A stretch of 34,681 nt of DNA from a virus. Positions 1 to 34,681 of the stretch are shown piece after piece (the stretch's first letter is position 1; every line of letters begins with the position of its first letter). The DNA lies in the IMG/VR virus record IMGVR_UViG_3300008117_000369, positions 1 to 34,681 of that record, one strand, 5' to 3'. Both the position numbers and the translations under genes were made by a program. Under the pieces are notes generated by a model. That model was not told the DNA's origin and did not search any database. It saw nothing but the letters and a program-made list of their open reading frames with translations.

Positions 1-78
1 ACGTTCGAGTATTCCCACGAGGGTGCTTGGGCGATGAAGGAAGAGGTTGATGGCTCTAAACTCATACAGCGCGCTTAA
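1..78 (+). CDS. C-terminal end of an upstream virion-region protein (partial)
   Basis: The first reading frame is open from the window edge to a TAA at 76-78 and gives 25 residues ending in KLIQRA. Third-position GC in this stretch looks like coding sequence. It would overlap the adaptor start by 29 bases, which is longer than the other overlaps here. An alternative is that the upstream gene ends at the TGA at 35-37 in the second frame. Nothing can be said about function. By position it would lie between the major capsid gene (right edge of the window) and the adaptor. Confidence 0.3.
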   Translation, partial: TFEYSHEGAWAMKEEVDGSKLIQRA

Positions 79-682
79 AACGAGCATCGCGGACTGGCTC
101 AACCGTGACGACCTCACGGCAGTCATCCCCGACTTTATCTCTCTTGCTGAATCCCAGCTTGAGCGTCGCATACCGACGCAAAAGATGGTGAAGCGCGCCA
201 ACGCCACGATTGATACGCCATTCTCGGCGCTGCCGTCTGACTTTTTGTCTTGTAAGTCCTTGGTGCTGACGTCTACCGCTCCGGTTCAGCCTCTGGTGTT
301 TCTCACCGAAGATGAACTTGATTCAAAGAAGTACGTCTACCGCACCACCGGGAAGCCGCAGTATTTTGCTCTGGTCGGAAACCAGATCGAAGTATTGCCG
401 GCGCCCGACACCAGCTACACGGCAGAGCTGACGTATGTGGCTACGCTTGCGAAGTTGTCTGACAGCAATACCTCTAACTGGCTGCTCGAGCGTCACCCAG
501 ATGTTTACCTATATGGTGCGCTGCTGCAGGCTGCCCCGTACCTGCGCGACGATGAGCGCGTAGGGACGTGGGCTTCGCTTTATGATGCAGCAGTGGGCGA
601 CATTATCCTGCAAAACGAGCGGGCCGCCTTTAGCCAAGGGCGCTCTGCCATGACTGTTAAACCGACGAGGGTGATCCCGTGA
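50..682 (+). CDS. Head-tail adaptor protein (SU10 adaptor-like)
   Basis: A protein of about 210 residues whose N-terminus (SYSALKTSIADWLNR, then a stretch around IPDFISLAESQLERR) and later YxYRTTGKPQYFALVG-type segment resemble the adaptor that joins the portal ring to the tail in SU10-like podoviruses. Known role of the family: a dodecameric ring under the portal that creates the tail attachment site. The ATG at 50 is preferred over the TTG at 47 and sits just behind a purine-rich AAGGAAGAGG. It overlaps the next gene by four bases (GTGA). Its position downstream of the capsid gene, which would be adjacent if the genome is circular or permuted, fits this role. The family assignment is from recalled sequence character, not a search. 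Confidence 0.65.
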   Translation: MALNSYSALKTSIADWLNRDDLTAVIPDFISLAESQLERRIPTQKMVKRANATIDTPFSALPSDFLSCKSLVLTSTAPVQPLVFLTEDELDSKKYVYRTTGKPQYFALVGNQIEVLPAPDTSYTAELTYVATLAKLSDSNTSNWLLERHPDVYLYGALLQAAPYLRDDERVGTWASLYDAAVGDIILQNERAAFSQGRSAMTVKPTRVIP

Positions 683-1062
683 GTGCATTTTCAAACTATC
701 TTGAGAACAAGATTCTTCTTCACGTTCTCTCTAACACTGCGTACACCTCGCCGACGACCGTGTACCTTGGGCTGCACACCGCAGACCCAACGGATGCCGG
801 CACCGGGACTGAGGTAAGTGGCGGCTCGTATGCGCGGCAGTCGTTTGCCTCAACGATTTCCGGCAACGCCGCGAGCAACACGAGCGCCATTGAGTTCCCG
901 ACCGCTACGGCGTCGTGGGGTACGGTCGGCTGGGTTGCGGTCTGGGACAACCTGTCCGGCGGCAACCTGCTGTTCCACGGTGCGCTGACCGCGAGCAAGA
1001 CCATCGCGTCGGGGGACGTGTTCCGTATCCCGGCTGGTGATCTCGACATTACGCTGGACTAA
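679..1062 (+). CDS. Small virion/tail-fibre-associated protein (Gp80-like)
   Basis: A protein of 127 residues starting at GTG 679, which overlaps the adaptor TGA. The sequence runs SxYLENKIL, then TVYLGLHTADPTDAGTGTE, SGGSYARQSF, a WGTVGW segment and a C-terminal GDVFRIPAGDLDITLD. This pattern is typical of a small beta-rich phage family (mycobacteriophage Gp80-like fibre proteins) usually found beside tail-fibre genes. The exact virion location is not known from the sequence. No signal peptide or membrane segment is visible. It lies four bases upstream of the repeat-protein start and is probably cotranscribed with the tail block. Confidence 0.55.
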   Translation: MSAFSNYLENKILLHVLSNTAYTSPTTVYLGLHTADPTDAGTGTEVSGGSYARQSFASTISGNAASNTSAIEFPTATASWGTVGWVAVWDNLSGGNLLFHGALTASKTIASGDVFRIPAGDLDITLD

Positions 1063-1065
1063 TTG

Positions 1066-1911
1066 ATGGCAGGCTACGGTTCCGGTTTATACGGCCGTGG
1101 CAGGTATGGCATCGACCCGAAGGAGGGCGCTGCCAGTTTAAACGCGGCCGCCTCGCTCTCTTGCGTAGGCGTGAGGGTGCGGCTTGGTGCCGCGGCATTA
1201 AGTGGTGCCGCGACGCTGACGGCGACGTGCAATCGGGTGCAGCCCGGCGCGTCGTCCATGGCCGCAACGGCGACGCAGACTGCCGCGGCGGTGATCGTAG
1301 AAGACGCCTCGGCGTCTCTTGCGGCCTCTGGGTCGCTGTCGTGCTCGGCGCGCATAGTACGCGACGGTGCGGCGGCGATGGCCGGTACGGCCTCTCTGGC
1401 GGCCAGCGCGCTGCGTGTGCGGCTAGGGGCCGCAGCAGTCTCTGGCGCGGCCACGGTCGCGGCAGACGCGCTGCGGGTGCGGCTGGCTTCCTCGGCGATG
1501 TCTGGGGCGGCCACCGAGACGGCGGCGGGCGTGCGGGTGCGGATTGGGGCGGCGGCGCTGTCTGGCGCCGCGTCCCAGACGGCAACGGCGAACGTCGTCT
1601 ACATCGGCGCCGCGGCGTTCTCCGGCTCGGCTGCCTTGGCGGCGTTTGGCGGGGTCATCCAGTCGGCGTCGGCTGCGTTTGCTGGGGCGGCTGCGTTGTC
1701 GGCCGCGGGGCGGCTGAAGTGGGAAGTTGAGCCTGACACGGCAGAGCGTTGGACGCCGCTGGCCGACACGGCGGAGAGCTGGAGCGCGGCGAGCGATACG
1801 GCCGTCGCCTGGGGCGCGGTGGCGGACACTGCAAAGACATGGGCGCCGGTCGCTGACACGGCGGAGACCTGGACAGAGAAGACACACCCGGCCTATCTAG
1901 AGGCCGCTTGA
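1066..1911 (+). CDS. Ala-rich protein with ten 20-residue repeats and five 10-residue Trp repeats
   Basis: A 281-residue protein beginning MAGYGSGLYGRGRYG. Residues 16-215 are exactly ten consecutive 20-residue units with no insertion or gap; a typical unit reads RVRLGAAALSGAATLTA. Residues 224-273 are five consecutive 10-residue units of the form DTAxxWxxxx, followed by an 8-residue tail. Such strict periodicity with small residues (Ala, Ser, Gly, Thr) and alternating Val/Arg suggests a beta-solenoid or fibrous shaft, but the fold is inferred. ATG 1066 is chosen over the TTG at 1063. No strong Shine-Dalgarno is seen, so the gene may be translationally coupled to the preceding one. The location between a Gp80-like protein and the tail fibre points to a virion fibre or appendage component. 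Function unknown. Confidence 0.75.
   Translation: MAGYGSGLYGRGRYGIDPKEGAASLNAAASLSCVGVRVRLGAAALSGAATLTATCNRVQPGASSMAATATQTAAAVIVEDASASLAASGSLSCSARIVRDGAAAMAGTASLAASALRVRLGAAAVSGAATVAADALRVRLASSAMSGAATETAAGVRVRIGAAALSGAASQTATANVVYIGAAAFSGSAALAAFGGVIQSASAAFAGAAALSAAGRLKWEVEPDTAERWTPLADTAESWSAASDTAVAWGAVADTAKTWAPVADTAETWTEKTHPAYLEAA
1111..1710 (+). repeat. Ten tandem 60-bp coding repeats
   Basis: Ten in-frame units of 60 bases encode the ten 20-residue repeats of the Ala-rich protein. Units are diverged at DNA level except for short shared stretches such as GTGCGGCTnG and TCTGGnGCGGCC. The register is constant over 600 bases, so units may be gained or lost by recombination. Confidence 0.8.
1735..1884 (+). 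repeat. Five tandem 30-bp coding repeats (DTAxxW)
   Basis: Five in-frame 30-base units, each beginning GACACGG or a close variant, encode DTAERW, DTAESW, DTAVAW, DTAKTW and DTAETW. The unit length is exactly half that of the preceding 60-bp repeat. Confidence 0.8.
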
Positions 1912-1920
1912 GGTAACGAC

Positions 1921-3792
1921 ATGGCTGATACGACAACCACCAACCTTGGACTGACGAAGCCGGAAGTCGGCGCGAGCGCAGACACCTGGGGCGGCAAGAT
2001 CAACACCAACCTCGATCTTGTCGACGGGATCTTCACCGGCGCGGGCAGCGGCACCTCGGTTGGCCTCAACGTCGGCACCGGCAAGACGCTGACAGTTGCC
2101 GGGACGCTGACTGCTTCAGGTACGGCGACCTTCTCCGCAAACCCCACCCTCTCCGCAGGCACCGCCAACGGCGTGCTGTATCTGAATGCGTCAAAGGTGG
2201 CGACGAGCGGGAGTGCGCTGACGTTTGATGGGACGAAGTTGGGAGTTACAAACGGTCAAATTACGCAGCAAGGCGCAATTTCAACAGGCGGCGCAAACGC
2301 TACGATTTTGGCAAATGGCTCCGGTCAAGCGCAGTTGTGGGCGCTTGGTGCAGACGCATCAACTCGCGGAACGTGGAATTTAATTGCTGCGCGGTCTGAT
2401 TTGTCTAGCAGCATTGAAGTGTTGAAGTGCGATACGTCGGGCAATCTTATCGCCTCCGGCAACCTCGGCCTCGGGGTCACGCCGATAGCCAGCACCGGCA
2501 GATTACAAGTTCAAGGTGAAAATGCGTCAACCAGTCTTGCTGGTGTTCCAACAGTTTCGTTTTTGGATGGAAACGCTAACGACGAATACAGCATTCTGCG
2601 TTTTGGGACGTCAGCAAACGGTTCAATAGCGGTTATTGGAGCAAAGGCCACAACAACCGGCGCATATCCCTCATCGGTCGGCCAGTTAGAATTTGGCGTT
2701 CAAAACGGAGCGTCAACAACAAATGTTGCAACGATGACCGCCTCCGGCAACCTCGGCCTCGGGGTCACGCCAGCAGCCGGTGTACGATTTGATGTTCGTA
2801 ACGATTCTACGACCACGCTTGCTGATATGCGTAATGCTAACGCAAGCGGATTCGGCATTTATATCGCTGCCGGTAGTTCATCGTCTCAATATGTTCAGCG
2901 ATGGGCAGATTACAACAACAACGCTTTAGCGACGCTGGATGCGAGTGGGAATTTGCTGGTTGGTGCTACAACCGGCTCAGAAGCGGTTGAAGTAACGCGC
3001 AGTGGAGGTACAAGCGCCGGACTCGTTCTAAACCAAACCGGAACATCGGGTCGCAAGTACATCATTTCCTCAACCGGCACGGGATACGGCTCTGCTGGTA
3101 ACTTAATTTTTTATGATGCCACGGCGTCACAAGAACGCGCACGCATCACGAGCGGGGGTGATTTGCTGGTTGGTAAGCAAGCCGTCGATTCTTCGGTGGC
3201 CGGATGTGAAGTACAGTCAACTGGGCAATATGTTGGAGTAAGAAACGGACTTCTTGCACTTTTCAACAGGCTGACGACTGATGGAGATTTAATTAGTTTT
3301 CGGCAGGATGGTACGGAAGAAGGCTCAATTTCCGTCTCCGGCAACACCGTCTCCTACAACGCCTTCGCAGGCTCTCACTGGTCACAACTGCAAGACGGCA
3401 GCAAGCCGGACATCCTGCGCGGCACGGTGATGGAGTCTATTAACGAACTGTGCGTGTGGCCGGGTGAACAGAACGAGCGTCTGCCAAAGTCCAAGATCAG
3501 CAACACCGCTGGCAGCAAGAAGGTCTACGGCGTGTTTATGGCGTGGGACAACGACTGGTCAGAGACGAACGATATGTACGTCACGGCGGTCGGTGCGTTT
3601 ATCTGTCGCGTCAATGGCAGCGTCACGGTGCAGGAAGGCGACCTTCTGGAATCGAACGGCGACGGCACAGCGCGAGTACAGGCTGACGACATCATTCGCA
3701 GCAGCACCATCGGCAAAGTCACAAGCACGGTAAAGACGCACGAGTATGACGATGGCTCGTACTGTGTCCCCACTGTGTTGTACTGCGGTTAA
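1921..3792 (+). CDS. Tail fibre protein with module-linker repeats and a C-terminal chaperone-like domain
   Basis: A 623-residue protein that likely contacts the host surface. The N-terminus ([19 protein letters not shown], then [11 protein letters not shown]) is the usual start of tail-fibre proteins of this type. The middle is a Gly/Ser/Thr-rich series of modules separated by linkers such as [11 protein letters not shown] (twice) and LLVG. The last 145 residues or so (from FAGSHWSQL through [43 protein letters not shown]) form a conserved C-terminal domain that resembles self-cleaving intramolecular chaperone domains (Peptidase G2-like); cleavage is not proven here. The start ATG follows a GAGGTAA site. 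Codon composition changes between modules (for example 2220-2450 is more AT-rich), consistent with module exchange. Confidence 0.8.
2451..2483 (+). repeat. 33-bp exact direct repeat in tail fibre, copy 1
   Basis: Identical over 33 bases to 2739-2771. It encodes [11 protein letters not shown], a linker between fibre modules. The two copies are 288 bases apart and flank one module. Confidence 0.85.
2739..2771 (+). repeat. 33-bp exact direct repeat in tail fibre, copy 2
   Basis: Second copy of the [11 protein letters not shown]-encoding repeat. Synonymous positions are identical between copies although the flanking modules differ, which points to recent exchange or selection for DNA identity. 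Confidence 0.85.
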
Positions 3793-3801
3793 GGTGGCCA
3801 A

Positions 3802-4068
3802 ATGAACACCGGCCTACTGATCCTCTATGTCCTGCTGCAAGCCGCTGACGTTTACACGACGCTTACGGTACTCAAGCAAGGCGGGCGGGAACTGAACCCC
3901 GTGCTGGCGAAACTCTTTGCCAAGTTCGACCCGCTGGCCGTGATGGTCGGCATCAAGTTGGTCGGCGTGTGGGCGTTGTGGTACGTCGATATGTGGATGC
4001 TCACGCTCGCGGCGTGTGTCGTGTATGCGTATGTCGTTAATCGCAATTATTGGGAAATCAAAAAATGA
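3802..4068 (+). CDS. Small multi-pass membrane protein (DUF5658-like)
   Basis: An 88-residue hydrophobic protein. The N-terminal segment LLILYVLLQAADVYTTLTVL is followed by a polar ELNPVLAKLF stretch and two further membrane spans (around residues 47-62 and 65-79), ending in a basic NRNYWEIKK tail. The arrangement, with Asp in the first helix and an ExNP motif after it, resembles the DUF5658 group, whose function is unknown. It overlaps the next gene by four bases (ATGA). It could take part in lysis or in superinfection control, but nothing in the sequence decides this. Confidence 0.6.
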   Translation: MNTGLLILYVLLQAADVYTTLTVLKQGGRELNPVLAKLFAKFDPLAVMVGIKLVGVWALWYVDMWMLTLAACVVYAYVVNRNYWEIKK

Positions 4069-4382
4069 TTGAATACAACTGGAACATTTCCCGCCTAGAC
4101 TGCCTGCCGCAGTCCGAGCAGGGCGCGGATTACGTCATCGTGGCGCACTGGCAGTGCAATGGCTCCGAGGATAACTACAGCGGATCGGTCTACAGCACTG
4201 CATCCTTCCAGCCGTCGGGCGAATCGTTTACGCCATATGCTGATCTGACCAAAGACCAGGTGCTCGGGTGGATCTGGGCGAGCGGTGTAGACAAGGACGC
4301 CACAGAGGCGGCGGTCGCGCAGCAGATCGAGAACCAGAAGAACCCGCCGATTGTTTATCCTCCATTGCCGTGGGTGCAGTAA
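4065..4382 (+). CDS. Small phage protein (DUF7936-like)
   Basis: A 105-residue soluble protein starting at ATG 4065, inside the stop of the membrane-protein gene. It begins IEYNWNISRLDCLP, has AHWQCNG and SVYSTASF strands, then LTKDQVLGWIWA and a helix ending QQIENQKNPP. This order (a beta-rich N-half about a nascent YxWxI motif, then a helical VxGWI segment) is that of a small phage family near tail genes, DUF7936. Its job is not known. The stop TAA shares one base with the next ATG. Confidence 0.5.
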   Translation: MIEYNWNISRLDCLPQSEQGADYVIVAHWQCNGSEDNYSGSVYSTASFQPSGESFTPYADLTKDQVLGWIWASGVDKDATEAAVAQQIENQKNPPIVYPPLPWVQ

Positions 4383-4540
4383 TGCAAGATATCGAATTGA
4401 AGATTGAACTTTCAGAGGCCGTGGCAATCGTCAATATGCTGGGTCAGTTGCCGACATCCTCCAACGCGCATGGCTTGTGGTTAAAATTGCGCGAACAGGT
4501 CGAGCCGCATCTGCCGAAGGAAGAGAAGAAGGAGCCGTGA
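4382..4540 (+). CDS. Small helical phage protein of unknown function
   Basis: A 52-residue protein from ATG 4382 (TAATG junction) reading IELKIELSEAVAIVNMLGQL, then PTSSNAHGLW and an acidic/basic Lys-Glu tail. An N-terminal strand followed by a helix with GQLPTSSN is a recurrent small phage protein near tail genes. I know of no assigned function. It is translationally coupled to its upstream neighbour and lies one base before the next gene. Confidence 0.55.
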   Translation: MQDIELKIELSEAVAIVNMLGQLPTSSNAHGLWLKLREQVEPHLPKEEKKEP

Positions 4541-4541
4541 A

Positions 4542-4766
4542 ATGTCGGAGCAGGATCAGACCGTGGAGCTAGCCCTGCTTCGTAAAGACATGGAGCTTTT
4601 ACAGAGCGACATGGCAGAAGTTAAGGGCGACCTTAAAAAGCTCGCCGACGCATGGTCTACGGCAGAAAATCTTGTTGCATTTGTAAAGTGGCTTGCGGGT
4701 CTTGCGGCGGGCATCGGGTTACTGGTCGCCTTCTTCAAGGGCTTTATTATCCCAACAAAGGAGTAA
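4542..4766 (+). CDS. Coiled-coil plus transmembrane protein (holin/XhlA-like candidate)
   Basis: A 74-residue protein. Residues 8-38 are a charged coiled coil (LRKDMELLQSDMAEVKGDLKKL) and residues 47-66 a single hydrophobic segment (FVKWLAGLAAGIGLLVAFF), with a short tail after it. This is the architecture of XhlA-type haemolysin/holin accessory proteins. The gene is far from the endolysin, so a lysis role is only a possibility. It ends with GGAGTAA, which doubles as the ribosome binding site of the following TTG-start gene. Confidence 0.5.
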   Translation: MSEQDQTVELALLRKDMELLQSDMAEVKGDLKKLADAWSTAENLVAFVKWLAGLAAGIGLLVAFFKGFIIPTKE

Positions 4767-4770
4767 CGCC

Positions 4771-5577
4771 TTGGCGTTAATTCCGCTCAACATCCAGCCG
4801 GGCGTATATCGCAACGGCACCGACTACCAAAGCAAGGGCCGATGGCGTGACGCCTCGCTCGTGCGGTGGTACGAGAACACCATGCGCCCGGTGGGCGGGT
4901 GGCGTAAGCGAGCCTCTGGTCAGCTCACGGGCAAGTGCCGTGGCATCCTGGCGTGGCGCAGCAACGCCAACGCACGCTGGATCGCTTTGGGCACGCACAG
5001 CAAGCTCTACGCCATGAACGAGGCGGGCACCATAACGGACATCACGCCTGCTGGGTTTACGGCTGGCAACGCCGACGCGGTGCTGAACCTTGGATATGGC
5101 GGAGGCCCTTACGGGCTGTTCTCTTACGGCACCCCGCGGCCTGACACCGGCACGGTGACGCCAGCCACGACGTGGAGCCTCGATAACTGGGGCGAGTTTT
5201 TGCTTGCCTGCTCGAACGCAGACGGCAAGATCTATGAGTGGGACTTGAACACGGCCAACGACGGCGTGGCGCTAGCCAACGCCCCGGTCAGCAACAAGGG
5301 CGTTCTCGTTACCGCGGAGCGCTTTGTGTTTGCACTTGGCGCTGGCGGTAACGCCAGAAAGGTTGCATGGTCTGACCAAGAAGATAACACCATGTGGACG
5401 CCCGCGATCACGAACCAGGCGGGCGACATTGAGTTGGAGACGGTTGGGTCGATCGTCGCCGGGAAGCGGCTTCGCGGCGTAAACTTTCTGCGCAGGCCGT
5501 GGCGGCCGTTGAGTCTGTCGCGTATTGGTGGTCTCCGGCTGGCTTCTTTACCTATGACGGCTTCGTCCGCCCGCTAA
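4771..5577 (+). CDS. Tail nozzle / P22 gp10-like protein, N-terminal part (frameshifted)
   Basis: The reading frame starts at TTG 4771 (AAAGGAG 8 bases upstream), beginning ALIPLNIQPGVYRNGTDYQ followed by GRWRDASLVRW, MRPVGGWRK and repeated blade-like segments (LAWRSNANARWIALGT, LFSYGTPRPDTGT, AERFVFALGAG, VAWSDQEDNTMW). This is typical of the beta-propeller nozzle or DNA-stabilisation proteins of podoviruses (P22 gp10 role: plug at the tail tip). The homologous reading leaves this frame near 5485, after RLRGVNFL; the remaining residues are out-of-frame noise. The C-terminal half continues in another frame (next entry). From family memory about 30 residues that normally follow RGVNFL (the TDxxxxxMxYxGxPxxxGF part) are missing. 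Confidence 0.7.
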   Translation: MALIPLNIQPGVYRNGTDYQSKGRWRDASLVRWYENTMRPVGGWRKRASGQLTGKCRGILAWRSNANARWIALGTHSKLYAMNEAGTITDITPAGFTAGNADAVLNLGYGGGPYGLFSYGTPRPDTGTVTPATTWSLDNWGEFLLACSNADGKIYEWDLNTANDGVALANAPVSNKGVLVTAERFVFALGAGGNARKVAWSDQEDNTMWTPAITNQAGDIELETVGSIVAGKRLRGVNFLRRPWRPLSLSRIGGLRLASLPMTASSAR

Positions 5578-6152
5578 AGTGCGACGTGCTTGATTACGTC
5601 GCCAACAACGTATCTCAGGCGCAACGCTCCAAGGTGTACGCGGTAGCCAACAACCAGTTTGGCGAGGTGTGGTGGTTTTACCCGTCGGCCTCTAGCAACG
5701 AGGTTGACTCTTACGTCGCGTATAACTACCGCGAGGGGCACTGGACGATTGGCTCTCTCGGCCGCACGGCTGGGACAGACCGCGGCGTGTTCAACTACCC
5801 GCTGATGGTGTCGAGCGACGGATACGTCTACGAGCATGAGGTCGGCGTGAGCTACGACGGCTCCACGCCGTATGCACAAAGCGGCCCGATAGAGCTTGGT
5901 GGTGGGGATCGCATCATGATGGCGCGTCAGTTGATTGCGGACGAAAAGACGCAAGGCTCTGTCGGCGTGCAATTCTTGACAAGTTTTGCCCCAAACGGCT
6001 CGCAGACGACAAAAACGTATACCATTGACTCCATCTATACGCCCGTGCGATTTACGGGTAGGCAGGTAGAGATGAAGGTTACGGGCGATTCAATGACAGA
6101 CTGGCGGGTTGGCATGATGCGCCTAGATGCGGTCGCGGGCGGTGAGCGATGA
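5499..6152 (+). CDS. Tail nozzle / P22 gp10-like protein, C-terminal part (frameshifted)
   Basis: This frame is open from 5433 and codes for the C-terminal half of the same protein: SAQAVAAVESVAYWWSP, FFTYDGFVRPLKCDVLDYV, then SKVYAVANNQFGEVWWFYP, YVAYNYREGHWTIGSLGRT, YVYEHEVG and RQVEMKVTGDSMTDWRVG. The family-like sequence begins at about 5487, upstream of the nominal GTG 5499, and there is no good ribosome binding site, so independent translation is unlikely. The gene ends with ATGA, overlapping the next start. Either the genome carries an inactivating deletion of about 90-100 bases, or the assembly lost sequence. Confidence 0.7.
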   Translation: MAAVESVAYWWSPAGFFTYDGFVRPLKCDVLDYVANNVSQAQRSKVYAVANNQFGEVWWFYPSASSNEVDSYVAYNYREGHWTIGSLGRTAGTDRGVFNYPLMVSSDGYVYEHEVGVSYDGSTPYAQSGPIELGGGDRIMMARQLIADEKTQGSVGVQFLTSFAPNGSQTTKTYTIDSIYTPVRFTGRQVEMKVTGDSMTDWRVGMMRLDAVAGGER

Positions 6153-6526
6153 ACCACGAAGAGGTTGAGGGGCTGGAGTACGTCACGCCGTTTCGAGAGC
6201 TGATTGAGCGTGCGCTCGCCGAAGGCTACGGGCAGATGAACTACGCCGACGTAGTGGAAGGATTAAAGAGAGGCGAGTATCAGTTTTGGTCTTCGGAAAA
6301 CTCTTGCGTCATCACGACGATTGATGTTTTCCCAAGATTAAAGCAGCTCACTGTCATCATCGGCGCGGGTGACTTGAGGGAGATTGACGAGATCATCCGC
6401 CCGGCGCTTGAAGAGTGGGCACGGCACATTAACTGCGACACGATGCTAATCATGGGACGACCCGGTTGGCAGCGTGCTCTGGAAGGCTACAAACGCACCG
6501 CGGTGGTGCTCGAGAAGAGACTATGA
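6149..6526 (+). CDS. Small phage protein, GNAT-like
   Basis: A 125-residue protein with an N-terminal helical region (TPFRELIERALAEGYG), a middle part YQFWSSENSCVITTIDVFPRLKQLTVIIGAGDL of alternating strands, a helix (EIDEIIRPALEEWARH) and a final strand/turn (MLIMGRPGWQRALEGY). The strand-helix order and the GRPGW turn resemble small acetyltransferase-fold proteins encoded beside internal virion genes in many podoviruses. No acetyl-CoA loop can be identified with confidence, so enzymatic activity is uncertain. It overlaps both neighbours by four bases. Confidence 0.45.
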   Translation: MNHEEVEGLEYVTPFRELIERALAEGYGQMNYADVVEGLKRGEYQFWSSENSCVITTIDVFPRLKQLTVIIGAGDLREIDEIIRPALEEWARHINCDTMLIMGRPGWQRALEGYKRTAVVLEKRL

Positions 6527-8844
6527 GCAAGCTTTTTAGTTCCAAAAAGACAGAAACCGCAAAGACGGAGATTGACCCGCAGGTCTATAACCGCATTTTG
6601 GAGAACCTCCAATTTGCGGAGCAGGTCGCTGCGATTCCGTATGAGCCTTACCGTGGCATGATGGTCGCGCCGTTTACACGCGACTACATGGCAGGCGAGG
6701 AGATGACGCGGCGCATTGCTCAGGAGGGCGGCTTTGTCCCAGAGATTGAGCAGGCCGCTCGGGCGGCGCAGCAGGCCCTCGGCTACCAGCCGGAGCGCAT
6801 TAGCGCAGAGCGTATCGGTGCATCGCTAATGGGTGGCCCTGAGCGCGTCAGCGCCGGACAGGTTGGTACTAAGTTTTCGGCCAAGAATATTGGCGCCTCC
6901 CTTGCCGGTGGCCCCGAGCGTGTGAGGGCTGGCAGGGTGGCCGCGCCGGCAGCGGCGCAGCAGATTAGCGCCGGGCAGGTCGGGACTAGGTTTGCCCCAG
7001 AGCGCATCCAAGCGGAGCGCATCGGAGCATCGCTTGCTGGCGGCCCGCGGATGGTCTCTGCCGGGCAGGTAGGCACCACGTTTGCGCCTGAGCGCATCGG
7101 CGCTGGCCGCGTCGGCACGACGTTTGCGGCGCGTGATGTTTCTGCGCCTGGCGCCGCGCCGATGGCGCAGGCGGCCTCCTTCCTTGGCCGCGACGTTGGC
7201 GGCGACCTGAGCGCCTACATGAACCCGTACCAGCAGGGGGTAGTTGACGTCGGGCTGTCTGACATCGACCGTGCGCAGGAGCAGGCGCGGATGCAGCGCG
7301 CACAGCGTGCGACTTCGGCGCGTGCCTTTGGCGGGTCGCGTGCTGCGATTGAAGAAGGCATCGCCGCCGGCGAGGCGGCGCGTGAGCGCAATCGGTTTGT
7401 TGCCGAGCAGCGCGCACAGGGATTCCGAGAGGCGGCCGCGCTGCGAGAGGCGGACGTTGGCCGGCAGCAGCAGGTCGCGCTTGCCAATCAGTCGGCGGCG
7501 CAGGAAGTGATGCGACTCGCGCAGGCGGGCCAGATCAGCAACCAAGAGCGTGACATGCGCCTTGGTCAGCTCGGCCTCACGGCAGAGACGACCAACGTGC
7601 AGGCCGATCTTGAGGCGGCACGGGCCAATCAGGCGGCGCAGCAGGAGGCGCAGCGACTCGCGCTGGCCGGGCAGACGACCAACGTGCAGGCGCAACTTGA
7701 GGCAGAGCGTGCCAACCAGGCGGCGGTACAGGAGTACATGCGCGCCGGGTTGACCGCTGAGCAGGCGAACCAGCAGGCGCAGATGGACGCGGCTTCGCGT
7801 AACCAGCAGGCGCAGCAAGAGGCGCAGCGGCTTGGGCTTACTGCCGAGACCACGAACGTGCAGGCTGCTCTTGAGGCCGCCCGTGCGAACCAGCAGGCGC
7901 AGGCCGAGCGTGAAAGGCTGGCCGCGCAGACCGGGCAGTTTAACGTGCAGTCTGGCCTTGAGGCTGCTCGCGCTAACCAGTCGGCGGTTCAGCAGTACAT
8001 GCAGATGGGCCTCAGTGCAGAGCAGGCAAACCAGCAGGCTCAGCTTGACGCGCAGCGCCTTGGTAACCAAGCTCAGCAGTTTAACGTGCAGTCCCGGCTT
8101 GAGGCGTCGCGTGCAAATCAGGCCGCCACTCAAGAGTACATGCGAATGGGCCTGTCGGCCGAGGAGGCCAACCAGCGCGCAATGATGGAGGCCGCGCAGC
8201 GTAATCAGGCCGCTGGCCTTGAGGGTGCGCAGTTCCGCCTCGGCGCTGGGCGCCAGCTTGCCGACTTCGGCCAGATGGCACTGCAAAATCGCTACGGCGC
8301 CGGCGCGGCCATGATGGGCCTAGGCTCTGCGCAGCAGAATCTGTACCAGCAGTTCCTCAACGCGCAGCGCGAGGAAGACCTGCGCCGTCAGCAGTTCCCG
8401 CTCCAGCAGCTTGCGATCCGGCAGGGTGCGGTGTCGGCGAGTCCGTATAACGTGAGCCAGACGGGCACTGTGACAAGCCGGCCGAGCTACTGGCAGATGG
8501 CTGGACAGGTCGCCGGAACTGTTGCCGGATTCTCTGACGAGACCATGAAGAAGAATGTCTCCAGTATCAAAAACCCGCTCGACAAAGTGAAAAGATTGAA
8601 GGGCATTGAGTTTGAGTGGGAAGACGAATACAAAGACGACGTAGAGGAAAACGGGCAAGAACCTAATGGCAAGAGCATGAGCGTGTCTGCTCAGGACGTT
8701 AAAGACGAGATGCCAAGCGCCGTGATGCGCGCCGGAAACGGAAAGATGATGGTTGATTTTCCTCAGTTAGTCGGGCTACTTACCGAGGCCGTCAAGGAAC
8801 TTGACGCCAAGGTAGAAGGAAAGAAGCGCAAGGGGAGCAAGTGA
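6523..8844 (+). CDS. Large repeat protein with C-terminal S74-type intramolecular chaperone
   Basis: A 773-residue protein starting at ATG 6523 (ATGA overlap). After a helical N-terminus, residues about 95-215 carry repeats such as RIGASLAGGPERVSAGQVGT, probably beta structure. Residues about 235-620 are very rich in Gln, Ala and Arg and predict long coiled coils; the motif NVQxxLEAxRANQ occurs five times, at residues 358, 387, 445, 474 and 521. From residue 670 the sequence FSDETMKKNVSSIKNPLDKV, then FEWEDE, SVSAQDVKDEMP and DFPQLVGLLTEAVKEL, is a peptidase S74 domain, a trimerising chaperone that cleaves itself off fibre proteins (Ser at 671, Lys downstream). Position between nozzle and ejection proteins suggests a virion fibre or internal protein. 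The C-terminal domain is the most secure part. Confidence 0.75.
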   Translation: MSKLFSSKKTETAKTEIDPQVYNRILENLQFAEQVAAIPYEPYRGMMVAPFTRDYMAGEEMTRRIAQEGGFVPEIEQAARAAQQALGYQPERISAERIGASLMGGPERVSAGQVGTKFSAKNIGASLAGGPERVRAGRVAAPAAAQQISAGQVGTRFAPERIQAERIGASLAGGPRMVSAGQVGTTFAPERIGAGRVGTTFAARDVSAPGAAPMAQAASFLGRDVGGDLSAYMNPYQQGVVDVGLSDIDRAQEQARMQRAQRATSARAFGGSRAAIEEGIAAGEAARERNRFVAEQRAQGFREAAALREADVGRQQQVALANQSAAQEVMRLAQAGQISNQERDMRLGQLGLTAETTNVQADLEAARANQAAQQEAQRLALAGQTTNVQAQLEAERANQAAVQEYMRAGLTAEQANQQAQMDAASRNQQAQQEAQRLGLTAETTNVQAALEAARANQQAQAERERLAAQTGQFNVQSGLEAARANQSAVQQYMQMGLSAEQANQQAQLDAQRLGNQAQQFNVQSRLEASRANQAATQEYMRMGLSAEEANQRAMMEAAQRNQAAGLEGAQFRLGAGRQLADFGQMALQNRYGAGAAMMGLGSAQQNLYQQFLNAQREEDLRRQQFPLQQLAIRQGAVSASPYNVSQTGTVTSRPSYWQMAGQVAGTVAGFSDETMKKNVSSIKNPLDKVKRLKGIEFEWEDEYKDDVEENGQEPNGKSMSVSAQDVKDEMPSAVMRAGNGKMMVDFPQLVGLLTEAVKELDAKVEGKKRKGSK

Positions 8845-9119
8845 TGCAAGTCTCTAGCGGGCCAATTGTTTTTAGCGCAGAAACAAACCCAATAATGCGC
8901 GAGGTGGCAAAGAAAAAGAAGGGCGGCCTCATGGATATTCTTGGGAAGCTCTCTGGCGCTGGAGATGGTAGCGAAGATGAAGAAGATCTTTCTTCATTCC
9001 TTGGTAGACCAGCTCAAGGTAAGGGCGCAGTTCCGGCGTATGACCCTAATAAATATTACGGCGGTTTGTATAGCATGTATGGCGGTCGCAAAGTTCGCGG
9101 CGGTCTTTTAGGAGATTGA
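8844..9119 (+). CDS. Unknown small acidic/Gly-rich protein
   Basis: A 91-residue protein from ATG 8844 (TGATG junction with the S74 protein; GTG 8841 is an alternative start). It has an N-terminal strand segment (SGPIVFSAETNPIM), a KKKKGG turn, an acidic stretch DGSEDEEDLSS and a C-terminal YDPNKYYGGLYSMYGG. I recognise no family. It is embedded in the virion operon and is probably a minor virion or assembly component. The ORF uses more A/T-ending codons than the gene before it. Confidence 0.5.
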   Translation: MQVSSGPIVFSAETNPIMREVAKKKKGGLMDILGKLSGAGDGSEDEEDLSSFLGRPAQGKGAVPAYDPNKYYGGLYSMYGGRKVRGGLLGD

Positions 9120-9120
9120 C

Positions 9121-10293
9121 ATGGCATTGCTTGACGCATTGAAAAAGATTCCGCAGCGCATCGGTAAGAACCTTGAGCGCAACATTGGTGGGCTGCTTGG
9201 AGAGAGCTTAGATAACCTCTCTGAAGATGAGCGACGCGCAATCCGAAGGCAGGCAGCAACTGCAATTTTTGACGCAATGGCAAGCGGCACTACTCCTACC
9301 GCAAATCTTGAGCGCGTGGCCGCAATGGCTGGAGCGCGGCTTGAGGCGCAGAGGGGCAGAGAGCGGCAATCCGCCGCGGAAGCATTGCTTCCAGGGATTG
9401 CTGGCCGTGTATATGGCGGTCAATCTTTAAAGCAGATTGAAACCGCCCCTGGCCTTGACCCAGCGTCTCGCCTAACCTCGCGTTACCGCAAAGACCCAGA
9501 AGAGGCGATGGCGATTCTATCTGGTACTCGCGCTGGCCTTGACGCTGCGCAAATTTCTCCCGGGCTTGTAGCTGCTGCGCAAGAGGGAATGAAGCCAGAA
9601 GAGTACGTTTATCAAAATGTGCCCGGCGTCGGACTAGTAGCCGTCAACCGTCGCAACCCAGAGGATCGAAAAGTAATCCAGCGTGAGGTTCGTCAGCCGA
9701 AAGAGCGTCCGCAGCCGACGTTGCGCCAAGTACGTCTGCCGAGCGGAATGGTTCAGGACATGTGGATCTCTCCGGGCCAGTCAACCGGAACGCCTGTTGG
9801 CGCTCCGTATATGCCAGGATCTGGAAAGGACGCAGAGGGTGAAGCATTAAATGCTCGCCAGCAATCTGGCGTCAACATGACGCAGGATGCCGCTTACACT
9901 TACGCGGCAAACATAACAGGTGTTAGCGTTGAAGAGCTAAAGAAGAAAACGCCTGCGGAAATTGAGACGCTTATTAGAAACAAAGGCGGCAGGTTCCTGC
10001 AGGGCGGCGTTGCTCGAACCGTTTCTGGCCTACCTGTCATTGGTGATTTTGCTAAAACAATTGTCGAGGCATCTAACGCAGACCTTATGGGGCCTGCGAC
10101 CACTGGCGGATCAGGCATTGCAATGTTGCAGAACCCAACCGGCCCAATTACTGGAACGGACGTGGAGGTTGGCATTCGGCAGTTCCCAAATCCGATGCTT
10201 CCTGTGAATGTTCAGGCGCAGATGATTCGAGCCATCCTCGAGCGTGGTGGTCGAGTTGAGCGTTACGATCGAAGCGGCAACCCTATTAAGTGA
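9121..10293 (+). CDS. Probable internal virion (ejection) protein
   Basis: A 390-residue mostly helical soluble protein with no signal peptide. The N-terminal 120 residues are charged helices (SEDERRAIRRQAATAIFDAM). The middle contains YVYQNVPGVGLVAVNRRNPE. The C-terminus has NPTGPITGTDVEVG and RQFPNPMLPVNVQAQMI, a motif I have seen in podovirus proteins that lie between the S74 protein and the large ejection protein. Its place directly upstream of the probable ejection protein at 10301 is the main argument for its role. It could instead be a structural plug protein. Start ATG 9121 follows GGAG. Confidence 0.5.
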   Translation: MALLDALKKIPQRIGKNLERNIGGLLGESLDNLSEDERRAIRRQAATAIFDAMASGTTPTANLERVAAMAGARLEAQRGRERQSAAEALLPGIAGRVYGGQSLKQIETAPGLDPASRLTSRYRKDPEEAMAILSGTRAGLDAAQISPGLVAAAQEGMKPEEYVYQNVPGVGLVAVNRRNPEDRKVIQREVRQPKERPQPTLRQVRLPSGMVQDMWISPGQSTGTPVGAPYMPGSGKDAEGEALNARQQSGVNMTQDAAYTYAANITGVSVEELKKKTPAEIETLIRNKGGRFLQGGVARTVSGLPVIGDFAKTIVEASNADLMGPATTGGSGIAMLQNPTGPITGTDVEVGIRQFPNPMLPVNVQAQMIRAILERGGRVERYDRSGNPIK

Positions 10294-10300
10294 GATAAAA

Positions 10301-12223
10301 ATGGCTATCAAAGTTCCAATGCCAGACGGTACCGTTGCCGAATTCCCAGACGGCACTAGCCCTGAAGTTATTGAAAAGGTGCGCCAGCGAAAGTCTGCGC
10401 GTGTATCTCAGGCGCAGACTCAGCCGCCAGGAATGTTGCAAACGGCGATCCGTGCCTTTGGGCAGGGCGTGACGTATGGTGGCGCAGACGAGGCAATCGC
10501 CGCGCTTGAGTCTGGCGCTGGAGTGATGCCTTACGGGAAAAGCCTTGAGCAGCAGCGCCGAGAGCGCGAGGAAATGCAGCGCGCAAACCCTATCACTTAC
10601 GGAGTTTCTGAGCTTGCTGGCGCGCTGATCTCTCCAAATCCATTCGGCAAGGCCTCGGCAATCACCAGTGCTGGCGGCCGCATCCTGTCGCAGGCTGGCA
10701 TGGGAGCCACAACTGGCGCCATCCAAGGTGGTCTCGAGGCGCAGCCAGGTGATCGCATCTCAGGCGCAGTAAGCGGCGGCGCTATGGGCGCAATAACCGG
10801 CCCGGTGTTTGGTGCTGGCATGGACTACTTGCGTGGGGCACGCTCTGTGCTTGGCCGGGCATTCAATCCGAATGAGCCTCGAGTGGCCTCTCAAGAGGTA
10901 CTTGGCGCCATGCGCGAGGCTGGCATGACTGGCGATCAACTGCGCCAGCAGATCCTTACCGGGCGCTCAGATGAAATTCGCCCGCTTGGCATGATGATGG
11001 GACAGTCTGGTCAGATGGCCGCAGAACGCGCCGCAATTGGCGGTGGGCAGGCTGGAGACATTACCCGGGATGTTTCACAGGAAATTCTGGGTGGATCAGG
11101 TTCGCGCGTCATGGGTATTGTTAATGAAATGACTGGCGGAGATCGTCAGTTTACGCAAGACATACTCAAAAAGTTTGAGAAGATGCGCAACGAGAACGCA
11201 AGCACACTATACGGACAGGCTCGGGCCGTTGGCATTGTTCAAGACGATGATATTGTAAACATTATTGCTGGAGACCCGTTGCTTCGGGCCTTATACAAAA
11301 AGGCACAGATTAACGCGCAAAGACAAGAAAAAATAAAGCTCCCAGACTTGTTTGACAAGAAAGGGAACTTAATTCAAAACGCATACCCATCTGTTGCGTC
11401 ACTTGATTATCTTTTGCGTGCAGTTCGCGCTAAGAAAGACCAGGCATTCCGTGCTGGTGATGTTAATGCAGCCGGAATCAAGGGTCTGTTTGACCAACTA
11501 GATGCTCGAGTGAAGACCCTAGTTCCAGAATATGCAGCAGCACGGGCTCGCTTTGCAGAAGACTCTGAGCTTATAAAGCTCTCTGAACTCGGACAACGCT
11601 TCATAAATATGTCTGAGTCTGATCGTCGTGTTGCTTTGCGTGCATTGTCTCCAGATCAGCAGGCAGTTGTAAGAGAGACAGCTCGTGACTCGCTATATAA
11701 CCGTCTCGCTACAATGGATGACGCCGGAATGGCGCGCATGCTGACCGGAAGCAAACAAAATCGCGATCTACTCGACTTTGTTGCGATCACGCCAGAAGCT
11801 GCTACCAAGGCCGCTATGCGCATCAAGCAAGAGAGGCAGCTCCAAGACTTTGCAAGAAACATAAACCCAAACCTTGGTTCAAGAACTGCGCGCACCTCTG
11901 CCGCTGCCGGGGCCGGTGTTGACCAATTGGCTCGAACAGAGCAAGTCGCTCAATTTGCTATGGGCAACGCTGCATCTAGGTTTATGACGCTGCTAAATAT
12001 TGCTGGAGGACGTTTGCGCGGCCTAACTCCAAACGCTCGAGCAGATATGGCGCGAATGCTTACGGAAATGAACCCGCAGCAACAGATACAAATATTAGAT
12101 CGTCTTGACTTGGAAGACCAGCGGCTACTTCGAGAGGCAGCAGAGCGAGAAACAAAGAAGAAGCAGTCAGTACAATTTGGCGGGAGGCTGCCTGGGCTGT
12201 TGTCGCAAGAAGAAAGGAAATAG
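10301..12223 (+). CDS. Probable large internal virion (ejection) protein
   Basis: A 640-residue protein. It begins MAIKVPMPDGTVAEFPDGTS, and the doubled PDGT motif with the following helix is frequent at the N-terminus of internal virion proteins of podoviruses. Residues about 90-180 are Gly/Ala-rich and moderately hydrophobic (GVSELAGALISPNPFG, GAVSGGAMGAITGPVFGAGM), which could insert in or cross a membrane during DNA ejection. The rest is long charged helix up to a basic C-terminus. ATG 10301 is used; an in-frame extension from 10244 would overlap the upstream gene. The codons are A/T-richer than those of the tail genes. No muramidase motif is visible. Confidence 0.6.
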   Translation: MAIKVPMPDGTVAEFPDGTSPEVIEKVRQRKSARVSQAQTQPPGMLQTAIRAFGQGVTYGGADEAIAALESGAGVMPYGKSLEQQRREREEMQRANPITYGVSELAGALISPNPFGKASAITSAGGRILSQAGMGATTGAIQGGLEAQPGDRISGAVSGGAMGAITGPVFGAGMDYLRGARSVLGRAFNPNEPRVASQEVLGAMREAGMTGDQLRQQILTGRSDEIRPLGMMMGQSGQMAAERAAIGGGQAGDITRDVSQEILGGSGSRVMGIVNEMTGGDRQFTQDILKKFEKMRNENASTLYGQARAVGIVQDDDIVNIIAGDPLLRALYKKAQINAQRQEKIKLPDLFDKKGNLIQNAYPSVASLDYLLRAVRAKKDQAFRAGDVNAAGIKGLFDQLDARVKTLVPEYAAARARFAEDSELIKLSELGQRFINMSESDRRVALRALSPDQQAVVRETARDSLYNRLATMDDAGMARMLTGSKQNRDLLDFVAITPEAATKAAMRIKQERQLQDFARNINPNLGSRTARTSAAAGAGVDQLARTEQVAQFAMGNAASRFMTLLNIAGGRLRGLTPNARADMARMLTEMNPQQQIQILDRLDLEDQRLLREAAERETKKKQSVQFGGRLPGLLSQEERK

Positions 12224-12226
12224 ACC

Positions 12227-12379
12227 ATGGATCTCTTCGAGATATTCACCCGCGCCTGGCCCGTAATACTGGCCCTCATCACGCTCATCATCGTGCTGTC
12301 TAAGCTCGACTTGCGCGTGGCGGTGCTCGAGGAGAAGGTTAAGACGCTGTTTGACCTTATCAACAAGGGGCGCCCGTAA
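12227..12379 (+). CDS. Small single-pass membrane protein of the lysis module
   Basis: A 50-residue protein: a short N-terminus MDLFEIFTRAWP, one transmembrane segment VILALITLIIVLS, then an amphipathic coiled-coil helix LDLRVAVLEEKVKTLFDLI and a basic end. The stop TAA is immediately followed by the ATG of the holin candidate. AGAAAGGAAA upstream is a good ribosome binding site. The layout (one membrane helix plus a cytoplasmic coiled coil, directly ahead of holin and endolysin) suggests a holin partner or antiholin. This is inference; no family is certain. Confidence 0.6.
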   Translation: MDLFEIFTRAWPVILALITLIIVLSKLDLRVAVLEEKVKTLFDLINKGRP

Positions 12380-12847
12380 ATGGAAACACTGCTCGGCGGT
12401 ATCTTCGGTGGCGTGCTGCGCCTTGCGCCAGAGGCGCTCAAGTTCTTCGACGCCAAGAACGAGCGCAAGCACGAGCTTGCCATGCTCGAGACGGAGATGA
12501 AGTTCGCGCAGGCCAAGGCAGAGGCCGAGATGCGCAAGACCGAGGCGCAGATGACGTTGGCCGAGGTGCAGGCGATTGGTGAGGCGTTCAAGGAGCAGAG
12601 CGCCACGGCGCAGGCTGGCGGAAAGTGGGTCGCTGCAATCTCAGCACTGGTACGCCCGTTCGTGACATATCTTTTCGTCGTGGCCTACGCGCTAGTCAAG
12701 GTCGCTGGGTTTGTTGTCGCCATGCAGCAGGGCGGTGAGTGGAAAGAAGTGCTGCTCACCATGTGGGGCGTGGACGATATGGCCGTGCTCAACATGATCC
12801 TGTCGTTCTGGTTCGTCGGTCGCGTCTATGAACGCACCAAAAATTGA
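12380..12847 (+). CDS. Holin candidate (3-TM gene-transfer-agent type)
   Basis: A 155-residue protein. It starts with a hydrophobic Gly-rich stretch (LLGGIFGGVLRLAPEAL), continues with a charged helix (residues about 27-75, KNERKHELAMLETEMKFAQA), and ends with two or three membrane segments (VAAISALVRPFVTYLFVVAYALVKVAGFVV and MAVLNMILSFWFVG). This matches the 3TM holin family described for gene-transfer-agent release (long helix, then RPxxTY and C-terminal FWFxGR). Expected role: hole formation in the inner membrane at lysis. It overlaps the endolysin start by 20 bases. Confidence 0.65.
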   Translation: METLLGGIFGGVLRLAPEALKFFDAKNERKHELAMLETEMKFAQAKAEAEMRKTEAQMTLAEVQAIGEAFKEQSATAQAGGKWVAAISALVRPFVTYLFVVAYALVKVAGFVVAMQQGGEWKEVLLTMWGVDDMAVLNMILSFWFVGRVYERTKN

Positions 12848-13292
12848 CGAGGCGGTAAAAATAGCGGCAGAACTGTGTAGGCATTTTGAGGGGTTTAGAG
12901 GCAAGCCCTACATCTGCCCTGCCGGCTACCCTACCATCGGCTACGGAACGGTCTACAAGCCCGACGGCACCCGCGTAACCATGGACGACCCGCCTATCTC
13001 CAAGGCGCAGGCCGACGAGTGGCTACTGTCCGAACTGCGGTCAAACTATGGCGCTGGCGTGCTCAAGGCAAGCCCAAATCTAATAAATCACCCGAAGGTG
13101 TTGGCAGCGGCCATTGATTTTGCTTACAATCTCGGCGTCCCGCGATACCGAGCCAGCACGTTACGCAAACGAGTGGAGGCAGAGCAATGGGACGAGGCAA
13201 AGGCGCAGCTGATGCGATGGACAAAGGCCGGCGGTCGAGAACTGCCAGGGTTAGTTCGTCGCCGCAAAGCGGAAGCGAGCCTCCTACCGTAA
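12828..13292 (+). CDS. Endolysin, GH24 muramidase
   Basis: A 154-residue lysozyme that cleaves the glycan backbone of peptidoglycan. The catalytic triad spacing of the family (E-x8-C/D-x5-T) is present exactly: Glu21 in HFEGF, Cys30 in YICPAG and Thr36 in PTIGYGT. The C-terminal half has the usual VLAAAIDFAYNLG motif and a basic end. The Asp of T4 lysozyme is replaced by Cys, as in other phage members. There is no signal peptide or SAR helix, so export should need the adjacent holin. The start overlaps the holin gene by 20 bases. Confidence 0.9.
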   Translation: MNAPKIDEAVKIAAELCRHFEGFRGKPYICPAGYPTIGYGTVYKPDGTRVTMDDPPISKAQADEWLLSELRSNYGAGVLKASPNLINHPKVLAAAIDFAYNLGVPRYRASTLRKRVEAEQWDEAKAQLMRWTKAGGRELPGLVRRRKAEASLLP

Positions 13293-13594
13293 AGCCTAGC
13301 CGTGATGGCACCCCGCGCCATTTTCAATTAGCCGCCCACACCATAAACATCCGCATTGTCAGCCCTAGCCGCTGGAAGCACGGCAAGGGGTGTGTTGGCA
13401 TTTGGCTGCCGGATCAGTACCGCATAGAAATCATCTCGAGTTGCCGAGGTTCTAATCGCGCCCAAGTCCTTTGCCACGAGGCAATACACGCCATGCTTGA
13501 TATTGCTGGGCATGATGATCTATCGCGTGATGAGCAGTTGGTGGATCGCCTTGGGCACCTACTCGCGCAGATGCTTACCACGCTCACGGAATGA
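13187..13594 (+). CDS. HExxH metallopeptidase-like protein
   Basis: A 135-residue protein whose C-terminal half contains QVLCHEAIHAMLDIAGHDDL: His97, Glu98 and His101 form a zinc-binding HExxH, and Glu116 is a candidate third ligand. It resembles ImmA/SprT-type small peptidases found in phages. The start ATG 13187 has an AGTGGAGG site and lies inside the endolysin gene, giving a 106-base out-of-frame overlap; a later in-frame ATG (13217) has a weaker site. The first 45 residues are low-complexity and basic, so the functional domain starts near residue 46. It ends in an ATGA overlap with the phosphoesterase. Activity is untested and the substrate is unknown. Confidence 0.6.
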   Translation: MGRGKGAADAMDKGRRSRTARVSSSPQSGSEPPTVKPSRDGTPRHFQLAAHTINIRIVSPSRWKHGKGCVGIWLPDQYRIEIISSCRGSNRAQVLCHEAIHAMLDIAGHDDLSRDEQLVDRLGHLLAQMLTTLTE

Positions 13595-14334
13595 AACGAC
13601 ACTTAATCATCCCCGACGCGCAGGTTAAGCCTGTCGGCAACACTGAGCACATCAACTGGGCTGGCGAGGCGATCCTCGAGTACCGGCCGGACGTGATCGT
13701 GTGCCTTGGCGACTGGTGGGACTTGCCCTCGCTCAACAGCCACGCCGAGAAGGGCAGCGCCGAGTTAGAAGGGGCGCGCTACCAGGAAGACATCGACGCA
13801 GGTAACAAGGCCTTTAAGTTACTTGATGGCTACCTCAAGAGGTCGCGCAGCAAGACATGGCAGCCGCGCAAGGTGTTTCTCGAGGGCAACCACGAGAACC
13901 GCGCAAACCGCGTCGCAAAAAATGATCCCAAGTGGCAGGGCATTATCGGCTCGCAGAACTGCCAAACGCTGGACTGGGAGCGGCACAAGTTCCTAAAGAT
14001 CGTGGAGATCGACGGGATCGCATATTGCCACTACTTCGCCAACCCGTTCAGCGGCAAGCCCATCGGCGGAACTATCGTCAGCCGCCTCAACAACATCGGA
14101 AAGTCATTTGTGCAAGGGCACCAGCAGGGCTTTTTGTACGCGAGCAAGCAGTACCCAGACCATGTGAAGCATGGGCTGGTGGCTGGGCGGTTCTATTTAG
14201 AGCACGAGTCGTACCGCCCAGACGACGTGCAGGCGTCGGAGTGGAACGGCCTTGTCGTACTCAACGGCGTGCGCAGGGGAGACTACGACCTCATGCCGCT
14301 GCGCATGGACTACCTGCGCCGTAAATACGGATAG
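13591..14334 (+). CDS. Calcineurin-like metallophosphoesterase
   Basis: A 247-residue phosphoesterase. The metal-binding motifs are in order: Asp9 in IPDAQ, Gly40-Asp41 in CLGDWWD, Gly99-Asn100-His101-Glu102 in LEGNHEN, His147 in YCHYF, and Gly176-His177 in VQGHQQG. The usual final GHxH is GHQQ here and the first DxH is DAQ, as in many phage members. The domain is full length. The substrate is not evident; phage relatives are usually annotated only as phosphoesterases or DNA-processing nucleases. It is the last gene of the rightward late block and ends four bases before a gene on the opposite strand. Confidence 0.8.
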   Translation: MKRHLIIPDAQVKPVGNTEHINWAGEAILEYRPDVIVCLGDWWDLPSLNSHAEKGSAELEGARYQEDIDAGNKAFKLLDGYLKRSRSKTWQPRKVFLEGNHENRANRVAKNDPKWQGIIGSQNCQTLDWERHKFLKIVEIDGIAYCHYFANPFSGKPIGGTIVSRLNNIGKSFVQGHQQGFLYASKQYPDHVKHGLVAGRFYLEHESYRPDDVQASEWNGLVVLNGVRRGDYDLMPLRMDYLRRKYG

Positions 14335-14338
14335 TCAC

Positions 14339-14569
14339 TCACCCCTTGACTTGAATCTTCGGCCTGGCGCGAACGTGGTTGGCAAAGTTCTTGCCCTCAT
14401 CAGACCATGTAACAGATTCGCACACCTTTGCACACGCCTCGCGCTCTTCGGCGGCAACGATAGCGGCGAAGCGTTCAAGTTCAGGCCATGTAATAACACC
14501 GGATTCTTTTATCCACGCCATCGGCAACTTCGCATCCCTAGCCATGCGGATGATGTCGTCGTGGGTCAT
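14339..14569 (-). CDS. Small unknown phage protein
   Basis: A 76-residue protein read from ATG 14569 behind GGAAGGAG. It starts MTHDDIIRMARDAKLP, has WPELERFAAIVAAEEREACAKV and a basic end. The DDIIRMA...ERFA..V...REACAKV signature occurs in a common small protein of phages and their hosts; no biochemical role is known to me. It is the last gene of the leftward operon and overlaps the HTH gene before it by four bases. Its stop faces the phosphoesterase stop with only four bases between. Confidence 0.6.
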   Translation of the reverse strand: MTHDDIIRMARDAKLPMAWIKESGVITWPELERFAAIVAAEEREACAKVCESVTWSDEGKNFANHVRARPKIQVKG

Positions 14570-14751
14570 CGCGGTTGCTCCTTCCACAGCCTGTAATCGT
14601 ACTGCTTGATCCCACGGTACACTGCCGTTGACAGGTGATAGTGCGGGACTCCCCACTGCTGGATCAAGTCTTTGTACTTGACGTTCCTACCGTTTGCTTT
14701 TTGCTTACGGTCGAGCAAGACCTTGTATTGCTCAAACGAAATTGTAGGCAT
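14566..14751 (-). CDS. Small HTH-type DNA-binding protein
   Basis: A 61-residue protein from ATG 14751. Residues about 22-52 (NVKYKDLIQQWGVPHYHLST followed by AVYRGIKQYD) look like a helix-turn-helix in which the second helix contacts DNA. Its size and place near the end of the leftward early operon suggest a transcription factor or cofactor, but the target is unknown. The ribosome binding site is weak. It overlaps the following gene by four bases. Confidence 0.55.
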   Translation of the reverse strand: MPTISFEQYKVLLDRKQKANGRNVKYKDLIQQWGVPHYHLSTAVYRGIKQYDYRLWKEQPR

Positions 14752-14817
14752 CAAAGTTCCGGCTGGCGCGACGGGGCCGGTGCTCCGAAGTGTGTATCGC
14801 GCGCCTCGTGTGGTGGG

Positions 14818-15075
14818 TCAGGCCTCTTCTATTTCTTCCAACACCTGAGCGGCACGGACTGCAAACCATGCCGCCTTTCGCAGGTCTTCCGCAAAGTCGA
14901 TCTTGCGCCCTGCGCGTGAGAGGTACTTTAATGCCGACCCGTGACAGTACGCAACAAACATTTCATTGCCTAGTACGGCGTGGATGTAATCAATCGCCTC
15001 AATAAGATCGCCGTCTGGCAGTTGCAGCTGATAGTGCCGCGGGCTTGACACCGGGTCATCTTCTCGAATCTTCAT
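14818..15075 (-). CDS. DUF3310 (SaV-like) nucleotide-metabolism-associated protein
   Basis: An 85-residue protein with the DUF3310 pattern: SPRHYQL near residue 12, IEAIDYIHAVLG, HGSALKYLSRAGRK and EDLRKAAWF. Many phages encode it near replication or nucleotide genes; the molecular function is not established, though it is often linked to nucleotide kinases. Full length for the family. It overlaps the exonuclease end by four bases and is separated from the next gene downstream by 66 bases without coding sequence. Confidence 0.75.
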   Translation of the reverse strand: MKIREDDPVSSPRHYQLQLPDGDLIEAIDYIHAVLGNEMFVAYCHGSALKYLSRAGRKIDFAEDLRKAAWFAVRAAQVLEEIEEA

Positions 15076-15779
15076 GCCGCCCTCTTCTTCAGTTTTTCGT
15101 TAAGGTCATGCAACGCACGCAAGTGCAGAAACGCGGGCCACGCATCGTCGTCTAGGCTTGGGTAGAAGTGGTGGCCGAAGTCGCCGTTTTCCTTGCTGAA
15201 GCGCAGAAGGTGATACCCGCCGTCGATCTTGTTGCCGGTCGTCTCTTCGTAGGCTTTGGCGTATGCAGCAATTTGCATGAGATATTCGCCGTACACGCCG
15301 CCGCTAGTTTTAAAATCACCCAGCACCAGCTTACCGTTAAGGCGCCCAATAAAGTCCAACGTGCCTCCGTATCGGTGCGCCTCGCTAATCACCGGCACCT
15401 CGCAATCGACAATCTCTAACTGCGTGCCCTTAACCCAGAACTCGAATGCAGAGTAGGCGGAGGCGGCCTGAGCACGGAACGACGTCTTGTCAGCCACGGA
15501 TGGTGCCTCTATCGCCTTCTCGAGCACCAGCATCGGGTCATCTCCCTTGACCCAAGCCTCGCACATGGCGTGGACGCAGGTGCCTACGGCCAGCGCGTCG
15601 TTGCCTTCATACAGCCCACCAGGCGCATCCTGCCCCTGACCCTCAAGGACGCCGTGGGCGCGTCCTGTTTTGTAAGCCCATAACAACAAAGCTCCTGGGT
15701 CTTTCACACGCAAAATGGTAGTGACCGACGGGATTTTCTTCCCGTCGGCCGCCTTATAACCCTGTCGCTGGGTAGGCAT
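15072..15779 (-). CDS. PD-(D/E)XK exonuclease (RecB/Cas4-like)
   Basis: A 235-residue nuclease. Motifs in order: GTCVHAM with His70 (RecB-family motif), Glu127 in DCEVPV, Asp142 in YGGTLDFIG, Asp155 and Lys157 in LGDFKTSG, and QIAAYAKAY (Gln169, Tyr173). Together they form the two-metal active site of lambda-exonuclease/RecB-like enzymes that resect double-stranded ends. Two bases separate it from the upstream SSB-like gene, so nuclease and SSB probably work together in recombination or in concatemer processing. No annealing protein of the Beta/Erf type is identified beside it. Confidence 0.8.
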   Translation of the reverse strand: MPTQRQGYKAADGKKIPSVTTILRVKDPGALLLWAYKTGRAHGVLEGQGQDAPGGLYEGNDALAVGTCVHAMCEAWVKGDDPMLVLEKAIEAPSVADKTSFRAQAASAYSAFEFWVKGTQLEIVDCEVPVISEAHRYGGTLDFIGRLNGKLVLGDFKTSGGVYGEYLMQIAAYAKAYEETTGNKIDGGYHLLRFSKENGDFGHHFYPSLDDDAWPAFLHLRALHDLNEKLKKRAA

Positions 15780-15781
15780 GA

Positions 15782-16429
15782 TTAAAACGCCAGCGCGTCG
15801 TCGGCAAACTCTTCAGCCGCGGCGGCCGGGGCAGCGGCGGCCTTCGGGGCTGGTGCTGCAGCCTTGGGCTTGTCGATGATGCGGGCAGCGATCTTGTCCT
15901 GCACCCACTCCGGCAGCCTGTCGAACACGTCAGGGTCTGGCGCGTCGGTTGAGTAGATCAACGCCTCACCTTCCAGCACCGGAGCAGGCATGCCCTTCGG
16001 CAGCGGCATGATGCTCGTGAGGTTGGCGTATGTTTTTTCGCCTTTAACGGAGTGCGTTACATTGATGAAGGCAGGCTTGCCGAGCACGTTGGCAAGGTCA
16101 AAGCGCTTCAACTCTTCCGGCGTGAACGCCTTACCGCGCCAACTTTGAAGCAACTGCCGCAGCGTCGCCTTCTCGTTAAGGGACAACCCAAGCGTGCGGG
16201 AGATCACCGCAGGGAGACTCTTGGTCTCGCCATTCTTCGTAATTTCCACGCGCTCGCTCGGAATTTGAAAGCGAACCATCAATGTGCGCTTCGGGGCGAA
16301 CTGACCACCAGGCGAGGGCTGCACGCCCAAGTCCACGATCATGTCACAGACGGCTGCGTAAGCGCCGGCCTCGAGAGGCTTGCGCTCAGGGAAGTTGCCG
16401 CCACCGGATGCAGAAATAATCAAGCTCAT
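15782..16429 (-). CDS. Putative phage single-stranded DNA-binding protein
   Basis: A 215-residue protein. The N-terminal about 150 residues (EAGAYAAVCDMIVDLGVQPS, APKRTLMVRFQIP, NVLGKPAFINVTH, YANLTSIMPLPKG) look like an OB-fold. The C-terminus is an Ala/Pro-rich linker ending in the acidic tail EEFADDALAF, the form used by SSB and T7 gp2.5 to recruit partners. Assignment rests on this architecture and on the neighbouring exonuclease. It has a strong AAGGAG site before ATG 16429. The family may be labelled differently in databases (for example DUF669-like). Confidence 0.6.
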   Translation of the reverse strand: MSLIISASGGGNFPERKPLEAGAYAAVCDMIVDLGVQPSPGGQFAPKRTLMVRFQIPSERVEITKNGETKSLPAVISRTLGLSLNEKATLRQLLQSWRGKAFTPEELKRFDLANVLGKPAFINVTHSVKGEKTYANLTSIMPLPKGMPAPVLEGEALIYSTDAPDPDVFDRLPEWVQDKIAARIIDKPKAAAPAPKAAAAPAAAAEEFADDALAF

Positions 16430-16454
16430 GTTAATACTCCTTCGATGTTACGGT

Positions 16455-16634
16455 TCACCAGTAATCTCTACCGCTCCGTGCGGAGCGCCAGTTAGGCGGG
16501 GGAACCTGCCGCCAATTCTCGTGTAGTGTGTTGCGCGACGCGCTACGGAAGCGACGGTCGCGCAGGTGCTCGATGATGCCGTGGATAAACCAGAGCAAAA
16601 ACAGGAGGAACAAGATTGCGAAAAGGATTTTCAT
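16455..16634 (-). CDS. Small membrane-anchored protein
   Basis: A 59-residue protein from ATG 16634 behind an excellent AAGGAGG. Residues 1-23 (MKILFAILFLLFLLWFIHGI) are one membrane segment or signal anchor; the rest is strongly basic with several Arg and Trp residues and ends GRDYW. No recognised family. Early-expressed one-helix phage proteins often act on host membranes, but that is only a thought here. Confidence 0.65.
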   Translation of the reverse strand: MKILFAILFLLFLLWFIHGIIEHLRDRRFRSASRNTLHENWRQVPPPNWRSARSGRDYW

Positions 16635-16643
16635 TGTGCCTCC

Positions 16644-16769
16644 TTACCACTCTTCGGGATTCGCTATCGCGTAAGCCAACACAGAGACCGCCATGGCGCC
16701 AAAGACTTTTGCTAGGAATATCAACTGCTGATATTCGTGGTGGTTGACTGGCGTGATGAGGTCGATCAT
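16644..16769 (-). CDS. Very small hydrophobic protein
   Basis: A 41-residue protein from ATG 16769, overlapping the preceding stop by four bases (ATGA). After MIDLITPVNHHEYQQ comes a hydrophobic helix LIFLAKVFGAMAVSVLAYAIA ending NPEEW. Probably a single-pass membrane micro-protein. The tight overlap and the AAGGAGG of the next gene just beyond its stop support it as a real gene. Function unknown. Confidence 0.5.
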   Translation of the reverse strand: MIDLITPVNHHEYQQLIFLAKVFGAMAVSVLAYAIANPEEW

Positions 16770-16987
16770 TGGAACACCGGGCCGTTAATCATTGCGCCAG
16801 GCTCTGGCGTCTTGACAAGCTTCTCGGCATACGCTGCCGCGTCGTCAACGCTCGAGAAGATGCGAGAGACGCCGACGCGCATGTCTGAGTCCAAGTCGGC
16901 GAGGTGCACGATGTACTTGCCGCTCTTCGTGAGGTGCACGGCTGACATCATGGAGGTGTCGTGATTAATAAAATTAATAATGTGCAT
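16766..16987 (-). CDS. Small unknown early protein
   Basis: A 73-residue protein from ATG 16987 with CAGGAG seven bases upstream; the longer reading frame upstream of it is out of coding character. The centre has alternating strands (AVHLTKSGKYIVHLADLDSD) and then a helix (SSVDDAAAYAEKLV). Looks like a small alpha/beta protein. No family recognised. It is the third gene of the leftward operon and is coupled to the next gene. Confidence 0.6.
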   Translation of the reverse strand: MHIINFINHDTSMMSAVHLTKSGKYIVHLADLDSDMRVGVSRIFSSVDDAAAYAEKLVKTPEPGAMINGPVFQ

Positions 16988-17006
16988 AGCGCGCTCCTGT
17001 GCCGGG

Positions 17007-17213
17007 TTAGGCGTTGAGACCAAACGCCTCGGCGGCGCCAACTCGGTTGACGGCACCGAGCACCGCGTCGCAGCACTCTTCAAACGTGTCGCGCTTGCTC
17101 CACGGCTGCTTGACGCCCTGGACGTACCAGACATATCCGCCGACCACTTGGCGTGCGTAGCCGTCGATGTCTTCGAGTTCGATCTCGTAATTAGGGCAGA
17201 GGGGGCGGTTCAT
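17007..17213 (-). CDS. Small unknown early protein
   Basis: A 68-residue protein from ATG 17213, overlapping the first gene of the operon by four bases, with GAGGTGG upstream. Sequence features: YEIELEDIDGYARQVVGG, then VWYVQGVKQPW and a helix TFEECCDAVLGAV. No recognised family or active-site motif. Acidic N-half. Position at the head of the leftward operon implies very early expression, as for host-takeover proteins; this is inference. Confidence 0.6.
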   Translation of the reverse strand: MNRPLCPNYEIELEDIDGYARQVVGGYVWYVQGVKQPWSKRDTFEECCDAVLGAVNRVGAAEAFGLNA

Positions 17214-17554
17214 GCGGCCACCTCGTAAGGCTTATCGTATCGGCCAACGCTAATATCAATGTAGTAGGCCGTATAAAAATAGTCGGTGCTGATGTCAGAC
17301 TTGTCGAACCAGTCAGCGGAGCGCATGGCCTCGAGGGCCTCGTTCAAGAAGTCACGGGCAACGCCTTCGTGCTGTCTGTCAATCCAATAAATGTTGACGC
17401 CCTTGCCTTTAAAGTCAATCGGGCCAGACTTCAGCGTAAGGGCGATGGTGCTATGGTTGCGCACCGAAAGGCTGCCCTTCATGCCGTACTTTAAAAGTAC
17501 CGGCTTTAGCGCCGCCGAAATTTTCGCCTTGCCTTCTTGATTGATGTAAGCCAT
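17210..17554 (-). CDS. LPD29-like early protein
   Basis: A 114-residue protein, first gene of the leftward operon, with AGAAGGAG seven bases before ATG 17554. It starts with a helix (AKISAALKPVLLKYG), then SLSVRNHSTIALTLKSGPID, a central INxYWIDRQHEG and a C-terminal TDYFYTAYYIDISVGRYDKP. This order resembles the large-polyvalent-protein-associated domain 29 found alone or fused in phages and plasmids. The molecular role of that domain is unknown to me. The promoter at 17605-17633 reads into it. Confidence 0.6.
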   Translation of the reverse strand: MAYINQEGKAKISAALKPVLLKYGMKGSLSVRNHSTIALTLKSGPIDFKGKGVNIYWIDRQHEGVARDFLNEALEAMRSADWFDKSDISTDYFYTAYYIDISVGRYDKPYEVAA

Positions 17555-17604
17555 TTTCGTCTCCTTCTATCGCTTCTGTCCGGCACTGCGCCGTCCATGT
17601 GTGT

Positions 17605-17633
17605 ACTGTACCTGCGCCTAATCTTGTCGTCAA
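17605..17633 (-). promoter_or_regulatory. Leftward early promoter
   Basis: On the minus strand TTGACG (17633-17628) is followed after exactly 17 bases by TACAGT (17610-17605). This is a good sigma70 match (5/6 and 4/6 with ideal spacing). Transcription would start near 17598 and run into the LPD29-like gene. Confidence 0.75.
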
Positions 17634-17643
17634 GCACTTCTTG
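17631..17643. promoter_or_regulatory. Operator candidate O1 (CAAG-N5-CTTG)
   Basis: The palindrome CAAGCACTTCTTG overlaps the -35 box of the leftward promoter. The same CAAG-N5-CTTG pattern recurs at 17693-17705; both copies are followed by TA. The size suits a Cro-like HTH dimer. Confidence 0.55.
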
Positions 17644-17682
17644 TAAATAAATTAGTATGCTCCGGTGCTATGCGTATTTAGG

Positions 17683-17711
17683 TTGCCAGTTGCAAGATTG
17701 TCTTGTATTCT
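17683..17711 (+). promoter_or_regulatory. Rightward promoter of the regulator/replication operon
   Basis: TTGCCA (17683-17688) and TATTCT (17706-17711) are separated by 17 bases. The -10 box ends only two bases before the ATG at 17714, so a transcript would start around 17718, giving a leaderless message if translation begins at the second ATG, 17720. Confidence 0.55.
17693..17705. promoter_or_regulatory. Operator candidate O2 (CAAG-N5-CTTG)
   Basis: The palindrome CAAGATTGTCTTG fills the spacer between the -35 and -10 boxes of the rightward promoter. Its centre lies 62 bases (about six helical turns) from the centre of O1, so bound dimers would face the same side of the DNA. Confidence 0.55.
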
Positions 17712-17713
17712 AG

Positions 17714-17935
17714 ATGACCATGAAAAAACCTAATCTATCGCCGCAGCACGCGGCAGTCATTCACGCCGTAGCCTTGGCGGGAGGGCAGTCAGCCCTTGCC
17801 AAGAAACTAGGGATCAAGCCCCAGGCAGTCCAGCAGTGGGTTGTATCCGGTAGGGTACCGCCTCTGAGGGTTATTGCCGTCGAGGCAGCAACTGGTGTAT
17901 CACGCAAGGCTCTTAGGCCGGATATCTACCCATGA
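17714..17935 (+). CDS. Cro/YdaS-like transcriptional regulator
   Basis: A 73-residue protein (71 from the second ATG at 17720). Residues about 14-56 contain VALAGGQSALAKKLGIKPQAVQQW, a helix-turn-helix of the Cro/YdaS family, followed by the typical PPLRVIAVEAATGVSRKALRPDIYP ending. Role in the family: represses early promoters by binding short palindromes. The gene stands at the start of the rightward operon and its promoter carries a CAAG-N5-CTTG site; the divergent promoter has the same site. It ends in an ATGA overlap with the primase-helicase gene. No partner CI-like repressor is seen in the window. Confidence 0.8.
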   Translation: MTMKKPNLSPQHAAVIHAVALAGGQSALAKKLGIKPQAVQQWVVSGRVPPLRVIAVEAATGVSRKALRPDIYP

Positions 17936-19980
17936 AGCCAGAACTCACCGCCATCGTGCCAGTCGAGCGTGTCCTCGAGCTGGCGAAGAAGTACCCAGTA
18001 TTCCCGTGCAGGAGGAAAGATGAAACAGACCAAGAAGGGCGCACGCTTAAAGCCAAAAGCCCGCTCACCCGAAACGGATTCAAAGACGCCACGCAAGACG
18101 AGGCGCAGATTCGTCGATTCTGGGCCAGTCACCCTGACGCACTCGTTGGGGTTCCAACCGGCAGCCGCACCGGACTTGCCGTCATCGACTTCGATACCAG
18201 CAAGGCTGGCGCGGCTGCTCAGGACTGGCTTGCAGAAAATCAGGCGGCTCTGGTAAGCACCCGAGTCCACCAGACCGGCGGCGGTAGCGGCGGCAGACAT
18301 TACCTGTTCTCGACACCTTCGGGTGTGAAAATTCGCGGCGGCGCGTCGGTTACGCTCGGCAAGGTGCGCCGCGACGGCCTCGACATCCGCGCCGAGGGCG
18401 GGTACATCATCTGGTGGCCGCTGCACTATGGGCAGAGCGGCCCGATGGGCGACATCAAGTCGCTACCGGCCGGGCTGATCGACGAGCGGCGCATGGATCT
18501 CGAGCTGCCCGCGGAGCTGGCGGCAAAACTACCGCCGAAGCCTGGCACCAGCGGGGACTTCCAGCGCGACCTACCGCGGATTACCGAGGCGCTGTCATTC
18601 ATCGACCCGGCGCCATACGATTCGTGGCTGATGGCAGGGATGGCGCTGCACTACGCCAGTGGCGGAGCCGATGACGGACTAGAATTGTGGGACGCCTGGT
18701 CATCCGGCGGCATCACCGGCGTGCTGCCCGCGTCGTACGCAGGGCGCGCAGACATCGAGTACCGCTGGCAGTCGTTCCACCTTGACCGCGGCGGCGGTGT
18801 TACGCTCGGTAGCCTCTTTAACGCGGCCAAGGCTGGCGGCTGGGTGTCTGTGCCAGAGGCGGTGAGGATCGGGCCACCGAAGCGGGAGGAGCCGCCAATG
18901 CAGTACGACGATGTGCCAGAGGCGCAGGGAATGATTCGGCACGCTGAGCCAGAGCTGCCGGCGCAAAGTGTGACACCGGGTGGCATAGTCACAGGCCGTC
19001 GTCTCATCCTGCGGCCCATCGGCGAGATCGTGACCGAGCGGCGCGAGGCGACGTGGCTGATTCACAACGTACTCGAGGCCAACGTGCTGGCGGTGCTGGC
19101 GGGGCCGCGTGCCAGCTTTAAGTCGTTTATCGCCTTGGATTGGGCGATGCGCATTGCGGCGGCTGATAATCCTGTGGTCATCCTGTCGGGCGAGGGTGCC
19201 GGTTTGGGCCGTCGCGCTGAAGCATGGATGCAGGAGCACGGCAAGGGGCGCGACCTAAACGAACTGCGGCTCATGGCGCTGGAGTCCGTTGCCAACCTAA
19301 ACGCCGAGACTGAGATGGCGATGCTCCAGCAGTCCATTGATGAGGCCGGCATACGACCGGCGCTCGTGATCGTGGACACGTTCAGCAAGTTTAGCGCCGG
19401 GCTGGACGAGAACAGCAACCAGGAGGTTGCCGAGTATCTCTCGAAGCTCACCATCGGGCTGCGCGAGCGGTACACGGCGACGGTGCTGCTCGTGGCGCAC
19501 AGCGGGCACGGCGATGCCAAGCGGCCGCGGGGCGCCAGCGCCTTGATGGCAAACCCTGACGCCGAGTACATCGTGGAACGGCCCGATGCGCAGGCTATGG
19601 TGGTGGCGGTAAGCCGCGAGCGATTCAAGGACACGGCCAGCCTGTCTCCACTTGGATACGAGGCGGTGGAGGTGCCGCTTGGGCGGATGGACAAGTACGG
19701 TGAGCCGGTCAAGTCTCTGGTGATGAGGGAGGCGACGGCGCCGGGTAAGCCGGCGGTGGCTCACTCGCCCCAGGGGAAGGCACAGCGGACGATCCTTGCG
19801 GCGCTCAGGGAGCGCCAGAAGCGGTCTGATACGCCGCTGGTCTGGACGGTCGAGGAGATGCGCCAGATAGGACGGGAGTGTGGGGTGGCGAGGCAGTCTG
19901 TCCACGATGCGGTCGAAAAGTTGATGCTGTCACCCTTCCTGAAGGCCAGTGTGGGCGGCAGTATGCTGGGGGAACCGTGA
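17932..19980 (+). CDS. Primase-helicase (Prim-Pol, PriCT, RecA-like helicase)
   Basis: A 682-residue replication protein. Residues about 8-190 are a bifunctional primase-polymerase domain: KSPLTRNGFKDAT, then the metal motif AVIDFD (Asp86, Asp88) and GGRHYLF with His123. Residues about 218-305 (SFIDPAPYDSWLMAGMALH, YRWQSFH, TLGSLFNAAKAGGW) are a PriCT-2 type linker. Residues about 375-560 are a hexameric RecA-like ATPase: Walker A GPRASFKS (391-398, Lys397), Walker B LVIVDTF (Asp482) and VAHSGH. The last 65 residues (TILAALRERQK through CGVARQSVHDAVEKLM) form a winged-helix-like DNA-binding domain. It probably primes and unwinds at the repeat cluster that begins right after its stop. Confidence 0.85.
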   Translation: MKPELTAIVPVERVLELAKKYPVFPCRRKDETDQEGRTLKAKSPLTRNGFKDATQDEAQIRRFWASHPDALVGVPTGSRTGLAVIDFDTSKAGAAAQDWLAENQAALVSTRVHQTGGGSGGRHYLFSTPSGVKIRGGASVTLGKVRRDGLDIRAEGGYIIWWPLHYGQSGPMGDIKSLPAGLIDERRMDLELPAELAAKLPPKPGTSGDFQRDLPRITEALSFIDPAPYDSWLMAGMALHYASGGADDGLELWDAWSSGGITGVLPASYAGRADIEYRWQSFHLDRGGGVTLGSLFNAAKAGGWVSVPEAVRIGPPKREEPPMQYDDVPEAQGMIRHAEPELPAQSVTPGGIVTGRRLILRPIGEIVTERREATWLIHNVLEANVLAVLAGPRASFKSFIALDWAMRIAAADNPVVILSGEGAGLGRRAEAWMQEHGKGRDLNELRLMALESVANLNAETEMAMLQQSIDEAGIRPALVIVDTFSKFSAGLDENSNQEVAEYLSKLTIGLRERYTATVLLVAHSGHGDAKRPRGASALMANPDAEYIVERPDAQAMVVAVSRERFKDTASLSPLGYEAVEVPLGRMDKYGEPVKSLVMREATAPGKPAVAHSPQGKAQRTILAALRERQKRSDTPLVWTVEEMRQIGRECGVARQSVHDAVEKLMLSPFLKASVGGSMLGEP

Positions 19981-20092
19981 TGTCCGAAAATGTCCGAAAA
20001 TGTCCGAATCGGACAATTTCGGCGGGTCAATTATGTCCGAAAATGTCCGAGAGTCCTTTAGGACTCGGACATTCGGACATGACCTTCGGACA
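19981..20092. repeat. Iteron-like cluster, nine copies of TGTCCGA (candidate replication origin)
   Basis: The heptamer TGTCCGA occurs forward at 19981, 19991, 20001, 20034 and 20044 and inverted (TCGGACA) at 20009, 20065, 20073 and 20086. The first three and the 20034/20044 pair are spaced exactly 10 bases, about one helical turn. 20001-20015 is a perfect palindrome TGTCCGAATCGGACA, and 20051-20066 is a hairpin (GAGTCC, loop TTTA, GGACTC) flanked by inverted copies. The cluster fills almost all of the 121-base gap after the primase-helicase gene. Such phased repeats are typical of initiator-binding sites. Confidence 0.75.
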
Positions 20093-20101
20093 TTGGAGTG
20101 G

Positions 20102-20317
20102 ATGGTGAGATACAAGGAAGATAAGCCTAAAGGTGTTGCGATGGCGCAACATGTTGCAGATACGCCACTAGCCAAGAGGATGCTCGAACAGATGGGCAAA
20201 GATGACTATCAGTTGATGAAGACATTTCAGCAGCACTTTGGTGCAAGGTTAGTCCACTACTCTGACCAACAGGGCGAGGTGGGCAAGCGACCGGGGTGGG
20301 CCAATGACGCAGGGTAA
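20102..20317 (+). CDS. Small unknown protein
   Basis: A 71-residue protein from ATG 20102, chosen because it follows GGAGTGG and the reading frame upstream runs through the repeat cluster. Features: MVRYKEDKPKGVAMAQHVAD, then LAKRMLEQMGKDDYQLMKTF, QQHFGARLVHYSDQ and a basic end. Mostly helical and charged. No family recognised. It sits between the repeat cluster and other small replication-region genes and overlaps the next one by 14 bases. Confidence 0.5.
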   Translation: MVRYKEDKPKGVAMAQHVADTPLAKRMLEQMGKDDYQLMKTFQQHFGARLVHYSDQQGEVGKRPGWANDAG

Positions 20318-20588
20318 GCTGAACATTACCGGGCCGCTGGTCTGGGAGGAGTCCGAGAACTGGGGGAAGACGTCGGCCTGTGGTCGGTTTTCAATCCGGC
20401 ACCAGACAATCAATGGCAAGGAAGAGTTCGTGCTGTGGAGGCGCGGGGCGGACGGTAGGGTCATCCCGAAGCAGCTGGGGGTGTTTGATAACTTCGAGGC
20501 CGCGGCAGCAGAGGCTGACGAGCACAAGTACCGAGACCCTCCGAAGCGGAACGGCATATACGACTGGAGGCCGCGATGGGGCAAGTAA
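20304..20588 (+). CDS. Small unknown protein
   Basis: A 94-residue protein. Alternating strands (ITGPLVWEES, CGRFSIRHQTINGKEEFVLW, LGVFDNFEAAAAEADEH) suggest a small beta-rich fold followed by a helix; the RFSIR...FVLW...LGxF.xFexAa pattern recalls small phage proteins that wrap one strand pair around a helix. No active site visible. It overlaps its upstream and downstream neighbours by 14 and 13 bases, so it is part of the rightward operon. Confidence 0.5.
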   Translation: MTQGKLNITGPLVWEESENWGKTSACGRFSIRHQTINGKEEFVLWRRGADGRVIPKQLGVFDNFEAAAAEADEHKYRDPPKRNGIYDWRPRWGK

Positions 20589-20950
20589 GGCGATGCCCGA
20601 TCTGCCTGATCGAGAACACGGGCGGGCGTCCGCACACCTGGCACAAGACCGCGCACAAGAAGAAGGGGTACTCACCTGAGAAGATCGCGGAGATGGTGCG
20701 GCAGACGATTGAGCAGAACCAGGTTAAGGAAATAATCTGCGACGCCGTGGACTTGGCTAGGCAGCCGGATGGCTGGCGCTCTAAGCCGAAGAAGTCCCGC
20801 AAGGAGTATCATCAGGTCTATTATTGGCGTCACGCTGATAAGCGTAGGATGCAACGACGAGAGAGTAAGACTTTGCGCAGGAGGGTGCGGCCATTGATCG
20901 CTGAACTGTGCAAGGCCGTTGACCTTGGCAGAATTACAGCGGGGTGGTAG
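20576..20950 (+). CDS. Basic protein with possible zinc site
   Basis: A 124-residue protein. The N-terminus has CPIC (Cys7, Cys10) followed by His20, His23 and His27 (RPHTWHKTAHKK), which could bind zinc. The rest is helical and very basic, with runs such as KPKKSRKEYHQVYYWRHADK and RRRVRPLIAELC. Probably a nucleic-acid-binding protein. Not a recognisable HNH nuclease. Its place just upstream of a Hjc-like nuclease suggests a role in DNA processing, which is inference. Confidence 0.5.
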   Translation: MGQVRRCPICLIENTGGRPHTWHKTAHKKKGYSPEKIAEMVRQTIEQNQVKEIICDAVDLARQPDGWRSKPKKSRKEYHQVYYWRHADKRRMQRRESKTLRRRVRPLIAELCKAVDLGRITAGW

Positions 20951-21274
20951 ATGGGAAAGCGACAAAGAGAACGCGGAGCCGAGACCGAACGTGAGGTATG
21001 CGAAAAGATCGCGGCCGGTACGGGCTGGGTAGTCAAGCGTGAACTAGGGCAGGCCAGAGACGGCGGCTGCGACATTCGCCTGGGGCAGTTCGTGCTTGAG
21101 GTAAAGCGCCGCAAGTCGATTGCCGTTTACGAGTGGGTTGACCAGGCAAAGGCTGCATGTGCGCCTTATGAGATCCCGGTCGTCGTTTGCCGCGGAGATA
21201 AGCGAGAGTTCCTCGTGATCCAGCGCCTTGACGACTGGATGAAGATGGCTAAGCACGAGTTACCGGACAGATGA
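20951..21274 (+). CDS. Hjc-like PD-(D/E)XK endonuclease (Holliday-junction resolvase type)
   Basis: A 107-residue nuclease. The order RERGAETEREVCEKIAA (Glu15 as first catalytic acid), then GQARDGGCDIRLG (Asp41), FVLEVKRRK (Glu50, Lys52) and EWVDQAKAAC (Gln66) is that of archaeal-type Hjc and related small resolvases. Expected role: cutting branched DNA before packaging. Full length for a small single-domain enzyme. It ends in ATGA, coupled to the zinc-ribbon gene. Confidence 0.7.
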   Translation: MGKRQRERGAETEREVCEKIAAGTGWVVKRELGQARDGGCDIRLGQFVLEVKRRKSIAVYEWVDQAKAACAPYEIPVVVCRGDKREFLVIQRLDDWMKMAKHELPDR

Positions 21275-21570
21275 AATGCCCAAAGTGCTCGAAACCGAGC
21301 GAGGTCGTGAAGGTCTACCAGTTCCCGACCGAGGCGCGGCGACGGAGAGAGTGTACGAGCTGCGGTCTCAGATTCTCCACGAGCGAGCGCGTCTGGAGGC
21401 GAGTCTATGCCGAAGAGACCAAGGCCAAGAGCCAAGTGCGTCTCACGAAGAAGGTGGATCATTCAGAGCGGCAGAAAAAGACTTATAGCAACTTCGACGT
21501 CGTGGCATTGGAAGGCTACGATCTAGACTACGAAGACGTATCAACCTATGTGCATGCGAGTGACGACTGA
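21271..21570 (+). CDS. Zinc-ribbon protein (NrdR N-terminal-like)
   Basis: A 99-residue protein. Cys3/Cys6 (MKCPKC) and Cys28/Cys31 (ECTSCGLRFSTSER) form a zinc ribbon like the N-terminal domain of the ribonucleotide-reductase regulator NrdR, but the NrdR ATP-cone domain is missing. The C-terminal half is acidic and ends DLDYEDVSTYVHASDD. Phages often carry such short ribbons next to terminase genes; a regulatory or packaging role is possible. Its last base is the first base of the small terminase ATG. Confidence 0.65.
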   Translation: MKCPKCSKPSEVVKVYQFPTEARRRRECTSCGLRFSTSERVWRRVYAEETKAKSQVRLTKKVDHSERQKKTYSNFDVVALEGYDLDYEDVSTYVHASDD

Positions 21571-22079
21571 TGGCAGGGACACCAATTAAGCGGGCGCGAC
21601 AAGAGAAGGCTCTAGCCATTCTTTCCAAGCCAGACTTCTGGGAGCAACTCTGGGAGCATTTGGCAGAGGGCAACACGCTGCGATCCTTTGTAAGCGGCAG
21701 CGACGTGCCATACGGCGTGGTGTGGCGGAAGATGCAATCCGATCCTGCCTTGATGGAACGGTACGAGATCGTGCGAAACGCCAGAGCGTTGGCGAACGCT
21801 GAGCGCATCGAGGCGCTGGCTGAGAAGGTAGAGACGGAGCAGATTGACCCAAACGCGGCGAAGGTTGCGATGGGCGCGAGGCAGTGGCTCGCTGAACGAA
21901 TGGATCCAAAACGCTGGGGAAATAAGATCCAGCAGGATGTGCAGATCACTGACACGACGCAACTGCACCTGCAAGCCGTGCGCGATTTAATGCGCACTGT
22001 GAGCGTCGTAGAACCAGTAAAACTTGACGTTGACACTGACGTGTCAACGGCGCCGGCCGCGCGCGATTCAATAGTGTAA
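21570..22079 (+). CDS. terS: Terminase small subunit
   Basis: A 169-residue protein. It begins with a basic N-terminus (GTPIKRARQEKALAIL), continues with a DNA-binding helical region (FWEQLWEHLAEGNTLRSFVS, VPYGVVWRKMQSDPALMERY) and an oligomerisation helix (AERIEALAEKVETEQIDPNA, ARQWLAERMDPKRWGNK), and ends with a flexible acidic tail. The WLAERMDPKRWG motif is typical of small terminase proteins. Role: recognises the packaging site and recruits TerL. The 3' end overlaps a perfect 8-bp-arm palindrome at 22029-22048. Confidence 0.75.
   Translation: MAGTPIKRARQEKALAILSKPDFWEQLWEHLAEGNTLRSFVSGSDVPYGVVWRKMQSDPALMERYEIVRNARALANAERIEALAEKVETEQIDPNAAKVAMGARQWLAERMDPKRWGNKIQQDVQITDTTQLHLQAVRDLMRTVSVVEPVKLDVDTDVSTAPAARDSIV
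22029..22048. repeat. Perfect inverted repeat inside the 3' end of terS
   Basis: GTTGACAC, a 4-base TGAC loop, and GTGTCAAC are exact complements. It lies in the coding sequence for the acidic TerS tail, 24 bases before the next palindrome. Confidence 0.7.
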
Positions 22080-22096
22080 TGTTATAACATAACACT
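22073..22096. repeat. 24-bp near-perfect palindrome at the terS stop codon
   Basis: Two 12-base arms (AGTGTAATGTTA and TAACATAACACT) match at 11 of 12 positions around 22084/22085. TerS ends inside it. A GATTTTA stretch follows. It may be a TerS-binding (pac-like) site, an operator or a weak terminator. Confidence 0.65.
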
Positions 22097-22364
22097 GATT
22101 TTATGCGCAGGCACACGCAAATTATGCAACACGCAACACGACGCAACGCGCAAGTCATTGATTATCAAGGCATTGCTGATCGTAGTGCGTATAATGCCCA
22201 TTATGTTAAATAGTCCACTGTGCGGATACCGCGAGCGTAACTCGCTGATTTTCCTAGAACCCGCCCCGCAACTGACCGCGCAGCGAGCAAATCCCCCCCC
22301 CCCGGGTGGTGGCCCCGCCGGGGGCGGGCGCTGGCGTAACCCCACATAGGCCGACCTGAAAAAA
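22080..22364. other. Non-coding gap between terS and terL
   Basis: About 285 bases without a convincing gene. It begins AT-rich, contains a perfect TATAAT at 22190, a short hairpin GCGAG-CGTAA-CTCGC (22231-22245) followed by TGATTTT, a run of eleven C (22293-22303) and a very GC-rich tract CCGGGTGGTGGCCCCGCCG just before the large terminase. An ORF of 63 codons at 22158-22349 has no coding character. The gap may hold the packaging site, a promoter, or both. Confidence 0.6.
22190..22195 (+). promoter_or_regulatory. Possible promoter for terL and the following genes
   Basis: A perfect TATAAT -10 box in the terS-terL gap. No good -35 hexamer sits at the ideal distance (the 17-bp position is AAGGCA), so the promoter, if real, is weak or activator-dependent. 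Confidence 0.35.
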
Positions 22365-23762
22365 ATGCAAAACCCGTACTTGGACTTCGTTAAACGCTAC
22401 CACAAGGCCCCAGTGGCCTTCGTGGAAGAGGTGCTAGGTGTCACCCCAGACCCATGGCAAAAGCGCCTCCTAGAGCTTCTGGCTTCTGGGGAGCGCAAGG
22501 TATCCGTCCGCTCAGGCCACGGCACCGGCAAATCGACCGTGGCCTCGTGGGCCATGCTCTGGTACATGCTCACCCGCGTGCCGGTCAAAGTGGTCGTGAC
22601 GGCCCCCACGGCCTCGCAGCTTTTTGACGCCCTCTTCGGCGAGTGCCGCCGCTGGGCCAAACTGCTACCCCCCGCCGTGGGCGAGTTGCTCGAGATCAAG
22701 TCTGACCGTATTGAATTAAAGGCCAGCCCCGAAGAGTCGTTCATCTCAGCCCGCACCAGCCGCGCAGAGCAGCCCGACGCCTTGCAAGGTATCCACGCCG
22801 AGTTTGTGCTGCTGGTGGTGGACGAAGCCCCCGGCGTATCGGAAGCCGTCTTCGAGTCAGCCGGCGGCAGTATGTCCGGCCACAACGCCACGACCCTGCT
22901 GCTCGGCAACCCCACCCGCACCCAGGGGTATTTTTACGACACCTTTCACCGCCTTTCCCACGAGTGGAAAAACCTGCACGTCAGTTGCCTTGACTCGCCC
23001 CGGGTGAGCGAGGATTACGTCAAGGAGATGTCAAGCCGGTACGGCGAAGGGTCAAACGCCTACCGTGTGCGCGTGCTGGGCGAGTTCCCCGTCGCCGACG
23101 ACGACACGCTGATTGGCCTTGAGCTGGCCCAGAGCGCCATTGACCGTGACGTGATACAGAACCCGGGCGCCCCGATCCTCTGGGGGCTAGACGTGGCCCG
23201 CTTTGGCACCGACTCATCGGCCCTTTGTAAGCGCCAGGCAAACGTCGTGCTTGAGCCTCCTAAGACGTGGAAGAATCTTGACCTTATGGCGCTGACCGGC
23301 GCGGTGCTGCACGAGTACGAGACGGTGGACTTCAAGGAGCGCCCCGCGGAGATCCTTGTAGACAGCATCGGCTTGGGCGCTGGTGTAGTCGATCGATTAC
23401 GCGAACTGAAGCTGCCCGCCCGCGGCATCAACGTCGGCGAGTCGCCAGCCTTTAAGGGGCAGTACATGAACCTACGGGCCGAGTTGTGGGCCAAGGCCAA
23501 GGCGTGGCTTGAGGCCCGCGACTGCAAGTTGCCGCGTGACGAGCGGCTCGTAAATGAACTATCCTCGCCGCGTTATTCGTTTATGAGCAACGGCAAGTTA
23601 AAGCTCGAGAGCAAGGACGACATGAAGCGCCGCGGGTTGGCCTCGCCAGACGTGGCCGATGCGTTCGTGCTTACGTTTGCGAGCGAGGCGGCGACAGGTG
23701 GCGGCGTGTACGCGCCGACGTGGACAAAGGCGGTCAAGAGACAGATTCGGGGGGTGGTATGA
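22365..23762 (+). CDS. terL: Terminase large subunit
   Basis: A 465-residue packaging ATPase and nuclease. ATPase: Walker A SGHGTGKST (50-58, Lys56), Walker B FVLLVVDEAPG (Asp153, Glu154) and coupling motif LLGNPT (179-184). Nuclease: Asp276 in WGLDVARFGTD, Asp333 in ILVDSIGLGAG, and Asp429/Asp432 in ASPDVADAFVLTFA. Full length for the family. It uses energy from ATP to pump DNA through the portal and cuts concatemers. ATG 22365 has only a weak purine-rich site. The stop overlaps the methyltransferase ATG. The first three genes after it are not structural. Confidence 0.92.
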   Translation: MQNPYLDFVKRYHKAPVAFVEEVLGVTPDPWQKRLLELLASGERKVSVRSGHGTGKSTVASWAMLWYMLTRVPVKVVVTAPTASQLFDALFGECRRWAKLLPPAVGELLEIKSDRIELKASPEESFISARTSRAEQPDALQGIHAEFVLLVVDEAPGVSEAVFESAGGSMSGHNATTLLLGNPTRTQGYFYDTFHRLSHEWKNLHVSCLDSPRVSEDYVKEMSSRYGEGSNAYRVRVLGEFPVADDDTLIGLELAQSAIDRDVIQNPGAPILWGLDVARFGTDSSALCKRQANVVLEPPKTWKNLDLMALTGAVLHEYETVDFKERPAEILVDSIGLGAGVVDRLRELKLPARGINVGESPAFKGQYMNLRAELWAKAKAWLEARDCKLPRDERLVNELSSPRYSFMSNGKLKLESKDDMKRRGLASPDVADAFVLTFASEAATGGGVYAPTWTKAVKRQIRGVV

Positions 23763-24319
23763 GCATTGCGCACCTTGGCGGTTACATTCCAGAGGGCGAC
23801 CGCGCAACGTGGATGCCTGACATTTGGGGCTATCTTGCGCTGACCTACAACATCAAGTCGGTGATCGACATCGGCGCCGGCATGGGCCATAACATCCGCT
23901 GGTGGCACGACCTGGGCTTTGATGCGCGTGGCGTTGAGGGTCACCCGATTGCGCTCGCAGAGAGTCCCGTGCGGGATATTTTGGTGGCGCATGACTACGA
24001 AAGGGGGCCATATATACCCGAACGGGAATACGACCTTGCGATCTGCACGGAGTTTGTGGAGCACGTTGAGCAGAAGTGCGAGCAGAACTGGTTTGCGACG
24101 ATGGCGCGGTGCAAGTATGTGCTCATGTGCCACGCGCTGCCCGGGCAGGGCGGGCACCACCACGTCAACGAGCAGCTGACCGAGTATTGGATCGACCGCT
24201 TTTACGAAAACGGGTTCAAGTGCGACTGGATTACGTCGTGCAGATTCCGTGAGACGGATCAGCGGCAGGGGTCTAGCTGGGGCCGCCCGACGCTGCTGTT
24301 TTTTGTGAGGGACAAGTGA
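23759..24319 (+). CDS. Class I SAM-dependent methyltransferase
   Basis: A 186-residue methyltransferase starting at ATG 23759 in the terL stop. Motif I is VIDIGAGMGHNIRWWHDLGF (Asp37, Gly39-Gly43), followed by the acidic end of strand 2 (GVEGHP) and a post-I region EYDLAICTEFVEHVE. The C-terminal part has the CHALPGQGGHHHVNEQ loop typical of small-molecule or sugar methyltransferases; no DNA-methylase DPPY motif is present. The two downstream genes encode a glycosyltransferase and a GH130-like protein, so the substrate may be a glycan. It ends in GTGA, coupled to the GT25 gene. Confidence 0.7.
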   Translation: MSIAHLGGYIPEGDRATWMPDIWGYLALTYNIKSVIDIGAGMGHNIRWWHDLGFDARGVEGHPIALAESPVRDILVAHDYERGPYIPEREYDLAICTEFVEHVEQKCEQNWFATMARCKYVLMCHALPGQGGHHHVNEQLTEYWIDRFYENGFKCDWITSCRFRETDQRQGSSWGRPTLLFFVRDK

Positions 24320-24924
24320 AGTATTACTGCATCACGCTCGCGGAGACGCCGGAGCGCACGGAGCACGCTCGAGCGCAGGCCGCCAAGGCGGGCATTGAGC
24401 TGGACTTTATCCAGGGAATCTTTGGCAAGACCATGCAGGTCAAGTCAGAAATACCGATGCACACGGACTATTACGTCACCCGCGGCGCGACGTGCTTGGT
24501 TCTGTCGTGGCACATTGCGTGGCAGATTGCATGGCGCGACGGGCACGAAGAGTTTGTGATCTTTGAGGATGACTTCATCCTGCCCGACAACTTCAACGAA
24601 CGCTTTGCACAGATTCGGGAAGAGATTCCGCACTGGTGCGACCTTGTGTACCTAAACTCTTGCTGCACTACAGAGAAGCCGGCCAAGAAAGAGTCAACAA
24701 ATCTGTGGGAGATCAAGTACCCGCTCTGCACGGCCGCGATATGGCACCGCCGCCGCGCAATACCGACCCTGCAGCAGTACACGAAACCCGCCAACACTCC
24801 CGTTGATATATTGCTCGAGTGGCACGCGCTGCCGCACCTGCGCGTGCTGACCGCTGTTCCGCCATTAGTCACCCAGGCAACGCAAGACCTTGCGGTGCCG
24901 ATGCCGTCAACAATCCACATGTGA
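24316..24924 (+). CDS. Glycosyltransferase family 25 (LPS-type)
   Basis: A 202-residue enzyme starting at GTG 24316. It begins with KYYCITLAETPERTEHARAQ, continues with RGATCLVLSWHIAWQIAWRDG and the metal/donor motif FVIFEDDFILP (Glu84, Asp85, Asp86), and has YLNSC and AAIWHRRRAI near the end. This is the GT25 pattern of lipooligosaccharide galactosyltransferases. It would transfer a sugar to a glycan, perhaps on a virion protein or on host surface LPS to block other phages. The sequence does not show which. Shorter than bacterial members, but the catalytic core is complete. Confidence 0.7.
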   Translation: MKYYCITLAETPERTEHARAQAAKAGIELDFIQGIFGKTMQVKSEIPMHTDYYVTRGATCLVLSWHIAWQIAWRDGHEEFVIFEDDFILPDNFNERFAQIREEIPHWCDLVYLNSCCTTEKPAKKESTNLWEIKYPLCTAAIWHRRRAIPTLQQYTKPANTPVDILLEWHALPHLRVLTAVPPLVTQATQDLAVPMPSTIHM

Positions 24925-24936
24925 GGAGATAGATGA

Positions 24937-25056
24937 ATGCTCAGCCCAAAAGACGTCGCCCTGTTTCAAAAGCGCCTCGACAAGAAAGCCCCGGCGAAGC
25001 CGGAGTCCAAGAAGCCGCCGGAGCCGAAGCCGCCCTCCCCGCCGAAGGCGGCCTAG
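24937..25056 (+). CDS. Lys/Pro-rich micro-protein
   Basis: A 39-residue protein MLSPKDVALFQKRLDKKAP followed by a Lys/Pro/Glu tail ending PPKAA. AGGAG lies eight bases before ATG 24937, and nearly all third codon positions in this frame are G or C. The competing frame from ATG 24933, which would extend the GH130-like protein upstream, has much poorer third positions. The two starts overlap, so only one is likely used. Function unknown. Confidence 0.5.
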   Translation: MLSPKDVALFQKRLDKKAPAKPESKKPPEPKPPSPPKAA

Positions 25057-25088
25057 TCTTATCGGATCACCTGCCGGAGGGCGCCTTT

Positions 25089-25934
25089 GTGCGCCTCTCC
25101 GTGCCGCAGTCTGAAAAGTTTTTGCCGTGCAACCCGTCGATTGCCAAAAGCGAGACGGGCGAGTTGGCGTGCATGATCCGCACGGTCAACTACGAACTTG
25201 GTGAGGAAGACGGGATCTGGTTTCGTGGAGACCCGGCGCCCAATACCCGCAACTACCTGGTCACGTTGGGGCAAGACCTAAGCCAGCGGTCGGTTGAGTG
25301 GGTGGACGACCTAATGGTGCGCAACACTCGCGCCCCAACCCGTGACGGGCTAGAGGATGCCCGGCTCTTTTGGTGGCGCGGCGGGTGGTGGTTTACCTGC
25401 ACGGCGTTGCACCATGGCCCCCGCGTGAGGGGAACGATGGCGCTGTGCAAGCTGAATAAGACCACGGTTGAGGGTTTGGAGTTCCTGCACAGCCCGCACG
25501 GTCGAGAGGTAGAGAAAAACTGGATGCCTCTGGTCAATGGCGATCAGTTGTCGTTTGTGTACATGAACCACCCGTCTGAGTCGTATGAGTTCTACCCGCA
25601 AAAGCGCAGGGTGTGGGTGGGCGGGTATGCCCCGCTGGCCGGGTGGTCTGGCGGGTCGCAACTGATTCCGTATGAGGGCGCCTACCTTGGCGTGGTGCAT
25701 CAGCGTCGTAAGCACAAGAATCGCGTCTATTACGCCCACAAACTGGCGCAATACAACGGCAACCTAGAGCCGTTTTCCGCCGGCCGTGAGTTTTACTTCC
25801 GCGGCGAGCAAATTGAGTTTTGCTCTGGCATCGTGAGCCACCAGGGTGGGTTTGCGTTGTCGTTTGGCGTGAAAGACAGAGAGGCTTGGATAGTTTCTTT
25901 ATCAGCGAGCCAAGTTGCCTCACTTCTCAAGTGA
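25089..25934 (+). CDS. GH130-like beta-propeller glycosidase/phosphorylase-related protein
   Basis: A protein of about 280 residues from GTG 25089, with GGAGG eight bases upstream; an in-frame ATG at 24933 would add 52 low-complexity residues. Blade motifs are seen in order: FLPCNPSIAKSETGELACMI, RNYLVTLG, GLEDARLFWWRGGWWFTCTA, EKNWMPLV, LSFVYMNHP, WSGGSQLIPYEGAYLGVVHQ, YYAHKLAQYN and a final EFCSGIVSHQGGFALSFGV. The EDAR and EKNWMP motifs are those of five-bladed GH130-type enzymes and related glycan-binding domains fused to glycosyltransferases. A role with the upstream GT25 is likely. Whether it is catalytic cannot be told. Confidence 0.65.
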   Translation: MRLSVPQSEKFLPCNPSIAKSETGELACMIRTVNYELGEEDGIWFRGDPAPNTRNYLVTLGQDLSQRSVEWVDDLMVRNTRAPTRDGLEDARLFWWRGGWWFTCTALHHGPRVRGTMALCKLNKTTVEGLEFLHSPHGREVEKNWMPLVNGDQLSFVYMNHPSESYEFYPQKRRVWVGGYAPLAGWSGGSQLIPYEGAYLGVVHQRRKHKNRVYYAHKLAQYNGNLEPFSAGREFYFRGEQIEFCSGIVSHQGGFALSFGVKDREAWIVSLSASQVASLLK

Positions 25935-25954
25935 CAATAGATAGACCCCCTTTT

Positions 25955-25973
25955 CGGCACGGGTGCCGGTTTT
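25955..25973 (+). terminator. Possible Rho-independent terminator before the portal
   Basis: CGGCAC and GTGCCG form a compact hairpin (effective loop CGGG) followed by GTTTT. It is 21 bases after the GH130-like stop, ahead of the portal. The T-run is short, so it may only partly terminate. Confidence 0.4.
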
Positions 25974-26036
25974 ATGTATCAAAAAGAAGGTTCACTCATA
26001 GAGCAGTCTGAGGCCGAGATCGGCGCGATTGAGCCG

Positions 26037-28167
26037 ATGGCGGACGAAGAGGTCATTTGTCGATGCCGAGCTGTCTCCGGTTCGCGCCCGCGCTATTCAA
26101 TATTACCGCGGCGAGCCGTTTGGTAACGAAGAAGAGGGGCGCTCGCAGGTTGTCTCGACCGACGTGCGAGACACCATCGCCGGCATCATGCCGTCGCTGA
26201 TGAAAATTTTTTACGGCTCCAAGCAGATTGTCCACTTTTCTCCAAAAAATGCAGAAGATGTCCCGGCGGCAGAGCAGGCCACCGATTACGTCAACTACAT
26301 CTTCAACAACGACAACAACGGTTTCCTGACGCTGCACTCTGCCTTCAAGGACGCGCTGCGTGGCGCTCTTGGCATTGTTAAGTACGTCTGGGAAGAGAAG
26401 GTTGAGGTCAAGACGGAATACTACTCTGGGCTTGATGAGTCCGCGCTGACGGTGCTGCTCTCTGAGCCAAACGTCGTCGGCAGCGCCATCATGTCGATGG
26501 ACGATCCGTCGTACCAGCCGCCCGTTGACCCGATGACGGGGCAGCCTGCGGTTGACCCCGCTACCGGGATGCCTGCGCCTGCGCCGAAGATTTATGACGT
26601 AGAACTGAAGCGCGAGTACAAGGACGGCCGCGTGCGGGTTGAGGCGATCCCACCGGAAGAGTTTTTGATTGACCGCCGCGCTCGCTCCGTTGAAGACGCG
26701 ACGCTTGTGGCTCACCGGCGCATGATGCGAGTGTCTGACCTCGTGGCCCTCGGCTATAACGAGGAAGAGGTCAGCTCGCAGATGGGTGTCTATGAATTGG
26801 ACACCAACGACGAATACATTGCGCGTAATCCTTACGCGCAGTCGTATGGCCCGGGTGGCACGCAAGACGATAAGCGCGTGCTGTACTGCGAGGCATACGT
26901 TCGCGTGGACTACGACAAGGACGGAATCTCTGAGCTGCGCAAGGTATGCACCATTGGGCCGGGCTACAAGATGGTGATGAACGAGCCCTGCTCGCACGCG
27001 CCGTTTGCTCTCTTTTGCCCAGACCCAGAGCCGCACGCGCTAATTGGGCTTTCGATGTTTGACTACACGGCCGACCTGCAAAAGATCAAGTCGGCCATCC
27101 TGCGCAACATGCTCGACTCGCTCTCGCTCGCCATCCACCCACGGGTTGGCGTCGTCGAGGGGCAGGCGAACATGGACGACGTGCTAAACACAGAGGTTGG
27201 CGGCGTTATCCGCATGCGACAGGCCGGGGCGGTACAGCCGTTCTCCGTGCCGTTTGTTGGGCAGTCCGCCTTCCCGATGCTCAGCTACTTAGACGAAGTA
27301 CGCGAGACCCGCACCGGCATGAGCAAGGCCTCAATGGGCTTGCAGGCCGATGCACTACAGAGCACCACCCGCGCGGCTGTCGCCGCGACCGTTAGCGCCG
27401 CGCAGCAGCATCTTGAGCTGATCGCCCGGATTTTCTCAGAAACCGGGATGCGCGCCCTGTTCAAGGGCATTCTCAAGCTGGTCACGGAAAATCAAGATCG
27501 TCCGCGGGTGGTGCGCCTGCGGAACCAGTGGGTGCCGATTGACCCACGGTCGTGGAACTCAGACATGGACGTTGAGGTGGACATTGCGCTAGGCGCCGGC
27601 ACCGAAGAGCAAAAGATTGCCGTGCTGAACTCTATTGCGCAAAAGCAAGAGCAGATCATGCAGACCATGGGGCCGCAGAATCCGCTTGTTTCGCCGCAGC
27701 AGTACCGCAACACCCTCGTTAAACTGGCCGAGGCGTCTGGGTATCGAAACGCAGACGAGTTTTTCCTAAACCCTGCAACGATGCCCCCGCAGCCGCCTCC
27801 GCCTCCCCCGCCGCCTGATCCTGCGCAGATTCTTGCAGAGGTTGAAAAGCAAAAGATCATGGCAGACATCCAGAACAAGCAGGCGGAGCTTGAACTGAAG
27901 CGCCAGGCAATGCTGCTCGAGGATGACAGGGCGCGTGATAAGCAGGAGGCTGACATCATGCTGCGCGCCTATGAGGTGCAGTTGAAGTACGGCACGACGG
28001 TGGACACCGAGGCGCTGCGTGCGATGATGGAGCGGCCGCGCACCGCGTCGCCATCTGTCCAGCGGCCAGTGATCCCAGAGATCACGCCGTTTGATATGTC
28101 TCAGCCGCCGCCGCCTCCGGTTCCTCAACAGCCGATGGCTGGTGAGCAGATGCCGCCGGTAATGTAA
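26037..28167 (+). CDS. Portal protein (apparent N-terminal frameshift)
   Basis: A portal of about 710 residues, the dodecameric DNA channel of the head. Main frame: VDAELSPVRARAIQYYRGEP, EGRSQVVSTDVRDTIAGIMP, SLMKIFYGSKQIVHF, then a long stem/wing region (AYVRVDYDKDGISELRKVC), a helical crown and Pro-rich C-terminus (PPPPPPPDP, MSQPPPPPVPQQP). This frame has no proper start (only TTG 26029, no ribosome site). The expected N-terminus, MADEEVI from ATG 26037 or from ATG 25974, is in another frame. Removing one T from the TTT at 26056-26058 joins them as MADEEVIVDAELSPVRARA. So there is a one-base error or mutation. Confidence 0.88.
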
Positions 28168-28171
28168 TGCC

Positions 28172-29530
28172 ATGCCACTTGAAACCCTTGAGGTTCCGTC
28201 TCCGCCGAATCCAAACGTGCCGCCGGCGACGTATAGCCCTCAATATCACAACCAGCTCAACAACCAGCTCAAGCTATACCTAAACAGGATTAGCAATAAC
28301 CAGCAGGAAATTGTTGAGTTTATTAGAAGCCTGACGGACTTAAACTTGTTAGAGAAAACAAATTTTGATGCTTTCGGCAGGCTGCGCACGTCAACGCCGC
28401 ACACATTGTTTGACAGCCAGAACCGATACGCCAAAGACCCGCAATTTAGTGAGTCGCTTGCGGGATCGGCGACGTGTACGCATTTAACTAACGAGTCATC
28501 TGTCGCGATGAGCGTGACGACCGCTTCTGGCGACGAAGTTGTGCGTCAAAGCAAGCGCGTGTTTCCGTACCAGCCTGGCAAGTCGATGCTTATTATGTGT
28601 ACGTTTGCCATGGCCGCTGGGGAAACCAATCTTCGGCAGCGTGTCGGCTATTTTAATGCTAACAACGGAATCTTCCTTCAGCAAAACAACAACGCGCTAT
28701 CTCTCATTATCCGCACCTATACAGGCGGATCGGCGAGCGACGCCCGAGAGGTAGCCCAGTCAAGCTGGAACGGAGACAAATTAGACGGAAGCGGGGCAAG
28801 CGGAATTACAATAGACGTTTCCAAGACCCAGATATTCTTTATCGATTTAGAGTGGCTGGGTGTTGGCACGGTGCGCTGCGGTTTTGTAATCGACGGCGAG
28901 TACATTGTTGCGCATACGTTCAACAACGCCAATTCGCTTTCATCTGTGTACATGCAGACGGCAATACTGCCGGTGCGATATGAGATTAAGGCAACCGGGG
29001 CGTTGGCTTCGTCAAAGACGCTGAAGCAAATTTGCTCAACAGTAATCTCTGAGGGCGGCTATGAGCAAAAGTCTGCGCTGACGTGGGCTAGGCAGACTGT
29101 GCCAACTACCGGGGTTGGGACGTCTTTTGTTCCGCTGACTTCAATTCGTTTGAAGTCTGCAAGCCTTGGCGCGGTAGTTATCCCTAACGGGTTTACGTTC
29201 ATGCCGACGTCCGCTTCGGATTATTTTGAGGTGGCGTTGATTAGAAACGCTACGCTAACAGGTGCTTCATATTCAAGCCTGTCAACTAATGTAGAGTACG
29301 ATATTGCCGCGACAACAATGACTGGCGGAGAGATTGTGAAGTCTGACTTTACATCTTCAGGTGTTCTCTCTGGCAATACTATCAACGACCCGTCAACGTA
29401 TAACTTTGACCTACAGCTTGGGTCTACGATTGGCGGGACTAGTGATGTTTTCACTCTTGCGGTGCGCACGATTACTGGCACCGGAGAGGGGATTGGGGCG
29501 CTTTCTTATTGGGACTTGACTGACCCTTAA
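28172..29530 (+). CDS. Virion structural protein (cyanophage-type FDAFGRLR family)
   Basis: A 452-residue protein. The N-terminus carries a helical coiled part (LNNQLKLYLNRISNNQQEIV), then FDAFGRLRTSTPHTLFDSQN, the hallmark of a beta-rich structural protein known from cyanophages and other aquatic phages. The rest is beta-rich with NVxYDIAATTMTGGEIVKSD and many Gly/Ser/Thr. Probably a capsid-decoration fibre or appendage protein; the exact site is unknown. Starts five bases after the portal stop. The 3' half is more AT-rich. Confidence 0.6.
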   Translation: MPLETLEVPSPPNPNVPPATYSPQYHNQLNNQLKLYLNRISNNQQEIVEFIRSLTDLNLLEKTNFDAFGRLRTSTPHTLFDSQNRYAKDPQFSESLAGSATCTHLTNESSVAMSVTTASGDEVVRQSKRVFPYQPGKSMLIMCTFAMAAGETNLRQRVGYFNANNGIFLQQNNNALSLIIRTYTGGSASDAREVAQSSWNGDKLDGSGASGITIDVSKTQIFFIDLEWLGVGTVRCGFVIDGEYIVAHTFNNANSLSSVYMQTAILPVRYEIKATGALASSKTLKQICSTVISEGGYEQKSALTWARQTVPTTGVGTSFVPLTSIRLKSASLGAVVIPNGFTFMPTSASDYFEVALIRNATLTGASYSSLSTNVEYDIAATTMTGGEIVKSDFTSSGVLSGNTINDPSTYNFDLQLGSTIGGTSDVFTLAVRTITGTGEGIGALSYWDLTDP

Positions 29531-29540
29531 TGGTGAATTT

Positions 29541-30587
29541 ATGAGCAGTTCATTTCGCGGACAAACACAATATGCGCAGTCTCCCATGGGATACGGCGGC
29601 GGCGGGTACGGAGACCCCATGAGCGTAGACTTTGGCGGTTATGGCGCCCCCATGGGCCGGCCAAGGGGCGGCCAAATGGGCCAGCCAAGGGGCGGCTCAA
29701 TGGGCGGAGGCTACGGCCAGTCATACGCAAGCCCGTTTGATAGTCCATTTGGTAACCCGCTTGCAAGCCAATTCGGTGGATACGGCACCACCTTTGGTGG
29801 CATGGGGATGGGCGGCGGTGGCATGGGTGGCGGCTACGGCCAGCAGCAGCCTTTGATGCCGCAGTACCAGCCGACCGTAAACGATCTATTTTCGCAATAT
29901 TTTTCGCAGCAATATTACGGCGGCCAGGCGTTTAATCCGTTTGCGGCCACGTCGCTCTTTGGCGGTGGTTACGGTGGCGGATATGGCGGCGGTTACGGCG
30001 GAGGCGGACGCGGAGCGGGCAATCGCATGCGTGATCGTCGCAAGATGTTTGAAGACTTGTTTGCCCCAGAGAAAACTGATTTTGCGCAGCCTGAGCCAAC
30101 ACCGGCGCGGCAGCCGCAAGTGCAGCCGCAGGTGCAACCGCAGGTACAGCCGCAAGTGCAGCCGCAGGTACAGCCGCAGGCGCAGACCGGAACTGGCGGC
30201 GGCGGAAGCCGTACTTTTACTGGGCCAAACGCTTTGATAGATTCATGGAACGCGGCACAAGAGGCTCGCCGTACTTACGTTGCGCCTACGCCACCTGTTA
30301 GCGACATTCAATATGCAGGCGGCACTCCCGGCTTTTACGATAAGGGCGGCGCAGGCTATTCGCCGGGGATTATGCCGAGTGGGCCTGAAAGGCCGTTCAT
30401 GCCGACGATTAGTGACCCAGACTACCAAGGAGTCGCTGGGCCGTCTGTGATGCCTGAAGTTCGTGAGCCTCAACCGCTCATAGAGTTTCAGATGCAGCCG
30501 TCTCTCGCACCGGCTCCTGCCCCGGCTGCTTCTCCGTTTTTGCAGCCGGGTCGAAGTGCAATCCGTCGTAGCTTTGGAAACAGGTGA
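29541..30587 (+). CDS. Gly/Tyr/Gln-rich low-complexity protein
   Basis: A 348-residue protein that is almost wholly low complexity. Residues 1-170 are rich in Gly, Tyr, Met, Gln and Phe (YGGGGYGDP, GGMGMGGGGMGGGYG, GGGYGGGYGGGYGGGG). A short charged helix follows (RMRDRRKMFEDLFAPEKTDF), then five VQPQ units (residues 194-213), and a Pro/Gln-rich C-terminus. Expected to be disordered. It lies between the decoration-like protein and a run of small basic proteins upstream of the scaffold. No enzyme motif. I know of no family function; a virion glue or assembly role is possible. Confidence 0.6.
   Translation: MSSSFRGQTQYAQSPMGYGGGGYGDPMSVDFGGYGAPMGRPRGGQMGQPRGGSMGGGYGQSYASPFDSPFGNPLASQFGGYGTTFGGMGMGGGGMGGGYGQQQPLMPQYQPTVNDLFSQYFSQQYYGGQAFNPFAATSLFGGGYGGGYGGGYGGGGRGAGNRMRDRRKMFEDLFAPEKTDFAQPEPTPARQPQVQPQVQPQVQPQVQPQVQPQAQTGTGGGGSRTFTGPNALIDSWNAAQEARRTYVAPTPPVSDIQYAGGTPGFYDKGGAGYSPGIMPSGPERPFMPTISDPDYQGVAGPSVMPEVREPQPLIEFQMQPSLAPAPAPAASPFLQPGRSAIRRSFGNR
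30111..30185 (+). repeat. Tandem 12-bp repeat coding for (VQPQ)5
   Basis: Five 12-base units of the type GTGCAGCCGCAG at 30120-30179, preceded by CAGCCGCAA and followed by GCGCAG. The units differ mainly at synonymous positions (GTG/GTA, CAG/CAA, CCG), so the protein repeat is kept while the DNA drifts. Confidence 0.8.
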
Positions 30588-30591
30588 TACC

Positions 30592-30741
30592 GTGAAACAA
30601 GGGCTTTACTCAAACATTTGGGCCAAGCGTGAGCGCATCGCAGCAGGTAGCGGCGAGAAGATGCGCAAGCCTGGCGCGAAGGGCGCGCCGACTGCTAAGG
30701 CTTTTAAGGCCGCAGCAAAGACGGCGAAGAAGCGCAAGTGA
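30592..30741 (+). CDS. Small basic phage protein
   Basis: A 49-residue protein from GTG 30592. Sequence VKQGLYSNIWAKRERIAAGS, then GEKMRKPGAKGAPTAKAF and a Lys-rich end. The IxAKRxRIxxGSGEKMRKPG signature occurs in a common small protein of podoviruses and cyanophages; it may bind DNA or assist head assembly, but this is not established. It overlaps the next gene by four bases (GTGA). Confidence 0.65.
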   Translation: MKQGLYSNIWAKRERIAAGSGEKMRKPGAKGAPTAKAFKAAAKTAKKRK

Positions 30742-31064
30742 AGACGCCGGCTTGGCAGCGCAAGGAAGGCCAGAACAAGAAGGGCGGTCTGAACGCTGCT
30801 GGCCGCGCATCCTACAAACGAGAGACCGGAGGCACGTTGAAGGCTCCGGTCAAGGGCGCGCCAACCACGCCAGAGCAGTTGCGTCGGAAGGGATCCTTTC
30901 TGACGCGCATGGGGTCGATGCCCGGCCTCCTCACCGACGAACAGGGCGACAAGACGCGCCTCAAGCTGAGCCTTGAGGCTTGGGGGCATTATGGTGGGAA
31001 AGCAGAGGCGGTAAAGAAGGGCCGCAATTTGCTTGAGCGATATAGGAAGCAGAAAAATGGCTGA
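30738..31064 (+). CDS. DUF6321-like basic protein
   Basis: A 108-residue protein starting at GTG 30738. It begins MKTPAWQRKEGQNKKGGLNA, then GRASYKRETGG, LKAPVKGAP and a helix near the C-terminus. The TPAWQRKEGxNxxGGLNxxGRxSY pattern matches the small DUF6321 family, often found near phage head genes. The protein is strongly basic (many Lys/Arg/Gly), consistent with DNA contact. Function unknown. It overlaps the following gene by eight bases. Confidence 0.6.
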   Translation: MKTPAWQRKEGQNKKGGLNAAGRASYKRETGGTLKAPVKGAPTTPEQLRRKGSFLTRMGSMPGLLTDEQGDKTRLKLSLEAWGHYGGKAEAVKKGRNLLERYRKQKNG

Positions 31065-32538
31065 AATGCGCGCATATTCTCCAACGCTACGTCAGCGATT
31101 GGTTGATCAAATTGCAAAGAGCTTAAAAAAAGCCGGATATTCTGATTCAGAGGCAAAATCCTCTGCTGATCGCGTTTCTCAGGTTTTTGGCGGAATTTTT
31201 GACGTCCAAGAAGGTGGTATGGCGGTGTCAGGGGGAGCCGCTGCCGTTGAGCGCGGTGATGTTGGCACTGGGATTTTAGATGTGTCTCTTGGTGCATTGC
31301 AGGCCGCTGCTGGGTTGACGCCAGTTGTTGGCGGAAAGGCAGGTTCTGCCGTAAAGGCAGGGCGCAGTACAATTAAGGGCGCACTAAGAAAAGCATTCCC
31401 TGGTATTTATGACGACCCTCGATTGGTTGCCGAAAGAGCGGAAGGCATGGTCATGCCTGAAAGCTCAAATCTAGGCAAACTTTTTAACGTAACTAGAGCT
31501 GATCTTTCGCGAGCCGCTCAGACCCCTGGAACAGCGCCTGGCGTAATTCCTGGCGCGCCAAAAAATCCGCGCGGATCGCCTAAGACAGAGCAAATTATGT
31601 CGCCTGCCAACACTCGCAGACTTGTAGAAGGTTTGCAGGCAACAGAAGAGTTTGCGCCAAAGTTGCGAGAGGGAATGACCGGCTGGTACATGATGGATCC
31701 AGCGTACCAGCGACTTGTTGAATTGGTTGGCCCTGAAGAAGCTGAAAAAAGGTATCGCCGGTTTAACGCATTGACATCTATGGCAAGCCCATCAAGCGAT
31801 GTCATAACTGAATTGCGCCGAGGAACTGCCGCTAACAAACTTGCACAAGAGGGCAGATTTGATGAATTCATGCAATACGGCGGACTTCCGATTGAAGAGA
31901 GAATGAGGCTTGGACTGCCGACAGATTTGCTTGACTTTCCGTCACATGCATACCACTCAACGGCGCAAGCGCCAGCAATGGAAGCGTTTTTAAGGGAGGG
32001 GATGCCGCAGCTTAAAAGCCCGAAGGTTCCGCTTTACTTGCAGGCCAGCCAGGCTTCCGCGTTAGGTAGACAAAGCGATATACCAGTTGGAGACGCGCAC
32101 TGGTCGCGTGCAGTTGGGCTTGCAGACGTTCGCCCAATGCGAATGGTAAAAGGCGAGCCAAAAATTCCAGGGCAAAGCGTTAGCACCGGAGAGCTTGCTG
32201 TGCTTGCCCCATGGTGGCGTGAGCAAGTAGCGAAGGAAGCCGGAATGGAAGCAGTCCCAGGACAAGCTACTGCATGGGGACTTTATTCTCCTGCGACCGG
32301 AGTTGATACACCTGTTGGACAGCCTAAACTTGAAATTTTGTCTGATTTGATTGAGCGTACATCAAATAGACTTAACGTGCCTATTGAGCGCGCTAGAGAC
32401 ATGGTTTTGCTTGGTGAGGCGCAGGCTGGGCGTATTGATCCGACAATGCTTGCTACACTTGGATTGAGCGCGGCTGGCGTTGCCGCGTACAATGAATATC
32501 AAAAGCGCAAAGATAAGGAGCAAAACAATGCCAAGTAA
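31057..32538 (+). CDS. Large unknown virion-region protein (DUF7178-like?)
   Basis: A 493-residue protein starting at ATG 31057. The N-terminal 80 residues (RQRLVDQIAKSLKKAGYSDS, VFGGIFDVQEGG) are helical and then Gly/Ala-rich. Residues about 200-290 (GMTGWYMMDPAYQRLVELVG, RRFNALTSMASPSSDV, RRGTAANKLAQEG) and the C-terminal half (LPTDLLDFPSHAYHSTAQAP, GDAHWSRAVGLADVRP, APGQATAWGLYSP-like, RARDMVLLGEAQ) look like a compact domain I associate with the DUF7178 group of phage polyvalent proteins; the match is from memory and uncertain. Codons are A/T-ending more often than in the flanking genes, suggesting separate acquisition. Confidence 0.45.
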   Translation: MAEMRAYSPTLRQRLVDQIAKSLKKAGYSDSEAKSSADRVSQVFGGIFDVQEGGMAVSGGAAAVERGDVGTGILDVSLGALQAAAGLTPVVGGKAGSAVKAGRSTIKGALRKAFPGIYDDPRLVAERAEGMVMPESSNLGKLFNVTRADLSRAAQTPGTAPGVIPGAPKNPRGSPKTEQIMSPANTRRLVEGLQATEEFAPKLREGMTGWYMMDPAYQRLVELVGPEEAEKRYRRFNALTSMASPSSDVITELRRGTAANKLAQEGRFDEFMQYGGLPIEERMRLGLPTDLLDFPSHAYHSTAQAPAMEAFLREGMPQLKSPKVPLYLQASQASALGRQSDIPVGDAHWSRAVGLADVRPMRMVKGEPKIPGQSVSTGELAVLAPWWREQVAKEAGMEAVPGQATAWGLYSPATGVDTPVGQPKLEILSDLIERTSNRLNVPIERARDMVLLGEAQAGRIDPTMLATLGLSAAGVAAYNEYQKRKDKEQNNAK

Positions 32539-32707
32539 ATCTACCAAACAAGCCCGCCTAATGGCCGCAGCCGCACACGATCCAGCCTTCGCCAAGAAGG
32601 TTGGCGTACCGATGAAGGTGGCTAAAGAATTCAACAAGGCCGACAAGGGCGGCAAGCTCTTGAAGAAGGCCATGAAGAAGAAGCCCAAGGGCGGCCTCCT
32701 CGCTTGA
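32528..32707 (+). CDS. Small basic phage protein
   Basis: A 59-residue protein from ATG 32528 with AAGGAG nine bases upstream. It reads KSTKQARLMAAAAHDPAFAK, KVGVPMKVAKEFNKADKGGK and a Lys/Gly-rich end. The KQARLM...A.D..FA..VGVP..VAKEF..AD pattern is a widespread small phage protein of unknown role. Basic and probably nucleic-acid-binding. It overlaps the large unknown gene by 11 bases and the next by four. Confidence 0.6.
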   Translation: MPSKSTKQARLMAAAAHDPAFAKKVGVPMKVAKEFNKADKGGKLLKKAMKKKPKGGLLA

Positions 32708-32973
32708 GCGAGCGCAACCCCTACATTGACGCCCGTAAGGGGCAAGACGCCAAAGACCTCCTCGAGAACCCGATTCTTGTGGAGGCTTTTGCCGTCTTGG
32801 AGGGCGAGTACCTCAAGGCGTGGCGCCAAAGCAAACCGGCAGACCAAGAAGAGCGCGAGCGTCTATGGCTCGCCGTCGGCATCCTTGAGGAAATAAAGCG
32901 CCACCTACGCATCGCGGTTGAGAACGGCGCGATGGCAAAACGCGATATTGACAAGATCAGCGGCAGGAAATAG
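32704..32973 (+). CDS. Small helical protein near the head genes
   Basis: An 89-residue protein read from TTG 32704, which overlaps the TGA of the previous gene. Features: YIDARKGQDAKDLLENPILV, EAFAVLEGEYLKAWRQSKPA, ERERLWLAVGILEEIKRHLR. Fully helical. The ARxLLENPxxxEAFxxLExEYLxAWR pattern is seen in phage proteins just before scaffold and capsid genes. Function not known; it may aid procapsid assembly. The TTG start has no strong ribosome site and coupling is likely. Confidence 0.55.
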   Translation: MSERNPYIDARKGQDAKDLLENPILVEAFAVLEGEYLKAWRQSKPADQEERERLWLAVGILEEIKRHLRIAVENGAMAKRDIDKISGRK

Positions 32974-32999
32974 CCGCTTGAATCCCGCACAATAGAAGT

Positions 33000-33968
33000 A
33001 TGAGCGAAACCGGCACGGGTGTACCCCCGGGAAGCGTACAAAGCACGCAGGATGTTTTCGAGCAGATGCTCGCCGCTGATGAAGGCGAAAACGAGCAGCA
33101 AGAAACTGAAGGCGTGGGTGAGGTGCTTGAGGCGGAGGCCAGCGAGTCCGACGCCGAGAGCGATGAGCAAACCGAAGGCGACGAGGATGCCGAAGAGGCG
33201 CCACAGTCGGGCCAGACATTCCGCGTCAAAGTTGACGGGGAAGAAGTCGAGGTGCCGCTGGATGAGCTGCTGAAGGGCTACTCCCGCACCGCGGATTACA
33301 CGCGCAAGACGCAGGCAATAGCGGAGGCCAGGAAACAGGCCGAAGTAGAGGCTGCGATGGCGCGGGAAGAGCGGCAACGGTATGCGCAGACATTGGAGGC
33401 GCTTGACGCGACACTCCGGCAGCTGCAACCGCCCGAGATTGACTGGGACAGGCTCTATCAAGAGAACCCGGTTGAGTGGGTGAGACAGCGCGAGGTGATG
33501 CGATCAAGGCAGGAACAGGCCAACTGGGTGCAGGCCCAGAAGCAGGCGCTGGTGGAGAAGCAGCAGGCCGAAGAGCGCATCGAGACAGAAAAGACCCTCG
33601 AAAGCGAACGAAGCAAGTTGCTTGAAGCATTGCCAGAGTGGCGCGACGTTGAGAAGGCTCGCGCCGAGAAGGCAAAGATCGTCAGTTATGCCACCGAAAG
33701 ACTCGGCTTTACGGTCGAAGAGATTTCGGACATTTATGACGCTCGAGCCGTGGTAGCACTTCGCAAGGCCATGCTCTTTGACGATCTGATGAGCAAACGC
33801 GATCAGATGCGCCCAAAGATCATGCAAAAGGCTAAGCCGATGAAGGCTGGTGCCGCCTATGCTCCGCAATCCTCCAAGGTTGTTGCATCCAAGGCAGCTC
33901 TTTCTAGACTCGCAAATAGTGGCAGCCACCGCGATGCGGCTGCTGTGTTTGAACAGTTTATAGATTGA
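33000..33968 (+). CDS. Capsid scaffolding protein
   Basis: A 322-residue protein, first about 75 residues very acidic (EGENEQQETEGVGEVLEAEA, SESDAESDEQTEGDED), then TFRVKVDGEEVEVPLDELLK and YSRTADYTRKTQAIAEARKQ followed by long coiled coil, and a helical C-terminus (AALSRLANSGSHRDAAAVFE) that would contact the capsid protein. The order (acidic start, VDGEEVEVPLxELLxGYSRxADYTRKTQ, coiled coil) is that of scaffold proteins. It lies directly before the major capsid gene. The ribosome site is weak. In the mature head it would be lost. Confidence 0.8.
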   Translation: MSETGTGVPPGSVQSTQDVFEQMLAADEGENEQQETEGVGEVLEAEASESDAESDEQTEGDEDAEEAPQSGQTFRVKVDGEEVEVPLDELLKGYSRTADYTRKTQAIAEARKQAEVEAAMAREERQRYAQTLEALDATLRQLQPPEIDWDRLYQENPVEWVRQREVMRSRQEQANWVQAQKQALVEKQQAEERIETEKTLESERSKLLEALPEWRDVEKARAEKAKIVSYATERLGFTVEEISDIYDARAVVALRKAMLFDDLMSKRDQMRPKIMQKAKPMKAGAAYAPQSSKVVASKAALSRLANSGSHRDAAAVFEQFID

Positions 33969-33979
33969 GGTAATTTCAA

Positions 33980-34681
33980 ATGTCCCAGACAGCAAATACT
34001 TTCGATACCTTTGCCGCTAAGGGTATCCGTGAGTCTCTCTCCAACGTGATTTACAACATCTCGCCGGAAGAGACCCCGTTCATGTCGAACATTGGCCGCG
34101 AGAACGTCAAGAACACCTACTTTGAGTGGCAGACGGACTCGCTCGCCGCCGCTTCGACGACCAACGCGCAGGTTGAAGGTGACGATGTGTCGTCCTACGA
34201 CTCGACCGCCGCCACGACCCGCATTGGCAACTACACGCAGGTCAGCCGCAAGACCGTCCTGATCTCGGGCACGCTCGAGTCGGTGGACAAGGCTGGTCGT
34301 CGCTCGGAGCTGGCCTACCAGCTCGCCAAGCGTTCGGCCGAGCTGAAGCGCGACATGGAGTCGATCATGCTGACGAACCAGGCGGCTGCCGCCGGTTCGG
34401 CTGGTGTCTCGACTGCGCTGCGTAAGACTGGCTCGCTCCTCGCGTTCCTGAAGTCCAACACGGACAAGGGCACGGGCGGCGCTGATCCGGTCTACACCGC
34501 CAAGCCGGATGCGACCCGCACGGACGCCACGGACGCCAACCTGCGCACGTTCACGGAAGCGATTCTGAAGACCGTGATCCAGAAGGTGTGGGCTGCCGGT
34601 GGCACGCCGAAGATCCTGATGGTTGGCCCGGTCAACAAGCAGCGCGTGTCGGGCTTCGCGGGTATCGCGGAGATTCGGCGC
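33980..34681 (+). CDS. Major capsid protein (SU10/DUF5309 type), N-terminal part
   Basis: An open frame from ATG 33980 (TGAGGTAA upstream) to the window edge, 234 residues and incomplete. It starts SQTANTFDTFAAKGIRESLS, then NVIYNISPEETPFMSNIGRE, YFEWQTDSLAAAS, DYDST-like spacing before RIGNYTQVSRKTVLISGT, AYQLAKRSAELKRDMESIML and PKILMVGPVNKQRVSGFAGI. This is the HK97-fold capsid family of SU10-like phages. It forms the shell with help from the preceding scaffold. About 100 C-terminal residues are probably missing beyond the edge. Confidence 0.9.
   Translation, partial: MSQTANTFDTFAAKGIRESLSNVIYNISPEETPFMSNIGRENVKNTYFEWQTDSLAAASTTNAQVEGDDVSSYDSTAATTRIGNYTQVSRKTVLISGTLESVDKAGRRSELAYQLAKRSAELKRDMESIMLTNQAAAAGSAGVSTALRKTGSLLAFLKSNTDKGTGGADPVYTAKPDATRTDATDANLRTFTEAILKTVIQKVWAAGGTPKILMVGPVNKQRVSGFAGIAEIRR

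Follow-up and report, generated by a model that had tools for sequence, protein, structure and literature searches.

A TGTCCGA repeat array behind a Prim-Pol/RepA-like helicase gene is a probable tailed-phage replication origin

Results

Layout of the locus

Analysis of a 34.7 kb virus record (the window, analyzed over all of its 34,681 nucleotides) revealed phage head genes (portal, scaffold and terminases), a gene for a 682-aa primase-helicase, and an array of short repeats that spans 112 bp and starts at the stop codon of that gene (Table 1). Directly upstream of the primase-helicase gene is a Cro-like gene (17714–17935), and the small terminase gene lies further along the window at 21570–22079. 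The small ORF behind the array (ADTPLAKRM...) is conserved in many relatives, and a longer ORF that encloses it matched nothing in PHROG or Pfam. An ORF with an NrdR-like Zn-ribbon N-terminal domain (21271–21570) lies between the genes for the small terminase and a RusA-like resolvase. An imperfect tandem repeat, CAGCCGCAGGT, at 30061–30180 encodes a PQVQPQVQ run in a Gly/Pro-rich protein (29541–30587).

Table 1. Positions of the repeat array, the primase-helicase gene and their parts in the window.
Feature	Position	Strand	Description or basis
Primase-helicase gene, putative initiator	17932–19980	+	682 aa; Pfam, RSF1010 RepA match, AlphaFold2
C-terminal winged-helix domain, probable repeat reader	19768–19977	+	Residues 613–682; AlphaFold2, structural neighbors
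Predicted recognition helix	19891–19926	+	Residues 654–665; AlphaFold2 secondary structure, alignment columns, independent pairs
Left block of array	19981–20015		TGTCCGA forward at 19981–19987, 19991–19997 and 20001–20007 (10-bp steps), inverted at 20009–20015
Forward pair left of dyad	20034–20050	+	Copies at 20034–20040 and 20044–20050, 10 bp apart
Hairpin/dyad, conserved center of array	20044–20071		Inverted copy pair around core GAGTCC-TTTA-GGAC(TC)
Right block of array	20065–20092	-	Inverted copies at 20065–20071, 20073–20079 and 20086–20092
Small ORF	20105–20317	+	70 aa, GTG start; directly behind array

An exact search of the window agreed with the original prediction that TGTCCGA occurs nine times in the array, with five copies forward and four inverted; three further copies are scattered over the other 34.6 kb. 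Chance is excluded as the source of this cluster, as in 100 simulated Markov-1 genomes a 7-mer had at most 4 non-overlapping copies in 112 bp, versus the 9 at this site. A phasing of 10 bases had also been predicted, and this holds for the forward copies, while the inverted copies are spaced by 8 and 13 bases. By eye, a degenerate inverted copy, TTTCGGCGG, can be seen between the two halves of the array at about 20018–20026. The segment at 20001–20015, which had been described as a perfect 15-base palindrome, has a single central base flanked by arms of 7 bases each and is not a palindrome in the strict sense. Only in a few relatives do the arms match exactly, and the arm pair is therefore not a conserved part of the array. 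GC skew had no clear origin-type switch at 20 kb, and that check was uninformative.

The predicted hairpin flanked by inverted copies was borne out by comparison with relatives, as its position is kept in most close relatives and pairing in its core is preserved through compensatory changes. In relatives, the center of the array is an inverted pair of units around CTTTAG, CTATAG or CTTAAG. The inner arms of the dyad covary in what is by far the best register, with 8 compensatory cells, a value that none of 500 shuffles attained, and the folding energy of the array DNA is very low (z -9). Because pairing of the outer arms is offset by two bases from that of the inner arms, a cruciform could form but need not, and the hairpin is indistinguishable here from a simple dyad of candidate binding sites.

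The primase-helicase and its C-terminal domain

Pfam matches in the primase-helicase comprise a Prim-Pol domain (PF09250, residues 18–164), PriCT_2 (residues 217–299) and a RecA-fold, RepA-like AAA_25 domain (residues 363–528). With the family profile, the RSF1010 RepA structure (1g8y) was the sole solved relative (E 3.5e-6, residues 379–543), and by this sequence match the helicase is of the RepA family of the RSF1010 replicon. The last 70 residues had no family match, and the C-terminal domain had no significant match to the PDB by sequence. AlphaFold2 predicted this domain as three helices and a wing, with a pLDDT of about 90 in the folded part; the model of the whole protein was poor outside its single domains (pTM 0.40). 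The top structural neighbors of the domain are winged helices, among them that of MCM8 (Z 8.4, rmsd 2.3, 67 aligned) and those of ORC and Cdc6. The fold and its neighbors thus agree with the prediction that the helicase ends in a winged-helix-like domain, and neighbors at this distance (Z 8.4 at best) point to a fold rather than to any closer family that could be named.

Arrays behind related helicase genes

Searches with the helicase returned several hundred loci, which were reduced to 143 distinct helicase hits whose downstream DNA could be read. With an array defined as 4 or more copies of a word in 200 bp, 104 of 119 loci had an array behind the homologous gene, versus 13 of 2187 stretches drawn at random from these loci. 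A common architecture, with tandem repeats followed by an inverted pair around an AT-centered dyad of the CTTTAG type, recurs in about 60 distinct viral loci. Members of the close family have one layout and differ in their word (TGTCCGA, TGTCCGG, TGTTGGA, GGTCAAA or GGTACGA), with the copies of an array changing in concert between groups. More distant members have a similar layout with other words, e.g., TGTCCAC, TGTCCCA, TGCCCCA and TGATACG. Among named or cultured phages, the same layout was observed in Idiomarinaceae phage 1N2-2 (CGGTACA, eight copies) and Alteromonas phage XX1924 (TGAACCA, eight copies), and, with other words, in Salicola CGphi29, Roseobacter CRP-406 and MW202867; in the deposited records of these phages, no repeat or origin feature is annotated at these positions. 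The array is not universal, since Caulobacter GB2A (L444), Gordonia MossRose (L449) and MW202475 (L451) have related helicases with no array directly behind them.

One group of loci (L055, L056 and L266–L289) has a related Prim-Pol half, with about 80% DNA identity to that of locus L027, an unrelated helicase half, and an array of the word CCCCAGT. This group is a natural domain chimera of two initiator families.

Covariation of the repeat word with the C-terminal domain

We counted changes of repeat word on trees of 62 distinct loci, for which the five words require a minimum of 4 changes. The tree of the C-terminal domain attained that minimum, and did so even when the recognition helix was removed. 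Counts rose with distance upstream, to 6 for the linker, 11 for the helicase and 21 for the Prim-Pol domain. Behind the array, there were 9 changes for the small ORF (four words, minimum 3) and 12 for the next DNA. As the tree of the small ORF follows the word less well, we place that ORF outside the module. The remaining neighbors gave 16 changes (small terminase; shuffles 23), 17 (RusA) and 21 (NrdR-like), and on the Cro-like tree the word was distributed nearly at random (22 changes; shuffles 27).

Residues 654–656 and 659, at the start of the predicted recognition helix, differ among the word classes and vary little or not at all within each: RQS/D with TGTCCGA (the window), RSS/E with TGTCCGG, RHS/D with TGTTGGA, KQS/K with GGTCAAA, and KTT/A with GGTACGA. 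In 13 of 13 phylogenetically independent pairs the word and residues 654–656 switched together (p 0.00024), and control columns had no joint switch with the word in such pairs. A remote pair had the same pattern (KQS with GGTCAAA in L061, RTT with GTTCGGT in L395). The recognition-helix code was read within the close family, the alignments of the distant families being too uncertain. Overall, these comparisons strongly support the idea that the C-terminal domain sets iteron specificity.

Genome scans for the words were also conducted. A tandem scan for TGTTGGA, intended to find more RHS members, identified only the known L030 contig. Dense GTACGAA arrays were observed almost only behind KTT helicases already in our set and, for this reason, that scan adds no independent test. 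A scan with TGTCCGAAAATGTCCGA also hit enterobacterial prophages that have a trio of copies next to ssrA; these hits resemble integrase arm sites and were rejected as unrelated. In L069, L073, L086, L088 and many similar enterobacterial prophage loci, an apparent ssrA 3' end is closely followed by three TGTCCGA copies (TGTCCGAAAATGTCCGAAATNTGTCCGA), which adjoin an integrase-like reading frame; these probably serve as arm sites for an integrase and have nothing to do with the helicase arrays.

Natural swaps of domain and array

Comparison of near-identical loci revealed natural exchanges. L199 and L077 mostly have 95–100% DNA identity in the 2 kb before and the 1 kb behind, versus 75–85% across the domain plus array, and 14 of their 19 amino-acid differences fall within the last 66 residues. 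The reciprocal case is that of L199 and L194, which have domain and array in common and bodies that differ at >60 sites. In L186 and L077 the helicase, domain and array have been exchanged as one block between near-identical flanks. Some joint exchange of domain and array is expected from linkage alone, given their neighboring positions. However, adjacency would not explain why the copies of an array change in step with the helix that probably reads them, and the fit to the word is poorer for the flank just behind the array. Initiator domain and array very probably form one exchangeable specificity cassette.

Discussion

Comparison with known initiator systems

Several known systems have elements of this arrangement. 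In SaPI Rep and SCC Cch2, an initiator helicase binds short iterons directly behind its own gene (PMC7581432), and in SaPI Rep the iterons are read by the C-terminal domain (PMC7581432, citing Ubeda 2007). The iterons described here are likewise directly downstream of the helicase gene. Unlike SaPI and SCC, however, our system is a tailed-phage element with a fused Prim-Pol and a dyad with a CTTTAG core, and the AAA_25 and RSF1010 RepA matches of the helicase suggest a family other than that of SaPI Rep/Cch2. The alpha protein of the phage satellite P4 combines primase, helicase and a winged helix that binds origin repeats in one protein (PMC4234260). The protein here has the same three elements, the winged helix being predicted, but its primase is a Prim-Pol (PF09250) where that of P4 alpha is of the Toprim/DnaG type, and its helicase is RepA-like.

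RSF1010 has a helicase homologous in sequence to the one studied here, and iterons beside a hairpin. Its iterons are longer than our 7-bp words, and its ssi hairpins are recognized by the primase; the phage arrays have a conserved hairpin/dyad. RepA, RepB' and RepC of RSF1010 are three separate proteins (PMC4234260); primase, helicase and probable DNA-binding domain are in a single ORF here, unlike the separate RepB' primase and RepC iteron binder. The pRN1 protein ORF904 and phage BIP-1 have Prim-Pol, a C-terminal winged helix and a stem-loop directly behind the gene, with PriCT_2 in BIP-1 (PMC4234260). Both have an SF3 helicase, with neither iterons nor specific binding reported. Prim-Pol, winged helix and dyad are all present in our system, which differs from the pRN1 type by its RepA-like helicase and its iterons. 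Phage NrS-1 also has a Prim-Pol with a helicase domain (SF3) and a defined recognition word, TTTGGTTA, which occurs twice in its genome and is used by the primase on a single-stranded template (PMC7102993, PMC8718748). In PLE of Vibrio cholerae, the DNA-binding domain of RepA and the origin covary and swap as a module, and experiments demonstrated replication with the cognate partner only (PMC8263062). PLE differs in having a RepA_N domain, no helicase/primase fusion and three repeats of about 30 bp; nevertheless, by analogy it is the best precedent for reading covariation as that of a Rep/origin pair.

A model for initiation and its alternatives

We consider it highly likely, from these comparisons, that the array is the replication origin of the phage and that its initiator is the product of the gene immediately before it. 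It is very probable that the helicase binds the iterons behind its gene and so specifies its own origin, and this idea is well supported because the word tracks the C-terminal domain, the helix residues and the exchange in the near-identical pair. In the most economical model, converging iterons and initiator rings flank an AT-centered dyad. The C-terminal winged helix would bind each TGTCCGA unit through its recognition helix (R654, Q655, S656 and D659), and units facing each other across the CTTTAG dyad would position helicase rings on both sides. The helicase would then melt the center of the dyad, and the N-terminal Prim-Pol would make the first primer there, on the strand or hairpin so exposed. 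The proposed binding has strong support from the covariation, the natural swaps and the independent pairs, as the original prediction that the helicase C-terminus could bind the repeats would have it. Melting, ring loading, priming and origin use we infer from SaPI, SCC, P4, RSF1010 and PLE, and the direction of the forks is likewise a deduction. As for the claim that this is a self-contained origin, the array, its position and the covariation back it, and the use as an origin is suggested by the conserved anatomy and by the PLE, SaPI and SCC precedents. Those precedents rest on other helicase families, which counts against an origin, as does the finding that ORF904 of pRN1, with Prim-Pol and winged helix, had no specific in vitro binding to its downstream origin (PMC4234260).

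Covariation supports at most a partnership of protein and DNA and not its purpose, and plasmid iterons also serve copy control. The C-terminal domain could thus bind the array as a regulatory site (autoregulation, handcuffing or copy control) with initiation elsewhere. We consider this unlikely, given that the array is behind the gene in a region with no promoter-like match, the AT-centered dyad is conserved, the window has no second iteron cluster, and the SaPI, SCC and PLE precedents are origins (PMC7581432, PMC8263062).

That the array is an operator or attachment site of another protein (the Cro-like repressor, the small terminase or an integrase) is very unlikely, although it draws some support from the ssrA-side TGTCCGA tandems of unrelated prophages, with their resemblance to integrase arm sites. 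Small terminases and repressors do bind repeats near their own genes. However, the fit of the word to the terminase tree is poor and that to the Cro-like tree nearly random, contrary to the alternative of an unrelated repressor raised with the original prediction; moreover, the divergent promoter region (17555–17713) has no exact TGTCCGA nearby, the scanned ORFs had no integrase-family match, and a search of the window for tRNA and tmRNA genes had no hits. Least probable of all is a transcription terminator, RNA element or mobile repeat element with no protein partner, as might be proposed from the strong hairpin behind the gene and its very low folding energy. There is no T-run or terminator match at the array, all Rfam families scored far below threshold, and an RNA hairpin would leave unexplained why copies outside it change word together with the winged helix.

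Significance of the arrays

The arrangement had been described as one not recognized from known phages. Its function is in fact known from satellites and islands, and its layout is present, unannotated, in cultured phages. Both helicase-read downstream iterons (SaPI, SCC) and the fusion of primase, helicase and winged helix acting on repeats (P4) are already known. By membership, however, the present system belongs to neither, because its primase is a Prim-Pol and its helicase is RepA-like. A full-text search of the open-access literature returned no description of Prim-Pol/RepA-like iteron origins in tailed phages, and this origin class seems to be widespread and undescribed in them.

We think it reasonably likely that these loci represent a large group of tailed-phage origins not described so far, each used by one Prim-Pol/RepA-like helicase that starts replication at iterons located behind its gene. 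Word and recognition helix would then form a readable, swappable specificity code (e.g., RQS-TGTCCGA, RSS-TGTCCGG, RHS-TGTTGGA, KQS-GGTCAAA, KTT-GGTACGA) of mutually orthogonal origins, probably diversified by competition or interference among co-infecting replicons. Most tailed-phage origins are unmapped; here a candidate origin can be read from sequence and found by rule behind a gene, whether or not the phage has been cultured, and a small number of residues that switch naturally among close relatives can be named as the likely source of its specificity. As a consequence, initiator-origin recognition, helicase loading at an AT-centered dyad and origin incompatibility become directly testable, and the gene plus about 120 bp may offer a set of orthogonal minimal replicons.
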